A stretch of 64,000 nucleotides of DNA from Methanofollis tationis (lineage in GTDB: Archaea > Halobacteriota > Methanomicrobia > Methanomicrobiales > Methanofollaceae): contig NZ_JABXWR010000001.1 in the NCBI RefSeq assembly GCF_013377755.1, forward strand, positions 1,561,104 to 1,625,103. The letters run 5' to 3'. The position numbers were made by a program, and so were the translations under genes. The notes below the pieces were generated by a model. It did no database searches. It had not been told where the DNA came from and saw only the letters and a list, made by a program, of their open reading frames with translations. Shown in pieces: positions 1 through 64,000 of the stretch. Numbering within the stretch: the first letter of the stretch is position 1; every line of letters begins with the position of its first letter.

Positions 1-28
1 TAACGTGAGATATATCTCACAATCGGTG

Positions 29-424
29 ATGCACGTGAAGACGCGTTATATCCTCCAGACCGGCGCCGGCCTCGTCCTGGCGGCGGTCGGCATCTTTCTC
101 CGGGTGGGCGGCGCCGCCGTCGACACCGCCCTCTCCACATTGCTCATCGTCGTCGGGACGGTGATGGTCATGATGGGCGCCTTCAACCACCGCCGCTTCG
201 GCGACGGTATCGAGTCCGACGAGCGGACGCGGAAGATCGATGGGGCGGCGGCATCGTGGTCGTGGTTCGCCACCCTCATCCTCCTCTGCGCCCTCTTCTG
301 GGCGAACGAACTCGAACTGATCGCCTTCGATATGAGGGGCGTCTTCGCCGCCCTCCTCTTCTTCATGGTCTTCAGCGCAGCGGCCTTCTCGTGGTGCCTC
401 GCCAGACGGGAGGCACAGGAATGA
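29..424 (+). CDS. DUF2178-like small membrane protein
   Basis: Short integral membrane protein with four predicted hydrophobic helices in two pairs around a charged linker containing DERTRKID. The layout matches the DUF2178 family, whose function is unknown. It overlaps the next gene by ATGA, so translation is probably coupled. The start is uncertain. ATG at 29 is used here, but GTG at 5 is possible. GTG at 35 also fits, because a GGTGAT element at 25-30 lies 4 nt upstream of it. Neighbouring ABC exporter and Cro-like regulator genes suggest a membrane-stress or export role; that is inference from context only. Confidence 0.7.
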   Translation: MHVKTRYILQTGAGLVLAAVGIFLRVGGAAVDTALSTLLIVVGTVMVMMGAFNHRRFGDGIESDERTRKIDGAAASWSWFATLILLCALFWANELELIAFDMRGVFAALLFFMVFSAAAFSWCLARREAQE

Positions 425-807
425 AACGCCGCATCAGACTCTGGGTGATCTTCGGCTTTCTCTTCCTTGCTATCGGGGTCGTCCAGCACCTCACCGGGAT
501 CGGTTCCGACGCCACCACCGGGATTTTCGTCACCTCTGGCGTCGTCATCCTCATCTTCGCCGGGGCGCGGGCGATGCGGAAGGACGAGGGGCCAGAGCAG
601 GACGAGCGGACGCGGAGGATCGGGGCCTACGGGATCACCTACTCCTGGTTCGTCACCCTCGTCTACCTCTTCGTCCTCTTCTGGGCGGAGAATATGGGTC
701 TCCTCGTCCTCTCCTCGACCAACGTCATCCTCTCCTCGATCCTGCTGATGGCGGTCTCGGCAAAGATCTTCCAGTGGTGGTTCTTCAGGCAGGGGGACGT
801 GGAATGA
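421..807 (+). CDS. Second DUF2178-like small membrane protein
   Basis: A 128-residue membrane protein of the same plan as the gene before it: two N-terminal helices, a charged linker with DERTRRIG, then two more helices. The shared DERTR(K/R)I motif and order mark a tandem duplication. ATG at 421 overlaps the preceding stop (ATGA), and its own stop overlaps the next ATG at 804. The tight chain of overlaps suggests a single transcript with the ABC genes. Function unknown. Confidence 0.75.
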   Translation: MKRRIRLWVIFGFLFLAIGVVQHLTGIGSDATTGIFVTSGVVILIFAGARAMRKDEGPEQDERTRRIGAYGITYSWFVTLVYLFVLFWAENMGLLVLSSTNVILSSILLMAVSAKIFQWWFFRQGDVE

Positions 808-902
808 AAAAATCCGATTCCCTCCTCCTTTCGGGCGCCCTCCTGCTCATCGTGGATAGAGCGGCAATCTCCCTCCTCAATCCCGGAAAGGAGCGATCAT
901 GA
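804..902 (+). CDS. 32-residue coupled microprotein
   Basis: A very short frame encoding MKKSDSLLLSGALLLIVD and about 14 further residues. It has a lysine-led N-terminus and one hydrophobic stretch, like a small membrane peptide or a trimmed copy of the first helix of the DUF2178-like genes. Both ends overlap neighbours by ATGA, at 804-807 and 899-902, exactly as the full-length genes of this operon do; that is the main evidence that it is translated. It could be a degenerate third DUF2178 paralogue. No function can be assigned. Confidence 0.55.
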   Translation: MKKSDSLLLSGALLLIVDRAAISLLNPGKERS

Positions 903-1825
903 ACATAATCACTGTCGAAAATCTTCAGAAAGCCTTCAAAGGAAGGCCGGTGCTCAAGGGCATCACCTTCTCGGTGAAAAAGGGCGAAGTCTTCGGTTTC
1001 CTCGGGCCGAACGGCGCCGGAAAGACCACGACGATGCGCTGCCTCCTCGGCCTCCTGCGACCGGACACCGGGAATGCACTCGTCTTCGGTGAGAACATGG
1101 CCGGATCCGACCGTCTCCGCGGGCGGATAGGGGCGCTCCTGGAAAAAGATGGGCTATCCGACCGTCTCACGGCCGAAGAAAACCTCGACTACTACGCCCG
1201 CCTCTACGGGGTCTCTGGCAGGGACGAAAGGGTGCGGGAGATCCTGGAGTTCACCGGACTTACCGAGAGAAAGGACAGCCTCGTCGGCACCTTCTCGACC
1301 GGCATGCGCAGAAAACTCGGGATAGGGCGGGCGATCCTCCACGATCCCGAGGTGCTCTTCCTTGACGAGCCCTCGGCCGGCCTCGATCCCGAGGCGCAGA
1401 GAATGGTGCGCGACCTGATCGCCGACCTCTCGCGCGAGGAGGAGATGACCGTCGTCGTCAACTCCCACAACCTCGACGAGGTCCAGCGCGTCTGCTCGAC
1501 CGTCGCCATTCTCCACGACGGTCGGATCCGGGCGTTCGACACGCTCGAGCGGCTGCGGAGCGGCGGCGGGACTGAAGTCAGGATCGCCCTCTCGGATAGG
1601 TCCTCGGCCGAACGGGCGCTCGCCGTCCTCTCAGCGGCCCAGGGGGTCGCCGTGGTCTCGCGGGATGGGGAGGAGGTCTCTGCACGCCTCAACGGCGCCG
1701 ACGTCCCCACCCTGGTGCGGGCAATGGTGGAGGCCGGCTGCGCCATCGAAGAGGTCAGGAAAGACCACCGCTCCCTGGAGGAGATCTATCTCTCTGTGGT
1801 CAGGCAGGCGGAGGGATCGGCATGA
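899..1825 (+). CDS. ABC transporter ATP-binding protein (CcmA/drug-export type)
   Basis: A 308-residue ABC ATPase. Walker A is GPNGAGKTTT near residue 38, the signature is STGMRRKLGIGRA, Walker B is VLFLDEPSAGLDPE, and the H-loop is NSHNLDEV. A C-terminal extension of about 90 residues is typical of export ATPases of the DrrA/CcmA/NatA group. It should dimerise and power the permease that follows, whose ATG at 1822 overlaps this stop. The substrate is not readable from sequence; lipid, peptide, sodium or drug export are all known for the group. Confidence 0.92.
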   Translation: MNIITVENLQKAFKGRPVLKGITFSVKKGEVFGFLGPNGAGKTTTMRCLLGLLRPDTGNALVFGENMAGSDRLRGRIGALLEKDGLSDRLTAEENLDYYARLYGVSGRDERVREILEFTGLTERKDSLVGTFSTGMRRKLGIGRAILHDPEVLFLDEPSAGLDPEAQRMVRDLIADLSREEEMTVVVNSHNLDEVQRVCSTVAILHDGRIRAFDTLERLRSGGGTEVRIALSDRSSAERALAVLSAAQGVAVVSRDGEEVSARLNGADVPTLVRAMVEAGCAIEEVRKDHRSLEEIYLSVVRQAEGSA

Positions 1826-2514
1826 ACAATATCCTCACCGTGGCGCGCAAAGAGGCCGGGCTGATCATCCGCTCCCGCCAGCTCATGGTATCGGCGCTCT
1901 TCGTCACGGTCATTTTTTCCGGGACGGCGACCATCGGGTCAGGGGCGGAAGGCGGAGCCTCCATCGGTGCACTGATCTTCATGGTGATCACCGTGACCGG
2001 GATCTTCATGAGTTACATCTTCTCGGGACAGGCCTTCCTGCGGGAGAAGACCGAGGGGACGATCGAGACCCTCCTCTGCACCCCCCTCTCGCTCAGGGAG
2101 ATCTGGGCCGGAAAGGTCGTCGGGATCACCCTCCCGGCGTACCTTCTCGCACTCGCCGGAACCGGCATCATCGCCGGCGTCGCCTCGGTCGTCGACCGGG
2201 GGATCGTCCTCCCCCCGGCGCCGGTCGTGCTTCACGTCCTCGTCGTGGTCCCGGCCTTCATCGCCGTCGCCGCCGGGCTGCTCGGTTTTGTCCAGCTCCT
2301 TCTGGGCATGCGCGAGAACCAGATCATCAACATGGCGATCATCTTCGGCGTGATCTTCTCGTTCTCGCTCTCGGCCGGTCTGGCCGGAGAGGAGGTCGTC
2401 GTCGGCTGGGGAACCGAAGGGGTGCTGGTCGCCGTCGCCGCCGCCCTGCTCGCCCTCGTCGGATGGGCGACGCGGTATCTGGACCGCGAGCGGATCGTGA
2501 CCACCATCCCATAA
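1822..2514 (+). CDS. ABC-2 type permease
   Basis: A 230-residue hydrophobic protein with about six helices. The polar segment REKTEGTIETLLCTPLS, followed by EIWAGKVVG, is the cytoplasmic coupling region seen in ABC-2/NatB-type permeases. It starts inside the stop of the ATPase gene (ATGA overlap), so the two form one exporter. The protein is on the short side for the family. The downstream Cro-like regulator is only 9 nt away and may control the operon. Confidence 0.88.
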   Translation: MNNILTVARKEAGLIIRSRQLMVSALFVTVIFSGTATIGSGAEGGASIGALIFMVITVTGIFMSYIFSGQAFLREKTEGTIETLLCTPLSLREIWAGKVVGITLPAYLLALAGTGIIAGVASVVDRGIVLPPAPVVLHVLVVVPAFIAVAAGLLGFVQLLLGMRENQIINMAIIFGVIFSFSLSAGLAGEEVVVGWGTEGVLVAVAAALLALVGWATRYLDRERIVTTIP

Positions 2515-2523
2515 CGGTGCCGT

Positions 2524-2733
2524 ATGCAGACAAAGATCAGGGAATACCGCGCAAAAATCGGGATCACGCAGGAGGAACTCGCTGCACGCGTCGGGGTGCG
2601 CCGGGAGACCGTCGTCTTCCTGGAGAAGGGGAAGTACAACCCATCCCTCAAACTCGCATGGCGGGTCGCACAGGAACTCGGGGCCCGGATCGAAGATCTC
2701 TTCATCTTCGGTGAGGAGGACCGCGAGAGCTGA
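2524..2733 (+). CDS. Cro/XRE-family HTH regulator (YozG-like)
   Basis: A 69-residue protein that is almost entirely one helix-turn-helix domain: [20 protein letters not shown] followed by [19 protein letters not shown]. These minimal regulators are commonly encoded next to DUF2178 membrane proteins and ABC exporters in archaea and Firmicutes, and the same pairing is seen here. It probably regulates its own operon; this is inference. Its 3' end overlaps the end of the convergent ROK gene by 32 nt. Confidence 0.88.
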
Positions 2734-3658
2734 TCCCCCCTGCTCCGAAGGCGTATGCCGCCGCTCCAAAGAGCGGCGCCCGCCCGCCGAGGGGGCTGAC
2801 GCAGATCGCAGGGAGGGGAAGGTAGCGGTCGATATGCGGGAGCATGTGCCGCAGGATCAGGCCACCGTGGGCCTGTGCGATCGGGCCGTCGATAACGATC
2901 ATTTCTGGATCGTAGGCGACGATCAGGTCTGAAACCGCCCGGCCGTTCACCTCGCCCAGGACGTCCATGAAGGCGAGGGCGACCCGGTCGCCCGCCACCG
3001 CCGCCTCCAGAATCCCGCGGCTCGTGGAGGCGTCGAAGGTGGGTCGCTCACCCCACCGGGCAGACCACGCCGCAAAGAACCCCGGCATCCCGGTCCCGGA
3101 GGCATAGCCCTCCCAGTGGCCGGTATGCCCGCAGCCGCACGGGAGAGCGTATGCACAATCCACATGGAGGTGGCCGACCTCACCGGCGTTCCCACCCCTC
3201 CCGAGGAGCAGGCGGCCGTCGACGACCGCACCCCCGCCGATCCCGGTGGAAAAGGTGATATAGACCAGATTATCCACACGCGTCCCGGCCCCGCGCCAGC
3301 GCTCCCCCAGGGCGCCGGCCCGGCAATCGTTGATCAGACTGACAGGGAGGCCGAAGCGGTCGGTGAGCGGGCCGACGAGCGGGACTTCATCAAAGGCCAT
3401 GTTCGGCGAGCGGACGACCGTGCCCGCCGCAGCATCGATCGGGCCGGCCGAGGCGACCCCGATCGCCCGGGCAGCGCTGCCTTCGAGCACCTGGTCAACA
3501 GCCGAGGCGACGGCGTCAGTCACGGCCATGCCAGAGCGTCCCTGCCGCGGGGTGTCGGCGACGACGCTGTCCCCGGCCAGACCCTCCCGCGTGACCAGTG
3601 CCGCCCTCAGGTTGGTCGCCCCGAGATCGACGGCGACGACGGCATCCTCTGCAGCCAT
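2702..3658 (-). CDS. ROK-family sugar kinase (glucokinase-like)
   Basis: A 318-residue ROK kinase. The N-terminal phosphate loop is [13 protein letters not shown], the catalytic base region is [13 protein letters not shown], and the glycine-rich segment is [12 protein letters not shown]. The zinc motif is altered: [10 protein letters not shown], with histidine in place of the usual third cysteine. ROK enzymes phosphorylate glucose, ManNAc or related sugars in the cytoplasm. ATG at 3658 is used because the conserved fold begins within seven residues and a GAGG element lies just upstream. The gene stands alone and its 3' end overlaps the convergent regulator. Confidence 0.88.
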
Positions 3659-3683
3659 ATCCTCACGCCCGATAAAGAGAGGG

Positions 3684-4193
3684 TTATTCCCCCTCCCCCC
3701 TCTTTCGGATGACCATCTCGCACTGAGCATCGCCCATGCACCGCGCCCGCACGAACCTGAGGGTGAACGCCCCGTTCAGGTGCTCGACAGCCGAGATGGC
3801 AAACGGCATGCACCATGAAGCGCCCGCGGAGAGATCGCATGCGACATCACGCAGCGTCCCGGTAAACGGGCATCCTTTCATCACCACCGTCGCCGCTTCT
3901 CCTGACGCCGGGAGGACAGTGACCCTGAACTCCGGGCCGAAGAGCACCACGGCGCCGACCCTCAGCGCCCCGGCGATCTCCTCCGCGTTATCGGTCGAAA
4001 TGCCGAAGGTATCGACGATCTCCTTCACCTCGCGGCCGATCGCGTACCAGATCATTTGCTCCCGCTCTTCGACCGCCCCGGTTCCTTCACCGCGCAGGGC
4101 GCAGGAGTAGAGCGCCGGAATGAGGGCGGCCAGACGCGCCGCAAACCGCCACCTCGCCATCGGCGGGATCTCCTCGATCAGATCCTTTGCCAT
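3684..4193 (-). CDS. Cysteine-containing paralogue A, ATC-hydrolase/DUF6125-like
   Basis: About 169 residues. The N-terminal half is helical, then come VVMKGCPFTG, a cysteine-histidine patch and the terminal pattern CMGDAQCEMVI. The layout (helical N-terminus, CP motif, GD-x-x-C near the end) resembles the L-2-amino-thiazoline-4-carboxylate hydrolase family and the related DUF6125 group; the family assignment is tentative. It is a tandem paralogue of the next gene upstream on this strand. Three GTG codons precede the ATG at 4193, so the exact start is open. Confidence 0.6.
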   Translation of the reverse strand: MAKDLIEEIPPMARWRFAARLAALIPALYSCALRGEGTGAVEEREQMIWYAIGREVKEIVDTFGISTDNAEEIAGALRVGAVVLFGPEFRVTVLPASGEAATVVMKGCPFTGTLRDVACDLSAGASWCMPFAISAVEHLNGAFTLRFVRARCMGDAQCEMVIRKRGEGE

Positions 4194-4247
4194 CACCACC
4201 ACTCTCGCCCACAGATACTAAAAAAGATGGGATCGAACCACGGGCAT

Positions 4248-4745
4248 TCAGGCTTTCGGCTCGATCCTCATCCTGCACTCGGCATCGCCGACGCAGATCC
4301 CGCTCCGGTGCGCAATCCCGTAGGATGGGTTCAGGCTCTCAACCGCAGACTCACCATACGCCCTGCAGTCGGCACAGCAGGCGCGCGGGTCCATCCCCAT
4401 CTCAGATGCACGGGAGCACATGGGACAGGAGGTCACGACAATATCGGCGCAGTCCCGGTCTTTCGCCACCTTCACCTCGCCCTGCAGTTCAGGGCCGAGC
4501 AGGAGGGTCGAGATGGTGCTGTACGCCTCCGCCACGTCCGCCGCATTCTTCAACGGCATGGCGAAACCGCGGGCGAGCGCACCCTGCCCCTTTCCGGCCT
4601 CCCGCCAGATCGCCACGATCGACTCTTCAAAGCCCTCGCCGTACCGCTCCATGACCGCACGATGATAGGCGAACGGCATCGCCGTCGCCGCCCGCGTCGC
4701 AATGTTCCACCTCAGCTCGGCAGGTATCTGCTCTATTTTAGTCAT
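4248..4745 (-). CDS. Cysteine-rich paralogue B, ATC-hydrolase/DUF6125-like
   Basis: A 165-residue relative of the downstream gene, with more cysteines: VTSCPMCSRA, then CCADC, and the terminal CVGDAECRMRI. The shared endings (C-x-GDA-x-C-x-M-x-I) and N-terminal RW-x2-A-x-RAA pattern show common descent. The cysteines could bind a metal or cluster. ATG at 4745 is chosen because GGAGAGGTGG lies 6 nt upstream; the GTG at 4754 lies inside that ribosome-binding site. Divergent from the HAD gene. Confidence 0.65.
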   Translation of the reverse strand: MTKIEQIPAELRWNIATRAATAMPFAYHRAVMERYGEGFEESIVAIWREAGKGQGALARGFAMPLKNAADVAEAYSTISTLLLGPELQGEVKVAKDRDCADIVVTSCPMCSRASEMGMDPRACCADCRAYGESAVESLNPSYGIAHRSGICVGDAECRMRIEPKA

Positions 4746-4806
4746 CTGTTCCACCTCTCCGGCACCCCGGAACAGAGGCCGCGGTGCCGGAGGAATATAT
4801 CAGACC

Positions 4807-4820
4807 AAATATATAAAATA
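4807..4820 (+). promoter_or_regulatory. TATA box of the HAD-hydrolase gene
   Basis: The AT-rich element AAATATATAAAATA lies in otherwise GC-rich DNA. Transcription starting about 25 nt downstream (near 4838) would give a leader of about 30 nt to the ATG at 4868. It would exclude the GTG at 4823 as the start. Confidence 0.65.
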
Positions 4821-4867
4821 CGGTGAGGCGCAAGACCAAAAACCTCATCCGCACCAGAAGATCTGGT

Positions 4868-5653
4868 ATGGCAGAGGCCGGGCAGATCAGGGGCGTCCTT
4901 CTCGATATCGACGGGGTGCTGTATGCAGGCGGCAGGGCGATCGACGGGGGGAGAGAGACGGTGGCATGGCTGGAGGAGGAGGGCGTACCCTTCAGGTGCG
5001 TATCCAACACCACCAGCCGTTCCCGCCGCTCCATCGCCGCACGCCTCAGGGCGCTGGACTATGATATCGACGACTCCCTGATCTTCAACCCGCCGCGTGC
5101 GGCGATCAGGCACCTGCAGGGAAAAAAGACCTTCCTCCTCACCCGCGGCGATGTCAGGGACGACTTCATCGCCGCGGGGATCGCTCTCGTCGAAGAGGGG
5201 GCCGAAGCGGTCGTGGTCGGGGACGCAGGCGACGGCTTCACCTACGAGGCGATGAACCGGGCCTTCAGGATGGCCCTCGAAGGGGCCGGGATCGTCGCCC
5301 TCGAAAAGGACCGCTACTGGATGGGTGCGGACGGGATGATGCTCTCCGCAGGGCCGTTTGTGGCGGCACTCGAATACGCCTCTGAGCGCGAAGCCGTGGT
5401 CGTCGGCAAACCGTCGCCTGAATTTTTCAGGCTTGCCCTCGAGGACATGGGCATACAACCATCCAGCGCCCTCATGGTCGGCGACGATCTCAGAACCGAT
5501 GTCGGCGGAGCACAGGCCGCAGGCATGAGGACGGCGCTGGTCAGGACCGGAAAATTCAGGCAGGAGGTATTCGAGGCTTCCCTGATCAGGCCGGACCTCC
5601 TCCTCCCCTCGATCGCCGACCTCCCCGAAGCGATCAGAGAAACATTTATATAA
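4868..5653 (+). CDS. HAD-superfamily IIA phosphatase (LHPP/NagD-like)
   Basis: A 261-residue HAD hydrolase. Motif I is LLDIDGVLYAGG, motif II is CVSNTTSRSR, the IIA-type cap lies in the middle, motif III lysine is in VVGKPSPEFF, and motif IV is MVGDDLRTDVGGAQAAGM. The pattern fits the LHPP/TIGR01458 subgroup, which dephosphorylates small phosphate esters or phosphoproteins. The start at 4868 is chosen because the fold begins at once and the promoter at 4807-4820 makes the upstream GTG unlikely. Confidence 0.88.
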   Translation: MAEAGQIRGVLLDIDGVLYAGGRAIDGGRETVAWLEEEGVPFRCVSNTTSRSRRSIAARLRALDYDIDDSLIFNPPRAAIRHLQGKKTFLLTRGDVRDDFIAAGIALVEEGAEAVVVGDAGDGFTYEAMNRAFRMALEGAGIVALEKDRYWMGADGMMLSAGPFVAALEYASEREAVVVGKPSPEFFRLALEDMGIQPSSALMVGDDLRTDVGGAQAAGMRTALVRTGKFRQEVFEASLIRPDLLLPSIADLPEAIRETFI

Positions 5654-5654
5654 T
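5645..5654 (+). promoter_or_regulatory. TATA box of the transglutaminase-like gene
   Basis: TTTATATAAT overlaps the stop codon of the preceding HAD gene. A start site near 5675 gives a short leader that contains a GGGGAG element at 5691-5696. Confidence 0.6.
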
Positions 5655-5706
5655 GGCACCCATGAGTCTCGCCTGAGAAAACAGGAGACGGGGGAGACAG
5701 TACGTG

Positions 5707-6825
5707 ATGAACAGGCCGATATGGACGACAATTATAGTGATAACGCTGCTGTGCACCGGCGTTCTGGTTGCTTCCGGGATCGTAACGATGCTTCGCCCCA
5801 TCGTCATTTACCCCTCCATCACACCGGCATCGAACGTCCTGGGAACAGATCAGGCTGAATTCATCTTTCCCTTTGAAGACGCCCGTTACCGGCTCAGGAT
5901 GCCGGTGGACGCCGCCGTCTACACGGGGGCGCGGGACGGATCGAAGAGCGCCATACTCTACCGGGAGATCCCTGACGACGAGTGGATCCCGGCATATTAT
6001 CTCGCGTTCATCGACGACCCGCACCAGGAGGCACTCTATACTGGTCTTCTCAGTGCTTTTTCCGGGATCAGGGACGAAAACGGTCTTGACTCCGACCGGT
6101 ACCTGGAGATGATCACGGCATTTGTCCAGTCCATCCCGTACGAGGACCACCCCGGCGGCGCTCCGCCGAAGTTCCCGGTGGAGACCGTGGCCGAGCGGAC
6201 CGGCGACTGCGACGACAAGAGTCTCCTCCTCGCCGCCCTCCTCTCCAGGGCCGGCTACGATGTCGCCCTCCTCAACTTCATTGAGAACTCCCATATGGGC
6301 GTCGGCGTTGCTACGGACACCGGCACGTACGGCTCGACCGGCTACGCCTTCATCGAGACGACCGATTACAACTTCGTCGGGGTCGTCCCGGATAACCTGG
6401 CAAACGGCGCGCGCCTCACCGGAGACCCCCAGGTGATCAGGGTGGGCAACGGTACCGTGGACTACACGGCCAGAGCTGAGACGGCATATATCATGGAGCA
6501 GTCAGGGGCGGCACGCGCCGTCATCGACACCTTCGCCCTGAACCTCAGCGAGCGTCAGGCCGACCTGAAAAAGACCGGGGCCAGCATCGCCAGCGAGAAA
6601 GAGACCATTGAGAAACTGCTCCTGGCAGGAGATATCGCAGGTTTCACCGCACGGATACAGGGCTACAACAACAGAGTGGAAACCTACAACCAGGCCGTTG
6701 CGGAGTATGCGGCAGATTCCCGGAGATACGACCGGGCCGTCGAAACCTACAACTATATCGCCGGCCACCGCTACGACCGAAAAGGCACCTTCGCGTGGCT
6801 CCTCTCCAGTTCTCCGGCTGTGTGA
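5707..6825 (+). CDS. Membrane-anchored transglutaminase-like cysteine protease
   Basis: A 372-residue protein with an N-terminal transmembrane anchor (ITLLCTGVLVASGIVTML) and a transglutaminase-like core. The core shows the catalytic Cys in ERTGDCDDKSLLLAALLS, a His in NSHMGVGV and a following Asp in ETTDYNFVG. After residue 260 it is helical and repetitive (ETYNQAV, ETYNYIA), probably a coiled coil. The active domain should face the outside of the cell. The true substrate is unknown; archaeal members may act as proteases or peptide cross-linkers. GTG at 5704 is an equally possible start. Confidence 0.8.
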   Translation: MNRPIWTTIIVITLLCTGVLVASGIVTMLRPIVIYPSITPASNVLGTDQAEFIFPFEDARYRLRMPVDAAVYTGARDGSKSAILYREIPDDEWIPAYYLAFIDDPHQEALYTGLLSAFSGIRDENGLDSDRYLEMITAFVQSIPYEDHPGGAPPKFPVETVAERTGDCDDKSLLLAALLSRAGYDVALLNFIENSHMGVGVATDTGTYGSTGYAFIETTDYNFVGVVPDNLANGARLTGDPQVIRVGNGTVDYTARAETAYIMEQSGAARAVIDTFALNLSERQADLKKTGASIASEKETIEKLLLAGDIAGFTARIQGYNNRVETYNQAVAEYAADSRRYDRAVETYNYIAGHRYDRKGTFAWLLSSSPAV

Positions 6826-6876
6826 ACCAGGTCGGCCCCATCGCAAACAGGCAGGATATTCCGGTTCACCTCTCGT

Positions 6877-7113
6877 TCACGCGAGAGAGGCGAAGTCCTG
6901 AACCCTCGCCGTATCTTCTCCGGTTTCGCGTGCGTTCATATCCATAAACCGGGTGCAGACCCGGCAGGGCAGGACCGGGGCCTCTCTCCCCCTGCACGCC
7001 GCTGTCTCCCGTGCACGGAGGGTGATCTTCGACATCTGGCTTTTGCGCAGAACAACCGGGTAGGCCCGGGCACGCTCGGCGAGTGCCGAGAAGGTCGTAT
7101 CGTCCATGATCAT
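6877..7113 (-). CDS. Small hypothetical protein with a CxxC motif
   Basis: A 78-residue frame rich in arginine and alanine, with one possible metal motif (PCRVCTRF). I do not recognise a family. It is divergent from sufC, and no clear ribosome-binding site precedes either ATG (7113 or 7107). It could be a chance frame in GC-rich DNA. Confidence 0.3.
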   Translation of the reverse strand: MIMDDTTFSALAERARAYPVVLRKSQMSKITLRARETAACRGREAPVLPCRVCTRFMDMNARETGEDTARVQDFASLA

Positions 7114-7220
7114 ACCGGGGGGTGAAGGGTATATTATCCCGGGCCGGGCGCGGGGTGAAAGTGTATCTTCTGCCGATAACTGTTTATCTGCATTATCAGA
7201 AATACTCTGGAGAGGTATCC

Positions 7221-7952
7221 ATGCTCAAAATCGAGAAGCTGAAGGTCAGGGTCGGGGACCGGGAAGTCCTCCACGAGATCGATCTTCAGATCAATGACGG
7301 GGAGACGCACGTCCTCATGGGGCCGAACGGCTCGGGGAAGAGCACCCTGTTGATGACCATCATGGGCTTTGGCAACTACGAGGTCATCGGCGGACGGATC
7401 GTCTACAATGGAAAGGATATCACCCACATGCCCATCCAAGAACGGGCGCAGATGGGGATAGGAATGCTCTTCCAGCGCCCCCCCACCATATCAGGCCTCA
7501 AACTCGAGAAACTCCTCACGGCGGTGGCAGGAGGAAAGACCGGAGATATCCCGACCTACGCGCGGTCCATGGACATGGAGCGTTTTCTCGAACGGGATAT
7601 CAACAAGGGATTTTCAGGCGGCGAGATCAAGCGGAGCGAGGTGCTGCAGTTGATGATCCAGCGGCCCGACTTCATCATGCTTGACGAGCCCGAGAGCGGG
7701 GTGGACCTGGAGAACATCTCCCTGATGGGCACCTCGATCGCACACCTCCTCCAGAAAGACCAGCACATCGTAAACCGGCAGAAGAGCGGGCTGATCATCA
7801 CCCACACCGGCTATATCCTCGATTATCTCGACGCCGACTTCGGCCATGTCATGATCGACGGGACGATCCGGTGCCACGGCAACCCCCGCGAGATACTGAA
7901 AGTGATCAAAGAGAGAGGATACAGGGAGTGCCTTGCATGCCAGCAGATATGA
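7221..7952 (+). CDS. sufC: SufC-type Fe-S assembly ATPase
   Basis: A 243-residue ABC ATPase of the SufC family. Walker A is MGPNGSGKSTLLMTIMG, the signature region is KGFSGGEIKRSEVLQ, Walker B is FIMLDEPESGVDLENI, and the H-loop is ITHTG. SufC drives the SufB scaffold in building Fe-S clusters in the cytoplasm. The start at 7221 is set by GGAGAGGT about 4 nt upstream. SufB overlaps the 3' end. Only SufC and SufB are present here, the minimal SufBC system usual in methanogens. Confidence 0.95.
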   Translation: MLKIEKLKVRVGDREVLHEIDLQINDGETHVLMGPNGSGKSTLLMTIMGFGNYEVIGGRIVYNGKDITHMPIQERAQMGIGMLFQRPPTISGLKLEKLLTAVAGGKTGDIPTYARSMDMERFLERDINKGFSGGEIKRSEVLQLMIQRPDFIMLDEPESGVDLENISLMGTSIAHLLQKDQHIVNRQKSGLIITHTGYILDYLDADFGHVMIDGTIRCHGNPREILKVIKERGYRECLACQQI

Positions 7953-9046
7953 ATGAAATCGCCCGCCTTCCGGACGCCGAGAAGGAGCGGCTCACCCAGA
8001 CCGGGCTGGAGATCGGGCTCGAGAACCGCTGCGGAAGTTTCTTCCAGATGGACCAGAAGATCCTCCAGACCACCTGCTCGGCCGAGGGCGTGGAGGTGCT
8101 CTCCCTCGCAGACGCCCTGCAGAAGTATGACTGGATGGCCGAACGCTACTGGAACGCCGTCAAGAAGGACAAGGACAAGTACACTGAGTTCGTCGCAAAA
8201 CAGGAGCGCCCGGCAGGCGTCGTGGTCATCGCCCACAAGGGCGCCCGCACCGTCTATCCGGTGCAGGCCGGCCTTTACCTTGCAGGCGGGCCGGTGCAGA
8301 CAGTGCACAACATCATGATCGCCGAGGAGGGCGCCGAACTTCACGTGATCTCCGGGTGCGCCAGCGCCGCCGGGGCGAAAAGCGGCTCGCATCTCGGCGT
8401 GACCGAGTTTTACGTCGGCAAAAACGCCAGGATCACCTCGACGATGATCCACAACTGGAACCCGCACATCTCAGTCTACCCGCGAAGCGCCGCCATCGTA
8501 GAGGAGAACGGCGTCTTCATCTCCAACTATGTCTGCATGCAGCCGGTCTCCCGGATCCAGATGTACCCGCAGGCGACGCTCGGCAAAAACGCCGTCGGAC
8601 GCTTCTCGTCCATCGTGGTCGCACAGCCAGACTCTCACTTCGACCTGGGCTCCAGGGCGATTCTGCGGGGGAAGGGGAGCAGCGCCGAACTGATCACCCG
8701 CGCCATCACGAAGGGCGGGACGATCATCTCACGGGGCCATATCCTGGGTGAGACCGAGGAGACGAAGGGGCATATCGAGTGCAAGGGGATGATCCTCAAG
8801 GACGGGACAATCCATGCGATCCCGGAGATCGAGGGCAGAGTGACCGGGACCGAACTCTCGCACGAGGCAGCGGTCGGCAAGATCGCCCGCGACGAGATTG
8901 AGTACCTGATGGCCCGCGGCCTCGACGAGGAGACGGCGACGGCGACGATCATCCGCGGCTTTTTAGACGTGAAGATCGAGGGGCTGCCGCCGATGCTGCA
9001 GCAGCAGATCGACGCGGCGATCGACGCCGCAGACGCTGGTTTCTAA
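7937..9046 (+). CDS. sufB: SufB/SufD-type Fe-S scaffold
   Basis: A 369-residue scaffold with the parallel beta-helix core of SufB/SufD, for example SGCASAAGAKSGSHLGVTEF and the SRGHILGETEETKGHIEC segment containing conserved His, Glu and Cys. It partners with SufC encoded just upstream. ATG at 7937 is preferred because GGGAG lies 8 nt before it. ATG at 7949, which overlaps the sufC stop, is the alternative. It is shorter than bacterial SufB, as usual for the archaeal SufBC pair. Confidence 0.93.
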   Translation: MPADMNEIARLPDAEKERLTQTGLEIGLENRCGSFFQMDQKILQTTCSAEGVEVLSLADALQKYDWMAERYWNAVKKDKDKYTEFVAKQERPAGVVVIAHKGARTVYPVQAGLYLAGGPVQTVHNIMIAEEGAELHVISGCASAAGAKSGSHLGVTEFYVGKNARITSTMIHNWNPHISVYPRSAAIVEENGVFISNYVCMQPVSRIQMYPQATLGKNAVGRFSSIVVAQPDSHFDLGSRAILRGKGSSAELITRAITKGGTIISRGHILGETEETKGHIECKGMILKDGTIHAIPEIEGRVTGTELSHEAAVGKIARDEIEYLMARGLDEETATATIIRGFLDVKIEGLPPMLQQQIDAAIDAADAGF

Positions 9047-9051
9047 AACAG

Positions 9052-9699
9052 ATGGAGCAGGACTTCGCGCAGGCACGCCGTCTGATGGTCGAGCATCAGA
9101 TCAGGGCAAGGGGCGTCTCGAACGAGAGGGTTCTTGCCGCCATGCGGGAGGTTCCACGCCACCTTTTTGTCCCCGAAGACCTCAGATCTGCCGCCTACGG
9201 GGACCACCCCCTCCCGATCGGGGAGGAGCAGACGATATCGCAGCCCTATATCGTGGCGGTGATGACCGAACTCCTCTCCCCGGAACCGGGCGACCGGATC
9301 CTTGAAATCGGGACCGGGAGCGGGTATCAGGCGGCCGTGCTCGGGCGGATCGTCCGCGAGGTCTGGAGCGTGGAGCGGATCGCCTCGGTGGCGGCGCAGG
9401 CGGAACGGAACCTGGAGGCGGTCGGGACGGCAAACATCCATGTGGTCGTCGGCGACGGGACGCTCGGCCTCCCCGAGCACGCCCCGTACGACGGGATCAT
9501 CGTCACCGCCGCCGCACCCTCAGTCCCGGAACCGCTCTTCGACCAGGTCGCCGACGGCGGCAGGCTCGTCGCCCCGGTCGGCTCCCGCCACCTGCAGGAC
9601 CTCGTCTGCTACACCCGCAGGGGCGGGGACTTCGTGGTGCGTTCGTGGGGAGGGGTGGCCTTTGTCCCCCTCATCGGCACCTATGGATGGGAGGGGTAA
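9052..9699 (+). CDS. pcm: Protein-L-isoaspartate O-methyltransferase
   Basis: A 215-residue repair methyltransferase. It shows the family signature from RHLFVPEDLRSAAYGDHPLP through QTISQPYIVAVM and the SAM-binding motif ILEIGTGSGYQAA. The enzyme methylates isoaspartyl residues of damaged proteins so that they can revert to aspartate. The length is normal. It follows sufB by 5 nt and precedes the cyclase-like gene by 3 nt, so the genes are probably co-transcribed. Confidence 0.95.
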   Translation: MEQDFAQARRLMVEHQIRARGVSNERVLAAMREVPRHLFVPEDLRSAAYGDHPLPIGEEQTISQPYIVAVMTELLSPEPGDRILEIGTGSGYQAAVLGRIVREVWSVERIASVAAQAERNLEAVGTANIHVVVGDGTLGLPEHAPYDGIIVTAAAPSVPEPLFDQVADGGRLVAPVGSRHLQDLVCYTRRGGDFVVRSWGGVAFVPLIGTYGWEG

Positions 9700-9702
9700 G
9701 AA

Positions 9703-10311
9703 ATGTATTACGACGTCACGCGAGAACTCTCCGAAGAGATCCTCATATTCCCCGGAGGAGACCCGAAACCGGCGATCAGCACCGAGGATCACGGCGCCTA
9801 CCTCATAAGCCTCCTCTCCCTCTCGACCCACACCGGCACCCACATCGACGCTCCTTCGCATTACCTGAAGGACGGGCGGACCATCGACAAAATCGATCCC
9901 GGACGGCTTATCGGCCGGTGCCGTCTCCTCGACCTGGGAACGGCGACGGCGATCCAGGCGTCCGACCTCCAGGGAAGAATTGAAGGTGCCGAACGGCTCC
10001 TCCTCAAGACCTGGTTTTCCGGTAGAACAGCATTCGATCCGGCGTATCCGCACCTGACCCCGGATGCCACCGCCCTTCTCGTACAGGAAGGGGTCAGGTG
10101 CATCGGCATCGATTCCCCGTCGATCGAGGCCTATGACGGCGACGGCACCGTGCACCGCACCCTTCTCGACAGGGGAATCGCGGTGATCGAACTCCTCGAC
10201 CTATCGGCCGTGCCTGAAGGAGAGTATTATATGGCGGCGCTCCCACTCCGCCTGAAAGGGCTGGACGGGTCGCCGGCACGGGTGATCCTCTCAGACCGCC
10301 CATTCGTATGA
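9703..10311 (+). CDS. Cyclase-family metal hydrolase (kynurenine formamidase-like)
   Basis: A 202-residue member of the cyclase family (PF04199). The diagnostic metal site HTGTHIDAPSHY is at residues 46-57, and the N-terminus DVTRELSEEILIFPGGD is typical. Later residues GIDSPSIEAYDGD complete the family pattern. Known members hydrolyse N-formylkynurenine or cyclic amides; the archaeal substrate is unknown. It sits in a run of tightly spaced genes starting with sufC. Confidence 0.88.
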   Translation: MYYDVTRELSEEILIFPGGDPKPAISTEDHGAYLISLLSLSTHTGTHIDAPSHYLKDGRTIDKIDPGRLIGRCRLLDLGTATAIQASDLQGRIEGAERLLLKTWFSGRTAFDPAYPHLTPDATALLVQEGVRCIGIDSPSIEAYDGDGTVHRTLLDRGIAVIELLDLSAVPEGEYYMAALPLRLKGLDGSPARVILSDRPFV

Positions 10312-10318
10312 GGTGAAG

Positions 10319-10918
10319 ATGAATCTTATCGCATCAGCAGTGGCACATCTCGAAGAAACAGTGAAGAATTCAGGCTGCGACGAGGGGAGCGTCTCCCTGA
10401 CGAAAAACCCGAAACTTGCCGTCTGCCAGTACCCCCGCGGCGTCTGCGTGGAGGCCTGCTTCGGCGACCGGCGCGGCCATGTGGTCACTCCGGACCCGAT
10501 ACAGGCCTGCACGAAGGTATCGTTCATGTTCGGTGCGCCCCTCAACAGCCCGGTGGAGCGGACGGCCGCCTGCGCTATCGTCAACGCAGTCACCGCCTTC
10601 TTCTGCATCAACCGGAGGGTGAACCCCTGCGAGGAATCCCGGCACGCCGCCTGCCTGAGCGGGCTGGCACAGGCGCTTGCAGGGGCGCGAGTCTACGCGG
10701 CAGGCGATATGCGGGGGCCCCTGACCGGGATCACCATCACCGACGACCCCGCCGACGCCGACGTCCTCCTGGTCGTCGGGCCAGGACTCATCTCGAACGA
10801 GGGCCTTGCCGTCGTCGAGGGAGCCCTCGGCAAAAAACGGGTGATCTGTCTGGGCCCATCCACCGCCGGTGTCGCCACCCTCCTCGGGATCGAGCACTGG
10901 TGCCCGTACGGGCACTGA
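10319..10918 (+). CDS. DUF364/DUF4213-like protein
   Basis: About 199 residues. The middle segment SPVERTAACAIVNAVTAFF resembles the entry of DUF4213. The C-terminal Rossmann-like half (ADADVLLVVGPGLISNE, then VICLGPSTAGVATLLGIEHW) resembles DUF364, which usually follows DUF4213 in one protein. Families with this layout are linked to metal or metallocofactor handling, but no activity is established. Seven cysteines in the first half are notable. ATG at 10319 follows GAGGTG by 3 nt; GTG at 10313 is an alternative. Confidence 0.55.
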   Translation: MNLIASAVAHLEETVKNSGCDEGSVSLTKNPKLAVCQYPRGVCVEACFGDRRGHVVTPDPIQACTKVSFMFGAPLNSPVERTAACAIVNAVTAFFCINRRVNPCEESRHAACLSGLAQALAGARVYAAGDMRGPLTGITITDDPADADVLLVVGPGLISNEGLAVVEGALGKKRVICLGPSTAGVATLLGIEHWCPYGH

Positions 10919-10974
10919 CCCCTCTGCGCGCAAGATTCCCAAAACTGATATCCTGTGAAGGCACATTACCGCGC

Positions 10975-12219
10975 ATGCTTTTCGGCTCTTCAGGGATCAG
11001 AAGAGAATATTCCGGCGGATTTGCAGACCTCGCCGTGCAGGTGGGGGCAGCAGCCGCGAAAGCCGGCGGTTCGGCGGTCGTCGGCATGGACGCCCGGACG
11101 ACCGGGCCGCTGCTTGCCGACGCCGTCACCGCGGGCATCCTCTCGGCTGGTTCGGACGTATATACCTGCGGGATCGCACCCACGCCGACCGTCGCCTGCG
11201 CCGCGCGGGCCCATACCTTCGGCGTGATGATCACCGCCTCCCACAACCCGGAGGAGTACAACGGGATCAAAATCCTCAACCCGGACGGTTCGTCCTTCAC
11301 CTCCGCCCAGCAGCAGCGGATGGAGGAGGAGATCGGGAAAGAACACGGGGCGGGCTGGCGGGAGCAGGGGCATATCCACGCCATCGACGCCGTCTCGATC
11401 CATAAGAATGCGATCCTGAACGCCCTCGACCTCCCGGAAGGGCTCTCCGTCGTTGTCGACTGCGGAAACGGCGCCGGGAGCGCGATCACGCCGGCGCTTC
11501 TTGCCGATGCGGGCGTTCAGGCCCTCTGCCTCAATGCAAACCCCTCGGGCCGGTTCGTCCGCCCTTCTGAACCCCTCGAGAAGAACCTCCCGTACATGCC
11601 CGCGATGGTGCAAAAACGCAAGGCCGCATGTGGGATCGTCCACGACGGCGACGCCGACCGGATGATGGCCTTCGACGGCAAGGGCCGGTACATCGGTGGC
11701 GATCACCTCCTCATGCTCTTTGCCGAGTACCTCGGAGCCAAACGCGTCGTCACCACCTCGGACGCCTCGATGGCGATCGAGGAGGTGGCCGAGGTGCACC
11801 GGACGCCGGTGGGCGACACCTTCGTCTCAGAAGAACTCCTGAAATGGGGCGACTTTGGCGGCGAGCCGTCGGGCGCATGGATCTTTCCGAAAAACTCCCT
11901 CTGCCCTGACGGCATCTACGCCGCCGCCCTCCTCTGCGAGATCGCCGGCGAGTGGGATATCGCCGAACGGGTGGCGGCGATGCCTGCCTATCCGATCCTC
12001 AGGGACTCGGTCAGGATCGAGAACGCCCGCAAGGTGATGGCCGCCATGGGCGCCGCCGTAGCAACAGACGGCATCAGGATCGAGGACGAGGAGGGCTGGT
12101 GCCTGATCAGGGCGAGCGGGACCGAGCCGAAGATCAGGTTCACCGCCGAAGGCAGGGATGCCGCCGCTGCAAAACGGATGATGGACGCGGGCAAAGAGCG
12201 CCTCAGGAGGGCCGCATGA
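10975..12219 (+). CDS. glmM: Phosphoglucosamine mutase-type enzyme
   Basis: A 414-residue alpha-D-phosphohexomutase. The N-terminus LFGSSGIRREYSG, phosphoserine loop MITASHNPEEYNGIK, metal site HDGDADRMMAFD, sugar loop GGEPSGAWIFP and C-terminal phosphate loop RASGTEPKIRF are all present. The role proposed from context is glucosamine-6-phosphate to glucosamine-1-phosphate, because GlmU-type and GlmS genes follow; phosphomannomutase activity cannot be excluded. ATG at 10975 starts directly at the fold. The stop overlaps the next ATG. Confidence 0.9.
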   Translation: MLFGSSGIRREYSGGFADLAVQVGAAAAKAGGSAVVGMDARTTGPLLADAVTAGILSAGSDVYTCGIAPTPTVACAARAHTFGVMITASHNPEEYNGIKILNPDGSSFTSAQQQRMEEEIGKEHGAGWREQGHIHAIDAVSIHKNAILNALDLPEGLSVVVDCGNGAGSAITPALLADAGVQALCLNANPSGRFVRPSEPLEKNLPYMPAMVQKRKAACGIVHDGDADRMMAFDGKGRYIGGDHLLMLFAEYLGAKRVVTTSDASMAIEEVAEVHRTPVGDTFVSEELLKWGDFGGEPSGAWIFPKNSLCPDGIYAAALLCEIAGEWDIAERVAAMPAYPILRDSVRIENARKVMAAMGAAVATDGIRIEDEEGWCLIRASGTEPKIRFTAEGRDAAAAKRMMDAGKERLRRAA

Positions 12220-13418
12220 TGGAGTGCGTCATCCTTGCGGCGGGCGAGGGAACGCGGATGCGCCCCCTCACCGCCGAGCGCCCGAAGGTGATGCTCCCCC
12301 TTGCCAACCGCCCGATGCTCGAGCACCTGGTCAGGGCAGTCACCGAGGCCGGGATCACCTCGATCACCCTGGTCGTCGGCTACGGCGAGCGTGAGGTGAG
12401 GGAGTGGTTCGGCGACGGCAGCCGCCTCGGCGTCACGATCCGCTACGTCGTCCAGCGCCGCCAGCTCGGGACGGCCGACGCCCTGCGAGCGACAAAAGGA
12501 CTGGTCACCGACCGGTTCCTGATGCTCAACGGAGACATGATCGTCGATGCGGCCGATCTCGCCGACCTCTGCACGAGAGAAGCCCCGTGCATGGGCGTCT
12601 ACGAGAGCGACCACCCGCAGGACTACGGCGTCGTGACGATCGACGGAGACCAGATTACCGGGCTCGAGGAGAAATCACGCCAGCCAAAAAGCCGGATGAT
12701 CAACGCCGGCGTCTACCTCTTCGACCCCGAGATCTACAAACGGCTGGAGGGCGTGCCTCTCTCAGGCCGGGGAGAATACGAGCTCACCGATGCCCTGGCC
12801 GACTATATCGCCGAAGGAAACCTCTCCGCCTACCGCCTCTCCACCTGGATGGACGTCGGGGCCCCCTGGGACCTCCTGGGCGCCAGCGCCGCCCTGCTCG
12901 CACGGATGAAGCCCGCCTGCGAGGGGACGGTCGAGGACGGGGTCGTCGTCCACGGCAAACTGGTCCTGGGCAAAAACTCGGTGGTCAAGTCTGGAACCTA
13001 CATCGAGGGCGACTGCATCGTCGGCGAGGGGTGCACGATCGGCCCCCACGCCTATATCAGGGGTTCGACGGCAATCGGCGACGGTTGCCATATCGGCCAC
13101 GCCGTCGAGGTGAAAAACTCGATCGTCTTCGCCGGGACAAAGATCCCGCACTTCAACTATATCGGTGACTCGATCATCGGGAGCCAGTGCAACTTCGGTG
13201 CCGGCACCAAAGTCGCAAACCTCAGGCACGACCACGGAACCGTCTCGATCAACGGCAGGTCCACCGGCCGGAGGAAGTTCGGGGCGATCATCGGCGACCA
13301 CGTCCTCTTCGGGATCAACTGCTCGGTGAACGTCGGCAGCGTCATCGGGAGTTACTCCCTCATCGGGCCGCACAGCCTGGTCGAGGGCACCCTCAAAGAC
13401 CGGACCGTGATCAGGTAG
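12216..13418 (+). CDS. Bifunctional GlmU-type nucleotidyltransferase/acetyltransferase (copy 1)
   Basis: A 400-residue two-domain enzyme. The N-terminal nucleotidyltransferase has CVILAAGEGTRMRPLTAERP, K in ERPKVMLP and LNGDMIVDA. The C-terminal left-handed beta-helix of hexapeptide repeats has IVGEGCTIGPHAYI and FGAIIGDHVLFG. Archaeal enzymes of this build acetylate glucosamine-1-phosphate and/or couple sugar-1-phosphates to UTP or dTTP. The start overlaps the glmM stop by ATGA, which supports a UDP-GlcNAc role. Confidence 0.9.
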   Translation: MMECVILAAGEGTRMRPLTAERPKVMLPLANRPMLEHLVRAVTEAGITSITLVVGYGEREVREWFGDGSRLGVTIRYVVQRRQLGTADALRATKGLVTDRFLMLNGDMIVDAADLADLCTREAPCMGVYESDHPQDYGVVTIDGDQITGLEEKSRQPKSRMINAGVYLFDPEIYKRLEGVPLSGRGEYELTDALADYIAEGNLSAYRLSTWMDVGAPWDLLGASAALLARMKPACEGTVEDGVVVHGKLVLGKNSVVKSGTYIEGDCIVGEGCTIGPHAYIRGSTAIGDGCHIGHAVEVKNSIVFAGTKIPHFNYIGDSIIGSQCNFGAGTKVANLRHDHGTVSINGRSTGRRKFGAIIGDHVLFGINCSVNVGSVIGSYSLIGPHSLVEGTLKDRTVIR

Positions 13419-13422
13419 GTGA

Positions 13423-14586
13423 ATGAAAACCATGCAGGCAGTTATTCTTGCAGCAGGGGAGGGCAGGCGTCTGCGCCCCCTCACCCATGCCATGCCCAAG
13501 GCGATGGTGCCGGTGGCGAACCGGCCGATCCTGGAGTACATCGTTCGGGCGCTCGAAAAGAACGGGATCAGGGAGATCATCGTCGTCGTCGGCTACAAAA
13601 AAGAGCAGGTGATCAGGCACCTCAACGGCCTGGAGATCCCGGTGAAGGTCGTCGTGCAGGAGCGGCAGCTCGGCACCGCCCACGCCCTCAAATGCGCGGC
13701 ACACCTGATCACCGGCGACTTCCTCCTCCTCCCAGGCGACAACTACATCGACACGGCCTCGATCGCCCGGATCATGAAGGAGAGAAATGCCGTCCTGACC
13801 TGGGACCACCCCCACCCCTCGAACTTCGGGGTGCTGATGATCAGGGACGGCTCGGTCCAGCAGGTGATCGAGAAGCCCAGCGAGGCGCCCGGCTTCACCG
13901 TATCTACCGGAATCTTCTCGCTCGGTCCGGCGTTTCTGGACTTCCTCGGCGACGAAACCGAGATCCCCAACGCGATCAATGCGATGATCGTCGCCGGCAC
14001 GAACTTAAAGGCAGTCCCGGCCGAGGACTGGCAGGACGCCATCTACCCCTGGGACCTCCTGAGGCTGAACGCAGCGCTCCTGCAGGGCGTGCGGCAGGAG
14101 CGGGCCGGACGGATCAGCTCTTCGGTCGTGATCAAAGGGCAGGTCTCCATCGGCCGGGGGACGACAATCGGCCCGAACAGCACTATTCTCGGCCCGGTCA
14201 TCATCGGCGAGGACTGCGAGATCGGCCCGAACTGCGTCGTCCTGCCCGAGACGAGCATCGGCGATCGGGTCAGGATCGAGCCTTTCACCCTGATCGGCCA
14301 CTCCCTGATCCTCGCCGACGCCTGCATCGGCTCCCATGCCCGGATCACCGACGCCGTCGTCGGCACCGGGACGCAGGTAGGCGACCATGCGACGACCTCA
14401 CCGCAGAGGACGATCTTCTCAATCGAAGGAGAGTTGATCCGGGCGAAGTTCGGGGCGATCATCGGGGACAACGTGCGGTCCGCCCCGTTCTGCGTCTTCA
14501 AAAACTGCATCGTCGGGAACAATGTTCATATCGAAGACGGAAAAACGGTCTACGGCGAGGTGTCCGACGGGACAAGGATTATATAA
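13423..14586 (+). CDS. Bifunctional GlmU-type nucleotidyltransferase/acetyltransferase (copy 2)
   Basis: A 387-residue paralogue of the preceding gene: AVILAAGEGRRLRPLTHAMP at the N-terminus, LLPGDNYIDTASI in the catalytic core, then hexapeptide repeats (IGRGTTIGPNSTILGPVIIG) and FGAIIGDNVRSAPFCVFKNC near the end. The two copies may split the uridylyl- and acetyl-transfer steps, or one may serve another sugar-1-phosphate such as glucose-1-phosphate. It lies 4 nt after copy 1. Confidence 0.88.
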   Translation: MKTMQAVILAAGEGRRLRPLTHAMPKAMVPVANRPILEYIVRALEKNGIREIIVVVGYKKEQVIRHLNGLEIPVKVVVQERQLGTAHALKCAAHLITGDFLLLPGDNYIDTASIARIMKERNAVLTWDHPHPSNFGVLMIRDGSVQQVIEKPSEAPGFTVSTGIFSLGPAFLDFLGDETEIPNAINAMIVAGTNLKAVPAEDWQDAIYPWDLLRLNAALLQGVRQERAGRISSSVVIKGQVSIGRGTTIGPNSTILGPVIIGEDCEIGPNCVVLPETSIGDRVRIEPFTLIGHSLILADACIGSHARITDAVVGTGTQVGDHATTSPQRTIFSIEGELIRAKFGAIIGDNVRSAPFCVFKNCIVGNNVHIEDGKTVYGEVSDGTRII

Positions 14587-14629
14587 TGGATGAGGATCAA
14601 GAGGGTTCGTTTACGTTGGGGGATACACT

Positions 14630-16369
14630 GTGTGCGGAATAGTGGGATATATCGGCTGGAAAGAGGCCGCACCCCTCGTCATCGAGGGATTGAAACGTCT
14701 TGAATACCGGGGCTATGATTCGTTCGGCGTCGCAACCGAGAACGGAGATATCAATATCATTAAAAAGAGCGGAAAAATCTCAGAGAGCGGGGCCGACCTC
14801 AGCGCTCTCGTCGGCACCATCGGGATCGGCCACACCCGCTGGGCGACTCACGGCGTGCCCAACGACTGCAACGCCCATCCCCACACCGACTGCACGGGTA
14901 TGATCGCCGTCGTCCATAACGGGATCATCGAGAACTACGCGGTGCTCAAGAGGAAACTCATCGAGAAAGGGCACCGCTTCAAAAGCGAGACCGATACCGA
15001 GGTGATCGCCCATCTGGTCGAGGAATATTTCAGCGGCGACCTGCTCGCCGCCGTCACCGCGGCGGTCCGCCACCTGGAGGGCTCGTATGCGATCCTGGTC
15101 ATCGCAAAGAACGACCAGAGGATCGTCGCCGCCCGGAAGAGCAGCCCGCTCGTTCTCGGGATCGGTGACGGCGAGGTGCTCTGCGCTTCAGACGTCACGC
15201 CCCTCCTGGAGCACACCCAGCGGGCGGTGTACCTGGAAGACGGGGATGTGGCCGCCCTCACGGCGTCCAGGATCGACGTCTACCACGACGGCGTCCGGGT
15301 AGAGCGCTCGATCACCCACATCGATTGGAGCGTGGACGACGCAAAGAAGGGCGGGTTCGAGCACTATATGCTCAAGGAGATCTACGAGCAGCCCGAGGTC
15401 TTCTACAACACGATGAAGGCGCTGGAGACAGACGGTCGCCTCCCCATGCTCAGGATCCCGGCCGAGATCACGGTGGTGGCCTGCGGGACGTCCTATCATG
15501 CTGCCCTCGTCTTCCGCTACCTCGCACAGGAGTACACCTCAAAGCGGGTCTCGGTGGAGTTCGCCTCCGAGTTCAAGTACTACACCCCGCCCCTCCGCGA
15601 CATGGTGATCGCCGTCACCCAATCGGGAGAGACGGCCGACACCCTCACCGCCATCGAGAAGGCGAAGGCCCGCAATTGCTCGACCCTGGCGGTGACGAAC
15701 GTGCTCGGGAGCACGGTCAGCCGGAGTGCCGACTGGACCGTATTCATGTGCGCCGGTCCCGAGATCAGTGTTGCTGCCACGAAATCCTTTACCGGCCAGC
15801 TTGCTGTCTTCATGGGCATGGTAAACGTGATGGCGGACGGAAAGTTCACCGACGTCCTGGGCCATGCCCACCGCTCGATCGAGCGGGTGCTCCCCCAGGA
15901 AATGGGGGCGGCGGTCTCCCTGCTTCTCGGTGCCACCGAGATGTTCTACGTGGGCCGCGGGGTCTTCTACCCGGTGGCGCTCGAGGGCGCCCTGAAGATG
16001 AAGGAGATCTCCTATATCCACGCCGAAGGTTATGCGGCCGGGGAACTCAAGCACGGACCCTTCGCCCTCCTCTCCCCGGAAACGCCGGTCGTAGCCATCT
16101 GCACGCCGGGCCGCACCTACGGGGTGATGCTCTCCAATGTCAAGGAGATGAAGGCGCGGGGCGCCCCGGTCATCGGGATCGGGGTGGAAGGGGACACCGA
16201 GGTCGAGAGCATCGTGGATGTCTTTATCCCGGTCCCTGAGGACCACCAGATGGTCCAGGCGCTCACGGTCTCGGTGATTCTGCAGCTCCTGGCCTACCAG
16301 ACAGCAAAGGCGTTGGAGAGGGATATCGACAAACCAAGAAATCTGGCAAAGAGTGTGACCGTCGAATGA
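14630..16369 (+). CDS. glmS: Glutamine-fructose-6-phosphate aminotransferase
   Basis: A 579-residue isomerizing aminotransferase. The glutaminase domain starts with Cys2 after the initiator (CGIVGYIGWKEA) and has RWATHG and HNGIIENY. Two SIS domains follow (CGTSYHAAL, TQSGETADTL, ATKSFTGQ, EGALKMKEISYIHAEGYAAGELKHGP). It makes glucosamine-6-phosphate from fructose-6-phosphate and glutamine. The start is a GTG at 14630, fixed because Cys must be residue 2; GGGGGAT lies upstream. It supplies the mutase and GlmU-type genes before it. The stop overlaps the next start. Confidence 0.96.
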   Translation: MCGIVGYIGWKEAAPLVIEGLKRLEYRGYDSFGVATENGDINIIKKSGKISESGADLSALVGTIGIGHTRWATHGVPNDCNAHPHTDCTGMIAVVHNGIIENYAVLKRKLIEKGHRFKSETDTEVIAHLVEEYFSGDLLAAVTAAVRHLEGSYAILVIAKNDQRIVAARKSSPLVLGIGDGEVLCASDVTPLLEHTQRAVYLEDGDVAALTASRIDVYHDGVRVERSITHIDWSVDDAKKGGFEHYMLKEIYEQPEVFYNTMKALETDGRLPMLRIPAEITVVACGTSYHAALVFRYLAQEYTSKRVSVEFASEFKYYTPPLRDMVIAVTQSGETADTLTAIEKAKARNCSTLAVTNVLGSTVSRSADWTVFMCAGPEISVAATKSFTGQLAVFMGMVNVMADGKFTDVLGHAHRSIERVLPQEMGAAVSLLLGATEMFYVGRGVFYPVALEGALKMKEISYIHAEGYAAGELKHGPFALLSPETPVVAICTPGRTYGVMLSNVKEMKARGAPVIGIGVEGDTEVESIVDVFIPVPEDHQMVQALTVSVILQLLAYQTAKALERDIDKPRNLAKSVTVE

Positions 16370-16959
16370 CAGAATATGGCAGAAACACCATCGGTGAGGG
16401 CGCACGAATATTCGAGCCGGTGACCCTCGGTTTTCCATCGAGGGAGCGGATCGGGCAGAAGGAGTTTGCAGGCACCGTCATCGGCAAAAACGCCGTCCTC
16501 AGGACAGGGACGATCATCTACTGCGACGTCGAGATAGGAGATGATTTTTCGAGCGGGCATAACGTGATGATCCGCGAGCGGACAAAGATCGGCGATCATG
16601 TGGCCATCGGCACCTCGGCGGTGATCGAGGGTGACTGCGTCATCGGGAGCAACGTCTCGCTCCAGAGCATGGTCTATATCCCGACGAACACCTTTCTTGG
16701 CGACCATGTCTTCATCGGCCCCAACGCCGTCTTGACAAACGACCGCTACCCGCCGCACGGAAAGCCGCCCCTGCAGGGTCCGGTCGTCAGGGACGGCGTC
16801 TCGATCGGCGCCGGGGCCGTGATCCTGCCCGGCATCACCATCGGCGAGGGGGCGCTCGTGGCCGCGGGCGCCGTCGTCACCCATGACGTCCCGGCTCGGA
16901 CGATGGCGATCGGGTCGCCGGCACGCTTTGTCGACCTCCCTGAGCGGATGCGTGAATAG
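16366..16959 (+). CDS. Hexapeptide-repeat N-acetyltransferase (WbpD-like)
   Basis: A 197-residue left-handed beta-helix acyltransferase with repeated hexapeptides and the internal segment LTNDRYPPHGKPPLQGP. That segment is characteristic of enzymes acetylating 3-amino-3-deoxy sugars such as UDP-2-acetamido-3-amino-2,3-dideoxy-glucuronate. The terminal AIGSPARFVDLP is also typical. It lies between glmS and a WbpE-like aminotransferase, so it most likely performs the last step to a 2,3-diacetamido uronic acid nucleotide sugar. Confidence 0.87.
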   Translation: MTEYGRNTIGEGARIFEPVTLGFPSRERIGQKEFAGTVIGKNAVLRTGTIIYCDVEIGDDFSSGHNVMIRERTKIGDHVAIGTSAVIEGDCVIGSNVSLQSMVYIPTNTFLGDHVFIGPNAVLTNDRYPPHGKPPLQGPVVRDGVSIGAGAVILPGITIGEGALVAAGAVVTHDVPARTMAIGSPARFVDLPERMRE

Positions 16960-16960
16960 G

Positions 16961-18034
16961 ATGAAGGTTCCGGTGGCGCGCCCCCTGCTCGGGGCAGAGG
17001 AAGCGGATGCAGTGCGGGAGGTGCTCGCCTCGGGCATGATCGCCTCAGGTCCAAAAACGGCGGCGTTTGAGGAGCGTTTCGCCGCTTTCTGCGGCGCATC
17101 GCACGCTGTCGCCGTGAACAACGGTACCGCCGCCCTGCATGCGGCGCTCCTCGCCGGTGGCGTCGGGCCCGGCGACGAGGTGATCGTCCCGTCCTTTTCG
17201 TTCATCGCAACAGCGACGGCGGTCTCGATGTGCGGCGCCGTCCCGGTTTTTGCCGACGTGGACCCGGAGCGTTTCACCATCGACCCGGTTTCGGCAGAAG
17301 CGCTCGTCACCGGGAAGACGAAAGCGGTGATCGCCGTCCACCTCTTCGGTCAGGTCTGCGACGCCCCGGCGATCGCCGACCTCTGCGCCGACCGGTGCCT
17401 CCTCTTCGTGGAGGACGCCGCGCAGGCGCACGGGGCGGCGCTCGACGGGAAGCGGGCCGGATCGTTCGGCGACTTCGGCTGCTTCTCCTTCTATGCGACC
17501 AAGAACATGACCACCGGCGAGGGCGGGATGGTGACGACGGCGTCTGACGAGTTCGACGCCCGCCTGCGCCGGATCATCAACCACGGCCAGTCTGCGAAAT
17601 ATCTTCACACCGAACTCGGCTATAACTACCGGATGACCGACATCGCCGCCGCCGTCGGGCTCGTGCAGCTGGAACGGCTGGAGGGATTCAACCGGCGCCG
17701 GCAGGAGAACGCCGCCTTCTATTCGGACCGTATCAGGGCGCCGGGGATCGCCTTACCGACAACGGCGCCGGGTGCCGTGCACGTCTACCACCAGTACGTC
17801 CTGCGGACCGATGACGGGCGGGACCGGCTGATGGCCGCCCTCGGGGAGCGGGGGATCGGGACGGCGGTCCATTACCCGGTGCCGATCCACCGGCAGCCGG
17901 TCTATGCCGGCCGGCCCGCCTGCTGCCCGGTTGCCGAGCGTCTCGCCGCCTCGGTCTTTTCGATCCCGGTTCATCCCGGCGTCACCGATGAAGAGCGGAC
18001 AGCAATCGCCGATGCGATCAACGAGGTGACCTGA
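16961..18034 (+). CDS. DegT/DnrJ/EryC1 sugar aminotransferase (WbpE-like)
   Basis: A 357-residue PLP enzyme: PVARPLLGAEEADAVREVL at the N-terminus, NNGTAALHAAL for phosphate binding, FVEDAAQAHGA with the PLP Asp, and FSFYATKNMTTGEGGM with the Schiff-base Lys. It transfers an amino group from glutamate to a 3-keto nucleotide sugar. The flanking acetyltransferase and Gfo/Idh/MocA genes match the WbpD/E/B set. ATG at 16961 is used; GTG at 16952, overlapping the previous stop, is possible. Confidence 0.92.
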   Translation: MKVPVARPLLGAEEADAVREVLASGMIASGPKTAAFEERFAAFCGASHAVAVNNGTAALHAALLAGGVGPGDEVIVPSFSFIATATAVSMCGAVPVFADVDPERFTIDPVSAEALVTGKTKAVIAVHLFGQVCDAPAIADLCADRCLLFVEDAAQAHGAALDGKRAGSFGDFGCFSFYATKNMTTGEGGMVTTASDEFDARLRRIINHGQSAKYLHTELGYNYRMTDIAAAVGLVQLERLEGFNRRRQENAAFYSDRIRAPGIALPTTAPGAVHVYHQYVLRTDDGRDRLMAALGERGIGTAVHYPVPIHRQPVYAGRPACCPVAERLAASVFSIPVHPGVTDEERTAIADAINEVT

Positions 18035-18951
18035 TGGACGCGGGCGTCATCGGCACCGGGGCGATGGGGCGCAACCACGTCAGGATCTACACCGAGTTGA
18101 AAGAGGTCGGGACGACCTACGTCTACGACCTCGACCATGCGGCCGCAGAGGCCGTTGCCGCCCTGAACGGGGCCGAGGTCTGCGCCTCGATGGAGGAGTT
18201 CCTCAGGAAGGCCGAGACGGTCTCGGTCTGCGTCCCGACGCCGTACCATTTTGCGACCGCACGGCAGTGCATCGGAGCCGGCGTCCACACCTTAATCGAG
18301 AAGCCGATCTGCCTTTCGGCCGAGGAGGGGGCGCGGCTCCTTGCGGAGATCCCGGACGGTCTCACCGTCGGCGTCGGGCACATCGAGCGCTTCAACCCGA
18401 TCGTGGACGAGGTGAGGAGGCTCGTCTCCGCACCCCTGTATGTCCATATCGCCCGGCACAACCCGGCCTCGGCGCGGGTGAGCGGGTCCTCGGTCGTCGA
18501 AGACCTGATGATCCACGACATCGACGTCGTCTTCAACGCCCTCTTCTCAGGCCCCTGCACCCTGGCAAGCGCCGGGACCGAGGACGTGGCGGCGGCCCTG
18601 ATAACCTTCGGGACGACGCCCGTCTACCTCTCGGCAAGCCGGAAGGCCTCGAAGAAGGTGCGATCGATCTACATCGAACAGGAGGAGGCGACGATCGAGG
18701 CGGACTACATGACCCAGGAGGTCTACGTCTACCGCAAACCCGGCGCCTACGGGCTGGTGGACGGGCAGTACCGTCAGGAGAACATCATCGAGAAACTGCT
18801 CGTGAACAAGGTCGAGCCCCTGAAGACCGAACTCCAGACCTTCGTGCGGTGTGCCAGAGAGGGGCGGCCGTTCCCGGTGACGCCAGCACAGGGCCTGGAA
18901 AACCTGCGGGTCTGCGAGCGGATCGGGCGGGGGCTCGCCCCCCACCGCTGA
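18034..18951 (+). CDS. Gfo/Idh/MocA nucleotide-sugar dehydrogenase (WbpB-like)
   Basis: A 305-residue NAD-dependent oxidoreductase. It has the Rossmann motif GVIGTGAMGRNHVR, the conserved EKPICLSAEEG and HIERFNP, which is shared with WbpB-type UDP-GlcNAcA 3-dehydrogenases. It should oxidise C3 of UDP-N-acetylglucosaminuronate to supply the aminotransferase encoded just upstream, whose stop it overlaps by one base. Confidence 0.88.
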   Translation: MDAGVIGTGAMGRNHVRIYTELKEVGTTYVYDLDHAAAEAVAALNGAEVCASMEEFLRKAETVSVCVPTPYHFATARQCIGAGVHTLIEKPICLSAEEGARLLAEIPDGLTVGVGHIERFNPIVDEVRRLVSAPLYVHIARHNPASARVSGSSVVEDLMIHDIDVVFNALFSGPCTLASAGTEDVAAALITFGTTPVYLSASRKASKKVRSIYIEQEEATIEADYMTQEVYVYRKPGAYGLVDGQYRQENIIEKLLVNKVEPLKTELQTFVRCAREGRPFPVTPAQGLENLRVCERIGRGLAPHR

Positions 18952-19002
18952 CTTCTTCTGCTCCCTGCGCGAAACACACTTCCGCACATACCGGGGGTTA
19001 CC

Positions 19003-20436
19003 ATGAGCACCAGACTGTCATCCATTCTCGAAGAAAAGGGGCCGATCCGGACGGTCGGCGTCGTCGGCATGGGCTATGTAGGCATCCCGGCAGCGGCGCT
19101 CTTCGCCGACGCCCCGGCGTTTGAGCGCGTCTTTGGCTTCCAGCGGGACTCGCCCTCTTCAGGCTACAAGATCGCCGCGCTCAACCAGGGCGAGTCGCCC
19201 CTGAAGGGCGAGGAACCGGGGCTCGAAGACCTCCTGCAACAGGTCGTCTCGACCGGAAAATTCTCCTGCACCGCCGATTTTTCAAAAGTCGCCGAGTGCG
19301 ACGCCGTCACCCTTGCAATCCAGACGCCGTTTAAAGATCCAAAAGACCTGATCCCTGACTTCACGCCTCTGGTCGAGGGGATCAGGAACGTGGGCCGGCA
19401 CCTGACGCCGGGGACGCTCGTCGTCCTCGAATCGACGATCACCCCCGGCACAACGACCGGCATGGCCCGCGAGATCCTGGAGGAAGAGTCCGGGCTTATT
19501 GCCGGCGAGGACTTCGCCCTGGCGCACGCCCCCGAGCGGGTGATGGTCGGGAGATTGCTCCGCAATATCCGCGAGCACGACCGGATCGTCGGTGGGATCG
19601 ACGACGTGAGCACGAAGCGGGCGGTCGAACTCTACTCCCCGGTGCTCACCAGCGGGAGGGTGATCCCGATGACGGCCACCGCCGCTGAGGTGACGAAGAC
19701 CGCCGAGAACACGTTCAGGGATCTCCAGATCGCCGCCGCCAACCAGCTCGCCCTGTACTGCGAGGCGATAGGGATCAATTTCTACGATGTGCGGGCCGGG
19801 ATCGACTCCCTGAAAGGCGAGGGGATCACCAGAGCGATCCTCTGGCCCGGCGCCGGCGTGGGTGGACACTGCCTCACCAAGGACACCTATCACCTGGAGC
19901 GGGGCGTGCGGGTGCTCGGCGGCGAACTCGACTGGCCCGGCGAGGTCGCCTCGCTGTACGTGACCGCCCGGCAGATCAACGACTTCATGCCGGCGCATAT
20001 GCTGACCCTGACAGCGTCGGCCCTCGCCCAGGCAGGAAAAAGCCTGAAGGGGGCGCGGATCGCCCTCCTGGGCTGGGCATTCATCAACGACTCGGACGAC
20101 GCGAGAAACACCCCGGCAGAGCCCTTCCGCGACGCTGCCCTCGCCGCCGGGGCCGAAGTCGCCGTCCACGACCCCTGGGTGGAGCGCTACCCCGGCCTCG
20201 AGGTCTCGCACGACCTTGCAGCGGTGCTCGACGGTGCCGACGCCGTTGCCCTCTTCGCCGGGCACCGGGACTACCGGGGGCTTGACCCCGCCCATGTGAA
20301 GGCGCTCTCTGGCTGCGATCACCCGGCGATCGTCGACGGCCGGAACATCGTCGATCCCGACACCTTCATCGAGGCGGGCTTCGCCTACCGCGGCATCGGC
20401 AGGGGCGACATGAACAGGCACGCCCTGAGGGGCTGA
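19003..20436 (+). CDS. UDP-N-acetylhexosamine 6-dehydrogenase (WbpA/WecC-like)
   Basis: A 477-residue UDP-sugar 6-dehydrogenase: VGVVGMGYVGIPAA at the N-terminus, ESTITPGTT, the catalytic Cys in WPGAGVGGHCLTKDTYHL, and the C-terminal domain with LGWAFINDSDDARNTP. It oxidises UDP-GlcNAc (or UDP-ManNAc) twice to the uronate with NAD. Here it should be the first committed step of the diacetamido-uronate pathway. ATG at 19003 follows GGGGGTT. It is about 50 nt downstream of the WbpB-like gene. Confidence 0.92.
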   Translation: MSTRLSSILEEKGPIRTVGVVGMGYVGIPAAALFADAPAFERVFGFQRDSPSSGYKIAALNQGESPLKGEEPGLEDLLQQVVSTGKFSCTADFSKVAECDAVTLAIQTPFKDPKDLIPDFTPLVEGIRNVGRHLTPGTLVVLESTITPGTTTGMAREILEEESGLIAGEDFALAHAPERVMVGRLLRNIREHDRIVGGIDDVSTKRAVELYSPVLTSGRVIPMTATAAEVTKTAENTFRDLQIAAANQLALYCEAIGINFYDVRAGIDSLKGEGITRAILWPGAGVGGHCLTKDTYHLERGVRVLGGELDWPGEVASLYVTARQINDFMPAHMLTLTASALAQAGKSLKGARIALLGWAFINDSDDARNTPAEPFRDAALAAGAEVAVHDPWVERYPGLEVSHDLAAVLDGADAVALFAGHRDYRGLDPAHVKALSGCDHPAIVDGRNIVDPDTFIEAGFAYRGIGRGDMNRHALRG

Positions 20437-20513
20437 GCACCCCTCGCCATCGGACCCGGGGACAGGATAATAACCCTCATCCCCTCTGCTGATCCACGCT
20501 TCTTCTGAACCTG

Positions 20514-21650
20514 ATGAAAATACTGCTGGTATCCACCCAGGACTACATCCACCACCCGGTGCCCTCCCGCCACCACTATATCTTCGAGGAGCTGGCAGAG
20601 CGACACGAGGTGTATGTACCCCACTTCCATGTCAGCCGCGGCCCTGAGCGCCCCACCCGCCTCCACGTCGAGGAGGCGACCCTCTTCCCCTTCACCAGCC
20701 CCTTCCTCCACTACACCGCAAACGCTCCCTATCATATGGCGGCGATGCGCCGGATCATCAGGGAGAACGGGATCGAGGTCGTGGTGGCGGCGAACGTCCT
20801 CGCCGGCACCGCCGCCGTCAGGGCGACACGTTCGGCAAAAATCCCGGTCCTCTTCGACCTCAAGGACTGGTTCCCTGACTCAGCGGCGGCGTATTACGAT
20901 AACCCCCTGGCGAAACGCCTTATCCACGACGGCGTCTGGGCGATCACCCGCTACAACCTCGACCGGAGCGACCGGATCACGACCGTCTCTCCCTCCCTCG
21001 CGGCGCAGCTCGGGCGCCACGGCTACGAGGCCGGCGTGATCACCAACGGCGTCAACACCGATCTCTTCCGCCCGATGGACGGCGCCCCCATGCGCAGTCG
21101 CCTCGGGATCCCGCAGGAGAGTTTCGTGATCGGGTTCGCCGGATCGGTCGAGCGGTGGTACGCCGTCGACGACCTGATCCGCCTCCTCCCGAAAATCCGG
21201 TCGGAGTTCGGCGACGTCAGGCTCCTGGTCGTCGGCGGCTCGCTCTTCACCGGCTACCTGGACGACCTCAGGGCCCTGGCCTCTGCCTCGGGCGTCGCCG
21301 GCGAGGTCGTCTTCACCGGGACGGTGCGGCACCAGGACCTCCCGGCCCACATCAGCGCCATGGACGTCTGCACCATACCGCTCTCCCCGCCGCAGTGGGC
21401 GAACATCGCCCTCCCGAACAAGTTCTTCGAGTACTCGGCCTGCAAAAAGCCGATCCTCTCGCGGCCCATCCCCGACGTCGAGGCGATCGGCGGGGACCAT
21501 CTCTCGATCTACCGGAACGACGAGGAGTTCGTCGCCCTCGTCGGCGAGGCGGTCAGGCAGCCACGAGAGGTTGCGGTCGACGCGGAGCGGTTCAGCTGGA
21601 AACGGAGGGCTGCCGAGATGGAGGCCGTCCTCCAGGATCTCATCCAGTGA
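20514..21650 (+). CDS. GT4-type glycosyltransferase
   Basis: A 378-residue GT-B glycosyltransferase. The N-terminus is LLVSTQDYIHHPVPSRHHYI and the acceptor domain contains VLFDLKDWFPDSA. The donor domain has ITNGVNTDLFRP, IGFAGSVERWYAVDDLIRLL, a switch region near VVFTGTVRHQDLPAH, and the terminal LPNKFFEYSACKKPILS with the nucleotide-sugar Glu. It probably adds one sugar to the lipid-linked glycan that AglB, encoded next, transfers to proteins. Confidence 0.88.
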   Translation: MKILLVSTQDYIHHPVPSRHHYIFEELAERHEVYVPHFHVSRGPERPTRLHVEEATLFPFTSPFLHYTANAPYHMAAMRRIIRENGIEVVVAANVLAGTAAVRATRSAKIPVLFDLKDWFPDSAAAYYDNPLAKRLIHDGVWAITRYNLDRSDRITTVSPSLAAQLGRHGYEAGVITNGVNTDLFRPMDGAPMRSRLGIPQESFVIGFAGSVERWYAVDDLIRLLPKIRSEFGDVRLLVVGGSLFTGYLDDLRALASASGVAGEVVFTGTVRHQDLPAHISAMDVCTIPLSPPQWANIALPNKFFEYSACKKPILSRPIPDVEAIGGDHLSIYRNDEEFVALVGEAVRQPREVAVDAERFSWKRRAAEMEAVLQDLIQ

Positions 21651-21667
21651 AAAGCCACCAAAAATCG

Positions 21668-21675
21668 TTTTTTTT
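21668..21675 (+). terminator. Poly-T terminator after the glycosyltransferase gene
   Basis: A run of eight T residues lies 18 nt after the glycosyltransferase stop, in otherwise GC-rich DNA and just before the aglB promoter. Oligo-T tracts terminate archaeal RNA polymerase. Confidence 0.6.
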
Positions 21676-21693
21676 CCGTCTCTGGAATTATCC

Positions 21694-21704
21694 AAATATA
21701 TTAA
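21694..21704 (+). promoter_or_regulatory. TATA box of aglB
   Basis: AAATATATTAA lies 36-46 nt before the aglB ATG. The predicted start site near 21725 leaves a short leader carrying GGAG at 21731-21734. Confidence 0.65.
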
Positions 21705-21739
21705 TCATCCTCCGGGGAAACACTGATACCGGAGTATCA

Positions 21740-24289
21740 ATGCCGCCTTTCGACGAAAAACAAAGAAATATCTTGATTGCGGGAGCGCTCATCCTCCTCT
21801 CGCTCTTCGCCCTCTGGATCAGGCTGATCCCGATGGCCGGACTCACCGCGGCCGGGGTGGCCGACGTCCTGGGCAACGACCCCTGGTATAACCTCAGGCA
21901 GGTGGAGTCCCTCCTCGCCAACGGCCTGACCTATGCCTGGTACGACCCGATGACCCTCTTCCCGACCGGCGACGTCGTCTACTGGGGCCCGCTCTTCACC
22001 CAGATCATCGCGGGCCTCGCCCTCCTGACCGGGGCGACGACGCACCTCGATATCGCCTTCGTCGCATCGCTCGTCCCGCCCCTGATGGGCGCCGCCATGG
22101 TCCCGCTGGTCTACTTCATCGGCCGGAGGGTTGCCGACTCGACGACCGGCATCCTCGCCGCCCTCTTCACGGCAGTGATCTCGGGGCAGTATCTCTACCG
22201 CTCGCTCTTCGGGTTCGTCGACCACCATGTCGCCGAAGTGCTCTTCTCGACCCTCTTCGCCCTCGCCTATATCGTCGCTCTCTCGGCCGGGCGGGAAGAG
22301 CGGATCGAACTCTCTTCAATCGGAACCCTGAAGCGCCCGCTCGTCCTCGGGGCACTTGCCGGCGTCGCCTACCTCCTCGGCCTCTTCGTGATGCCGACGA
22401 TGATCCTCTTCGCCATGATCGCGGCGGTCTACACCGCCCTCCAGTTCGTGCTCGACGCCTGGCACGGGCGCGAGAGCCTCGACCTCGCCGTGATCAACAC
22501 CGCCGTCTTCCTTGTCGCCACCGTCGGGCTGCTCGTCTTCGGCTTCAAAGAGGCAGGGTTCGGCCTCTCCAGGTACACGATGGGGCACGTGGTCGCGTAC
22601 CTCGCGATCGTCCTCGGAACCTGGGTGCTCTTTGCAATCGCACGGGCGACACGTGAGCGGCCGAAATACGTCTATCCCCTCTCGCTCGCCGGCCTCGGGA
22701 TCGTAGGCGCCCTCGCCCTGATGATAGCGGCCCCGGCGCTCTACGGGGTGCTGGTCGGCAGTTTCTTCTCCTTCTTCGGCCAGTCGGCCGTCGTCCTGAC
22801 CGTGCAGGAAGCGATGGGGTGGAGCTTCGACGGCGCCTGGCAGGCCTTTAACGTCGGGCTTCTCCTGATGATCGGCGGGTTTGCCGTCCTCATCTATGAT
22901 CTCTTCAGAAAGGACCGGCCAGACCACCTCTTCGTGATCATCTGGTCGGCCGTCATGCTCGCCTCGACCTGGCAGCACGTCAGGTACGAATATTACCTGG
23001 CAGTAAACATCGCCCTGCTCTCCGGCATCTTTGCCGGGTTCGTGGTCAGCGCCGGGTGGAAGGACGTCCAGACCCTCACCTCCTCCCCTGCGCCAGAGAA
23101 AACGGAGACCAAGGGCAGGAAGAAGGCCGACGCCGCGAAAGCCCCTGCCCGGAAAGGCGATGCCAGAAACGTGCTGGCGGTCGCCGGCGTGGCCGTGGTC
23201 TCCCTGCTCTTCGTCCTCATGTCGGTCCAGAGCGGCATGGCCGTCGCCGAAGCGTCGGGATACGGCGGGATGAACCCGCAGTGGCGCCAGGCCCTTGAAT
23301 GGATGGCCGAGAACACGCCTGACACCGGCGTCGACTATTACGGGATCTACGAGAAAGAAACCTTTGAATACCCCGATACCGCCTACGGCGTGATGTCGTG
23401 GTGGGACTACGGCCACTACATCACCTACCTGGCCCAGCGTATCCCGGTCGCAAACCCCTTCCAGCACGGCGTCACCGGGCCGAACGGCTCGGCGGCATTC
23501 TTCATGCAGCAGGAAGAAGCGGCCGCCGCAGAGATCATGGAGAACACCGGGACGCGCTACGTGATCACCGACATCGAGATGGACACCGGGAAGTTCTGGG
23601 CGATGGCGACCTGGTACGACCCAGCAGTGGCGCAGAAGGGGTACCTCGACACCTACCTGATCCAGGAGTCGGGATCGTATAACCGGGTGCAGTTGAACAC
23701 GCCGGCCTACTACCGCACGATGGTCTCGCGCCTCCACAACTTCGACGGCTCGATGGCCGAGCCCTCGCAGGTGGTCTACGTGGAGTACACCGAGGCAGGG
23801 GTCTCGGGATTCTCCGCCCCGGTGATCACAAACGCCATGATGCTGAACGGGTCTGAAGCGCAGGCAAAGGCCGATGCCTACAACGCGAACGCACCTGCCG
23901 GAAAAGGCGCCGGGCTCTTCGGCACCGACAACAACCTCACCCTCCCGCCTGAAGAGGTCTCGGCCCTCCAGCACTTCAGGCTCGTCTTCGAGTCGAGCAG
24001 AAATGTCTACAATGCCGTGACGCCGGATATTAAATACGTCAAGGTCTTCGAGTATGTCCAGGGCGCCCGTATCGCCGGCGAGGGAACGATCGAGGTGGAC
24101 CTGAAAGCGAACACCGGCCGGACCTTCACCTACCGGCAGGAGAGCGTGAACGGAGTGTTTGTGGTGCCGTACTCCACGTCCGGAAATCCCTACGGCGTGA
24201 CCGCAACAGGGCCGTACCGGATCGTCGGCACCGGGCAGACGATCGAGGTGTCTGAGGACGCCGTGATGCAGGGACTTACCGTCGGCTAA
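21740..24289 (+). CDS. aglB: AglB/STT3 oligosaccharyltransferase
   Basis: An 849-residue catalytic oligosaccharyltransferase. The first outer loop has the metal motif NDPWYNLRQ. About a dozen membrane helices follow, then a charged insert with a KGRKKADAAK stretch. The soluble C-terminal domain carries the acceptor-recognition motif SWWDYGHYI and a DK-type segment (DIEMDTGKFWAM). It moves lipid-linked glycans to Asn in N-x-S/T sites on the outer face of the membrane. ATG at 21740 is fixed by GGAG 5 nt upstream. It caps the glycan island and has its own promoter. Confidence 0.95.
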   Translation: MPPFDEKQRNILIAGALILLSLFALWIRLIPMAGLTAAGVADVLGNDPWYNLRQVESLLANGLTYAWYDPMTLFPTGDVVYWGPLFTQIIAGLALLTGATTHLDIAFVASLVPPLMGAAMVPLVYFIGRRVADSTTGILAALFTAVISGQYLYRSLFGFVDHHVAEVLFSTLFALAYIVALSAGREERIELSSIGTLKRPLVLGALAGVAYLLGLFVMPTMILFAMIAAVYTALQFVLDAWHGRESLDLAVINTAVFLVATVGLLVFGFKEAGFGLSRYTMGHVVAYLAIVLGTWVLFAIARATRERPKYVYPLSLAGLGIVGALALMIAAPALYGVLVGSFFSFFGQSAVVLTVQEAMGWSFDGAWQAFNVGLLLMIGGFAVLIYDLFRKDRPDHLFVIIWSAVMLASTWQHVRYEYYLAVNIALLSGIFAGFVVSAGWKDVQTLTSSPAPEKTETKGRKKADAAKAPARKGDARNVLAVAGVAVVSLLFVLMSVQSGMAVAEASGYGGMNPQWRQALEWMAENTPDTGVDYYGIYEKETFEYPDTAYGVMSWWDYGHYITYLAQRIPVANPFQHGVTGPNGSAAFFMQQEEAAAAEIMENTGTRYVITDIEMDTGKFWAMATWYDPAVAQKGYLDTYLIQESGSYNRVQLNTPAYYRTMVSRLHNFDGSMAEPSQVVYVEYTEAGVSGFSAPVITNAMMLNGSEAQAKADAYNANAPAGKGAGLFGTDNNLTLPPEEVSALQHFRLVFESSRNVYNAVTPDIKYVKVFEYVQGARIAGEGTIEVDLKANTGRTFTYRQESVNGVFVVPYSTSGNPYGVTATGPYRIVGTGQTIEVSEDAVMQGLTVG

Positions 24290-25272
24290 TGAGATGTTCA
24301 GCGATCACCGGGAGAGTGTTTGCAAAACACGACATGTCAGCCCCTCCGGGGAGCGGACAGTCCGAGACGAGCGCCCGTCTCAGGGAGGTGCTCGCCGGCC
24401 TCCCCAGGGATATCCCGGTTCACCCCCCGGTTTCTGCGACGGTCGAGGAGATCGAGGCGGTCCACGAACCAGCCTATGTGCGCTGGATCCAGCAGATGGC
24501 CACAGGCAGCTGTTTTCTCGACGATAACACCTATGTATCGGACTCTTCGTTCGAGGTCGCCCTTGCGGCCGCAGGCTCCACCCATGCGGCGATCGAGCGG
24601 GCGCTCGACGGAGAGAACTGTTTTGCGCTTGTCCGCCCGCCGGGTCACCACGCCGAGCCCGACCGGCAGATGGGTTTTTGCATCTTCAACAACGCCGCCG
24701 TCGCCGTCACAAAGGCGCTCCGGCACCTCGACCGGGTCGCCATCGTGGACTGGGACCTCCACCACGGCAACGGCACCCAGAAGATCTTTTACCCGTCCGA
24801 CCGGGTGCTCTACTGCTCGGTCCACCAGGAGAACAGTTTTCCCGGCACCGGATGGCCCGAAGAGATCGGCACCGGAAAAGGGAGGGGATATACGATCAAC
24901 GCCCCCCTGGCACCAGGAGCGACCCTCGCCGACTACGCGCGGATCTTCTCGGCGGTCTTTGTGCCGGCAATCAGGGCGCACCGGCCAGACCTGGTCCTGG
25001 TCTCCGCAGGGCAGGACGCCCTGGCCGACGACGAACACGGCCGAATGCTGCTCTCACCGCCCGACTACGGGGTGCTGACCAGGATGCTCCTGGACCTCGA
25101 CCTGCCCCTCGCCCTGGTGCTGGAGGGCGGCTACGGCCCCTCGCACGGGCAGGCGATCGCTGCAATCTTTGCAACGCTCAGGGGTCGGGAGAAAAAGGGC
25201 GGCGATCCCGGGCGGCCGCGTCCCCGGACCGTCGCACTTGCAGAGAGACTGCAGAAACTGATAAATTATTAG
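24289..25272 (+). CDS. Histone-deacetylase-family amidohydrolase
   Basis: A 327-residue class II-like HDAC fold protein: VRPPGHHAEPDRQMGFCIFN with the tandem catalytic histidines, zinc ligands in DWDLHHGNGTQ and SAGQDALADD, and a terminal LEGGYGPSHGQA. Archaeal members deacetylate small amides, polyamines or possibly acetyl-lysine proteins; the substrate is unknown. The ATG overlaps the aglB stop. The 3' end overlaps the convergent ycaO gene by 4 bp. Confidence 0.9.
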   Translation: MRCSAITGRVFAKHDMSAPPGSGQSETSARLREVLAGLPRDIPVHPPVSATVEEIEAVHEPAYVRWIQQMATGSCFLDDNTYVSDSSFEVALAAAGSTHAAIERALDGENCFALVRPPGHHAEPDRQMGFCIFNNAAVAVTKALRHLDRVAIVDWDLHHGNGTQKIFYPSDRVLYCSVHQENSFPGTGWPEEIGTGKGRGYTINAPLAPGATLADYARIFSAVFVPAIRAHRPDLVLVSAGQDALADDEHGRMLLSPPDYGVLTRMLLDLDLPLALVLEGGYGPSHGQAIAAIFATLRGREKKGGDPGRPRPRTVALAERLQKLINY

Positions 25273-26441
25273 CGCTTTTTGACCATTCGGTCCTTGTTCA
25301 TGTGCGAGACCTCAAAGCCCGGCACGATCACCCTGACCACCGGGACAGGGGTGCGGGAAAGGTCGCAGACGAGCACGCGCTCGGCTTCCTTCCCGATCTC
25401 TTCAAGGGCGACCCCGATGTCTTCGTCAAAATAGTCGGTAGCCAGGTTCGCCAGTCCCTCGATTGAGGTGGAGGGAGCATCGCAGAACCATTCCTTGTTG
25501 ATCCGCTTCATCCGGTCGTAGCCGATCCGTTCGAGGAGGTGCTGGCGGTCAGGGTTGACCCGCCCGCCCTGGAGCTGGCTGGCGCGGCTCTGCGCCACCT
25601 CGGTGAGCGCCCGCAGTGCGGCGATCTCCGGGTCGAGATGCGTCCCAGCCCCCATGACCAGGAGAGAGGGGTCTTTTGTGAGGGTGTCGTCCGCCGCCGC
25701 CGCCACCGTAGGGATCCCGGTCCGGCCCTCGAGGAGCCATAGATGGATCTCGATCCCGTGTCCGGCATAGAGGTCCAGGATCTCCCGCACCGGCCCGGTC
25801 TCCCCGACCGAGAGTCTCGTCCCCATCGAGTGCCGCCGTTCAGCCCGGGAGAGGGCGTCGCGCTCGATCACCTCAAGGAGGGCGTGGAGCACCGCCTCCT
25901 CGATCACGTTGCCCGAGGCAAGGCCGTTCGTGTCAGAGATGAAGAGGGGCACTGTCTGGCCCAGGCAGTCATAGGGGTGGAAGACGGCGTTGGACGGGAC
26001 CAGGATCTCCTCATCGTTCAGGAGGTCAAAAGCAGGCGTCCAGTGGAGTTTCTCGTTCTCCTCCAGGGGGCGGGGCAGGATCAGGTCGGCCGGGTCGAGT
26101 GCCCGTCTGATCCCGAGCGCCTCGAAGCTCGCATACTCCATGAAATCGCATCGGTATTCGCCGGAGTAGCGCTCGATCGCCTCCATCATCGCCGAGACCT
26201 TCGCCTGCACCGGCCCCTTTCCTTTGCCGGCATGATATTTTGCCGAACCGATGGCGGCGGTCGGCCTGAATACCGAGAAGCACGGGATGCCGAGGCGGTC
26301 GAGGTGGGTGACGTCCTCGACCGAGACGACGCCGATCTCGTCCATCAGTGGTTCAATGGCCTGCAGGGTCTCTTCGGGGGGTCTCGAACGGTGGGTCCCG
26401 TCGTAATACTGCTTTCTGACGTGGCTGAAGGTTAGGGACAT
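25269..26441 (-). CDS. ycaO: YcaO protein, McrA-glycine thioamidation type
   Basis: A 390-residue YcaO ATP-dependent cyclodehydratase: SAKYHAGKGKGPVQAKVSAM, EAIERYSGEYR with ATP/Mg ligands, HALLEVIERDALSRA and RALTEVAQSRASQLQ. The pattern fits the methanogen enzyme that, with TfuA, converts a glycine of methyl-coenzyme M reductase to thioglycine; no tfuA is visible here. No ribosome-binding site precedes the ATG. A TATA element lies about 28 nt upstream, so the mRNA is probably leaderless. Confidence 0.9.
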   Translation of the reverse strand: MSLTFSHVRKQYYDGTHRSRPPEETLQAIEPLMDEIGVVSVEDVTHLDRLGIPCFSVFRPTAAIGSAKYHAGKGKGPVQAKVSAMMEAIERYSGEYRCDFMEYASFEALGIRRALDPADLILPRPLEENEKLHWTPAFDLLNDEEILVPSNAVFHPYDCLGQTVPLFISDTNGLASGNVIEEAVLHALLEVIERDALSRAERRHSMGTRLSVGETGPVREILDLYAGHGIEIHLWLLEGRTGIPTVAAAADDTLTKDPSLLVMGAGTHLDPEIAALRALTEVAQSRASQLQGGRVNPDRQHLLERIGYDRMKRINKEWFCDAPSTSIEGLANLATDYFDEDIGVALEEIGKEAERVLVCDLSRTPVPVVRVIVPGFEVSHMNKDRMVKKR

Positions 26442-26465
26442 CTTAGAGGATTAGGCCGGGCGATC

Positions 26466-26474
26466 ATTTATACC
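26466..26474. promoter_or_regulatory. Shared bidirectional TATA element
   Basis: ATTTATACC reads as TTTATA forward and GGTATAAAT in reverse. Its centre is about 27 nt from the DUF2098 ATG on the right (26496) and about 28 nt from the ycaO ATG on the left (26441). Neither gene has a ribosome-binding site, as expected if both transcripts are leaderless and fired from one element. Confidence 0.6.
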
Positions 26475-26495
26475 TTCATGCCCCCATTCTCTTTC

Positions 26496-26783
26496 ATGGA
26501 CGCCGCGGAGATTGTCGTGGGGATGACGGTGCGCTACCCGCGGACCGGAACAGCCGGAAAGGTGGAGAGGATCGAGGTGATCGAAGGGGAGACGTTTGCC
26601 GAACTCGATTCCACCGGCCTCCTGTACCGGGCCGATCTGATTGAGCCCGCCGCCATTCTGGAGGCAAGGCGTACCGGGAAGAAAGAGAATCTGGACGACC
26701 GCCTCAAGAGAGAAAAGGCGTTCGAGAAGGATCTCGACGACGCCTGGAGCAAGATCGACGGAGCCTGTGAGGGAGGGGGTTAA
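26496..26783 (+). CDS. DUF2098 protein
   Basis: A 95-residue protein with a small beta-barrel-like core, [20 protein letters not shown] then [19 protein letters not shown], and a charged helical tail. It matches DUF2098, a short family found almost only in methanogens and of unknown role. ATG at 26496 is preferred over 26478 because it lies at the position predicted for a leaderless start. Divergent from ycaO; the 3' end overlaps the convergent nikR by 4 bp. Confidence 0.8.
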
Positions 26784-27208
26784 TCCTCCTTCTCGATCGG
26801 GATCGTGGTCAATTTTACCGACGCAACCCCTTTCTGTGACATGAGACGTTCGGCGATCGTCTTAAGGGCGGCGCCGTCCCCGCGGAGCAGGATCACTTCC
26901 ATGCACTGATCGTGGCTGAGATGGGCATGCATCGAGGCCTGAATGGTGTGAATATATTCGTGCTGGATATCGGTGATCGTCTGCAGGAGACCGCGCTGGT
27001 CATGGTCGTAGACCATCGTGATCACGCCCTGCCGCTCGCCCTTGACATCCGACATCCACTTGTAGTAGGTGATGTAGCTCCTGATCGCGTCCCGTATACC
27101 CTCCGAACGGGAGGAGTAACCTCTCGCCCCGATAATGGCGTCGAACGTATCAAGGAGGTTTTTGGGCAGGGATATCCCAATGCGTGAGAGTTCGCTCTCC
27201 GGGTTCAT
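26780..27208 (-). CDS. nikR: Nickel-responsive regulator NikR
   Basis: A 142-residue regulator. The N-terminal ribbon-helix-helix is [16 protein letters not shown] with [13 protein letters not shown]. The C-terminal ACT-like domain carries the high-affinity nickel ligands His83, His94, His96 and Cys102 ([19 protein letters not shown]), spaced as in E. coli NikR. It represses nickel uptake genes when nickel is sufficient, which matters for the nickel enzymes of methanogenesis. The TATA box lies about 27 nt upstream of ATG 27208, so the transcript is leaderless or nearly so. Confidence 0.94.
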
Positions 27209-27230
27209 ACACCTCAGTGGTACATGGGAC

Positions 27231-27239
27231 AATATAAAG
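27231..27239 (-). promoter_or_regulatory. TATA box of nikR
   Basis: The forward strand reads AATATAAAG, which is CTTTATATT on the coding strand. Its centre lies about 27 nt before the nikR ATG. Confidence 0.6.
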
Positions 27240-27398
27240 CATGCGGAATATGGTAACACCAAGTCGGCAGATTCAGCCAGCCTCGTACATACACATTATG
27301 CGTCAGACCGCGGATCCACGAAAGCGGACGGTAGCGATCCCGGCACCGATTTATCTATAAAGAGTGCGATATATATAGGAAGGGAGGTTTGAATCAGT

Positions 27399-28634
27399 TT
27401 GCATGACGTAATGGTACCCAATGTCAATATCGGGCTGGTTGGGCATGTGGACCACGGTAAGACGACGCTTGTGTCGGGTCTGACCGGGGTCTGGACCGAC
27501 CGCCACAGTGAGGAGATGAAGCGCGGCATCTCCATCAGGCTCGGCTATGCCGACGCCACATTTTACCGGTGTGAGAAGCACGAGGGAGGGGAGGGCTATT
27601 CGATCTCTCCGGACTGCCCGGTCTGCGGAGAGAAATGCGCTCCCTTCAGAACGGTCTCGTTCGTGGACGCACCCGGGCACGAAACCCTGATGGCGACGAT
27701 GCTCTCGGGCTCGGCCCTGATGGACGGGGCGATGCTCGTCATCGCCGCCAACGAGCCATGCCCCCAGCCTCAGACAAAAGAGCACCTGATGGCCCTTGAA
27801 CTGGTGGGGATCAAGAATATTGTCATCGTTCAGAACAAGATCGATGTCGTTTCCCCGCAGGACGCACTCAAACACTATAAACAGATAAAGGCGTTCGTCA
27901 AGGGAACGATCGCAGAAGATGCGCCCATCATCCCGGTATCGGCCCAGAAAAAGATCAATATCGGGGCGCTCATCCAGGCCCTGGACACCTATATCCCCGC
28001 ACCCGAGCGAGACCCCGGGGCAACGGCCCAGATGCTCATCGCCAGGTCCTTCGACATCAACAAGCCGGGATCGAACTGGCGCGACCTGAAAGGCGGCGTG
28101 ATCGGCGGTTCCCTGACGCAGGGAGCGATCAAGGACGGCGACGATATCGAGATTCGGCCCGGCATCCAGATGCAGGTGGAGAACCGGACAGTCTGGAAAC
28201 CGATCATCACCAAGGTTGTCTCGATCCATACCGGCGAGCGGAAGGTGGCCGAGGCGACCCCCGGCGGCCTGATGGCAATCGGGACGAAACTTGACCCGGC
28301 GATCACCAAGAGCGATATGCTGGTTGGACAGGTGGCCGGCCATGTCGGCGAACTCCCGGAGATCCTGGACCACCTCACCTTCACCGTGAAGCTGATGGAC
28401 CGTGTCGTGGGTTCGGGCAGCGAACTGGATATCACGCCCCTGAAGCACAAAGAGCCGCTGATGCTCTCGGTGGGCACGGCGGTGACAGTCGGCGTGGTGA
28501 CGAACACAAAGAAGGACCAGGCAGAAGTCGTCCTGAAGAGGCCGGTATGTGCAGACGTCGGGGCGAGGATCGCGATCAGCCGTCAGGTGGAAGGACGCTG
28601 GCGCCTGATCGGCATGGGGATCCTTGCCGAGTGA
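27399..28634 (+). CDS. eif2g: Translation initiation factor aIF2 subunit gamma
   Basis: A 411-residue GTPase: [20 protein letters not shown] (G1), DAPGHE (G3), QNKIDVV (G4), a zinc knuckle with CEKH and CPVCGEKC, then EF-Tu-like domains II and III. It delivers initiator Met-tRNA to the ribosome with the alpha and beta subunits. The start is a TTG at 27399. GGGAGG lies upstream at suitable distance, and the next in-frame ATG (27411) would cut the N-terminus. It heads a long information-processing operon. Confidence 0.95.
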
Positions 28635-29011
28635 AGGTGCTCCTCGACACCAACGCCCTGATGATGCCCGTGCAGTTTCGGATCGACCTCTTCGATGAGC
28701 TTCGGTCCTTGCTCGGGAAGTACGAGCCGCTCGTGCTGCAGGACGTCGTGCACGAACTCGAAGGGCTGGCACGCGGCTCAGGGAACGACGCCGCGGCGGC
28801 CCGGGCCGGTCTGATGTTTGCCGGGCGCTGCACTGCCGTCGAAGGCCGGAGTACAGCGACCTCGGTCGATGACCGGGTTGCCGCCTATGCGGCGGCCGAG
28901 GGGTGTATGGTGGTGACGAACGACCGCCGCCTGAGGGTTGCCCTCCTTGCGGCGGGTGTGCCCGTGATCACGCTGAGAAACCAGAAAAAATTGGAAATTT
29001 TAAGGGGATAG
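28631..29011 (+). CDS. PIN-domain ribonuclease (Fcf1/VapC9-like)
   Basis: A 126-residue PIN nuclease. Acidic metal ligands are visible in [33 protein letters not shown] and [12 protein letters not shown]. Archaeal PIN proteins encoded next to aIF2-gamma and Rpo7 are conserved and are usually tied to RNA processing rather than toxin-antitoxin pairs; the exact RNA target is unknown. The GTG start at 28631 overlaps the aIF2-gamma stop (GTGA). No antitoxin gene is adjacent. Confidence 0.88.
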
Positions 29012-29012
29012 C

Positions 29013-29588
29013 ATGTATTACCGTGTGACGCTCGATGACAAGGTGAGGGTGCCCCCGCACCGCCTTGGCGAAGACCTGAGAAATGTGATCCTGGACGAAC
29101 TCCAGAAACAGCTCGAAGGGAGCATAGACAAGGAGATCGGCATCTTCATCGCCGTAACGAAGATCAACAACGTCGGCGAAGGCGAGATCGTCCACGGAGA
29201 CGGGGCGGTCTATTACGACGTCACCTTCGAGGCGCTGGTGCTCCGTCTGGTGCTGCAGGAGGTCATCGAAGGCGAGGTGGTCGAGACGACCAGTTTCGGG
29301 GCGTTCGTCTCGCTCGGGCCGATCGATGCGATGCTCCACGTGAGCCAGATCTCCGACGACTACATCGCCTACGACGAGAAGAACAACACCCTCAACTGCC
29401 AGGAGACGAAACGGTCGATCCAGGTGGGCGAGGCGATCCGCTGCCGCGTGGTAACCTTGAGCCTCAACGAGCGCGAGCCGCGCGAGAGCAAGATCGGGCT
29501 GACGATGCGTCAGGCAGGACTCGGCACCGACAAGTGGCTGATCGAAGAGCGCGAGAAGGAGAAGAGCCAGCATGGCGCCAGCGCGTAA
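29013..29588 (+). CDS. rpo7: RNA polymerase subunit Rpo7 (RpoE')
   Basis: A 191-residue subunit. The N-terminal RNP-like domain is MYYRVTLDDKVRVPPHRLGE, and the C-terminal S1/OB domain includes GEVVETTSFGAFVSLGPIDAMLHVSQI. With Rpo4 it forms the polymerase stalk that binds nascent RNA. It follows the PIN gene by 1 nt. The 3' end overlaps spt4. Confidence 0.96.
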   Translation: MYYRVTLDDKVRVPPHRLGEDLRNVILDELQKQLEGSIDKEIGIFIAVTKINNVGEGEIVHGDGAVYYDVTFEALVLRLVLQEVIEGEVVETTSFGAFVSLGPIDAMLHVSQISDDYIAYDEKNNTLNCQETKRSIQVGEAIRCRVVTLSLNEREPRESKIGLTMRQAGLGTDKWLIEEREKEKSQHGASA

Positions 29589-29778
29589 GAAAAAACAGAT
29601 GAAGGCCTGCCAGAGCTGCCACAAGGTGGTCGAGGGTGAGGCCTGCATGACCTGCGGGTCGACGAACCTGAGCGAGGACTGGGCCGGCTACCTGATCGTC
29701 ATCGACCCGAGACACTCGGGGATTGCAAAACAGATGAACATCGACATGCCCGGACGCTACGCCCTGAAGGTCCGCTGA
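29572..29778 (+). CDS. spt4: Transcription elongation factor Spt4 (RpoE'')
   Basis: A 68-residue zinc protein: CQSCHKVVEGEACMTCGSTN gives the four-cysteine zinc site, and DWAGYLIVIDPRHSGIA is the family core. Spt4 pairs with Spt5 as a processivity factor for RNA polymerase. Its start overlaps the end of rpo7 by 17 nt, the usual archaeal arrangement. Confidence 0.96.
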   Translation: MAPARKKKQMKACQSCHKVVEGEACMTCGSTNLSEDWAGYLIVIDPRHSGIAKQMNIDMPGRYALKVR

Positions 29779-30263
29779 TGTTTTATCTGCCCGAAGAACA
29801 TCGGGACCAGTTTAAAGAGCCATTCGGGACGCTGTTCCCGGAGCTCGAGGAGGCGCTGCCATCCCTGGAGGGCAAAACCCTGTACGCCGTCGGGGACGTG
29901 GTGACCCACAACCTCCTGGCCGCAGGCAGACCGCCGGAGATCGCCGTGATAGACGGGTATACGATGCGGGTTCCCTGCAACCGGACGCCTCTTTTTCTCT
30001 ATCGCCGGGTCAGGGTGAAGAACCAGGCCGGAACCCTGACCGAGGAACTCATCGAGGCGCTGGAGGATGCGGTGGAAAATCCCCCGGTGCTGATCACCGT
30101 GGACGGCGAGGAAGACCTCGCGGTGATCCCGCTCGCCCTCGCCGCCCCTGAAGGGACGGTGATCCTGTACGGCCAGCCCGGTGAAGGCGTCGTTGTCTGC
30201 ACGGTGACTCCGGCATTGAAAGAAGCGGCAAAATACCTTCTTTCCCTCTTTGTCTGCGTATAG
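29778..30263 (+). CDS. GTP-dependent dephospho-CoA kinase
   Basis: A 161-residue DUF359 (PF04019) protein: YAVGDVVTHNLLAAGRPPEIAVIDG, then VKNQAGTLTEELIEAL and VDGEEDLAVIPLALAAPEGT, with YGQPGEGVVV before the end. The archaeal enzyme phosphorylates dephospho-CoA with GTP, the last step of CoA synthesis. It overlaps the spt4 stop by one base and lies in the same operon. Confidence 0.92.
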   Translation: MFYLPEEHRDQFKEPFGTLFPELEEALPSLEGKTLYAVGDVVTHNLLAAGRPPEIAVIDGYTMRVPCNRTPLFLYRRVRVKNQAGTLTEELIEALEDAVENPPVLITVDGEEDLAVIPLALAAPEGTVILYGQPGEGVVVCTVTPALKEAAKYLLSLFVCV

Positions 30264-30326
30264 GGCAGTTTGATCCCGCGCCCTCATGTTTTAAATAACC
30301 AGGTCGACAATATTTGAGGGATATCG

Positions 30327-30620
30327 ATGGAATTTCAGATCACCCGTGACTACCGGAATGAACTTTTAAACCGCAGGGAAGTGCATTTTACCCTCGCCTA
30401 CGACGGGGCCACCCCTTCGAGGGCCCAGATTCTCGGAAAGTTCAGCGCGCTCATGAACGCCAGCGAGAGCCTCGTGGTTCTTGACTCGATGAAGAAGCAG
30501 TTCGGCACGATGGAGCTCAGAGGCGTCGCACGGATCTACGACGATGAGGAGAGCCTGAAGATGACCGAGCGCGACTACCTGATCAAGCGCAGCGCACCGA
30601 AGGCTGCGGAGGCAGAGTAA
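30327..30620 (+). CDS. rps24e: Ribosomal protein eS24
   Basis: A 97-residue small-subunit protein: [22 protein letters not shown] and [24 protein letters not shown] are the family pattern. A TATA-like TTTTAAATA at 30289-30297 lies upstream. rps27ae follows 1 nt after the stop, the standard archaeal pair. Confidence 0.96.
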
Positions 30621-30621
30621 G

Positions 30622-30807
30622 ATGGCAGCGGCAAAGAAGGCAGCAGCCCCGGCCTCGGTCAAGCGGAGCGCGTACTTCGCGGTCGACGGCAAGAAGGCCG
30701 TGCCACAGCGGAAGTACTGCCCCCGTTGCGGGCCGGGCGTTTTCATGGCCCAGCACAAGGACCGCCTTTCCTGCGGAAAGTGTGGATATACTGAATTTAC
30801 CGAATAA
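30622..30807 (+). CDS. rps27ae: Ribosomal protein eS31 (S27ae)
   Basis: A 61-residue zinc ribosomal protein with a basic alanine-rich N-terminus and the zinc site [20 protein letters not shown] closing with CGYTEF. Archaeal forms lack the ubiquitin fusion seen in eukaryotes. It lies between rps24e and the Kae1-Bud32 gene in a tight operon. Confidence 0.96.
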
Positions 30808-30810
30808 AGA

Positions 30811-32367
30811 ATGCAAAAGGGCACAAAGGTACTGGGGATCGAAGGCACGGCCTGGAACCTCAGTGCCGCTATTTTTGGCGACGAACTCGTTTCCCTCCAT
30901 TCAAACCCGTACCAGCCCAGGAGCGGTGGGATCCATCCGCGTGAAGCGGCCCAGCACCATGCCTCGGTCATGAAGGAGGTGATCGCCGCCGTGCTCACCG
31001 ATCCAGGTGAGATTGCCGCGGTAGCGTTCTCGCAGGGCCCGGGGCTCGGCCCCTGCCTGCGGACGGTGGCGACGGCCGCCCGCTCCCTTGCCCTGGCGCT
31101 GGACGTCCCCCTCGTCGGCGTGAACCACTGTGTCGCCCACATCGAGATCGGGCGGTTTGCGACCGGGTGCGATGACCCGATCACCCTCTATGTCTCAGGG
31201 GCGAACACGCAGGTGATCGGCTACCTGAACGGGAGGTACCGGATCTTCGGGGAGACCCTGGACATCGGGATCGGGAACGGGCTGGACAAGTTTGCCCGGA
31301 GCAAGGATTTCCCGCACCCCGGCGGGCCCAGGATCGAAGAACTTGCCCGCGGCGGCGGGTATATCGACCTCCCCTATACGGTAAAGGGGATGGACCTCGC
31401 CTTTTCCGGGCTGATCAGTGCTGCTCAGGAGAGCAGAGCACCACTCGAGGACGTCTGCCACTCCCTGCAGGAGACGGCGTTTGCGATGTGCGTCGAGGTG
31501 ACAGAACGGGCGCTCGCGCAGGCCGGCAAGGACGAGGTGCTCCTGGTCGGGGGCGTGGCCGCCAACGCCCGCCTGCGCGAGATGCTGCAGGTGATGTGCG
31601 AGGAACGCGGGGCCAGGCTTTTCGTCCCGGAGCGGCAGTTCTGCGGGGACAACGGGGCGATGATCGCCTACACCGGAAAGATCATCCTCGAGCACGGGGT
31701 GACCCTGCAGATCGAGGACTCCCGCGCCAACTCCCATTACCGCGCCGACGAGGTGGCGGTGGTCTGGCGGACCGAGCCGCAGAAGGTTCCGGCCGCGGGC
31801 GCCCGCCAGGGCGCCGAGGCGGTCGTGGTCATCGGCGAGGACGATGTGACGAAGCGCCGGGTCTCGAAGTCCTACCGGGCGGCGGCGCTGGACGCACGGC
31901 TGATCGCCGAGCGGACGCGGGCCGAGGCGCGCCTTGTCGCCGCCGCCAGAAAGGGCGGGGTGGCGACGCCAATCATCTACGACGTCTCAGGGGACACGAT
32001 CACGATGGAGCGGGTGGACGGCGTCCTCCTGCGCGACGCACCGACGCCCGAGCATCTCGCCATCGCCGGCGAGGCGGTCGGGCGGCTGCATGCGGCAGGG
32101 ATCGTCCACGGCGACCTGACGACCTCGAACATGATCGCGCGTGAAGGACGGTGCGTGCTCATCGATTTCGGGCTTGCGTTCACCTCGGCCGAGATCGAGG
32201 ACCGGGGCGTGGACCTGCACGTCCTCTTCCAGACACTGGAGAGCACCACCGCAGAGCCCGACCGTCTTAAAACTGCCTTCCTGCAGGGCTACGCCTCCGC
32301 CTTCCCTGAAGCGCCGGCGATTATGGAGCGCGAGCAGGAGATCGAGCGGCGGGGGCGGTACCTCTGA
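30811..32367 (+). CDS. Kae1-Bud32 fusion, tRNA t6A synthesis (KEOPS)
   Basis: A 518-residue fusion. Residues 1 to about 325 are Kae1 (TsaD/OSGEP) with iron/zinc ligands His106 and His110 in NHCVAHIE and later GGVAANARLRE and FCGDNGAMIAYTG. Residues from about 330 are the Bud32 kinase with HGDLTTSNMI and the metal motif LIDFGLAF. Together they transfer threonylcarbamoyl to A37 of ANN-decoding tRNAs. The fused form occurs in methanogens among others. It lies 3 nt after rps27ae. Its stop overlaps the next gene's apparent CTG start. Confidence 0.96.
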   Translation: MQKGTKVLGIEGTAWNLSAAIFGDELVSLHSNPYQPRSGGIHPREAAQHHASVMKEVIAAVLTDPGEIAAVAFSQGPGLGPCLRTVATAARSLALALDVPLVGVNHCVAHIEIGRFATGCDDPITLYVSGANTQVIGYLNGRYRIFGETLDIGIGNGLDKFARSKDFPHPGGPRIEELARGGGYIDLPYTVKGMDLAFSGLISAAQESRAPLEDVCHSLQETAFAMCVEVTERALAQAGKDEVLLVGGVAANARLREMLQVMCEERGARLFVPERQFCGDNGAMIAYTGKIILEHGVTLQIEDSRANSHYRADEVAVVWRTEPQKVPAAGARQGAEAVVVIGEDDVTKRRVSKSYRAAALDARLIAERTRAEARLVAAARKGGVATPIIYDVSGDTITMERVDGVLLRDAPTPEHLAIAGEAVGRLHAAGIVHGDLTTSNMIAREGRCVLIDFGLAFTSAEIEDRGVDLHVLFQTLESTTAEPDRLKTAFLQGYASAFPEAPAIMEREQEIERRGRYL

Positions 32368-32906
32368 AGATCGCCGTCGTGACCTCGAACCCGCACAAGG
32401 CAGCCGAGGTGGCGAAGTTCTTCGAGGGCGTGGCCGTCGTGGAGCACGTGCGGCTGGAGATCCCGGAGTACCGGGACAACGACGTGCGGAATATCGCGCG
32501 TGAGAAGGCGCGCTATGCCTATTCCCGTATCGGGCAGCCCCTGATCGTGGACGACACGGCCTTCTGTGTCGACGCCCTGAACGGGTTTCCCGGCCCGTAT
32601 GCCGCCTATGTCCAGGAGACGATCGGGAACGCCGGGATCATGAAACTCATGGACGGCGTCGCCGACCGGCAGGCACATTTCGAGACGGCGATCGCCTATG
32701 CCGACGGGGAGGAGGTCAGGATCTTCTCCGGCGTGATCGAGGGGATGGTGACTGAGGCGCCGCGGGGCGGCGAGGGCTTCGGCTACGACCCGATCTTTGC
32801 GGTCGAAGGGCGGACCCTGGCCGAGATCCCGCTTGCCGAGAAGAGCCTGATCTCCCACCGGGCCCGCGCCCTCGCGGCCTTCAGGGCATGGCTGGAGGAT
32901 CAATAG
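32364..32906 (+). CDS. XTP/dITP diphosphatase (HAM1/RdgB), apparent CTG start
   Basis: A house-cleaning enzyme hydrolysing XTP and dITP: VVTSNPHKAAEVAKFF, DDTAFCVDALNGFPGPYAAYV and EGFGYDPIFAVEG are the family motifs. The first ATG/GTG/TTG in frame is GTG at 32379, but this would remove the first beta-strand. Reading from CTG at 32364 gives (M)KIAVVTSNPHK, which matches the normal family N-terminus. GGGGGCGGT sits 5 nt before that CTG, and CTGA overlaps the previous stop. I therefore place the start at the CTG; GTG 32379 is the conservative alternative. Confidence 0.85.
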   Translation: MKIAVVTSNPHKAAEVAKFFEGVAVVEHVRLEIPEYRDNDVRNIAREKARYAYSRIGQPLIVDDTAFCVDALNGFPGPYAAYVQETIGNAGIMKLMDGVADRQAHFETAIAYADGEEVRIFSGVIEGMVTEAPRGGEGFGYDPIFAVEGRTLAEIPLAEKSLISHRARALAAFRAWLEDQ

Positions 32907-32963
32907 CCTTAAGAATGCAGAGAACGTTGTACTTAGAACTGGACAAACGTGGTGAGATAAGAT

Positions 32964-33110
32964 ATGGCACGGTTCCCCGAAGCTGAAGCACGACTGCTCA
33001 ACGTTAAAATCTGTATGCGCTGCAATGCACGGAATGCACTGAGGGCGACGCAATGCCGCAAGTGCGGCTACCAGCACCTCCGCCCGAAGAACAAGGAACG
33101 CAAGGCCTGA
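32964..33110 (+). CDS. rpl40e: Ribosomal protein eL40
   Basis: A 48-residue zinc ribosomal protein. [20 protein letters not shown] begins the protein, and the zinc site is completed by [15 protein letters not shown]. The length and motif are exact for archaeal eL40. GGTGA lies 8 nt upstream of the ATG. It ends the information-processing run that began with aIF2-gamma. Confidence 0.95.
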
Positions 33111-33136
33111 TACAGGCGCACATAAAAAGGGGACGT

Positions 33137-33176
33137 CCGGCCGCCCGCGGGGCCGGCAGGGCCCTTGCATCTTTTT
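33137..33176 (+). terminator. Possible terminator after rpl40e
   Basis: A 6-bp GC stem (CCGGCC at 33137-33142 with GGCCGG at 33151-33156) is followed by TCTTTTTC at 33170-33177. It lies 27 nt past the rpl40e stop and before a convergent gene. The stem is short, so this is tentative. Confidence 0.35.
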
Positions 33177-33216
33177 CTGCGGGGATTTTCTGTAACGTCG
33201 GGATGGTTCCCGGCCG

Positions 33217-33873
33217 TCACACACTGTAATAGGTGACCTTTTTCCCCCTGACGGCGTATTCCCCGGCAAAGGTCTCGATGTTGCGCTTGTAGCCTATTCG
33301 CCCGGTGACGCCGAGGGCCCGGAGGCGCTCGCGCACCCGCATGACGTCGGCCTCGTCGCTCCAGTCTTTTGTGTAAACGTAGATCACCTTCCGGTCGTCG
33401 CGGGAGTCGGGGTTGGGACGGGCGGTGCTTACTTTTGACGAGATACCAAGTTCTCCGGCGACGGTGGCGTCCCGCACCTTCTGCCAGAGGGCTTCGACGT
33501 CGGCGGCCTCCGAGAAGATCAGCCATTTTCCGACCTGTTCGCCGGTGACGTCGACCTCGCCCGCGGAGGGGTTGTCCTCGACGATCCAGTACATCTGCGT
33601 GGTCCTGGAGGGGGCGACGCCCTCGCCTCTTTTGAGCATGTCGTAGATGACGTCCTGGCTCCCGAAGCGGGCGAGGAGGGCGGCGGCGAGGGGCAGATAG
33701 TCCTGCTCGAAGGCTGCAAAGATGGCGCGGAAGTCCTCTTCGAAGTCGATCCCGCCCTCGACGCGGGCGAAGAGGGGGGAGCCGCGTGCAAGGAGCCCTT
33801 TGTTCAGCAGGATCTCAAAGATGCCATATGCTGCGTCAGCCAGTGCCTCGGAGTCGACATCGTCCATGATCAT
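33217..33873 (-). CDS. DUF1917 / Bles03-like protein (putative phosphothreonine-lyase fold)
   Basis: A 218-residue protein. The second half matches the DUF1917/Bles03 pattern: TGEQVGKWLIFSEAADVEALW, LGISSKVSTARPN, VIYVYTKDWSDEADVMRVRE and RIGYKRNIETFAGEY. Relatives such as human C11orf68 share a fold with phosphothreonine lyases, but activity is unproven. The N-terminal 90 residues are helical and acidic. ATG at 33873 is used; 33867 is possible. It follows the QueG-like gene by 31 nt on the same strand. Confidence 0.75.
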   Translation of the reverse strand: MIMDDVDSEALADAAYGIFEILLNKGLLARGSPLFARVEGGIDFEEDFRAIFAAFEQDYLPLAAALLARFGSQDVIYDMLKRGEGVAPSRTTQMYWIVEDNPSAGEVDVTGEQVGKWLIFSEAADVEALWQKVRDATVAGELGISSKVSTARPNPDSRDDRKVIYVYTKDWSDEADVMRVRERLRALGVTGRIGYKRNIETFAGEYAVRGKKVTYYSV

Positions 33874-33904
33874 GTCTCTGGAGAGGCGATCAAAAAAGGT
33901 TATC

Positions 33905-34741
33905 TCAGGGGGTGCGAGCGGGGTTCGCGTGCTCGCAGGGGACGCCGGCCTGGCAGAGGCCGCAGGCGTTGGTCCCACCGCAGGAGGGAGCGGCGACCGA
34001 CCTGATGTAGGCCATGCACCGCTCTTTGTCGTGGCCGGCCTCCGTGATCGCCCCGGCCGGGCAGCGGTCGATACAGGCATGACAGACACCGCCGGCATCG
34101 TGGAGGCACCAGTCATGGAGGCCGGCGTACGGCCGCGGCGTCGTCAGGAGGCTGAGGGCGGCGACCACCGAACCGATCCGCACCGCCTTTCCCGCCTCCG
34201 TGATCAGCCCGTCGCAGAGCCCGAAGGTGCCGAGCCCGGAGACCCAGGCGGCATGGCGCTCCGACCAGGTCGAGGCCTCGCCCCGGCGTGCCGAGGTCTC
34301 CCGCCGCCAGAGGGGGGAGGCGACCGGGGCGACGGCCGGATGGCCTGCGGCAGTGAGGGCGGCAGCGAGACGCCTGCGGAGGAGATCGTTGATCTCCTCG
34401 CCGTAGCGGCGGTTCTGCGCCCAGCGGCGGGAGGGGAGGAGGGTCGCTTCGCGCTGGTCCTTCAGGGTGGCCGCGGTCTGGGGGAGGGCCCAGACGATGA
34501 CCGAGAGGCCGCCGGGCGGGACCGTCAGGTCAGGGAAGGAGAGGACGAAGATCTCTCGGGGGGTCCAGTGGAAGGAGCCGATATCCTCTTTGACCTCCTC
34601 GTAGAGGAGGTCGTCGCCGTCGCTCACCCCGAGGAGGGGCGGGCCCCATGCGGGCTCGGCGTCGTCGGGCGAGAGGCGGTTGACCTCGGGGTCGGCAAGG
34701 ATGCCCGTGATATATGCCCGGATCTCGTCGAGGGTGTGCAT
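33905..34741 (-). CDS. Epoxyqueuosine reductase-like ferredoxin protein (QueG-like)
   Basis: A 278-residue iron-sulfur protein. The central region (SERHAAWVSGLGTFGLCDGLIT) is the corrinoid-binding-like fold of COG1600. The C-terminal ferredoxin-like segment has CLHDAGGVCHACIDRCPAGAI and further cysteines to bind 4Fe-4S clusters. Archaea lack queuosine, so the physiological role is probably different from that of bacterial QueG; methanogen relatives may reduce corrinoid proteins. That is inference. The start at 34741 begins the conserved region. Confidence 0.8.
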   Translation of the reverse strand: MHTLDEIRAYITGILADPEVNRLSPDDAEPAWGPPLLGVSDGDDLLYEEVKEDIGSFHWTPREIFVLSFPDLTVPPGGLSVIVWALPQTAATLKDQREATLLPSRRWAQNRRYGEEINDLLRRRLAAALTAAGHPAVAPVASPLWRRETSARRGEASTWSERHAAWVSGLGTFGLCDGLITEAGKAVRIGSVVAALSLLTTPRPYAGLHDWCLHDAGGVCHACIDRCPAGAITEAGHDKERCMAYIRSVAAPSCGGTNACGLCQAGVPCEHANPARTP

Positions 34742-34767
34742 GGGAGTGTCTCTGGTGGTGCCACTCT

Positions 34768-35535
34768 TCAGGGGTGCAGCAGAGCCGCGGCCGCGAGGTC
34801 GGCGGCCCGCTCGCCTGAGAGGAGCATGCCGCCGAAGATCGGGCCCATGCGGCACTCGCCGGCGACGGCGTTGGCGGCCATGCCGCAGACGAAGAGGCCG
34901 GGGAAGACCTCTTTCGTGTGCTCGACGATGTTGCCCTCGGCGCGGTCGGCCCACATGAAGCCCTCGCCGCGGATGGGCAGGTCACCGCCCTTTTTTGCGA
35001 CCATGTGGGCGATGGTGGCATCGTGGCCGCTGGCGTCGACGACAACCTTGCACCTGATGGTGAGGGGGTCGATGTGGAGGCCGGCCATCTCGACCGGGCT
35101 CCAGTTGACGACCAGACCGGCGAGGCGGCCGTCGCCCTTGATCACGACGTCTTCGACGGCGATGAGGTTGAAGAACTCGGCCCCGGCGGTGCAGGCGGCG
35201 GCAGTGAGTTTGGAGACCGCCTCGACCGATTTTGCCACGTGGTAGCCGGGCTCGAACTCCTGTGATGCGATCCCGAAACGGTCCAGGACCCGCTTCGCCT
35301 CCGCCTGGACGACGATGCGCGGGAACATCATGCCGCCGCCCCACATCCCGCCCCCGATGGAGAGCTTCTTCTCGAAGAGTCCGACTTTGACCCCTTTCTC
35401 CGCAAGGAGGGCCGCACAGGTGATCCCGGAGGGGCCACCGCCGACGACGGCGACGTCGAGGTCGAGGTATTCGACCATCGTTTCCATCTGTGTGGCGAGG
35501 ATCGCCCTGCTGATTGTCACTTCGTCGAGTTCCAT
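34768..35535 (-). CDS. thi4: Thiazole synthase Thi4, sulfide-dependent type
   Basis: A 255-residue Thi4/ribulose-1,5-bisphosphate-synthase family protein. It has FAD/NAD motif [32 protein letters not shown], and [15 protein letters not shown]. At residue 154 it has His (AGLHIDP), where yeast Thi4 has the sulfur-donating Cys205. That replacement is typical of catalytic archaeal Thi4 that uses free sulfide. It makes the thiazole of thiamine from NAD and glycine. Divergent from htpX, with an inverted repeat between them. Confidence 0.93.
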
Positions 35536-35549
35536 CTGACCTCACTGTT

Positions 35550-35596
35550 TGAAACCGCCGATAGAAATAGACATTCGTCACCGGTTCGCGGTTTCA
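35550..35596. repeat. 9-bp inverted repeat between thi4 and htpX
   Basis: TGAAACCGC (35550-35558) and GCGGTTTCA (35588-35596) form a perfect 9-bp inverted repeat with a 29-nt spacer in the 99-bp divergent intergenic region. It could be an operator bound by a dimer, for instance a thiamine-responsive regulator of thi4, or a stem in a leader RNA. The role is inferred from position only. Confidence 0.5.
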
Positions 35597-35634
35597 GAGG
35601 TATTATAGGCTGAGAGGAGATACCTGATAGTAAT

Positions 35635-36513
35635 ATGAAATGGAAGCGTGACATAGGGCTCACGATGAGGGTCATCATGACCTGGGCACTCCTGCTCCTG
35701 GTCTACCTGATCTTCCTCACAGTTCTCGGGGCCCTGTTCCCGGGGATTGGGATGTGGGGTCTGTTCGGCATCGCCTTCGTGATGGCGTTCGGCCAGTACT
35801 TCTTCTCAGACAGGCTGGTGCTCTGGAGTACGGGCGCCCGGGAAGTGAGCGCCGAGGAGTATCCCGAACTCCACCGGATGGTGGAGAAACTCTCCACTGA
35901 GGCCGGGATCCCCAAGCCCCGCGTGGCCGTGATGCCGTCGCCGGTGCCAAACGCCTTTGCGACCGGGCGGTCGCCTTCCCACGCCGTGGTGGCGGTGACC
36001 GACTCGATTACAAGGCTCCTGACGCGGGACGAACTCGAGGCGGTGATCGCCCACGAGCTCTCGCACGTGAAGAACCGCGACGTCCTGACCCTGACGATCG
36101 CCTCGTTCATCGCGATGATCGCCACGATCATCATGCAGAACGCCTGGCTCTTCTCCCTCGGCGACCGGCGGGAAGGGAGCCCGTGGCTGATCGCATGGAT
36201 CGTCGCCATCGTCGTCTGGATCGTCTCCACCCTGCTGATCCGCTCACTCTCCCGCTACCGGGAGTTTGCAGCCGACCGCGGCAGCGCCTATATCACGGGA
36301 CAGCCCAAGGCGCTGATCTCGGCGCTCTACAAGATCAGCGGAAGGATGGACATGGTGCCGGCCGAGAAGAAGCGGGCGGTCGAGGGGGCGAACGCCTTCT
36401 TCATCATCCCGGCCCTCTCGGGCGACACCTTGATGGAGCTCTTCTCCACCCACCCGCCCCTGGAAAAGCGCGTGGCGGCCCTGGAGCAGGTGGCAGAGGA
36501 GATGGGGTATTAG
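35635..36513 (+). CDS. htpX: HtpX-family M48 membrane metalloprotease
   Basis: A 292-residue membrane protease. Two N-terminal helices precede the cytoplasmic zinc domain with VIAHELSHVKNRD (HExxH). Two more helices follow, then RYREFAADRGSAY with the third zinc ligand Glu. It degrades misfolded membrane proteins. The closing HPPLEKRVAALEQ is typical. Normal length. Confidence 0.95.
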   Translation: MKWKRDIGLTMRVIMTWALLLLVYLIFLTVLGALFPGIGMWGLFGIAFVMAFGQYFFSDRLVLWSTGAREVSAEEYPELHRMVEKLSTEAGIPKPRVAVMPSPVPNAFATGRSPSHAVVAVTDSITRLLTRDELEAVIAHELSHVKNRDVLTLTIASFIAMIATIIMQNAWLFSLGDRREGSPWLIAWIVAIVVWIVSTLLIRSLSRYREFAADRGSAYITGQPKALISALYKISGRMDMVPAEKKRAVEGANAFFIIPALSGDTLMELFSTHPPLEKRVAALEQVAEEMGY

Positions 36514-36556
36514 ACGGGGAGACACCCGGCAATACCATTTTAAACTCATCGCGCAG

Positions 36557-36565
36557 ATCATATAG
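36557..36565 (+). promoter_or_regulatory. TATA element of the tRNA pair
   Basis: ATCATATAG is centred about 25 nt before the first base of tRNA-Gly, the right distance for an archaeal promoter firing at or just before the tRNA. Confidence 0.5.
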
Positions 36566-36585
36566 GGTGTCACACAGACACTCGC

Positions 36586-36656
36586 GCATCGATGGTCTAG
36601 TGGCATGACTTTGGCCTTCCAAGCCAATAGCCCGGGTTCAATTCCCGGTCGATGCA
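36586..36656 (+). tRNA. tRNA-Gly (anticodon UCC)
   Basis: The 71-nt cloverleaf has acceptor GCATCGA paired with TCGATGC (36586-36592 and 36649-36655). The anticodon stem TTGGC/GCCAA holds a seven-base loop CTTCCAA with anticodon TCC. The T arm is CCGGG-TTCAATT-CCCGG. The CCA end is not encoded. No intron. Confidence 0.96.
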
Positions 36657-36659
36657 TCT

Positions 36660-36733
36660 GGGCTCGTGGTCTAGCTGGTCATGACGTCGCCTTCACACGG
36701 CGGAGGTCCTGAGTTCGAATCTCAGCGGGCCCA
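36660..36733 (+). tRNA. tRNA-Val (anticodon CAC)
   Basis: The 74-nt cloverleaf has acceptor GGGCTCG paired with CGGGCCC (one G-T pair). The anticodon stem TCGCC/GGCGG surrounds loop TTCACAC with anticodon CAC. The T arm is CTGAG-TTCGAAT-CTCAG. It begins 3 nt after tRNA-Gly, so both come from one transcript. TTTTCTTTTT follows at once. Confidence 0.96.
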
Positions 36734-36760
36734 TTTTCTTTTTGAGATTTTGATGTTGAT

Positions 36761-36780
36761 AAAATTCCGAATGGAATTTT
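36761..36780. terminator. Perfect 8-bp inverted repeat after the tRNA pair
   Basis: AAAATTCC-GAAT-GGAATTTT is a perfect hairpin ending in T residues, 27 nt after tRNA-Val. A T-rich stretch (36734-36744) lies directly after the tRNA and may be the primary terminator. As a bare palindrome this could also be a protein-binding site. Confidence 0.45.
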
Positions 36781-36894
36781 TCAGTCTTTTGAGGGGCCGT
36801 TCAGGACAGGTCGCCGCCATCACGGGTGCAAATAACGCCAAATATCAATGGTTTTCTCATATCTTTCCCCCCATAATCTCTCTCCGTCGCACTG

Positions 36895-37107
36895 TCATAT
36901 ATACAGGACCTCTTTCCGGACACGGCGACCGATGCGGGGTCTGAGTGCACTCTTTTCGACCAGGTCCACCGTTCTTCCGAGGGTCTCGGAGAGATAACGC
37001 TCACGCCTGAAAAGACCGATGGACCTGGCAACGCCTTTTTTCGCCCGGAGAATGCCGACGATCCTCGCACATTCCCCGCCACACCGCAGCGTGGCCGGAT
37101 CCCTCAC
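36895..37107 (-). pseudogene. Remnant of an MNT-type nucleotidyltransferase (antitoxin-like)
   Basis: A 70-residue frame. IVGILRAKKGVAR resembles the N-terminal helix of MNT nucleotidyltransferases. GLFRRERYLSETLGRTVDLV with SALRPRIGRRVRKEVLYI matches their C-terminal end. The catalytic middle (the GS-x-A-x-G and D-x-D motifs) is missing, so the gene looks internally deleted by about 30 residues. Its GTG start at 37107 overlaps the preceding stop (GTGA). Intact relatives pair with HEPN toxins; no HEPN gene is visible here. Confidence 0.5.
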
Positions 37108-37604
37108 ACCGCCCCCATCACCTTCCCGACCACAGACTCCAGATCCCCGCCCGAAGAGGCGACGGTGAGATCGGCATACCGCTCATAGAGCGGAACCCGA
37201 TCGTCGTACATCTCGCGGAGACTCTGGCCCGGAAGGAGGACGATCCCCCGCGTCGTGATATTCTTGAGCCTCCGTTCCATCTCGTCGTACGAGATCTCCA
37301 GGTACACGACCACACCTCCGGCCTTCAGGTGCGCCATCGCAGCCTCGCTGCAGACCACGCTCCCGCCCGTCGCGATCACCGCATGCTCCGCGTGGAGGGA
37401 GAGGACCGTCTCCTCCTCGATCCGCCCGAACGCATCAGGCCCGTCCCGGTCAAGGATCTCCTGGAGCATCCTCCCGGTCCGCTCCTGGATCAGGATATCC
37501 GTATCGATGAACCGCATGCCGAGGGATTTTGCAAGGACGACGCCCACGGTGCTCTTCCCTGCGCCCGGCATGCCGATGAGGACGATGTTTTTGTGGTGAC
37601 GCAT
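37104..37604 (-). CDS. Shikimate-kinase-like P-loop kinase (AroK type)
   Basis: A 166-residue small kinase: NIVLIGMPGAGKSTVGVVLA (Walker A), RFIDTDILIQERTG (substrate Asp), VIATGGSVV in place of the usual GGG loop, and LKNITTRGIVLLPGQSL as lid. This matches AroK shikimate kinases or close relatives. Most methanogens use an unrelated GHMP-type shikimate kinase, so the true substrate is uncertain. ATG at 37604 follows GGGAG by about 6 nt. Confidence 0.75.
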   Translation of the reverse strand: MRHHKNIVLIGMPGAGKSTVGVVLAKSLGMRFIDTDILIQERTGRMLQEILDRDGPDAFGRIEEETVLSLHAEHAVIATGGSVVCSEAAMAHLKAGGVVVYLEISYDEMERRLKNITTRGIVLLPGQSLREMYDDRVPLYERYADLTVASSGGDLESVVGKVMGAV

Positions 37605-37663
37605 AACGCTCTCCCGGGGGCCTCCCTTGATACCCGGATAGGATTTTGAGGGGGATAAATTCA

Positions 37664-38015
37664 TCAAAAACCCTCGCCCTTCTGTAATTTGACAGAAACC
37701 CCGTCGCCGCGTTTTTGGACGATGATCCTGCCCATGATCTCCTCCCGCAGCCCCACCGGAAGACACCCAGACTGCCACTCCCTCTCCCCGGCAACGTCGC
37801 CCCCGGCCGCCGCCACGGCTTTCAAGGCATAGTACGCCGCCCCATAGGCGTGCTGCGGGACATGCGCAGTCGCCACCGCCTGGCCTGCGGCACGTGCGGC
37901 AAAACAGGCCGCCTCATTATCCTTCGCCTCGCGGGCGGCGGCATGGGCGGCAAGAGAGGCGCCGCGGATCTCGGCCATCGTGAAGACCCCGGTGCTGACC
38001 CACCGCCGGCATGCC
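37664..38015 (-). pseudogene. 5'-truncated putative immunity-protein gene
   Basis: About 117 residues remain. LAAHAAAREAKDNEAACFAA and GQAVATAHVPQHAYGAAYYA match the alanine-rich repeat-like core of proteins annotated as putative immunity proteins in many bacteria. The gene's beginning is missing: the homologous sequence stops at about CRRWVS, at the IS256-type element, and does not resume beyond it. The remaining frame reads into the element's end. Function, if any, is lost. Confidence 0.6.
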
Positions 38016-39272
38016 GACAGTGTAACGAATCTTCTGTAAAAATAATTTGGCCCTGAATCCAACCTAGATTTGCAGAAAGGAGAAACAGGGCCATGGATCT
38101 CTTAGCGTTAATCGAAGATTATCTTTCCGATAATGAGAATGGCATGAAGACCCTCATCACCTGGTTCCTCAACCAGGTGATGCTGCTCGAAGCCCTCCAA
38201 CAGGCGGGAGCCGAGCAGTATGAACGAACCGATGCGCGGAAGGCTCACCGAAACGGCTACAAGAAGCGATCTCTGAAAACACGATATGGAGAAACGATCC
38301 TCCATAAACCTCAGTTCCAAGAGTTCCCCTTCGAAACACAGGTATTTGGACGCGATTCCCGGGTTGAGAAGGCTCTTGAGAATGCTATCTTTGAATCCTA
38401 CCTTCAGGGAGTCTCAACCCGCAGGATCCAGGAGATTGTTGCTCATTTTGGCATCGAACAACTCTCTCCTGCTTCAGTATCCAGGATAGCAAAGGACCTC
38501 GATGAACAGGTCCATGCATTCCTTCAGAGGCCGATTGAACAGGAGATTCCCTATCTCTTTGTGGATGCTTCGTACTACAAAGTCAGAGAGGGACCACGGT
38601 ACATCACCAAAGCTCTTCTGGTGATCGCCGGGGTTCGAATGGATGGCTACCGCTAAATCCTGGGAGCCAGAATCACTGATTGTGAAAATGAGATGTTCTG
38701 GTCGGGATTGTTCGAAGACCTCAAAGAACGAGGATTGGTGGGTGTCAAGATGGTTGTCTCAGATGGTCATGCCGGGATCCAGAAGGCGGCGGAAGCCGCC
38801 TTCCTCGGCGCATCGTGGCAGATGTGCTCGGTCCATTGCACCCGGGCGGTTTTAAAGAATATTCCACGGAAACATCAGAAAGAAGTTGCTGAGTCCTTGA
38901 AGGAGGCATATGGGGACGAGGAAAGACTTCAGCAGCTTGCAGATGATCTGAACGAACGAGGATATCGGAAAGCGGCCAATACGATCGAGAGATTCATCCC
39001 GGGACTTATGAGTTACACGGCGTTCCCGAAAGAGCACGCAAAGCGGATCCGAACGACGAACATGATGGAAAGAGTCAACAAGGAACTGAAACGGAGAACC
39101 AAAGTTGTAGGGGCCTTTCCCAATGAAGAGTCACTCCTCAGGCTGGCAGGATCCATCCTGATGGACATCAATGAGGAGTGGGTGACCGGCAGAAGATATT
39201 TGACGATGGAGGGGGAATGATCAAACAAGGAGACAGGGCTCAGACGAATTACAGAAGATCTGAAACACTACC
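38016..39272 (+). mobile_element. IS256-type insertion sequence, copy 1 (1257 bp)
   Basis: Bounds come from comparison with the inverted copy at 53856-55112, which has the same length. The termini are imperfect inverted repeats: GACAGTGTAACGAATCTTCT on the left, and GGTAGTGTTTCAGATCTTCT read from the right end. It carries one transposase gene, broken by a nonsense codon. The flanks (ATGCC on the left, TTCTTC on the right) show no target duplication and belong to two different broken genes. That points to a recombination or deletion event after insertion. Confidence 0.85.
38093..39220 (+). pseudogene. IS256-family transposase with internal stop
   Basis: A 375-codon transposase gene. Codon 188 is TAA (38654-38656), where the other copy has GAA (Glu), so the gene is split into about 187 and 187 residues. 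The DDE residues are otherwise present: LFVDASYYK, VVSDGHAGI and MMERVNKEL. A few other substitutions separate the copies (for example Leu3/Pro, Gln36/His, Asp87/Tyr), so copy 1 has had time to diverge. It is probably immobile unless served by copy 2 in trans. Confidence 0.9.
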
Positions 39273-39580
39273 TTCTTCGACTTGAACTTCGGAAAACCTT
39301 TCTTCTCACGGAAGAATCGGGTGAAAGCATTGTCGAGGTTCTTGTTTGCACTCTGGAGCGACTGAGCGTTAACAGCCTTGAGCCACGGGTGCGCTTCTTT
39401 GAGCGCAGGAAGATGGTTGTTCAGGTCGAAACAGGAGAGTTTTCGACCCTCCTGTTCATATGTCCGGATCTTCTGCTCCAGAGAATGGTTGTACACAAAC
39501 CGACAGGCATGGATGTGCTGCATGAGGGATGCAACCTGCTCCCGATTGGGATACATCCGATACGTGTAGGCTTGAAGCAT
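39273..39580 (-). pseudogene. 5' fragment of a TnpB (IS200/IS605-type) gene
   Basis: About 100 residues of a TnpB N-terminus: AYTYRMYPNREQVASLMQHI, ACRFVYNHSLEQ and REKKGFPKFKSKK. The frame is cut at FKSKK by the right end of the IS256-type element. The RuvC-like nuclease and zinc-finger parts are absent. A strong hairpin upstream (39657-39676) is probably the matching element end. Confidence 0.8.
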
Positions 39581-39656
39581 ACACGTAATTGCAGAATATA
39601 CAATAATAAAATAGTTTGCTGTAGATCGGTCATGTCGAAAGGGGTTCTGCTTTCAT

Positions 39657-39676
39657 CCCCGGCCTGAAGGCCGGGG
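39657..39676. repeat. Hairpin of an IS200/IS605-type element end
   Basis: CCCCGGCC-TGAA-GGCCGGGG is a perfect 8-bp stem with a four-base loop. Subterminal hairpins of this kind mark IS200/IS605 ends and are bound by TnpA. It lies about 77 nt upstream of the truncated tnpB. No tnpA is present. Confidence 0.55.
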
Positions 39677-39981
39677 TCTTCCTGCTCCACCCCTTTACCC
39701 CACAAGATAAATGGCATTCACCCCGCATTATTTGGGATGTGTGAGCGTGCAAAGCCCGGGCGATCGCAGATTGATCAACCGAGCACAGGAGATTTTATAT
39801 ATACGATATAAGAAATGGCTGGACTGGATTTATGATGGCCAGCACCTCCAGGATGTGCAGTGCCGGGAACGTAATCCAGACCCGGGCGCCTGGAGAAGGC
39901 AGCAAAGGAGGGGAGAGATAGTGGAGGGGGATTTTAAGCCTCTGGTTTCCCGGTGGAGGGACATCCCGGAAGAGCAATACC
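39677..39981 (+). promoter_or_regulatory. Intergenic region with a TATA element for the GT-C-like gene
   Basis: This stretch has no convincing gene; a 100-codon frame across it has no recognisable features. ATTTTATATATACGATATA at 39791-39809 is a strong TATA candidate in the forward direction. It would give a leader of about 150 nt before the ATG at 39982. Confidence 0.45.
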
Positions 39982-41865
39982 ATGAGGTTACAAGACTCTC
40001 CTCTTCTCCGTGACCTTGACAGAACGCTCGCCATTGCAGGGGTCATCCTCTCGCTCGCCCTGATCGTCTACCTGGGCAGGAAGAGCAGCGGGGTGGTGTA
40101 CCAGCTCACCGGGATCCTCACCCTCATCTCCTGCATCCTCTGGCTGGCGATCCGGAAACGTCACACCTTCTCGATCCACGCCCCGGGGTCAAGAAACCTG
40201 ACAACCTTCTGGACAATCTGCTTTTTTGGACTCTATACCACAAGCCTCCTCACGGTATATTTCCGGCCGGACCAATACGAGCGTCCGCTCCTGTACTTTA
40301 TCCTGACGGCACTCATGGCAGGCGTCCTTGCCTGCGAGATCTTCACCTCGAACCGACGGCACAGCGCACTCATCTTCATCCAGGTGCTGCTGCTGGGACT
40401 GAGCGTCGCCTGGTCCCAGCTGCTGATCTTCCCGAGCCTCCTCGGGATAGACCCCTGGTACCATTCCGATCTCACCCATCAAATCCTGGGCGCGGGCTTC
40501 ATTCCAGAGAACTACGTCTATGCAACCCTGCCACTCTTCCACCTCATGATCGCCGCCACCTCCCTCATCACAGGCCTTTCGTACAAATTCGCCGCAATGG
40601 CCTCGGTGAGCCTCGGGCAGATCCTCTGCAACGCCATATTTGTCTACCTCATTGCCAGCCGTCTCTTCAAGAGCCACCGGATAGGCTGGCTGGCCGCCCT
40701 GATGGTGGTGATCGCAAACCATCATATCAACATGTCCTACTGGTCCATCCCCAACGCATTTGCCGCCGTTTTTATTCCAATCGCCCTCTATCTTATTCTC
40801 TTCAAGTTCAGGGAGCGTTTCCCTGCTAAATCCGCCGCACTCTGTGTTGTCGTACTGGCAGCCACCATTCTGACGCATACCGTCGCCGCCATGTGTATGG
40901 CCATACTCCTCTTCATCGCCTGGGGTGCGTTCGCCTTTTATCAGGCCTATCACCCGGAAATGGAGAATAATTTCCCGTTATATATCCCGAACGGCTTTGT
41001 TATAGGGATGTTCGCCTGGTGGACCTACGCCTCCAATAGTATCGAGTCACTGGGAAACCTCCTCAGGCGGGGATTTAGCATAGACGTCTTCGTGACGACG
41101 CCTGAAGAGTTTCTGGGTTCTGCAACCGTTGTCCCGATTACGGAGCAGTTGTTCAACAACATCGGGATGTTCCTGTTCTTCACGGTCTCGTTCATCGGGA
41201 TTTTTTCCATGATCTCGCCGAAAGGGGATCGCCTGAGTTTTGCCATGGCATGCACAGGAGTGGCCCCCCTCGCCATCAGCTTCTTCTCCCTCATCTCGGG
41301 ACACTCGGTAATCGAACACCGGTGGTGGTACTTCTCCCAGATTCTCCTGAGCATCCCGCTGGCGGCCGCACTCTCTACCGCCGGGGCGTCGAACCTGAAG
41401 AGACCCCACGTGGTCTCCTGCTTCGCCTCCGCATTCGTTGTTGTCCTGAGTTTCCTCATGATCATGAGTCCTCCGGCAAACATCGACAACCATATGTTCT
41501 CTCCGGTCACCGGGTTCACCTACGCCTATACGCAGTCGGAGATCGTCGCCAGTGATTTTTTTGCCGTGCATGCGGCGGGAGCGATCGCTTCTGACAGCGC
41601 CTACTGCACAAATCCAAGCAGCAGCATGTTCGCGCATGTCTATGGGATCGGGGAAGAGCGGTTGATCGAGCTGGATGACTCGTTGATCTCCGGAAAATTC
41701 AACCGCGACGGTTCGATGAAAATCATACGATCGAAATGGCTCAGGGAGCCCATGATCATGGGGGGGTTGATCCTGCATGTACGCCAGGATATAAACGCAC
41801 ATATCTCAAGCCTGGGTTTTAACAGGGTTTATGAGAACGCTGCCACAACCGGCTACACCGGGTGA
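39982..41865 (+). CDS. GT-C-like polytopic membrane glycosyltransferase
   Basis: A 627-residue protein with about 13 membrane helices and a C-terminal soluble tail. The first large outer loop contains LLGIDPWYHSDLTHQ; an acidic DPWY-type motif at this place recalls AglB and other GT-C glycosyltransferases that use polyprenyl-phosphate sugars. Later SGHSVIEHRWWYFSQI carries an acidic/aromatic patch. I infer a role in surface glycan or glycolipid assembly. It lies in an IS-rich region with no matching glycan genes beside it. Confidence 0.6.
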   Translation: MRLQDSPLLRDLDRTLAIAGVILSLALIVYLGRKSSGVVYQLTGILTLISCILWLAIRKRHTFSIHAPGSRNLTTFWTICFFGLYTTSLLTVYFRPDQYERPLLYFILTALMAGVLACEIFTSNRRHSALIFIQVLLLGLSVAWSQLLIFPSLLGIDPWYHSDLTHQILGAGFIPENYVYATLPLFHLMIAATSLITGLSYKFAAMASVSLGQILCNAIFVYLIASRLFKSHRIGWLAALMVVIANHHINMSYWSIPNAFAAVFIPIALYLILFKFRERFPAKSAALCVVVLAATILTHTVAAMCMAILLFIAWGAFAFYQAYHPEMENNFPLYIPNGFVIGMFAWWTYASNSIESLGNLLRRGFSIDVFVTTPEEFLGSATVVPITEQLFNNIGMFLFFTVSFIGIFSMISPKGDRLSFAMACTGVAPLAISFFSLISGHSVIEHRWWYFSQILLSIPLAAALSTAGASNLKRPHVVSCFASAFVVVLSFLMIMSPPANIDNHMFSPVTGFTYAYTQSEIVASDFFAVHAAGAIASDSAYCTNPSSSMFAHVYGIGEERLIELDDSLISGKFNRDGSMKIIRSKWLREPMIMGGLILHVRQDINAHISSLGFNRVYENAATTGYTG

Positions 41866-41933
41866 AGACGCCGGGGAGAGAAACCTTCGTAAGGGGCGGG
41901 GCATATATCTCATGCATCGGCAGGGGATACCGG

Positions 41934-42083
41934 ATGGCAAAACTGGTGCTGATCGATGTTGAGACCGGGATGCGGGTCAGGCACGTGATCCGGAGCATGA
42001 AGCAGGCATGCAGGCAGCAGGAATGGTACGAGACCGTGCTCGGGCGGCGGGTGCGGATCGAGAAGGTCTTCGAGAGGCGGTGA
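41934..42083 (+). CDS. Small basic hypothetical protein, 49 residues
   Basis: MAKLVLIDVETGMRVRHVIR begins a compact basic peptide ending VLGRRVRIEKVFERR. No family is recognised. ATATATCT at 41903-41910 lies about 27 nt upstream of the ATG and could drive a nearly leaderless message. The alternating hydrophobic/basic pattern suggests a small folded nucleic-acid-binding domain, but this is a guess. Confidence 0.5.
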   Translation: MAKLVLIDVETGMRVRHVIRSMKQACRQQEWYETVLGRRVRIEKVFERR

Positions 42084-42139
42084 AGACCGCAGAAAAAAGA
42101 GGGCGGATCCGTTCTGGAGGGATCCCCCGGTCAGGAGAC

Positions 42140-43210
42140 TCACCCCACCGTATAGGTGAAGTAAGTCCCCCAGTTGCCCTTCTCGACAAAGCGCGTGCCG
42201 AAGCCCCAGGCGGTCTCCTCACCCTCGCCGCACGGGACCGGGACGACGATGATGATCACCTGCCCGCCTTCGGGCACCAGGACGATCGCGACCAGATCGC
42301 CCGGGCCGGGCACAAAGCCCTCGCCATATGCATATGCGGCGGCGAGGATCTCCTGGACCCGGCCCTCGTCATAACCGGTATAGGTCTCGTGTTCGGGATC
42401 GTCGTCGACGAGACGCCAGATCGCCCGCTGGACGTCCCCGAACGTGTAGATGCCGTTGCCGCCCGTTTGCCCGACAAAGCCCTGGTTGATGATCCAGTTC
42501 ACCAGGTCCAGGTTCTCGGGGTGATCGATGGTGCCGGTCGGGATGGCGCCGTAACTTGAATAGACGGCCGCCCGGTAGTCCCGGTCTCTCTCAATATTTG
42601 TCCCGGTGTTGACGCACCAGCCCGGATAGATGCCGTCGAGGGTTGTTCCTCCTGTAACCGTCACCTCGGGGAGGTACGTAGGGCCGCCCAGATACTGGAA
42701 CGTCACCCGCATCGTCACCTCGTCGGGCAGCACCCCTTCCAGACCGTCCAGCCCGCCGGGCTTCTTCACGACGGCATGGGCGGCAACATACAGCGTACCG
42801 CGCCCCACCTCATCCAGCGGGATCATGAAGGTGTCCGAGCCCACGCACGGATCATAACACTCCCCGTATGCGAACTGCCCCGGGATCGGGTTGCCATTCC
42901 CGGTCTGCTGTTTCCCGTTCCCTGCCTTTGACTTGCCATTATTCGCCTGCAGCTTGCCATTCCCGGTCTGCGGGATGCCGGCAAGAGCGTCGGCGACTGC
43001 AAGGTGCGTCTCGGCAAGGCACCACCTGTCAGCCGTGAGGAATTTCACATACAGATATTCATCGTCGTTCCAGACCAGCACGTCCCCCGCGTCCGTGTGC
43101 TGCCCGGCGATCAGATCCGTCCTATACGGGTCGTCCGCGGTGTGCGCCAGCGCCGGCGCGACCATGGCCATAAGCCCAAAAATAAGGACTGCAATAAGTA
43201 TTCGTCTCAT
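42140..43210 (-). CDS. Secreted protein with a thioester-domain-like C-terminal half
   Basis: A 356-residue secreted protein with a signal peptide (RRILIAVLIFGLMAMVAPALA). Residues 82-107 hold four imperfect GNGK-type repeats, a flexible polar linker. The C-terminal half shows PGWCVNTG (Cys199), AAVYSSYGAIP, LVNWIINQGFVG and FGDVQRAIWRL (Gln261). A WC motif followed by Q-x-A-I-W is the arrangement of Cys-Gln thioester (TED/TQXA) domains of surface adhesins. The assignment is by pattern only. GGAG precedes ATG 43210. No anchor is visible at the C-terminus. Confidence 0.6.
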   Translation of the reverse strand: MRRILIAVLIFGLMAMVAPALAHTADDPYRTDLIAGQHTDAGDVLVWNDDEYLYVKFLTADRWCLAETHLAVADALAGIPQTGNGKLQANNGKSKAGNGKQQTGNGNPIPGQFAYGECYDPCVGSDTFMIPLDEVGRGTLYVAAHAVVKKPGGLDGLEGVLPDEVTMRVTFQYLGGPTYLPEVTVTGGTTLDGIYPGWCVNTGTNIERDRDYRAAVYSSYGAIPTGTIDHPENLDLVNWIINQGFVGQTGGNGIYTFGDVQRAIWRLVDDDPEHETYTGYDEGRVQEILAAAYAYGEGFVPGPGDLVAIVLVPEGGQVIIIVVPVPCGEGEETAWGFGTRFVEKGNWGTYFTYTVG

Positions 43211-43479
43211 ATGTTACACTCCATATACTGGTGCATGCATCACGCTCACCCTCCGTGAGCGTGCCCGCGGCCGTGCCCGGGTGCCGTCGGGACACCTCCC
43301 TGACCCGGACGCCCTGGTCGATATCCCGGGAAAAATATTTTTTTCAGCCATGCACCTCAACAGCATTTTAATTCAAATATTTATATATATCCTATGCTGC
43401 CTGATCGTGAGGGGCCCCAGTACTTCTCTAATTCCTTCCTCCCTCTCATTTCATTCAACGGCGTTTCTCGCTCCCTTTC
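43211..43479. other. Intergenic stretch between the secreted-protein gene and the ISH3-type transposase
   Basis: No gene is seen. It holds an AT-rich tract with AATATTTATATATAT (43375-43389), readable as a TATA element in either direction, and a short A/T run at 43331-43344 that could end transcription from the transposase side. Confidence 0.4.
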
Positions 43480-44637
43480 CTAAACAGGATACCTTAACAC
43501 AGGAATGGCTCTGGCACCCCTCATCGATGTGCGGATCGCCTCCCAGATTATGCACATGAAGGAGCTGAACCGGAAGCCGCGCACCTCAATGGTTTGTGGT
43601 CCCTGTTTCACGGGGGAAAAGTGCTTCCAGAGTAGATCGATCCAGATATTCTTGAGGAGGAACGATATTATAGCGTAGAGATACCGGATGACCGGGTTTT
43701 TTGTGCTCGTACGGGGTTTCACCTGGTTGCGCATCCGATAGGACGATTCAATCGAGAATCTGGACCGATAGGTCTGATGGACCCGATGGGGATTCCACCG
43801 GAGGTTTCCCACGACGTAACCCAGATTCTCAACGCCGCGCTTACCCCGTTTTCCTTTTGCATACTTCACGGCAATCGCAATCTTCAGGACCAGCACCGGT
43901 TTTCCGTGCATCCGATATTCAGCATACCGGGAGTGGGTTCCCTGGAGGACTTGTTTCATCCTTTTCCCGTGTTTCCTGACAGGAACGATGAACGGCACCT
44001 GGACGTCCATCAGAAACCCGAGCACCTTCCGGGTGTAGAACTCCCGATCCAGGCAGAGAACTTCGATGCGAAGACCGAGTTCAGCGATCCGATCGAGACA
44101 TTGCGCGATGTATCCGACCTTCGAGGTATCCCGGCGCACCGGGAACACGGCCAGCGTCATCTGCCGGTTCCTGGTGGTCACATACAGAGTGATGTAGGAA
44201 TAAAACTCATTTGTTGACTTTTTACGCTTACTTCGCACGATATAGGCTTCGTTCTCCTCATCGGTTGACCCGTAGTACGGATCGTTGGTAAAGTCAATCG
44301 CAAACTGATAGGCGTACCCCGGTTTGAGGACGTGGTGCATATGGGTGGTGAGGATCGAGGTGTTATTCTGTTCCAAATCGGCCATATCGAGCTTTTTGAG
44401 GTGGTAGCGAACGGACGTTTCGCACGGTACCCGATCCAGGATGTGGGTGATTGAGTGAACTGACTGATTCATTACAGCCATGCCGACCAGAGAAGAAATC
44501 AAGTCCGTTTGAGTGAGTTTTCCCTGAATGGGAATGGTTAGATGCTGATCCAGTGCCGAAACAACAGGGGCGCAACAGTCTTTAGGTTTCAGAATGTTGC
44601 TCTTTCTGCAGGTCACCCTCGATTTAGGTAAAGGCAT
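43480..44637 (-). CDS. ISH3-family transposase
   Basis: A 385-residue DDE transposase of the IS4 superfamily. Catalytic residues appear in FAIDFTNDPYYG, VLCLDREFYTRK and YRSRFSIESSYRMRN. The YRxRFxIESSYR pattern is typical of archaeal ISH3-type enzymes. The frame is intact, so the element could be active. I could not identify convincing terminal repeats or a target duplication, so only the gene is delimited. Confidence 0.85.
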   Translation of the reverse strand: MPLPKSRVTCRKSNILKPKDCCAPVVSALDQHLTIPIQGKLTQTDLISSLVGMAVMNQSVHSITHILDRVPCETSVRYHLKKLDMADLEQNNTSILTTHMHHVLKPGYAYQFAIDFTNDPYYGSTDEENEAYIVRSKRKKSTNEFYSYITLYVTTRNRQMTLAVFPVRRDTSKVGYIAQCLDRIAELGLRIEVLCLDREFYTRKVLGFLMDVQVPFIVPVRKHGKRMKQVLQGTHSRYAEYRMHGKPVLVLKIAIAVKYAKGKRGKRGVENLGYVVGNLRWNPHRVHQTYRSRFSIESSYRMRNQVKPRTSTKNPVIRYLYAIISFLLKNIWIDLLWKHFSPVKQGPQTIEVRGFRFSSFMCIIWEAIRTSMRGARAIPVLRYPV

Positions 44638-44780
44638 GAGGGGAAGCCTGCAATCTATATAGATCTTTCGATTTTGGGCGGGCTTCGGGCGGTAGAGGGG
44701 GATTTGGGGTTTCTAAAATTAGTGCTGTGTTGCATAACTCTCTCCTGTACTCTTCCTCCCTCTTTTCTCCGCCGTCTCGC

Positions 44781-45677
44781 TCACTTCACCATTGTAAGCA
44801 GCATATTGTAGCAGTTCATTTTCATCTTCACCTCCCGGATCATTCCCTCCTTCGAAGTCGCCCTCACCGTTTCGCCGAATATTCGTTTTCCACTGGAAAA
44901 CACTCCTTCAGCCTTCCATCTCATCCCATAGTCGATATCCTGTGCCCACTCTCTATATCCCCCCAATCGTACTCGCTCCCGTACGCATTCGGCGCGATAG
45001 GGCGATCCGGTGGATCTGGTCGCTGCATCTGTTCGCGTCTTGATTCCCGATAGGATCCCGCGTTTTTCGAGCGTATTGAAGATCTCGTTCCGGTCATAGG
45101 CCCCATCTGCAAGAAGACGGCGTATGGTATGCTCCCTGCCACAGTGCTGCTGGACCTGATCCAGGAGGGGAATACACCGTGCATCATCCTGAACCGATTC
45201 GTCGGTGACCTCTAGACCAAGGATCTGATTGGTTTCGATGTCGATCATCGCATGGACCTTGATCCATCCGCGCCGGACCCTCCACTTCTCCCGCATCCAT
45301 TCCCCGCGGTTGGTGACTTTGATCCCGGTGCTATCGACAGCAATGATGACATTGCGTGAGAGGATCGTTGGATCAACCCGAAGGGAGATATCAAGACGCT
45401 TGATCCGGCGGAAAAGGGTTGTATAATCTGCTGAAACAAGGGAAGGAATAAAGATAGAGAGTTTCCGGGTAAAACCCTCCATCTGGCGATAGGGCATCTG
45501 CAGGAAGACGTGAATGAAAGCCATCCAGGTGATGAAGGGTTCGGGATAGTGAAAAGGACGACCGGGCTTGCCGGTGTTCATCCGGGAAACGAGATCAGTC
45601 CAGTGGTCGATGAAATCAAGGGAGAGGTAGAATTCGCCGCGGCGAACCAGACGTTCATTATATCCCAAACACCGCAT
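44781..45677 (-). CDS. IS5-type transposase
   Basis: A 298-residue DDE transposase. IIAVDSTGIKVTNRGEW supplies the first Asp, RRLLADGAYDRNEIF the second, and RWKAEGVFSSGKRIFGE the Glu region. The N-terminal helix-turn-helix region contains YPEPFITWMAFIHVF. The frame is intact. Inverted termini are not evident by eye. It is transcribed away from the IS1634-type gene to its right. Confidence 0.85.
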   Translation of the reverse strand: MRCLGYNERLVRRGEFYLSLDFIDHWTDLVSRMNTGKPGRPFHYPEPFITWMAFIHVFLQMPYRQMEGFTRKLSIFIPSLVSADYTTLFRRIKRLDISLRVDPTILSRNVIIAVDSTGIKVTNRGEWMREKWRVRRGWIKVHAMIDIETNQILGLEVTDESVQDDARCIPLLDQVQQHCGREHTIRRLLADGAYDRNEIFNTLEKRGILSGIKTRTDAATRSTGSPYRAECVRERVRLGGYREWAQDIDYGMRWKAEGVFSSGKRIFGETVRATSKEGMIREVKMKMNCYNMLLTMVK

Positions 45678-45751
45678 GATTTAGGGCACATACTCTCCCC
45701 TATCCGCTTCTTTTCCAGAACGCCCCCAGCAGGATGGAAAGATCTATATAT

Positions 45752-47187
45752 TATATTCCCTAATATTGTATCATATGGACGAGTGGGCTCGCGGGTGGCT
45801 GGAAGACCAACGCCGGAAGGGCGAGAAGTGCCTTGAGATCAAGTACATCCAGGACAAACCCTACGTCTACCGTTCGACAAGCGTCTACGACAAAGCGAGC
45901 AAATCCCCCCGGAAGGTGAGCACGTACCTCGGCCGGCTCACGAAAGATCATGGCCTGGTACCCAAAGGTGCGCGAACGCCAACCATCCAGCCCTGCACCA
46001 TCCACGAATATGGCAACGCTGCCCTGCTGGAAGAAGAGTCCAGTGACCTTCTCCCCATCCTGAAAGACGCCTTCCCGGGCCACTGGCAGGAGATCGTCGC
46101 CCTCACCTTCACCCGGATCTCCGGGTACACGCCGCTCTCCCGGGTCAATGATGCCTGGGAGAAACTCAATAACGGCCTTGAGATCGCGCCGTCCTGCGAT
46201 CCCCGCGCTCTCTCGCGTACGCTCACCGCGATCGGCGGCGATCGTCATGCCCAGCAGCAGGTGTTCCAGTACCTCTCCTCACAATCGAACCGGCTCATCT
46301 ACGACCTCTCGTTCATCTTCTCTTCCTCCGACACCGTAAACCTGGCAGAGTTCGGCTACAACGCTGAAGGGGTCTGGCTGCCCCAGGTGAACATTGCACT
46401 CTTCAGCGCCATGGATACCGGCCTTCCGGTGATGATCCGCGCCCTGCCGGGTTCGGTCAGGGATGTCTCGACTCTCGTTGGATCCCTCGCCGAGATCGCA
46501 GCACCAGGAGGCATTCTTGTCCTCGATCGTGGATTCGTCTCGGAGAAGAACGAAACAGCCCTGATCGAGGCGAAGATCCCGTTCGTCCTCCCGCAACGCC
46601 GCAATAGCACCAGGTACGAGATCAGGATCCATCTCACCGACCACTTCTTCTACCACAAACGGCTGATCCATGCCGGTAAAAGGGAGATCGACGGACTGAC
46701 ACTCTATCTCTACGAGGATGCCGACCTGAAGGTCGAAGAGGAGAAGACCCTCTACCGCCTGCTGGAGGAGGGAGAGATCGATCGGGAAGCGCTGAACGTG
46801 AGGCTGAAGCGTGCGGGCCGGATCCTGATCCTCTCCTCGGTGAAGGCGGAGCCCCAGGAGATCTACCAGATGTATAAGTCGAGAAACCTGGTCGAGGACC
46901 ATTTTGCTGCGTTCAAGAGTTTGATCCAGGCAGACAAGCTCTACCTCCGGGACGCAACGGCGGTGTTCGGCCATGTCTTTGTCGGGTTTCTCTGTCTCTA
47001 TCTCTACTGCCGGATCCTGAACCGGATCAAGAGGGCGGGGATGACAGCGCACCTGTCACCGCAGGGGCTGCTGCTGAAACTCTCAAAGGTGTACGCGGTG
47101 GGAGCGGGGGAGGAGAGACGGATCACCGAGGTGCCGAAGGGGGTGCGGAAGATCGCGGAGAAACTGGAACTCGATATATTCCCTAAT
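45752..47187. repeat. 13-bp direct repeats flanking the IS1634-type gene
   Basis: TATATTCCCTAAT occurs at 45752-45764 and again at 47175-47187 in the same orientation. The right copy lies inside the last codons of the transposase. Direct repeats around an IS1634-type gene could be a target duplication, since the family is known for unusually long ones, but no inverted termini were found to confirm the ends. Confidence 0.4.
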
Positions 47188-47193
47188 GCTTGA
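45775..47193 (+). CDS. IS1634-type transposase
   Basis: A 472-residue IS4-superfamily transposase of the IS1634/IS1549 type. The first catalytic Asp lies in the central domain. GGILVLDRGFVSEKNETAL gives the second Asp, and YKSRNLVEDHFAAFKS carries the Glu in the Y-x2-R-x3-E-x6 pattern. The N-terminal segment YIQDKPYVYRSTSVYDKASK is usual. ATG at 45775 is chosen over TTG at 45766. The frame is intact; it ends 112 nt before the DUF2193 gene. Confidence 0.85.
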   Translation: MDEWARGWLEDQRRKGEKCLEIKYIQDKPYVYRSTSVYDKASKSPRKVSTYLGRLTKDHGLVPKGARTPTIQPCTIHEYGNAALLEEESSDLLPILKDAFPGHWQEIVALTFTRISGYTPLSRVNDAWEKLNNGLEIAPSCDPRALSRTLTAIGGDRHAQQQVFQYLSSQSNRLIYDLSFIFSSSDTVNLAEFGYNAEGVWLPQVNIALFSAMDTGLPVMIRALPGSVRDVSTLVGSLAEIAAPGGILVLDRGFVSEKNETALIEAKIPFVLPQRRNSTRYEIRIHLTDHFFYHKRLIHAGKREIDGLTLYLYEDADLKVEEEKTLYRLLEEGEIDREALNVRLKRAGRILILSSVKAEPQEIYQMYKSRNLVEDHFAAFKSLIQADKLYLRDATAVFGHVFVGFLCLYLYCRILNRIKRAGMTAHLSPQGLLLKLSKVYAVGAGEERRITEVPKGVRKIAEKLELDIFPNA

Positions 47194-47304
47194 GGAGTTT
47201 GGGTTTGAAATACTTTTAAATAGGATGACCCCTCATTCCTCCTCTGTGGGCCCTCTTCTGATCTGAAAAGAGCGGAAGAGAAACCACGGAGAGGTGAATG
47301 AGAG

Positions 47305-48804
47305 ATGTCAGAACTGTATAGGAAGATGGTCGACGAGGCGATGGCTGCCCAGCGGGCAGATGTCGGCATGGTGAAGAAGAAGCGGGGGGAGGCTTTCGTC
47401 ATTGAGGATGCCAGGGCGTATCTCGATGCGGTAAGCCAGATGAAACCTGTCGAAGACCAGTCGAAAGCAGTCTTCTCGCTTCACACCGACTCGGTAAAAG
47501 CGCACTTTGAGGTCCTCAAAGGATTGACAGAGACCGTCAGGCCTGAGGACGATCCCTTCGTCGAGCATTACCAGACCCCTGTGGTCCTAGAGATCCTCTA
47601 TGGCGAGGATCCTGCGTTCAGGAAGAGCGTCGACGCCTTCATCGAGGGGATCGGAAAGGCAGAGGCACTGATTGGACGGGAATCTGCCCGCCGGTATGCC
47701 GGATTCTACGGACCGACCTGTGTGGTGGACTTTGCCCTGATCCCTGGCAGCACCAGCAATGTGGTCAACCAGATCTTACAGACCGTCGATATCCCGGTCA
47801 CCCATAAACAGGCGATCCTTGCTTCAAAGTCGTGGGGGATGAACACCAGTTACGGTATCGGCGAGGTGTTTGCCCAGGAGACCGAGAAAGGCGCTACCCT
47901 CGCCGATGCGGTGAAGGCGGAGATCCAGATGCTCAAGGCGGTCTATGACGAACCGGTCGAGACCCAGGCAAAACTGATGGACGCTGCCGGCATGACCTCG
48001 TTCGACTGCCGGAAGTACATGGCCGGATACCGGACGAAGATGGAGGGCGCGGTCATGGCGGCGATCGATGATGGCGTCCATTACGCCAACATCGTCACGG
48101 TTCCGGCCTACTGCGTCGGCGACATCGCCCATCACATCGCCCAGTCCACGTACAACATGTGCAAGGACGATGTCATCATGGCGACCATCGAGGCCGCAAC
48201 CGACGTGATGGACCTCAACCTGAGAAACGCCGTCCCGAAATGCAAGAGCGAGTATGATCTCCTCTCGCTCGCCACCGGGGCGTCGGCCTGCGCTGCCGAG
48301 TACATCCTCGAACTTGACGGATTCAATGCGATCATGCTCGTCGATCTCCTCACCAAGCGGTGGCACAACTATGTGCAGCTCTACCCGAAACGCGGCGCCG
48401 CTGCTGAACTGCACAACTGCGACTTCATGGACATGATCTACCGCGGCTGGAAGTATGTGGACAAGGCCCGCAGGGCGCAGAACGGACAGAGCGGGATGCT
48501 CAGGCCGAAGGTCAGCGGTTTCGAGGTGGATCTCTCGCCGATCCACAATAATGACGTCCTGATGAACCCGCAACGCTACGCGTACCCGGCGTGTGCGATC
48601 ACCGTGCGCGCCTCTTCGTTGCTCCGTCTTGCAGACTATCCGTGTCTCCTCACGAGCGAACCGGTCACGGCGACGCTCATGACGAACATCATCGCCCTGC
48701 ACAAGGAGGTCGCCGCTGCGCCGGCCAGGATCTGCAAGGACTGCGCCTCCGCGGCCCTGATGGACTTCAGGCACTGCTACTGCCAGTGGAAGGAAGCGGT
48801 CTGA
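47305..48804 (+). CDS. DUF2193 protein
   Basis: A 499-residue soluble protein matching DUF2193, a family confined largely to methanogens and without known function. It is mostly helical, with LIPGSTSNVVNQILQTVDIP and a C-terminal metal-like motif at Cys477, Cys480, Cys491 and Cys493 (CKDC then CYC). A TATA-like TTTTAAATA at 47214-47222 and GGAGAGGTGA 7 nt before the ATG mark a good promoter and start. It heads a three-gene operon with DUF2180 and an aquaporin. Confidence 0.82.
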   Translation: MSELYRKMVDEAMAAQRADVGMVKKKRGEAFVIEDARAYLDAVSQMKPVEDQSKAVFSLHTDSVKAHFEVLKGLTETVRPEDDPFVEHYQTPVVLEILYGEDPAFRKSVDAFIEGIGKAEALIGRESARRYAGFYGPTCVVDFALIPGSTSNVVNQILQTVDIPVTHKQAILASKSWGMNTSYGIGEVFAQETEKGATLADAVKAEIQMLKAVYDEPVETQAKLMDAAGMTSFDCRKYMAGYRTKMEGAVMAAIDDGVHYANIVTVPAYCVGDIAHHIAQSTYNMCKDDVIMATIEAATDVMDLNLRNAVPKCKSEYDLLSLATGASACAAEYILELDGFNAIMLVDLLTKRWHNYVQLYPKRGAAAELHNCDFMDMIYRGWKYVDKARRAQNGQSGMLRPKVSGFEVDLSPIHNNDVLMNPQRYAYPACAITVRASSLLRLADYPCLLTSEPVTATLMTNIIALHKEVAAAPARICKDCASAALMDFRHCYCQWKEAV

Positions 48805-48823
48805 ACTGGCAGAGGTGATCTGG

Positions 48824-49033
48824 ATGAAGTGCTATGTCTGTGCAAAGGAAGGGCGCTCATCTGATGCAGTTGCGGTCTGCATCGTATGCGGGATGGGCCT
48901 CTGCGAACACCATGCGATGCGCGAGGAGCTGGATATGTGGGAAGGGGGTTACCCCTTCCCGGCCCGGCGGGTGAAGGCGAAGATCCCCAGGATCCTCTGT
49001 CCTGAGTGCTATCATGCTCTCAAGGGAGGATGA
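48824..49033 (+). CDS. DUF2180 zinc-ribbon protein
   Basis: A 69-residue cysteine-rich protein: MKCYVCAKEG, VCIVCGMGLCEHHA and ILCPECYHAL give three Cys pairs plus His, enough for two zinc sites. It matches DUF2180, an archaeal family of unknown role. The start at 48824 is set by GAGGTGAT 4 nt upstream. It lies 19 nt after DUF2193 and runs to within 6 nt of the aquaporin start, so the three are co-expressed. Confidence 0.85.
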   Translation: MKCYVCAKEGRSSDAVAVCIVCGMGLCEHHAMREELDMWEGGYPFPARRVKAKIPRILCPECYHALKGG

Positions 49034-49038
49034 TCCAG

Positions 49039-49794
49039 ATGGCCAACCTGCTGAAGCGCTGTATAGCCGAACTTGCCGGGACCGCGCTTCTCGTGTACTT
49101 CGGTGCTGGAGCCGCGGCTATCACCCTGATGATCGCGCGGGGGACCGATACCGGAACGCCGTTCAATATCGGCATCGGCGCACTGGGGGGACTGGGGGAC
49201 TGGTTTGCCATCGGTATGGCCTTCACCATCGTGATCGCCGCGGTGATCTACTCGATGGGGAGGGTCTCGGGCGCGCACATCAACCCTGCCGTGACCCTCG
49301 CCCTCTGGGCCACAAAACGTTTCCCGGCCGGTGATACCGGGGCATACATCGTTGCCCAGCTGATCGGCGCTGCTGTGGGGAGTTTTCTCTTTGCCGCCAG
49401 TGCCGGCCTGGATGCGGTCACGATCGGCGGGCTCGGCGCCACCGCCCCGTTCCCCGGGATCAGCTACGGTCAGGCGATCCTGGCTGAGGCGATCGGCACC
49501 TTTGTGCTGGTGCTCGTCATCATGGGGATTGCTGTGGACAAAAAGGCCCCGCCGGGGTTTGCCGGGCTGATCATCGGATTGACGGTGGGCGGGGTGATCA
49601 CCACCATCGGGAATATTACGGGCTCGTCGCTCAACCCGGCACGCACCTTCGGCCCGTACCTCGCAGATGCTCTCCTGGGTGGGCCTGACCTCTGGGTATA
49701 TTTTCCGATCTATATCATCGGCCCGATCGTCGGTGCGGTCATTGCGGCGTTCTTCTATGATTATCTCGCAGGCCGGGAGGACTCTTCTGAATAA
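49039..49794 (+). CDS. Aquaporin / glycerol-facilitator family channel (AqpM-like)
   Basis: A 251-residue MIP-family channel with six membrane helices and both half-helix motifs, GAHINPAVTLALW and GSSLNPARTFGPYL. It probably passes water or small neutral solutes; methanogen AqpM also passes glycerol slowly and has been proposed to pass H2S or CO2. ATG at 49039 lies 9 nt after GGGAGG; ATG at 49030 directly abuts that site. It is the last gene of the DUF2193 operon. Confidence 0.92.
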   Translation: MANLLKRCIAELAGTALLVYFGAGAAAITLMIARGTDTGTPFNIGIGALGGLGDWFAIGMAFTIVIAAVIYSMGRVSGAHINPAVTLALWATKRFPAGDTGAYIVAQLIGAAVGSFLFAASAGLDAVTIGGLGATAPFPGISYGQAILAEAIGTFVLVLVIMGIAVDKKAPPGFAGLIIGLTVGGVITTIGNITGSSLNPARTFGPYLADALLGGPDLWVYFPIYIIGPIVGAVIAAFFYDYLAGREDSSE

Positions 49795-49908
49795 ACAGGG
49801 TGAGATTCTGGCCTCTGAATCATATCTTTTTTCATCTGAATGCGGTTCGCAGAAAAGATCCGGCCACCCCAAAACCATAATTTCAAATATTTTTGAATCA
49901 CTGTACGT

Positions 49909-50679
49909 ATGATGACAACCATCGAAGAGATCAGGTCCGCCGGGATCGCGATGAAGGATATCCTGGGCCTCCGCGGCTCCCCGGTCGGGGTCAGGCTGCT
50001 GAAAACCGACGCTCCCGTGCCGGGTGCGGTCAGGGCAGAGGGCAACCGCTACTGCCAGGCACTGATGCGGGCGCGGCACGGCGAGCACGTCGTCGTCACC
50101 GGCGAGACGATCGCCTGTCCGGCGGCGGCACGCGCCTTCGGGTTCAAACCTCTCCCCGAACCGCTCAGGACCGGCAAAGGGTTGGTCGGGTTCGGGATCA
50201 CCGCCGAAGAGGCGGTCGGGGCGAAGATGTTCGAGGGCATGACGGTCCTTGAGATGGGATCGGTCGGGCAGATCGATCTCTTCCCGCTCGACCTGGCCGA
50301 AGAGATCCCTGATCTCGTGGTGGTCGAGGACGAGACTGAGAAACTGATGTGGATCGCCCTCTCGTACATGCACGCCCACGGCGGCGAGCGCGTCCGCGGT
50401 TCGACGGCGGTGCTCCAGGCGACCTGTGTGGATTCGACGATCATCCCGTATGTCGAGCGGCGCCTCAACTACGGGCTTGGCTGCTACGGCTGCCGGGACG
50501 CCACCGATATGGCGGCGGGAGAGGCGGTTCTCGGCTTCCCGGCCGAAGAGCTGCCGGCGATCGTTGCGCACCTCAAACACCTTGGAGGCCGGGCGCTCCC
50601 CCACTCCCGCGGCAAACACGCCTATGCGGCGCTTGCAAAAGAGCGGAAGAGCGCGCCGGGCTCCTGCTCTGAACTCTAA
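49909..50679 (+). CDS. DUF169 protein
   Basis: A 256-residue DUF169 protein. Typical segments are LRGSPVGVRLLKTDAPVPG, YCQALMRARHGEHVVVT, ACPAAARAFGF and NYGLGCYGCRDATDM. The conserved cysteines suggest metal or cofactor binding, but no activity is known. No ribosome-binding site precedes the ATGATG at 49909/49912. TTTCAAATATTTTT (49881-49894) places the start site almost at the ATG, so the message is probably leaderless. An arsenate-reductase-like gene follows 17 nt downstream. Confidence 0.85.
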   Translation: MMTTIEEIRSAGIAMKDILGLRGSPVGVRLLKTDAPVPGAVRAEGNRYCQALMRARHGEHVVVTGETIACPAAARAFGFKPLPEPLRTGKGLVGFGITAEEAVGAKMFEGMTVLEMGSVGQIDLFPLDLAEEIPDLVVVEDETEKLMWIALSYMHAHGGERVRGSTAVLQATCVDSTIIPYVERRLNYGLGCYGCRDATDMAAGEAVLGFPAEELPAIVAHLKHLGGRALPHSRGKHAYAALAKERKSAPGSCSEL

Positions 50680-50696
50680 AAGAAGGATCTGGTCAG

Positions 50697-51104
50697 ATGA
50701 AACGACGCGTGCTCTTTGTCTGCACCCACAACGCCGCCCGGTCGCAGATGGCCGAGGGCTACATGAACGCCCGCTACGGCGACCGCTATGAGGCGTACTC
50801 CGCCGGGACCGAGACCGGGGGGCTGAACCCCTACGCGGTCCGCGCGATGGCGGAGATCGGGATCGACATCTCAGGGCAGCACTCGAAGCATATCTCCACC
50901 TTTGCAGGAGAGGAGATGGACGTGCTGGTCGCTGTCTGCGAGGGCGGCACCTGCCCGCTCTTTCCCTGGGCGAAGGAAACGGTCCACCGGAGTTTCCCCG
51001 ACCCCTCACGTCTTACCGGCACCGACGGGGAGATCATGGACGGCGTGCGCCGGATCCGGGACGAGATCGTCGCCTGGATCGACGAAACCTTTGGAGTGGC
51101 GTAG
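50697..51104 (+). CDS. arsC: Arsenate reductase, LMW-phosphatase type
   Basis: A 135-residue protein with the phosphatase P-loop VLFVCTHNAARSQMAEGYMN, paired redox cysteines further on (VAVCEGGTCPLFPWA) and FPDPSRLTGTDGE with the general-acid Asp. This is the thioredoxin-linked ArsC family, which reduces arsenate to arsenite before export. The context (DGC, ArsF-like and ArsG-like genes) supports metalloid handling. Confidence 0.92.
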   Translation: MKRRVLFVCTHNAARSQMAEGYMNARYGDRYEAYSAGTETGGLNPYAVRAMAEIGIDISGQHSKHISTFAGEEMDVLVAVCEGGTCPLFPWAKETVHRSFPDPSRLTGTDGEIMDGVRRIRDEIVAWIDETFGVA

Positions 51105-51455
51105 ATGGCGTTCACCATCGTCGCCTGCTCGGGGATCTCGAGCACCGGAAAACTGACCGCGCAGGCCGGGGCGGTGCTCGTGCACCGCTGCGGCGGCGAG
51201 ATCGAGGCCTGCGTCCGTGCGCGGGCGGCGGCGCTGGAGGGCGCTGTCAGGCACGCCGACCGCATCCTGGTGCTGGACGGGTGCGAGGACTGCTGCGGGA
51301 TGAAGAAGGTGCGGGCGCTTTCGGTCGAGCCCGACCTGCACGTCGTCGCCACCGCCTGCGGGATCAAAAAGCGGGGGATGGACGATCCGCAGTACGCCGA
51401 GATCGAGTGCCTTGCCGCCGCCGTGCGGGCGGCGATGGGGGGGTGCAGGAAATGA
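51105..51455 (+). CDS. DGC-domain putative zinc-binding protein
   Basis: A 116-residue protein of the DGC family (PF08859): VACSGISSTGKLTAQAG at the N-terminus, the name-giving VLDGCEDCCGMKKV, and a third conserved cysteine in TACGIKK. The cysteines may bind zinc or a thiophilic metalloid. It starts directly after the arsC stop and its own stop overlaps the next small frame, so it belongs to the arsenic-type cluster. Confidence 0.85.
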   Translation: MAFTIVACSGISSTGKLTAQAGAVLVHRCGGEIEACVRARAAALEGAVRHADRILVLDGCEDCCGMKKVRALSVEPDLHVVATACGIKKRGMDDPQYAEIECLAAAVRAAMGGCRK

Positions 51456-51538
51456 ACCACGCGAAAGACCATCTGTTTCTCGAAGAACAGGGCGCCGCCG
51501 TGCCAGTGCGCTCGCCCATACTCAGGGAGAAGGGATGA
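51452..51538 (+). CDS. 28-residue coupled small frame
   Basis: A short frame beginning MNHAKDHLFLEEQGAAVPVR. Its ATG overlaps the stop of the DGC gene (ATGA at 51452-51455), and its TGA overlaps the next ATG (51535-51538). It may be a real small peptide, or only a translational bridge that keeps ribosomes moving from the DGC gene to the lipoprotein gene. No family is recognised. Confidence 0.4.
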   Translation: MNHAKDHLFLEEQGAAVPVRSPILREKG

Positions 51539-52026
51539 TGAAACCACGAACCCTTATGAAGAATTATCGGATTACAGCCGTCCCCCTGCTCCTTGTCATC
51601 GTATCGCTGGCGGTGCTCACCGCTGGATGTCTGGGAGAGGAAGAGGGGGCGGCGAATGGTCAGTCGACCGAGATCGCCTATACCGGATCGAATGTCGAGC
51701 ACGTCGAACTCTTCCATTTCTACGGCTCAAACAGGTGTACGTCCTGCATCATCCTCGGCGACCTCGCCGAGATGACGGTGAACACCTATTATGCAGAGGA
51801 ACTCGAATCAGGGCGGCTTGTCTTCAGCCACATCGATGTTGGAGTGCCGGAGAACCGTGAAATCGTCGAGCGATACGGTCCGACGGGCTCGTCGCTCTGG
51901 ATCGGGATCTATGACGAGAATGGTTTCCATGCCGAAGAACTGATCGCACCCTGGTACCTGATCGGGTCGCAGACCCGGTTCATGGGCTATCTGAAGGCCG
52001 TCATCGACCAGCAACTCGGGCAATAA
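51535..52026 (+). CDS. ArsF-like thioredoxin-fold lipoprotein
   Basis: A 163-residue protein. A hydrophobic leader ends in the lipobox VLTAGC, so it should be lipid-anchored outside the membrane. The mature part is thioredoxin-like with FYGSNRCTSCIILGDLA (CxxC). This matches proteins annotated as nitrophenyl compound nitroreductase subunit ArsF family. The partner permease follows 8 nt later. Likely job: thiol redox or metalloid handing to the permease. ATG 51538 is an alternative start; GGGAG lies 5 nt before 51535. Confidence 0.78.
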   Translation: MMKPRTLMKNYRITAVPLLLVIVSLAVLTAGCLGEEEGAANGQSTEIAYTGSNVEHVELFHFYGSNRCTSCIILGDLAEMTVNTYYAEELESGRLVFSHIDVGVPENREIVERYGPTGSSLWIGIYDENGFHAEELIAPWYLIGSQTRFMGYLKAVIDQQLGQ

Positions 52027-52034
52027 GGATCGTC

Positions 52035-52748
52035 ATGGACGTTATGGGATTTATGCAGGCGATGGGGATGAGCGGCATCCCCATCATCGCCGCCTTTTTT
52101 ATCGGGCTGATGATGGCGATGAGCCCGTGCCCGCTCGCAACCAACATCACCGCCATTGCCTATGTCTCCCGCCGGATCGATACCGGTCGCCGCACCCTTC
52201 TGGTCGGGGTGCTCTACGGTGCCGGGAGAACGGTCGCGTACGTGGCCATCGCAGCGGCGATCGTCTATGCGGGCCTGAATGTGCAGGCCGTCTCCTTCTT
52301 TCTCCAGGACTACGGGGAGATGCTCATCGGGCCGCTGCTCCTCCTCCTTGGCGTCCTGATGCTCGATCTCGTCGAGATCAACCTTCCAGGAGGCGGGAGG
52401 TGGCTCACCTCCCTTATGGAGTGGTTTTCCGAGAAAGGAGTTGCAGGGAGTTTTGTTCTCGGCGTTCTGTTCGCACTCAGTTTCTGCCCGTTCAGCGCCG
52501 TGCTCTTCTTCGGCATGCTCATTCCCCTCGCCCTGAACACCGGCGACGCCATCCTCGTGCCGGCGGTCTTTGGCGTTGCAACGGCCCTGCCGGTCATTCT
52601 GGTCTCTCTGCTGCTCGTCCGCGGGGTGGGGCAGGCGGCGCGGCTGATGCAGCGGGCGCAGGAGGTTGATCTCTGGGTGAAGAGATGCGTCGCCGTGGTG
52701 TTCATCGCGATCGGCCTCTACTCCCTCGGAAACGTGTGGTTGTGGTGA
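52035..52748 (+). CDS. ArsG-like DsbD/CcdA-type permease
   Basis: A 237-residue membrane protein with six helices. Paired cysteines lie in MAMSPCPLATNITAIAYVSR and LSFCPFSAVLFFGM, at the positions of the DsbD/CcdA transmembrane redox centre. It matches the family annotated as aromatic aminobenzylarsenical efflux permease ArsG. It may export trivalent arsenicals or move reducing power across the membrane to the ArsF-like lipoprotein; both are inference. Confidence 0.82.
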   Translation: MDVMGFMQAMGMSGIPIIAAFFIGLMMAMSPCPLATNITAIAYVSRRIDTGRRTLLVGVLYGAGRTVAYVAIAAAIVYAGLNVQAVSFFLQDYGEMLIGPLLLLLGVLMLDLVEINLPGGGRWLTSLMEWFSEKGVAGSFVLGVLFALSFCPFSAVLFFGMLIPLALNTGDAILVPAVFGVATALPVILVSLLLVRGVGQAARLMQRAQEVDLWVKRCVAVVFIAIGLYSLGNVWLW

Positions 52749-52853
52749 GGCTGCGGGGTGCCGTGTGGGCACCTTCGTAGAGATGAAAAGAGTTCAAGAT
52801 TTTCTGAACAATCTTTATCTCATCTCCCGCCATCACTCCCTCTGGTGATACCC

Positions 52854-53855
52854 ATGGACGGATATGCCGGAAAGATAGTTTATGCAGATCTCGGCAGGGG
52901 CACAGTCGAGATACGCCCGACCCCTGACGACCTGAAGCGCCAGTACCTCGGCGGAAGGGGGTTTGGCGCCCGCATCGTCGCGGATCGGGTGGATCCCACC
53001 ACCGATCCGCTCTCACCCGCGAACGTCTTTGTCCTCGCCTCGGGTCCGCTCACCGGGACGGGCATCCCCCTCGGGAGCCGCTACGAGGTGAGCGCGAAGT
53101 CGCCCCTGAACGGCACCCTCGCCTCCGCGAACAGCGGCGGGACCTTCGGCTGGAAGATCAAGAAGGCCGGGTTCGACGCGGCGGTTATTTCTGGACGGTC
53201 AGAAAAGCCGGTCTATCTCTTCCTCAATGAAGGGTCGGCCGAACTCCGCGACGCCTCGCCCTACTGGGGCAGGGACGTCTATGAGACGACCGAAGCCCTC
53301 ATCGCCGATATCGGCGACCCGAAGGCGAAGGTGGCGTGCATCGGCCCGGCCGGCGAGAAGCAGAGCCTTATTGCCTGTATCATGAACGACGACGACCGGG
53401 CGGCCGGACGGAACGGGTTCGGGGCGGTGATGGGGAGCAAGAACCTCAAGGCGATCGTTGCTACCGGCAACCTCCCGATCGGGGTGGCCGATCAGGAGCG
53501 CCTCAACGCCGTGAAAGAGCGGATCCGCGAGAAGATCCAGAAGAACGGGATCTGCGAGGCATTGACGAAGTACGGCACCTCGGTGCTCGTCAACATCGTC
53601 AACGAGAACGGGATCCTCCCGACGCGCAACTTCCAGAGCGGCCATTTTGCAGGTGCCGAGAACATTTCGGGCGAGAAAATCGCGGAGACGATCCTGAAGA
53701 AGAACACCGGGTGCTATGCCTGCATCGTCCGGTGCAGCCGCGTCTGCGAGGTCGACGGCGAGGTGCACGAGGGGCCGGAGTACGAGCCGGTCTGGGCGTT
53801 CGGCGCCGATATCGGCAACGAAGATATCAAACTGGTGACGAAGGCGGCATGGGAG
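52854..53855 (+). pseudogene. aor: Aldehyde ferredoxin oxidoreductase, 5' part, split by an IS
   Basis: The first 334 codons of a tungsten/molybdenum pterin aldehyde:ferredoxin oxidoreductase. The N-terminus GKIVYADLGRGTVEI and ASGPLTGTGIPLGSRYEVSA are typical. CYACIVRC gives Cys287, Cys290 and Cys294, matching the first three 4Fe-4S ligands of the family. The frame is cut after Ala-Ala-Trp-Glu by the element at 53856 and stops at 53879. GGTGAT precedes the ATG by 4 nt. Removing the element and one 6-bp repeat restores an intact 591-residue gene. Confidence 0.93.
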
Positions 53856-55112
53856 GGTAGTGTTTCAGATCTTCTGTAATTCGTCTGAGCCCTGTCTCCT
53901 TGTTTGATCATTCCCCCTCCATCGTCAAATATCTTCTGCCGGTCACCCACTCCTCATTGATGTCCATCAGGATGGATCCTGCCAGCCTGAGGAGTGACTC
54001 TTCATTGGGAAAGGCCCCTACAACTTTGGTTCTCCGTTTCAGTTCCTTGTTGACTCTTTCCATCATGTTCGTCGTTCGGATCCGCTTTGCGTGCTCTTTC
54101 GGGAACGCCGTGTAACTCATAAGTCCCGGGATGAATCTCTCGATCGTATTGGCCGCTTTCCGATATCCTCGTTCGTTCAGATCGTCTGCAAGCTCCTGCA
54201 GTCTCTCCTCGTCCCCATATGCCTCCTTCAAGGACTCAGCAACTTCTTTCTGATGTTTCCGTGGAATATTCTTTAAAACCGCCCGGGTGCAATGGACCGA
54301 GCACATCTGCCACGATGCGCCGAGGAAGGTGGCTTCCGCCGCCTTCTGGATCCCGGCATGACCATCTGAGACAACCATCTTGACACCCACCAATCCTCGT
54401 TCTTTGAGGTCTTCGAACAATCCCGACCAGAACATCTCATTCTCGCAATCAGTGATTCTGGCTCCCAGGATTTCGCGGTAGCCATCCATTCGAACACCGG
54501 CGATCACCAGAAGAGCTTTGGTGATGTAGCGTGGTCCCTCTCTGACTTTGTAGTACGAAGCATCCACAAAGAGATAGGGAATCTCCTGTTCAATCGGCCT
54601 CTGAAGGAATGCATGGACCTGTTCATCGAGGTCCTTTGCTATCCTGGATACTGAAGCAGGAGAGAGTTGTTCGATGCCAAAATGAGCAACAATCTCCTGG
54701 ATCCGGCGGGTTGAGACTCCCTGAAGGTAGGATTCAAAGATAGCATTCTCAAGAGCCTTCTCAACCCGGGAATAGCGTCCAAATACCTGTGTTTCGAAGG
54801 GAAATTCTCGGAACTGCGGTTTCTGGAGGATCGTTTCTCCATATCGGGTTTTCAGAGATCGCTTCTTGTAGCCGTTTCGGTGAGCCTTCCGCGCATCGGT
54901 TCGTTCATACTGCTCGGCTCCCGCCTGGTGGAGGGCTTCGAGCAGCATCACCTGGTTGAGGAACCAGGTGATGAGGGTCTTCATGCCATTCTCATTATCG
55001 GAAAGATAATCTTCGATTAACGCTAAGGGATCCATGGCCCTGTTTCTCCTTTCTGCAAATCTAGGTTGGATTCAGGGCCAAATTATTTTTACAGAAGATT
55101 CGTTACACTATC
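53856..55112 (-). mobile_element. IS256-type insertion sequence, copy 2 (1257 bp)
   Basis: Same length and nearly the same sequence as copy 1 but in the opposite orientation. The ends are GGTAGTGTTTCAGATCTTCT on the left and, read from the right end, GATAGTGTAACGAATCTTCT. It is flanked by the direct repeat TGGGAG (53850-53855 and 55113-55118), a target duplication shorter than the 8-9 bp usual for IS256. Its transposase is intact, so this copy may be active. It splits the aldehyde ferredoxin oxidoreductase gene. Confidence 0.92.
53908..55035 (-). CDS. IS256-family transposase, intact
   Basis: A 375-residue transposase with DDE residues in LFVDASYYKVREG, MVVSDGHAGIQKA and NMMERVNKELKRR, and the mutator-type segment CSVHCTRAVLKNIPRK before the Glu. 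It differs from copy 1 at several residues and has Glu where copy 1 has a stop. It fills 90 percent of the element. Confidence 0.95.
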   Translation of the reverse strand: MDPLALIEDYLSDNENGMKTLITWFLNQVMLLEALHQAGAEQYERTDARKAHRNGYKKRSLKTRYGETILQKPQFREFPFETQVFGRYSRVEKALENAIFESYLQGVSTRRIQEIVAHFGIEQLSPASVSRIAKDLDEQVHAFLQRPIEQEIPYLFVDASYYKVREGPRYITKALLVIAGVRMDGYREILGARITDCENEMFWSGLFEDLKERGLVGVKMVVSDGHAGIQKAAEATFLGASWQMCSVHCTRAVLKNIPRKHQKEVAESLKEAYGDEERLQELADDLNERGYRKAANTIERFIPGLMSYTAFPKEHAKRIRTTNMMERVNKELKRRTKVVGAFPNEESLLRLAGSILMDINEEWVTGRRYLTMEGE

Positions 55113-55118
55113 TGGGAG

Positions 55119-55892
55119 TGCAACCGCCTCGGGCTCGATGCGATCGGGACGCCGGGGGCGATCGCCTGCGCGATGGAGATGCGCGAGAAGGGTTTCATCG
55201 ACGAGGGGCCGCAGTTTGGCGAGGTGGATGGTCTCCTCGATCTTGTCCGGCAGATCGGCTACCGCGAAGGATTCGGCGCCGAACTCGCCGACGGGTCCTA
55301 CCGTTTTGCTGAACGGCACGGCCACCCCGAACTCTCGATGAGCGTCAAGAAGCAGGACCTGCCGGCCTATGACCCGCGGGGGCTGCAGGGACACGGCCTG
55401 TCATACGCCACCTCGGTCAGGGGGGGCGACCATGTCTATGGCTATATGATCGCGCCCGAAGTGCTCGGCTCTCCCGAGAAGCTCGACCCCTATGTCAGCG
55501 AGGGGAAGGCCGGATGGGTGAAGATTTTCCAGGACCTCACGGCGGCGATCGACGCCTCCGGGATGTGCCTCTTCACCTCGTTCGCACTCGATGCAAAGGA
55601 TTATGCCGACCTGGTGGCGGCGACGACCGGGATGGCGATGGACGCCGACGCCCTGCTCAGGACAGGCGAGCGGATCTGGAACCTCCAGAAACTCTTCAAC
55701 ATCGGGGCGGGCTATACGAGGGCGGACGATACGCTCCCGGAGCGTCTGCTCACCGAGCCCCTGCAGGACCTCTCTCCGAAAGGCCGGGTCTGGGAGCCCG
55801 GTCGCCTGCTCGATGAGTACTATGCGCTGCGCGGCTGGGACGCGGAGGGCGTGCCGACGCCGGAGAAGGTAAAGGAACTCGGGCTCACGTGA
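55119..55892 (+). pseudogene. aor: Aldehyde ferredoxin oxidoreductase, 3' part
   Basis: The last 257 codons of the split gene, starting CNRLGLDAIGTPGAIACAME. It holds KKQDLPAYDPRGLQGHGLSY for cofactor binding and the fourth 4Fe-4S cysteine in DASGMCLFTSF (residue 484 of the rebuilt protein). The frame joins the 5' part exactly at the duplicated TGGGAG. Without the rest it cannot bind the whole pterin cofactor, so the enzyme is presumably lost unless the element excises. Confidence 0.93.
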
Positions 55893-55934
55893 GGTGTAGC
55901 GATACGTCCCGGGCCCGGGCGGGGAGATGATCTG

Positions 55935-56213
55935 ATGCAGGTGACGGTAAAGGCGTTTGCAACCTTTCGGCGATGGATGGAGCCGCAGGCAACGGTCGTG
56001 ATCGAGGAAGGCGCCACCGTCGCCGACCTGCTGACGGTGCTCACCGGACGGCATCCCGGGTTTGCCGGGGATATCTTCTCGGCGCCGGGCGTGCTGAAGG
56101 AGTATGTCAATATCCTGCTCAACGGGAGAAATGTCTATTTCCTGCAGGGCCTCTCAACCCCGCTCCACGAGGGCGATCTCGTCGCTCTCTTCCCGCCGGC
56201 GGGCGGGGGGTGA
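55935..56213 (+). CDS. MoaD/ThiS-family sulfur carrier
   Basis: A 92-residue ubiquitin-like protein ending in the required diglycine (LVALFPPAGGG). The core VTVKAFATFRRWM and VNILLNGRNVYFLQGLST is MoaD-like. It should carry thiocarboxylate sulfur for molybdopterin or tungstopterin synthesis, which fits its place 43 nt after the tungsto-enzyme gene. If transcription of the split gene stops at the element, this gene may be less expressed. Confidence 0.88.
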   Translation: MQVTVKAFATFRRWMEPQATVVIEEGATVADLLTVLTGRHPGFAGDIFSAPGVLKEYVNILLNGRNVYFLQGLSTPLHEGDLVALFPPAGGG

Positions 56214-56224
56214 GGGGGGCGCCG

Positions 56225-56920
56225 TCATCCCCGACCGGCGCTGTCCAGGAAGTTCCCGATGATCCGGCGGGAGAGGCGCTCCAGTTCGTCGCGCCACCCG
56301 CCGGCATACCCGGTCACCGCCTGCGGCGGCAGGCCGACCCGTCGCAGGTCGGTCTCGTAGACCGCCACCCATTCTTCGAGCATCCCGACGGTGACCTCGG
56401 GGTGGAACTGGAGGGCCCAGGCGTTCTTGAACCTGAAGGCCTGGTTTTTGCAGGAGCGCGAGGTCGCCAGGAGGTCGGCGCCCTTCGGGACGGCGAAGGT
56501 GTCGAAGTGCCATTCGATCGTCGGGAAGGTCCGCGGCACGCCGTCGAAGAGGGCGTCCTTCGTCCCCTCGCGCGTCAGGGTGAGGGGGAAGAGCCCGATC
56601 TCAGGGGCCGGGTTTCGCATAACCAGGCCGCCGAGCGCCTTCGCCAGGAGTTGCCCGCCCAGGCAGAAGCCGAGGTAGTGCCCGCCGCCCTGGACGAAGG
56701 TGCGGATCGCCGCATCGAGGTCGGCGAGGTGGGGGTAGCGCTCTTCTTGATAGACGTTCATCGGCCCGCCGAGGACGATCATGAGGTCCGCGTCTTCCGG
56801 GACGGGATCGCCGCGGTCCATCCGTGCGACCGTTGCGGAGATCCCCCGCTCTTCGAGGATCTCCTCGAGGAGGGGGCCCGGACCCTCGCAGGCGATGTGC
56901 TGGATCAGTGCTGCGTGCAT
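56225..56920 (-). CDS. Class I glutamine amidotransferase-like protein
   Basis: A 231-residue GATase1 domain. The nucleophile elbow is YLGFCLGGQLLAKALGG, and the catalytic His-Glu pair is in WALQFHPEVTVGML. Stand-alone members resemble GMP synthase glutaminases or act as gamma-glutamyl hydrolases; the partner is unknown. ATG at 56920 follows GGTGA closely. It is convergent with the MoaD-like gene (11 nt apart). Confidence 0.85.
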   Translation of the reverse strand: MHAALIQHIACEGPGPLLEEILEERGISATVARMDRGDPVPEDADLMIVLGGPMNVYQEERYPHLADLDAAIRTFVQGGGHYLGFCLGGQLLAKALGGLVMRNPAPEIGLFPLTLTREGTKDALFDGVPRTFPTIEWHFDTFAVPKGADLLATSRSCKNQAFRFKNAWALQFHPEVTVGMLEEWVAVYETDLRRVGLPPQAVTGYAGGWRDELERLSRRIIGNFLDSAGRG

Positions 56921-57069
56921 GGTTCACCGTGTTTTCGTGTGTTGTCCTGGAACGATCCTGCCTGAAGGCAAAAAAGATCCCCGGGATGAGGGAGGACCAT
57001 GGAATTGATGGAGATGGGTGCTCCCGGGGAGAGGTGGGGCGTGCGAGGTGTAATGCCGGGGGAGGAGGT

Positions 57070-57408
<339 letters not shown>

Positions 57409-58766
57409 TTACTCAGCCTCCATTGCGGGCTCGGTGGCCACAAAGTTCGGGTATGCGGACATGCCGTGCTCGCCGAGGTCGAGGCCCTGCTGCTCTTCGG
57501 CCGCGGAGACCCTGATCCCGAGGGTCATCTTCAGGATGCCGAAGACGAGCAGGCCCATGCCGAACGCCCACGCGAAGTTCACCACGGTGGATATCACCTG
57601 TGCGGTGAAGAAGTCTGCCCCGCCGAAGAGCAGGCCGGCAACACCGCCGTAGGTGCCGTCCGCGAAGATCCCGAGGGCGATCAGGCCCCATGCGCCGTTG
57701 ATGCCGTGGACCGAGATCGCACCCACCGGGTCGTCGATGTGCAGTTTCCAGTCGAGGAACCAGACCCCCAGGACGACCAGGATGCCGCCGACGATACCGA
57801 TCAGCACCGCCGAGGGGGGGTTCACCCAGGCGCACCCGGCCGTGATGGCGACCAGGCCCGCGATCGCGGCGTTGCCCGCCATCGAGACGTCGGGTTTGCC
57901 GTGCCATGCCCAGGTGAAGGCCATCGCCGTGACCATCGCCGCCGCCGCCGCAAGGGTGGTGTTCGCAGCGATGACCGAGATCCGCAGGTCGTTGCCCACC
58001 AGGGTCGAGCCGCAGTTGAACCCGTACCACCCGAACCAGAGGATGAAGACACCCAGGATGCCCAGGGTGACCGAGTGACCGGGGATTGCACGGGGTGTGC
58101 CGTCCTTTGCGTACTTCCCGATGCGGGGGCCGAGCAGGAGTGCACCTGCGAGGGCGACCCAGCCGCCGAGGGCGTGGACGACGCCCGAGCCCGCGAAGTC
58201 GAGGGCGCCGAGGCCAGAGAGCCAGCCGCCGCCCCAGATCCAGTGGCCGTAGAGCGGGTAGATGAGTGCCGTGATCGCCACGCTTGCCAGGATGTAGGTC
58301 GAGAACTTGCACCGCTCCGCGACCGCACCCGAGACGATCGTGGCGGCCGTGGCGGCGAAGACCATCTGGAAGAACCATGACTCGATGGTGGTCACGTCGT
58401 AGGCGTCGCCGATCAGGAAGAAGCCCGACCATCCCATCAGCCAGTCCATGCCCTGCATCGTGCCGTACATGATGGCGAAACCGACCACCCAGTAGGAGAG
58501 GGCGCCGATGGAGAAGTCCATCATGTTCTTCATCATGATGTTGGCAGCGTTCTTGGCCCTCGTAAAGCCGGTCTCGACCATCGAGAACCCGGCCTGCATG
58601 AACATGACGAGGAAGCCACAGATCAGTACCCAGATAAAGTCAAGGGCCGCTCCGGGGTTCTCTGCGATCGTCTCTTCCCCGAGGGGTCAGCCGCCGCCAC
58701 CGGGGCGGCGATAAGAAGCATCACGCAGAGCGCCGCAAGCGCCCAGATAATATGCTGCCGTTTCAT
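57409..58766 (-). CDS. amtB: Ammonium transporter AmtB with a frameshift in the signal peptide
   Basis: An Amt/Rh ammonium channel with eleven helices. The conserved core includes VMFMQAGFSMVETGFTRAKN, VHALGGWVALAGALLLG and twin histidines in VHGINGAWG and STVVNFAW context. The continuous frame starts only at 58605 and lacks the signal peptide and part of helix 1. A good start at 58766 (GGTGA upstream) encodes MKRQHIIWALAALCVMLLIA, then AAADPSG. After that, one base is missing from a C run at 58677-58680, and the frame resumes as ETIAENPGAALDFIW. Either a real mutation or a sequencing error. Rebuilt length 452 residues. Confidence 0.88.
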
Positions 58767-58798
58767 CAGTCTTCACCTGCTCCTGTCTGCGAGGAGTT

Positions 58799-58812
58799 GG
58801 AAAGATGTTTCC
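58799..58812. promoter_or_regulatory. NrpR-type operator upstream of amtB-glnK
   Basis: GGAAAGATGTTTCC is a GGAA-N6-TTCC palindrome, the form bound by the methanogen nitrogen repressor NrpR in Methanococcus. It lies between the amtB TATA box and its start codon, where a repressor would block transcription. Confidence 0.75.
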
Positions 58813-58820
58813 TTCTTACA

Positions 58821-58830
58821 TTTATAAATA
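58821..58830 (-). promoter_or_regulatory. TATA box of amtB-glnK
   Basis: TTTATAAATA (TATTTATAAA on the coding strand) is centred about 60 nt before the amtB start at 58766 and directly upstream of the operator. A second AT-rich element (ACTATATAAAAG, 58875-58886) lies further out. Confidence 0.65.
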
Positions 58831-59241
58831 TGTTCATTCTCCTTTGCCTCAGACATGAGGTAGGGCGGATGCAAACTATATAAAAGATCCCGGGGGATCG
58901 AGGCGGGGGATGAATCTCACGCTCTAGACGCGAAGGGCACGAAGAACGCGAAAAACTTTAGGTGCAGAGACTCTGCTGCCCTGGGGCTGCACCCCTGGAT
59001 CCTGCATATGATTGCCCCGGACATACGGGGACGTGCGGGCAGCAGGCCCGCCGGCAGAGGCTGCCTGATTTCCTATCCCCTCACGCGAAGCCGCGAAGGG
59101 CGCGAAAAACTGAACGTCGCAAACCCCTCCCCCGGCAGAGGCGCACCAGATTTTTCCTCTCCGCAGCGATCGGCCCGGAGAAGTGGTCCAATGCATGCAC
59201 AGCAGGATCTCCCGCTGGAAAAAAGTGTGGGGGGGCAGACC
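58831..59241. repeat. Non-coding stretch with two copies of a GCGAA-rich repeat
   Basis: No supported gene lies here. A degenerate repeat occurs twice: GACGCGAAGGGCACGAAGAA with CGCGAAAAACT at about 58927-58956, and CACGCGAAGCCGCGAAGGGC with GCGAAAAACT at about 59082-59111. Such reiterated GCGAAG motifs look like a dispersed intergenic repeat family. Function unknown. Confidence 0.45.
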
Positions 59242-60267
59242 TCAGTCCTGCCGGCCCCGTGCCCTCTTCTTCTTCGCGAGGAACTCGACCTTCGAGAGGT
59301 CGGCCTCGCCGCCCGCCTGGAGGAGGCCCGCCGCAAGGGCGCCCTCGACAAACCCTCTCCCGGTCGGCGTCCGGACGAGCAGCGTCGTATAGCCCTGCGG
59401 GCTCCCGACCGCCCCGGCCGAGATGTCGGCTGCGACCGCTGCGAAGTCGGTGCAGTGGTGGCACCCGGACGGGATGCAGGCTTCGAGGTCCTTGAGCGGG
59501 ATATCGACGGCGCGGCCGTCCGTCGTCGTCACTTCGAGTTTGCCCTTCACGTCCAGGCGGGAGACCTCCCAGGGCTCGATCCCCAGTTCGCCCCTGATCT
59601 TCCCCTCCATCAGTTTGCCGTAGTCGAAGGACTCCGTGCAGAAGAGCCCGACCAGGAGGCGCACCGCCCGCCCGTACGGGGCGAGGAGGTCGAAGTCGCT
59701 CGCCCGCATCCGTGCGACCGCCTCTGCGGCGCAGGGCACGGCGACGACGGCGACCCGCCGGTACTTTCTGACCACGACGGCCTCCTTCAGGGCGGCGAGC
59801 ATCGGCACCCACCAGTTGTACCGGCTTCCGGCCTGGGCGATGAGCGCCTCGCGTCGTGTGATCACCGTCGAAGCGGGTTTCTTCGTCCAGTGGTCCTCAG
59901 AAACCGTGACCACGGCGTCGATGAGCCCGGCATCGAGGGCGTGGGCCAGGATCGCCGTCACGGCCCCCCCGCTCTGTTTGCCCGGAACGGCGAAGGTCGC
60001 CCGTGCGGTGATCGCCTCCAGGTACTCGCACAGGAGGGGGGATGATACCTCGCCGCCCTCAACGCGTGGGCAGGCGCGGTAGCAGGCGCCGCACCTGACG
60101 CCGTCGTTCTCCATCTTGCAGTAGCCCGAGGACGTCGGGTGGTCCGGCGACCCCGGCGAAAAGGAGAGAGCGTCAGCCGGGCAGACTGCAACGCACGCTC
60201 CGCAGCGGGCGCAGAGCCCGGTGTCCCAGACCTCGGATTTCAGATCCCTGTAACTTTTTTCTGCCAT
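59242..60267 (-). CDS. FrhB/FdhB-like F420-binding iron-sulfur protein
   Basis: A 341-residue member of the F420 hydrogenase/dehydrogenase beta family. Two N-terminal ferredoxin motifs (LCARCGACVAVCPADAL and CGACYRACPRV) precede the FrhB-type flavin/F420 domain with VPGKQSGGAVTAILAHAL and later cysteines in GCHHCTDFAA. FrhB proteins pass electrons between F420 and Fe-S clusters. As the last gene of a glutamate synthase operon, it probably feeds F420H2 electrons to the synthase. GTG at 60273, right after the preceding stop, is an alternative start. Confidence 0.88.
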   Translation of the reverse strand: MAEKSYRDLKSEVWDTGLCARCGACVAVCPADALSFSPGSPDHPTSSGYCKMENDGVRCGACYRACPRVEGGEVSSPLLCEYLEAITARATFAVPGKQSGGAVTAILAHALDAGLIDAVVTVSEDHWTKKPASTVITRREALIAQAGSRYNWWVPMLAALKEAVVVRKYRRVAVVAVPCAAEAVARMRASDFDLLAPYGRAVRLLVGLFCTESFDYGKLMEGKIRGELGIEPWEVSRLDVKGKLEVTTTDGRAVDIPLKDLEACIPSGCHHCTDFAAVAADISAGAVGSPQGYTTLLVRTPTGRGFVEGALAAGLLQAGGEADLSKVEFLAKKKRARGRQD

Positions 60268-60273
60268 CTCCAC

Positions 60274-61017
60274 TCACTCCCAGGTGTATTTTCCGGCAAA
60301 TGGCCTGGCGCTCGCCGGGCCGATCCGGGTGTAGTCCGCCCCGAGCAGCGGGGCGGCCTCGACCCCGAAGTGCCGGCAGAACTCCTCGATCAGGGGCCGG
60401 ATCTGCGCCCGGTGCTCCTCGTCGAAGGGGAGCACCTTCGCCCCGATCGCGAGGCAATCTTCATCGATCTCGCCCCTGATGTAGATCTCGCCGCCGTGGA
60501 TCCCGCTTGCGATCCCGCGTTCGACGAACGGCCCCGTCTCGCCCTGGCGGAGGACGAGCACGATCCCGCCGGCCATGTACTCGCCGAGGTACGAACGGGC
60601 GCTCCCCCCGACGACGAGGCACGGGCGCTTCTCCTCATACTCCTTCATGTGGATCCCGCCGCGGTAGCCGATGTCGTCCCTGACAAAGACCTTCCCGCCG
60701 CGCATCGAGTGGGCGACGGCATCTCCCGCGCTCCCGTGGACGATGATCGTCCCGCCGTCCATCGTGTTGCCCGGCGCATGGTCGGCGTTGCCGTGGACGA
60801 CGAGCGTCGGGCCGCGCATGAGCATCCCGAGGTCGCCGCCGGGAACGCCGTTGACCGTGATCGTGACCTCGCCGACCAGTCCGTCGGCGATGAAGCGCTG
60901 GCCCAGGACGTGGTCGATGACGATCTCCTTCTCGCCGTCCCTGACCGCCGCCCTGATCTGTTTGTTCAGCGGCGTGTAGTGCAGGTCTGCTGCATCGATA
61001 TGCACGACCATCTTCAC
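60274..61017 (-). CDS. Glutamate synthase GXGXG-domain subunit
   Basis: A 247-residue beta-helix protein equal to the C-terminal domain of bacterial GltB. Repeats such as GNTMDGGTIIVHGSAGDAVA, RGGKVFVRDDIGYRGG and YLGEYMAGGIVLVL are the GXGXG pattern. In archaea this domain is a separate subunit. The GTG start overlaps the stop of the FMN subunit gene (GTGA); ATG at 61011 is the alternative. Confidence 0.92.
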   Translation of the reverse strand: MKMVVHIDAADLHYTPLNKQIRAAVRDGEKEIVIDHVLGQRFIADGLVGEVTITVNGVPGGDLGMLMRGPTLVVHGNADHAPGNTMDGGTIIVHGSAGDAVAHSMRGGKVFVRDDIGYRGGIHMKEYEEKRPCLVVGGSARSYLGEYMAGGIVLVLRQGETGPFVERGIASGIHGGEIYIRGEIDEDCLAIGAKVLPFDEEHRAQIRPLIEEFCRHFGVEAAPLLGADYTRIGPASARPFAGKYTWE

Positions 61018-62525
61018 GCCCCCACCGGTTTGACGTCGAGCACCTTCAGCAGCCCCTCGTCGAGCATGTAGCCCCGCAGACGGTCGCGGTTGCCCCGCAG
61101 GCTCTCGATCGCATTGATCCCCGCGGCCCCCATCAGTTCTGAGACCTCCATCGTCCAGGCATGGATCAGGTTTGCGACGTGCTCGGCCTGGACTTCGGGG
61201 TTGAGGCGGGCGACGAGGTCAGGGCGCTGGGTGGCGATCCCCCACGGGCAGAGGCCGCGGTAGCAGTTGCCGCAGACCCGGCAGCCCATGGCGACGAGCG
61301 CCGCCGTCCCGATATAGACGGCGTCGGCACCCAGGGCGATCGCCTTCGTCACGTCGGCGGCGTTCGTGATCCCGCCGCTCGCAATCACCGAGATCTCGTT
61401 CCTGACGCCCTGGCTGCGGAGTTTCTGGTCGACGGCCGAGACCGCCGCCTCGATCGGGATGCCCACGTGGTCGCGGAAGACCTTCGGGGCGGCGCCGGTG
61501 CCGCCGCGGAAACCGTCGACGACGACGGCGTCGGCGCTCGACCGGGCGATGCCTGCGGCGATGGCGGCGACGTTATGGACGGCGGCGATCTTCACGAAGA
61601 CCGGTTTTTTCCACTCGGTCGCCTCCTTGAGGGAGCGGACGAGCTGGGCGAGGTCCTCGATCGAGTAGATGTCGTGGTGCGGCGCCGGGCTGATCGCATC
61701 GCTCCCGAGCGGGATCATCCGCGTGCAGGATACGTCGGCGCAGACCTTCTCGCCCGGGAGGTGGCCGCCGATGCCGGGCTTTGCCCCCTGACCGATCTTG
61801 ATCTCGATGGCGGCGCCGCGGTTTAAGTAGTCCACGTCCACGCCGAAACGGCCCGAGGCGACCTGGACGATCATGTTGTCCTGGTACGGGAAGATCGCCG
61901 GGTGCATCCCGCCCTCGCCGGTCCCCAGGAAGGTGCCGGCCTCGTGGGCGCCCTTTGCGAGGGCGAGCTGGGCGTTGAGGGAGATCGCCCCGTAACTCAT
62001 GTGCCCGATCATGATCGGGGTGTCGAGTTTGAGGTTCGGGGAGAGTTCGGTCTGGAGTTCGACCTCTCCGCCTTCTCCCCGTTTGAATGACAGCCTGGAC
62101 GGTTTCTTCCCGATATAGGTCCGCAGCTCCATCGGCTCGCGCAGGGGATCGATGGAGGGGTTGGTGACCTGGCAGGCGTCCAGGAGGAGGCGGTCGAAGA
62201 TCGGCGGCAGGGGGCTGGCATTGCCCATGCCGGCCAGGATGATCTTGCCGGTCTTTGCCTGGTTGTAGATCGACTCCCTGGCGTCCCGCGTCCAGACAGG
62301 GTGAGTGCGGTAGTCGCAGGGGTGCTCGGTGAGGGTGATCGCATCGCGCGGGCACATCGCAATGCAGCGGTGACAGGCCGTGCAGGTGCGCGAGTCGACG
62401 ACGATCCGGTCTCCTTCCCATCTGAACGTTCCGTACGGGCAGTTCTCGACGCACCGGCCGCACTCCATGCAGCGGTCGCGGTCGATCGAGATCCGGTACC
62501 GAAGAGGCACGCTCCCGATCGCCAT
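61014..62525 (-). CDS. gltB: Glutamate synthase FMN-barrel subunit with two ferredoxin motifs
   Basis: A 503-residue subunit. Residues 19-65 carry two 4Fe-4S motifs (CMECGRCVENCPYG and CTACHRCIAMCPRD). The FMN barrel follows (MIGHMSYGAISLNAQLALAK, GTGEGGMHPA, IKIGQGAKPGIGGHLPG, VVDGFRGGTGAAP, VIASGGITNAADV), and 3Fe-4S ligands lie in CRVCGNCYRGLCPWG. It adds ammonia from the glutaminase subunit to 2-oxoglutarate and reduces the imine. The start overlaps the stop of the glutaminase subunit gene. Confidence 0.95.
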   Translation of the reverse strand: MAIGSVPLRYRISIDRDRCMECGRCVENCPYGTFRWEGDRIVVDSRTCTACHRCIAMCPRDAITLTEHPCDYRTHPVWTRDARESIYNQAKTGKIILAGMGNASPLPPIFDRLLLDACQVTNPSIDPLREPMELRTYIGKKPSRLSFKRGEGGEVELQTELSPNLKLDTPIMIGHMSYGAISLNAQLALAKGAHEAGTFLGTGEGGMHPAIFPYQDNMIVQVASGRFGVDVDYLNRGAAIEIKIGQGAKPGIGGHLPGEKVCADVSCTRMIPLGSDAISPAPHHDIYSIEDLAQLVRSLKEATEWKKPVFVKIAAVHNVAAIAAGIARSSADAVVVDGFRGGTGAAPKVFRDHVGIPIEAAVSAVDQKLRSQGVRNEISVIASGGITNAADVTKAIALGADAVYIGTAALVAMGCRVCGNCYRGLCPWGIATQRPDLVARLNPEVQAEHVANLIHAWTMEVSELMGAAGINAIESLRGNRDRLRGYMLDEGLLKVLDVKPVGA

Positions 62526-63574
62526 CAGTATACCCTCCCGATGACCGGTTCGCCGGCGCGAGGCATCCAGACGCGGTCGAGTTCGGGCTCCATGCGCCTG
62601 ATCGCCGCCTCTTCAGAGGAGATGTAGAGGCGGTCGCCCTTCTCGGCGGCGATGAGGGGCCGGAGTTTGATCCGGTCGGTGAACCCGACGATCCCGTCGT
62701 GGTTGGCGACCACGATGGCGAACGGCCCGTTCATCATCGCTGAGCCGTAGGTGAGCCTGATCGCCCGGTTCAGCGTCGCCTCCTTCTCCGGCATCACGTC
62801 GATCTCGTCCCAGAACGGCGGCGCAAGCGCCCGGACGGTCATTTCCTTGTCGAGACCGTGCCTCCGGGCGAGCAGGTCCACCAGGTAGGCGACGACCTCG
62901 GTGTCGGTGAACATCGTGCACTTGTAGCCGAAGCTCTCGATGTATCGCCGGTTTGTGCCGTAACTGGTGATCTCGCCGTTGTGGATCACGCTCCAGTCCA
63001 GGAGGTTGAAGGGGTGAGCGCCGCCCCACCAGCCCTTCGTGTTCGTCGGGTAGCGGTTGTGGGCGAGCCAGATATAGCCCTCGTAGTCCTGGATCCGGTA
63101 GAAATCGGCGACGTCCTCTGGCCATCCTGCCGCCTTGAAGACACCGATGTTCTTGCCGGACGAGTAGATCAGCGCACCCGGCACGGTGGTGTTCACCTTC
63201 ATCACCAGGTAGGTGACGATGTCCTCTTCAGGGGAGGAGGTCCCGCTCATCAGTGCAGCATCGGGTTTGAAGAAATACCGCCACGGTGTGTGGATCTTCT
63301 TCAGGTTCGGCTGCTCATAGGTCGGGATCTCCTCGTCATGCACGACCGTCCCCCAGGTCCGGAGGAGCGCCTCGACTACGCTCTTGGTCTCGACAATATT
63401 GTCAAAAAATATGTGGAGTGCATAGCAGTCCGCATACTCGGGGTAGATGCCGTAGGCCGCGTAGCCGGCCCCTTCGCCGCTGCCGCGTTCGTCCATCAAG
63501 GATAACGCACGTTTGATCTTTGAGCCGTCCATCAGGTTGCCGGCCCGATCGACGACACTGATAATTCCACACAT
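62525..63574 (-). CDS. Glutamate synthase glutaminase subunit
   Basis: A 349-residue class II amidotransferase. Cys2 follows the initiator ([12 protein letters not shown]), and [20 protein letters not shown] and [16 protein letters not shown] build the glutamine site. It releases ammonia from glutamine for the FMN subunit. It is the first gene of a four-gene overlapping operon on this strand. GGTGG lies 7 nt before the ATG. Divergent from glnA. Confidence 0.93.
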
Positions 63575-63618
63575 AGTATTTCCACCGCTCCCTGATCTCA
63601 GGAATAGGATACGGTCTT

Positions 63619-63659
63619 ACCCAATAAGATGTAACCAGTAATGATATATACTATTGGGT
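63619..63659. repeat. 8-bp inverted repeat around the glnA TATA box
   Basis: ACCCAATA (63619-63626) and TATTGGGT (63652-63659) are perfect inverted repeats with a 25-nt spacer. They flank the glnA TATA element and lie in the divergent region shared with the glutamate synthase operon. It may be a regulator-binding site for either side. Confidence 0.5.
63643..63651 (+). promoter_or_regulatory. TATA box of glnA
   Basis: GATATATAC is centred about 30 nt before the glnA ATG. With no ribosome-binding site in between, the transcript is probably leaderless. Confidence 0.65.
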
Positions 63660-63673
63660 GGAAACATGTTTCC
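63660..63673. promoter_or_regulatory. NrpR-type operator at the glnA start site
   Basis: GGAAACATGTTTCC is a full 14-bp palindrome of the GGAA-N6-TTCC form. It ends 3 nt before the glnA ATG, over the predicted transcription start, so bound repressor would block initiation. Confidence 0.8.
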
Positions 63674-63676
63674 GTT

Positions 63677-64000
63677 ATGTCAGCCGACGCGGTTGCAGCA
63701 ATGCTGGAAAGAATCAAGGCGGACAACGTAAAGTTCATTCGCCTGCAGTTCTCAGACCTGACCGGTCACCCGAAGAACGTCGCCATCCCGCACATCCAGG
63801 CCGAGAAGGCCCTGACCGACGGGATCGGATTCGACGGCTCGTCCATCGAGGGATTCGCCAGGATCGAAGAATCGGACATGGTCCTCAAGCCCGACATCTC
63901 CACCTACACGCTCCTGCCCTGGAGGAAGGGGGACGCCAAGGTCGCACGGTTCATCTGTGATGTCTACCTGCCCAACGGCAAGCCCTTAGAGGGCGACCCC
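63677..64000 (+). CDS. glnA: Glutamine synthetase, 5' part (cut by window end)
   Basis: The first 108 codons of type I glutamine synthetase: [30 protein letters not shown] and [19 protein letters not shown] are the conserved N-terminal domain, and [19 protein letters not shown] leads into the catalytic domain. It makes glutamine from glutamate and ammonia, completing the GS-GOGAT cycle with the divergent operon. The gene continues past the window. Confidence 0.96.

Follow-up and report, generated by a model that had tools for sequence, protein, structure and literature searches.

The open reading frame at positions 42140-43210 (minus strand) of the window, which denotes the complete stretch of 64,000 nucleotides of Methanofollis tationis DNA analyzed here, codes for a protein of 356 amino acids and raises the question whether a methanogen may secrete a protein capable of binding covalently to its surroundings. 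Thioester domains (TEDs) are used by some disease-causing bacteria for covalent attachment to their targets, and the original prediction proposed that the protein contains such a domain, with Cys199 and Gln261 as the residues forming the internal thioester. As set out below, the domain assignment holds up, while the bond most likely involves another Gln.

The proposed secretion of the protein is borne out by its hydrophobic N-terminal stretch, which resembles a signal peptide by eye and ends at APALA|HTADD. A GGAG sequence resembling a ribosome-binding site is seen by eye 8 nt 5' of the ATG codon (43219-43222, minus strand). The gene is present in a single copy in the genome, and the only close ortholog among 199 genomes of the order (Methanomicrobiales) comes from the same genus (85%; locus L002 in genome G003). 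Comparison of the two genes indicates purifying selection, with dN/dS values of 0.24 over 349 codons and 0.255 over the TED, and Cys199, Gln261, and Gln317 are all retained in the ortholog. The coordinates of the features discussed in the following are collected in the table.

Table. Features of the gene for the TED-containing protein. Positions refer to the window, residues to the unprocessed protein.
Feature	Residues	Positions	Strand	Basis
Signal peptide (predicted)	1-22	43145..43210	-	Read by eye from translation
Carrier, N-terminal part, Ig-like beta-sandwich	23-152	42755..43144	-	AF2, homologous L017/L010, VIA
Variable GNGK-type loop within carrier	82-107	42890..42967	-	Low pLDDT; gapped in most relatives
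Thioester (TED-like) domain, carrier insert	163-328	42227..42724	-	Foldseek, VIA, PF08341
Carrier, C-terminal part (ETAWG...WGTYFTY), predicted to complete sandwich	331-356	42143..42220	-	AF2, VIA, L017/L010
Codon of Cys199, predicted thioester Cys	199	42614..42616	-	54/54 relatives; end of third TED strand
Codon of Gln261, helix Gln of TQxxPhiW-type motif, not the bonding Gln	261	42428..42430	-	53/54 relatives; helix 235-246
Codon of Gln317, predicted thioester-forming Gln in last beta-hairpin	317	42260..42262	-	Conservation and structural end offsets

The only Pfam family reported for the protein at E values up to 10 is PF08341, the TED family. In this profile check, which the original prediction had suggested, the scores of 18.6 bits for the full chain (E 0.0027) and 20.8 bits for the domain alone (E 0.00053) both stay below the curated cut-off of 22. 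A scan of the protein against NCBIfam yielded no match. Among the relatives, PF08341 matches at E <= 1 are found in 4 of 16 proteins of one set and in 25 of 32 aligned proteins of another, 9 of the latter 32 reaching E <= 0.001 (best value, 3.7e-7). As judged from these profile searches, the pair of Cys and Gln motifs should not be a chance occurrence, because PF08341 is the sole Pfam family reported and also matches the relatives.

The mature protein was modeled with AF2 (mean pLDDT 89.6, pTM 0.73), and the model contains the beta-barrel, the three-helix bundle, and the final hairpin of the TED fold, with the strands, the three helices, and the hairpin arranged in TED order. In a Foldseek search against the PDB, all 11 matches at E <= 0.001 are TEDs, the best one being 5a0l (3.5e-5), as are the best 13 of 340 rows, which cover model residues 142..304. 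The best 13 rows of a VIA alignment against the PDB are likewise all TEDs, with Z values from 10.6 to 8.0 and 5a0d_B as the best row (Z 10.6, rmsd 3.6, 150 residues aligned). The TED rows retrieved by the structural searches show sequence identities of 8-14% to the model. Sequence searches of the PDB, including those with profiles of the family, retrieved no TED, the best rows (Lpg0081 and CorB) being chance matches. The assignment rests on the predicted fold and on Pfam, and together with the conserved residues these support the TED-type domain of the original prediction. The domain should be regarded as a divergent TED within an archaeal carrier protein, as far as the model can tell.

Both motifs, PGWCVNTG containing Cys199 and GDVQRAIW containing Gln261, are present exactly at the residues claimed for them. 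In the numbering of the mature protein used for the model, Cys199 is residue 177 and ends the third TED strand, Gln261 is residue 239 in the second helix, and Gln317, in the sequence context PEGGQVIII, is residue 295 just before the last TED strand. According to the accessible parts of the literature on characterized TEDs, the thioester joins the Cys of a [YFL]C-Phi-zeta motif to a Gln of the last strand, whereas the Gln and Trp of a TQxxPhiW motif in the central helix are non-essential for the thioester (PMC4450167; PMC6194298). Gln261 corresponds to this helix Gln, its motif being located on helix 235-246 of the model and reading VQRAIW, with V in place of T, and the Gln of the last strand or hairpin is provided here by Gln317, so the assignment of Cys199 and Gln261 as the bonding pair is not supported. 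The chemistry suggested by the original prediction needs a corrected Gln rather than rejection, since Gln261 is on a helix and the published thioesters involve a last-strand Gln.

The choice of Gln317 agrees with the end points of the VIA alignments: in 5a0g (CpTIE), the thioester-forming Gln267 precedes the aligned end at 276 by 9 residues, and counting 9 back from model residue 304 leads to 295, i.e. Gln317, while 5a0n (PnTIE) leads to 295 and 5a0l (SfbI) to 294, one off Gln317, a mapping which assumes that the alignments end without gaps. The flanks of Gln317 (G-Q-V-I-I) are a poor fit to the weak PhiQzetaPhiPhi motif. The residue preceding Cys199 is a Trp, and the relatives have W in 44, Y in 9, and F in 1 of 54 rows at this position, compared to the published [YFL]. 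Two other Gln residues were considered as bonding partners and ruled out by comparison with the ortholog L002, which contains a Gly in place of Gln286 and does not keep Gln172.

In a TED-only alignment of 21 rows (A6), Cys199, Gln261, Ala263, Trp265, Ala292, Pro301, and Gln317 are invariant. A larger set of 54 relatives retains Cys199 in all rows and Gln261 and Trp265 in 53 rows each. This set leaves out the truncated L029, L019, the carrier-only loci or pieces L008, L011, L015, L017, L020, L023, L025, and L026, the duplicates L001, L007, L021, L034-L040, L050, and L074-L078, and the PF08341-matching loci L030-L033, L048, and L049, of which L032 and L033 represent the same places as the included L043 and L042. 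In the MAFFT alignment, 43 of the 54 rows have Gln in the column of Gln317, and the remaining 11 contain a last-hairpin Gln as well: in 10 of them it is located five residues earlier in the last-strand region, and the other one is the degenerate L028. Two Gln residues five positions apart in the last hairpin are present in 12 of 54 rows, leading to an ambiguous register, so the bonding Gln is less certain in the bacterial members than in the window protein, whose last hairpin contains no Gln other than Gln317. In the TED copy L028 from Methanogenium, Glu and Leu replace the helix Gln and the Trp, respectively, and the C-terminal end differs; L028 is possibly a decaying copy beside intact ones in the same genome (four matches in G515).

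A thioester between Cys199 and Gln261 themselves would draw on the near-invariance of both residues and on their probable closeness, and a structure-based distance check as originally suggested would probably be passed, but misleadingly so, as in solved TEDs a hydrogen bond connects the helix Gln to the Cys backbone (accessible parts of PMC4450167 and PMC6194298). This pairing appears exceedingly improbable in view of the dispensable helix Gln of these TEDs, the structural end points that fit Gln317, and the equal conservation of the latter. That Cys199 serves in a disulfide or a metal site of an ordinary secreted beta-sandwich protein is suggested by a second Cys in the window TED (Cys327), three more in the carrier, and the many Cys-rich archaeal relatives. 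Against this, the TED Cys is the only one of its domain in 15 of 54 relatives, which argues against a disulfide as its conserved role, no column of His or Lys reaches 60% conservation, and both Foldseek and VIA identify the fold as that of a TED and not of a generic sandwich, making this role of Cys199 very unlikely.

A more serious alternative is a TED fold devoid of a reactive thioester, which would bind its target non-covalently and use the Cys and Gln residues structurally. Fold similarity says nothing of the chemistry, the motif flanks deviate from the published ones, the window protein is without stalk and anchor, and with L028 there is an archaeal copy in which the helix Gln and the Trp are replaced. 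However, the Cys is absolutely conserved and a last-hairpin Gln is found in every row down to about 30% identity, which is what is expected for a bond-forming pair at such distances, and the solitary Cys in the domains of the 15 relatives mentioned above also argues against this option. We therefore regard it as rather unlikely and prefer a thioester between Cys199 and Gln317.

The TED is predicted to be an insert splitting a single Ig-like carrier sandwich. The carrier strands of the AF2 model cover mature residues 7-128, and the Ig-like sandwich rows of the VIA search span model residues 5..333 with about 90 residues aligned. The stand-alone carrier L017 has both the N-terminal and the C-terminal segment, separated by little else, while L010 contains a complete carrier followed by a separate TED; in both of them, the ETAWG...WGTYFTY segment directly follows the carrier. 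The model of the L017 carrier (pLDDT 83.2) found no match at Z >= 8 among 998 chains, just generic Ig-like sandwiches, and the carrier received no family assignment. Of 199 genomes searched in the order, 10 contain matches to the carrier, and L008 and L011 from Methanomicrobiales exhibit other, unrelated-looking inserts at the same place before ETAWG. The carrier looks like an interchangeable display socket. The GNGK-type repeat linker noted originally does exist as a stretch of sequence, but it belongs to a low-confidence loop of the carrier (pLDDT < 50 at residues 88-100, mature 66-78) which most relatives do not have, and it is no linker preceding the TED.

Among the known systems, the Class I TEDs (CpTIE 5a0g/5a0d, SfbI 5a0l, PnTIE 5a0n; PF08341) share the predicted fold and the order of its elements with the window TED, including the third-strand Cys, the Gln and Trp of the central helix, the last-hairpin Gln, and the connection of the third helix to the final hairpin by a linker of about 10 residues and not by a beta-sandwich. 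The window TED differs from them by an identity of only about 10-14% in structural alignments, by the Trp before the Cys, by its Pfam score below the cut-off, by its archaeal host, and by the missing LPXTG anchor. The alpha0 helix of Class I has no counterpart in the model, as DSSP assigns no helix to the segment linking strand 189-196 to helix 209-221. The Class II TEDs (BaTIE 6fwv, SaTIE 6fx6, EfmTIE86 6fwy) match in the upper lobe (Z 8.0-9.3), but their beta-sandwich insert of ~75 residues and their slipknot are both missing from the window TED, and DSSP indicates no insert in the segment leading from helix 260-273 to strand 284-291. The pilus-tip adhesin Cpa/Spy0125 (2xi9, 4bug, 4c0z) likewise contains a TED fold inside a beta-sandwich, with VIA Z values of 10.1-10.2 for 2xi9 and 4bug, and the accessible part of PMC6194298 describes the TED of Cpa as inserted in another domain. 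Its host is an isopeptide domain, in contrast to the Ig-like carrier of the window protein, whose best solved folds reach Z 7.4-7.8. The layout of TIE proteins, with N-terminal TED, stalk repeats of isopeptide or ester type, and sortase (LPXTG) anchor, is not found in the window protein, which consists of carrier and TED.

Searching the order with the full protein gave matches in 20 of 199 genomes, with TED and carrier matches mixed; one of them, L019, was counted as chance and not as a family member, because its frame reads by eye as what we take to be ArgJ. In the phylum, the TED profile A1 matched 17 of 392 genomes, compared to four for PF08341 itself, two of them above the cut-off. These two archaeal loci are L030 in G259 and L031 in G282, the latter only with its neighbors in frame. 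The G259 locus (L030/L048) is also matched by A1 (5.1e-7); L048 continues from the TED into a Big_1 stalk, and L030/L048 and L031 show by eye a hydrophobic C-terminus of the VPE... type. In the contigs of named genomes, the pattern had 61 matches, of which 34 encode a relative, corresponding to 33 loci, with many MAGs among the sources. These relatives come from Planctomycetota, Verrucomicrobiota, Kiritimatiellota, Cyanobacteriota, Pseudomonadota, Bdellovibrionota, and Bacteroidota, from the archaea Haloferax marinum, Candidatus Methanosuratincola, and Methanosarcinaceae, and from other groups. Profile A6 matched 7 of 194 genomes in the phylum of a Crocosphaera MAG (the central genome included), where PF08341 matched none at its cut-off, and 4 of 199 in the phylum of a Phycisphaerales MAG (counting the central genome and a second genome that had supplied a family member). 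From these sequence profiles, the family appears to be thinly but widely distributed, and the present Pfam model overlooks most of it.

Surface proteins of archaea and Gram-negative bacteria with SdrD_B, DUF11, or DUF7507 stalks also contain relatives of the window TED. Among 10 relatives scanned, SdrD_B was found in six (L042, L053, L060, L066, L079, L084) and DUF7507 in four (L042, L046, L060, L067), and the C-terminal ends of L042 and L046 score above the cut-off for a VPXXXP-CTERM sorting signal. The combination of TED, stalk, and sorting signal in these relatives is the predicted layout of a fibrillar adhesin; for the window protein itself, neither Pfam nor NCBIfam revealed a recognized stalk or anchor. 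L042-L047 and L051 are archaeal surface proteins with the TED-like domain in their N-terminal part. Viral contigs gave no match to the full protein and one to profile A2 (the IMG/VR contig L085), phage records gave none, and plasmids gave none in a DNA search and four records in a protein search, all from Rhodobacterales genera by name. The contig of L085, which is part of a viral collection, encodes a protein with carrier and TED that resembles the window protein. L104 (284-4555), on plasmid p90204 of Paracoccus fistulariae, is annotated as "SdrD B-like" and carries its TED-like match (4001-4468) near the C-terminal end, in contrast to the N-terminal placement elsewhere.

In a tree of 53 rows, from which L028 was omitted, the window protein groups firmly only with the ortholog L002; its next neighbors by path, which are weakly supported, come from Planctomycetota, a proteobacterium, and Haloferax. 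The labels for archaea and bacteria require five changes on this tree, of which the starred branches force only one, so a transfer of the family between the domains of life is suggested by the sequences. We regard it as reasonably probable that these proteins represent an overlooked TED clade, mostly below the Pfam cut-off, which extends across archaea (Methanomicrobiales, Methanosarcinaceae, Haloferax, Methanosuratincola) and Gram-negative phyla (Cyanobacteriota, Planctomycetota, Verrucomicrobiota, Pseudomonadota, Bacteroidota). Covalent thioester adhesion would in that case be a general prokaryotic mode of attachment and not peculiar to Gram-positive bacteria, and in some archaea and bacteria the warhead would be an interchangeable insert of a shared, secreted carrier.

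The GT-C-like membrane protein encoded next to the TED gene had been suggested to modify the TED protein, but this role finds no support: the neighbor shows no significant match in Pfam or NCBIfam, and its gene is convergent with the TED gene. In one relative (L086), the two genes are likewise adjacent. Transposase-like genes flank the pair on both sides, namely a seemingly split Mutator-type transposase (Transposase_mut; open reading frames 38093-38656 and 38693-39220), two transposases recognized by eye only (43480-44637 and 44781-45677), and a DDE_Tnp_1 match (45766-47193). Positions 47305-48804, separated from the TED gene by a few genes, encode a full-length DUF2193 protein (907.9 bits), a member of an uncharacterized archaeal family.

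The open reading frame, the predicted TED fold, the conserved Cys and two Gln residues, and the insertion into the carrier are supported by computation, and the thioester, its nucleophile, and its partner are proposed by analogy to characterized TEDs. On this basis, we consider it likely that the protein is a secreted TED for covalent attachment via a Cys199-Gln317 thioester. After export, the internal thioester would form within the TED (residues about 163-328), which the split carrier sandwich would display. A nucleophile, most likely the amine of a lysine of a nearby surface protein, would then attack the carbonyl of Gln317, leaving the protein covalently joined to its target. Because no anchor or stalk is recognized, the protein may either associate with the archaeal envelope via its carrier, or be soluble, with the thioester fixing it to the envelope, to extracellular matrix, or to a partner cell. 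The missing anchor is the weakest point of the adhesin reading, and a self-fixing envelope or matrix protein would fit as well.

TEDs of archaea and Gram-negative bacteria do not appear to have been described so far. No report of them was found in the accessible parts of the literature searched; a legend in the supplement of PMC12617251 mentions a TED, and an archaeal TED may already be in print or in Pfam. The accessible parts of papers naming the archaeal stalk repeats report no TED, the word thioester does not occur in the accessible part of PMC11532034, and the groups named in the context of thioester domains in that of PMC8286594 are Firmicutes and Actinobacteria. The family suggests profiles for recognizing proteins which are now annotated as hypothetical or SdrD B-like. 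If the domain is chemically active, covalent bonding at the cell surface would extend to methanogens and cyanobacteria, where lasting attachment between cells matters in syntrophy, aggregates, and mats.

Follow-up and report, generated by a model that had tools for sequence, protein, structure and literature searches.

Genes and signals at the locus

The window, i.e., the whole stretch of 64,000 nucleotides from Methanofollis tationis that was analysed, harbors three consecutive genes on the forward strand, coding for a DUF2193 protein, a DUF2180 protein and an aquaporin (termed the trio below). The trio lies behind an insertion sequence (IS), and the following features were assigned:

45664-47203, + strand: IS element of 1540 bp with a DDE transposase ORF (45766-47193), inserted in the trio promoter region
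47204-47222, + strand: remnant of the trio promoter; TTTGAA (right half of a palindrome and target-site duplication of the IS element), followed by the TATA-like TTTTAAATA
47305-48804, + strand: DUF2193 (PF09959), 499 aa; Pfam 907.9 bits, gathering score 25
48824-49033, + strand: DUF2180 (PF09947), 69 aa; Pfam 125.2 bits, gathering score 22.2
49039-49794, + strand: AqpM-type aquaporin (MIP, PF00230); Pfam 154 bits

Each gene is preceded by a strong Shine-Dalgarno sequence (about 47288-47297, 48812-48819 and 49024-49033), and the single TATA-like box of the trio is located at 47214-47222. An earlier note on this DNA had described three genes within 2.5 kb with strong ribosome-binding sites and one TATA-like element, which is borne out by Pfam and the sequence. 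It had missed that the aquaporin is the structurally solved AqpM, that paralogues of DUF2193 pair with MtrH and that the locus is linked to arsenic.

Conservation of the operon

The adjacency of the three genes in other genomes, which the earlier note had proposed as a check, is kept in order in 73 of the 78 evaluable named loci, which are drawn from the closest 80 of 296 and therefore biased toward near relatives; one further locus has AqpM only, one DUF2180 only and three have neither. All of the 30 best Halobacteriota loci carry the three genes in the same order. Among 17 Methanobacteriota loci the trio is present in 10, and in 7 DUF2193 is accompanied by AqpM only. Of the phylum-wide loci L032-L069, chosen for diversity, 34 were evaluable, and 33 of these have AqpM directly 3' of DUF2193. 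The pair DUF2193-AqpM lacking DUF2180 is found in Methanosarcinaceae and many Methanobacteriota; in family f8 (Methanosarcinaceae-type) and family f14, AqpM directly follows DUF2193 at a distance of 42-140 bp. An evenly drawn sample of 295 Halobacteriota genomes had DUF2193 in 86, DUF2180 in 112 and a MIP protein in 107, and 81 of 150 Methanobacteriota genomes contain DUF2193. The adjacency of the trio is far above chance.

Clustering of the neighboring ORFs revealed the trio families as the sole widely shared ones. The next cluster, an HTH_10-type gene, reaches 7 loci, mostly from Archaeoglobi; as a dedicated regulator gene of the trio it was rejected, since outside the Archaeoglobi it is found nearby at just one Methanosarcinaceae locus. 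The neighborhood of the trio ranks among the best preserved in this analysis and, judged from gene order, the trio is a real and widely conserved operon of archaea that use tetrahydromethanopterin (H4MPT), with the order held across several orders. The earlier note had called both families methanogen-centred; the carriers are, more widely, H4MPT-using archaea including Archaeoglobi.

At two loci the unit is incomplete in another way: one contains DUF2180 and AqpM but no DUF2193 (L070, 8005-8945) and one just a DUF2193 fragment beside DUF2180 and AqpM (L071, 7455-8594), which suggests a recent loss of DUF2193.

That the three genes are mere neighbors, carried together and having no joint function, would be in line with the horizontal movement of the operon as a block, as seen in the DUF2193 tree and the placement of AqpM described below. 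Nevertheless, the order is held across Methanobacteriota, Archaeoglobi, Methanotrichaceae and Methanomicrobiales, with every other neighbor changing, and this explanation is hardly credible.

The supposition that the module might be undescribed stands: the literature search yielded no description of DUF2193-DUF2180-AqpM and no mention of DUF2180, and the literature on structure and transport of AqpM does not mention the DUF2193-DUF2180 operon where searched. The operon is thus apparently undescribed so far.

The three proteins

The AlphaFold2 model of DUF2193 (40-sequence alignment, pLDDT 88.5, pTM 0.90) is predicted to be all-helical. A Foldseek search of the PDB with this model gave no match below E 0.07, the best-ranked one having a probability of 0.16, and a sequence-profile search of the PDB returned nothing. 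A TIM-barrel methyltransferase was rejected because the predicted fold differs and the PDB searches gave nothing, and a membrane protein, hinted at by weak Foldseek matches to transporters, was rejected with a maximal 19-residue hydropathy of 1.27 vs. 2.48 in AqpM.

An alignment of 132 homologues revealed that C477, C480 and C493 are invariant and C491 varies freely, whereas position 490 is mostly histidine, or cysteine in Methanosarcinaceae and all paralogues, with three exceptions to H/C. The C-terminal C-x2-C...C-x-C cluster of the earlier note was therefore a misreading, the fourth ligand being position 490 and not the variable C491, and the putative metal site is C477-C480-H490-C493. This agrees with the published motif CX2CX6DX2(H/C)X2C (PMC9431491). 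Furthermore, H67, E87, E126, E206, H276-H277, H370, D373 and D376 are invariant in both clades of DUF2193, and D273 with one exception. Many of the invariant residues are acidic, histidine or tyrosine, a set that would be as expected for an enzyme. DUF2193 revealed no recognizable site for a corrinoid, a pterin or SAM.

In DUF2180 the putative ligands C3, C6, C19, C22, C27, H30, C59 and C62 are invariant or nearly so among 119 sequences, a pattern that would fit a two-zinc protein. The predicted model (pLDDT 91.5) did not lead to a fold assignment in the PDB, as the matches to zinc fingers and ribosomal proteins were weak, e.g., the Rim2 zinc finger (probability 0.87, E 0.76). Two tandem DUF2180 genes are present at four Methanosarcinaceae loci (L166, L169, L171 and L172) beside a Mer-like gene, a CMD protein, a multihaem cytochrome and flavoproteins, and at L166 and L172 the cluster also contains a rubrerythrin. 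This mer-DUF2180-DUF2180-CMD-cytochrome c cluster places the DUF2180 family next to a Mer-like C1 gene; in contrast to the window, its DUF2180 proteins (37-43% identity to that of the window) are not beside DUF2193 or AqpM.

For DUF2193 the literature search found a sole mention, namely that the protein is more abundant in M. voltae on FeS2 (PMC9431491). Together with the company of the Methanosarcinaceae DUF2180 pairs (CMD-family protein, multihaem cytochrome, flavoproteins, rubrerythrin at two loci) this would fit a module against redox or iron-sulfur stress, in which DUF2193 would be an Fe/Fe-S or peroxide-handling protein and AqpM a channel for water or H2O2. In the loci examined, however, genes of this kind do not recur next to the trio, and the context of the paralogues is methyl transfer, so that this role is distinctly unlikely.

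The aquaporin of the window matches PDB 3NE2 from Archaeoglobus fulgidus (E 8e-109) and PDB 2EVU from Methanothermobacter marburgensis (E 4e-103) over the full length, with 366 and 348 bits, and by sequence it is an AqpM orthologue. The NPA motifs are located at 82 and 199, and the ar/R filter, with positions taken from PMC6912568, consists of F62, I187, S196 and R202; both motifs and the F-I-S-R filter are shared with the AqpM of M. marburgensis (PDB 2F2B/2EVU) and A. fulgidus (3NE2). Among the trio AqpMs the filter is nearly constant and narrow, F-[IV]-[SAGT]-R, and a filter alignment of the trio AqpMs taken together displayed no distinctive pore in the arsenic-linked ones. According to published work, AqpM lets water pass, is far less permeable to glycerol than GlpF and does not carry H2S (PMC3287591). 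On these grounds a methylated solute is hypothetical, and H2S, one of the solutes which the earlier note had considered, is unlikely. The more general idea of that note, a solute channel coupled to a soluble protein with a metal site, is still plausible.

In Methanocalculus at 25 MPa the AqpM transcript is about fourfold up (Table 1 of PMC12727201), a condition where CO2 was argued to be limiting. A module for CO2 or water, taken up or released through AqpM, with DUF2193 acting on the CO2, would fit this observation, and most carriers make or use CO2. On the other hand, the same table has AqpM but not DUF2193 or DUF2180, maybe omitted as hypothetical, and the MtrH pairing of the paralogues is left unexplained. 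We regard a role in water or CO2 exchange as improbable.

Paralogues of DUF2193 and MtrH

A second clade of DUF2193, with 36-41% identity to the protein of the window, is found in the Archaeoglobaceae-type family f9 and two further families. All 12 evaluable genomes pair this paralogue with MtrH (PF02007): in 10 the MtrH gene directly precedes it, and in the other 2 both belong to one cluster; the contig of a 13th genome is too short to judge. Two of these paralogue clusters (L066 and L158) also hold an LLM-family (Mer-like) protein and an aldehyde:ferredoxin oxidoreductase, and L158 adds URO-D methyltransferase-type proteins.

MtrH homologues outside the Mtr complex have been proposed to be methylcorrinoid:H4MPT methyltransferases acting with a corrinoid partner (PMC8630106). 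For the DUF2193-linked MtrH genes, no PF02310 B12-binding gene was found within 80 kb on the same contig, although some contigs are short and the absence is weaker there. In contrast, 8 of 11 other full-length MtrH homologues of the same genomes have a PF02310 gene within 5 kb. The DUF2193 paralogues thus resemble MtrH-dependent corrinoid systems such as MtoABC (PMC8630106) in that both proteins are encoded in one operon, but differ in that no corrinoid protein gene is nearby and DUF2193 is predicted to be all-helical and not a TIM barrel; moreover, the trio itself has no MtrH. In addition, FTR, a marker of the H4MPT pathway, is present in 86 of 86 DUF2193-positive Halobacteriota genomes compared to 238 of 295 overall.

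The MtrH pairing, the lack of a nearby B12-binding gene and the distribution of FTR together place DUF2193, as a best guess inferred from the paralogues, in methyl or C1 transfer. Since no MtrH neighbor was seen for the trio's own DUF2193 clade, this role is extrapolated from paralogues that are 36-41% identical. The Mer-like gene adjoining the Methanosarcinaceae DUF2180 relatives counts in its favor, and the predicted fold, which differs from the TIM barrel of known substrate methyltransferases, counts against it.

The arsenic locus

Downstream of the trio, a second operon is present:

49882-49897, + strand: palindrome TTCAAATATTTTTGAA, a candidate operator for the arsenic operon; no other exact copy occurs in the window, and the genome has 5 sites in all
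49909-50679, + strand: DUF169 (PF02596), which opens the arsenic operon and is outside the conserved trio
50697-51104, + strand: LMW-phosphatase-type arsenate reductase-like protein (ArsC); TIGR02691 117.9 bits, below the cut-off of 174.3
51105-51455, + strand: DGC-domain putative zinc-binding protein (PF08859)
51532-52026, + strand: ArsF-like protein (NF040494, above cut-off)
52035-52748, + strand: ArsG-like efflux permease (NF040495, 276 bits, above cut-off)

The ArsC-like gene lies 0.9 kb downstream of AqpM on the same strand, and with its own palindrome the arsenic operon probably has its own promoter. DUF169-ArsC-DGC-ArsF-ArsG was rejected as a part of the conserved trio, as the other sampled genomes have their strong ArsG matches far away from DUF2193 and a congener (G136) has the arsenic operon without an adjoining trio. 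In G136 this operon, at 90-96% protein identity and with homology starting at window position 49881, shares one locus with ArsR, ArsP permeases, DGC and ACR3, while the trio is kept elsewhere.

Farther downstream in the window, an aldehyde:ferredoxin oxidoreductase gene (52758-55892) is split by a Mutator/IS256-type transposase (ORF 53908-55035); that of G136 is intact (623 aa), its sequence being continuous across the gap of the window. It is adjoined by a ThiS-family gene (55935-56210). At 25 MPa, Methanocalculus upregulates a SAMP3 gene and a tungsten AOR, whose locus numbers are adjacent, as well as AqpM (PMC12727201).

In the DUF2193 tree the congeners of the window genome group with Methanofollis, whereas the DUF2193 of the window falls inside a Methanoregulaceae clade (11 rows, SH-aLRT 98), with identities of up to 88% to this clade vs. 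about 72% to the congeners. Likewise, the AqpM of the window sits among Methanolinea and Methanoregula sequences. In this clade, 9 of 10 distinct members (counting the window) carry at least one gene for ACR3, ArsM, ArsR, an ArsP-type permease, ArsC, ArsF or ArsG close to the trio, and these genes occur in at least four arrangements; for the tenth, L077, just 1.4 kb of downstream sequence is available. One Methanothrix trio locus also has arsenic-related genes nearby.

The upstream side of the trio has been rearranged. The genome contains two copies of the 1540-bp IS element, identical and in opposite orientation, the second at G000:C1:1388126-1389676. The ends were set by comparing the copies, since a seed search revealed no terminal inverted repeats at the lengths used. 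The 6-bp target duplications are crossed, the window copy being flanked by TTATAT on the left and TTTGAA on the right, the other copy by TTTGAA on the left and TTATAT on the right. A probable inversion of about 217 kb between the two copies (G000:C1:1388126-1608317; window end 47203) is the simplest reading. If it is undone on paper, the trio directly follows the ArsR-ArsP-ArsP-DGC-ACR3-USP-SBF block of L214 and was therefore formerly placed between two halves of an arsenic locus. The trio was originally inside this locus, which comprises ArsR, two ArsP permeases, ACR3, ArsC, ArsF and ArsG and was later split by the inversion. Three different DDE transposase ORFs lie in a row upstream of the trio (43480-47193), and before the inversion the 1540-bp IS had apparently inserted into another IS.

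Methanolinea-type trio promoters contain a palindrome, TTCAA-N6/7-TTGAA, 105-110 bp ahead of DUF2193. Of 131 DUF2193 upstream regions 6 have it, all within the Methanoregulaceae clade (two of the six are from one genome), and composition shuffles yield it in at most 0.2% per region. The ArsP-type permease genes of the same loci are preceded by further copies. If the flanks of the IS element are joined as an empty site, the trio leader of the window can be aligned to the Methanolinea promoter, a single mismatch falling in the left half; the right half was duplicated by the IS insertion. It is proposed that an ArsR-type repressor may bind this palindrome.

These observations would also fit a metalloid module, in which AqpM moves As(OH)3 or methylarsenite like AqpS, and DUF2193 and DUF2180 handle arsenic species at least in this lineage. 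AqpS-type aquaglyceroporins of bacterial ars operons are a precedent for an aquaporin in such operons, and methanogens methylate metalloids via methylcobalamin (PMC6205960). The likeness consists of an aquaporin gene near an arsenate reductase-like and other arsenic genes, and the former contiguity with ArsR-ArsP-ArsP-DGC-ACR3 and the palindrome, shared by the Methanolinea trio and permease operons and the arsenic operon of the window, point in the same direction. In contrast to AqpS, the window channel has the narrow F-I-S-R filter usual for AqpM and not the wide filter of aquaglyceroporins. Neither does it replace ArsB/ACR3 as the arsenite exit, since ACR3 is present at the formerly contiguous L214 and AqpM would not be needed for arsenic efflux. 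Furthermore, most trios (Methanoculleus, Archaeoglobus, Methanosarcinaceae and most Methanothrix) have no arsenic genes nearby, and the arsenic locus of G136, from the same genus, has no trio inside. A metalloid function of the trio is rather unlikely.

Proposed function

As the best, though tentative, reading, DUF2193 may be a methyl- or C1-transfer protein at the methyl-H4MPT level, with DUF2180 as its partner and AqpM as a solute channel. Mechanistically, DUF2193 would act in the cytosol, in the slot where a corrinoid protein normally partners MtrH. DUF2180 would be a small two-zinc assembly or docking partner, and AqpM would let a small neutral substance that DUF2193 consumes or forms equilibrate between the two sides of the membrane. 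The operon of this genome and of the Methanoregulaceae has become part of an arsenic locus, probably controlled through the same ArsR-type palindrome, and the solute there may thus be a neutral arsenic hydroxide.

A bolder version appears to be a long shot. Here, DUF2193 would be a new all-helical methyl carrier or methyltransferase that replaces the corrinoid protein as MtrH partner and, with DUF2180 and AqpM, shuttles methyl groups from H4MPT to a small neutral solute or back. In the Methanoregulaceae and this Methanofollis-like genome, this solute would be arsenic hydroxide and the operon would be controlled by an ArsR-type repressor.

Concluding remarks

For AqpM a high-resolution crystal structure exists, and its physiological role is not agreed. 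The trio ties this channel to two uncharacterised proteins in a near-obligate unit across methanogens and Archaeoglobi, and methyl-H4MPT metabolism and arsenic provide two testable settings for its role. If it is true that DUF2193 transfers methyl groups, it would represent a new fold for such chemistry. The arsenic-linked form of the trio would link the C1 metabolism of methanogens with metalloid cycling in anoxic soils and sediments.
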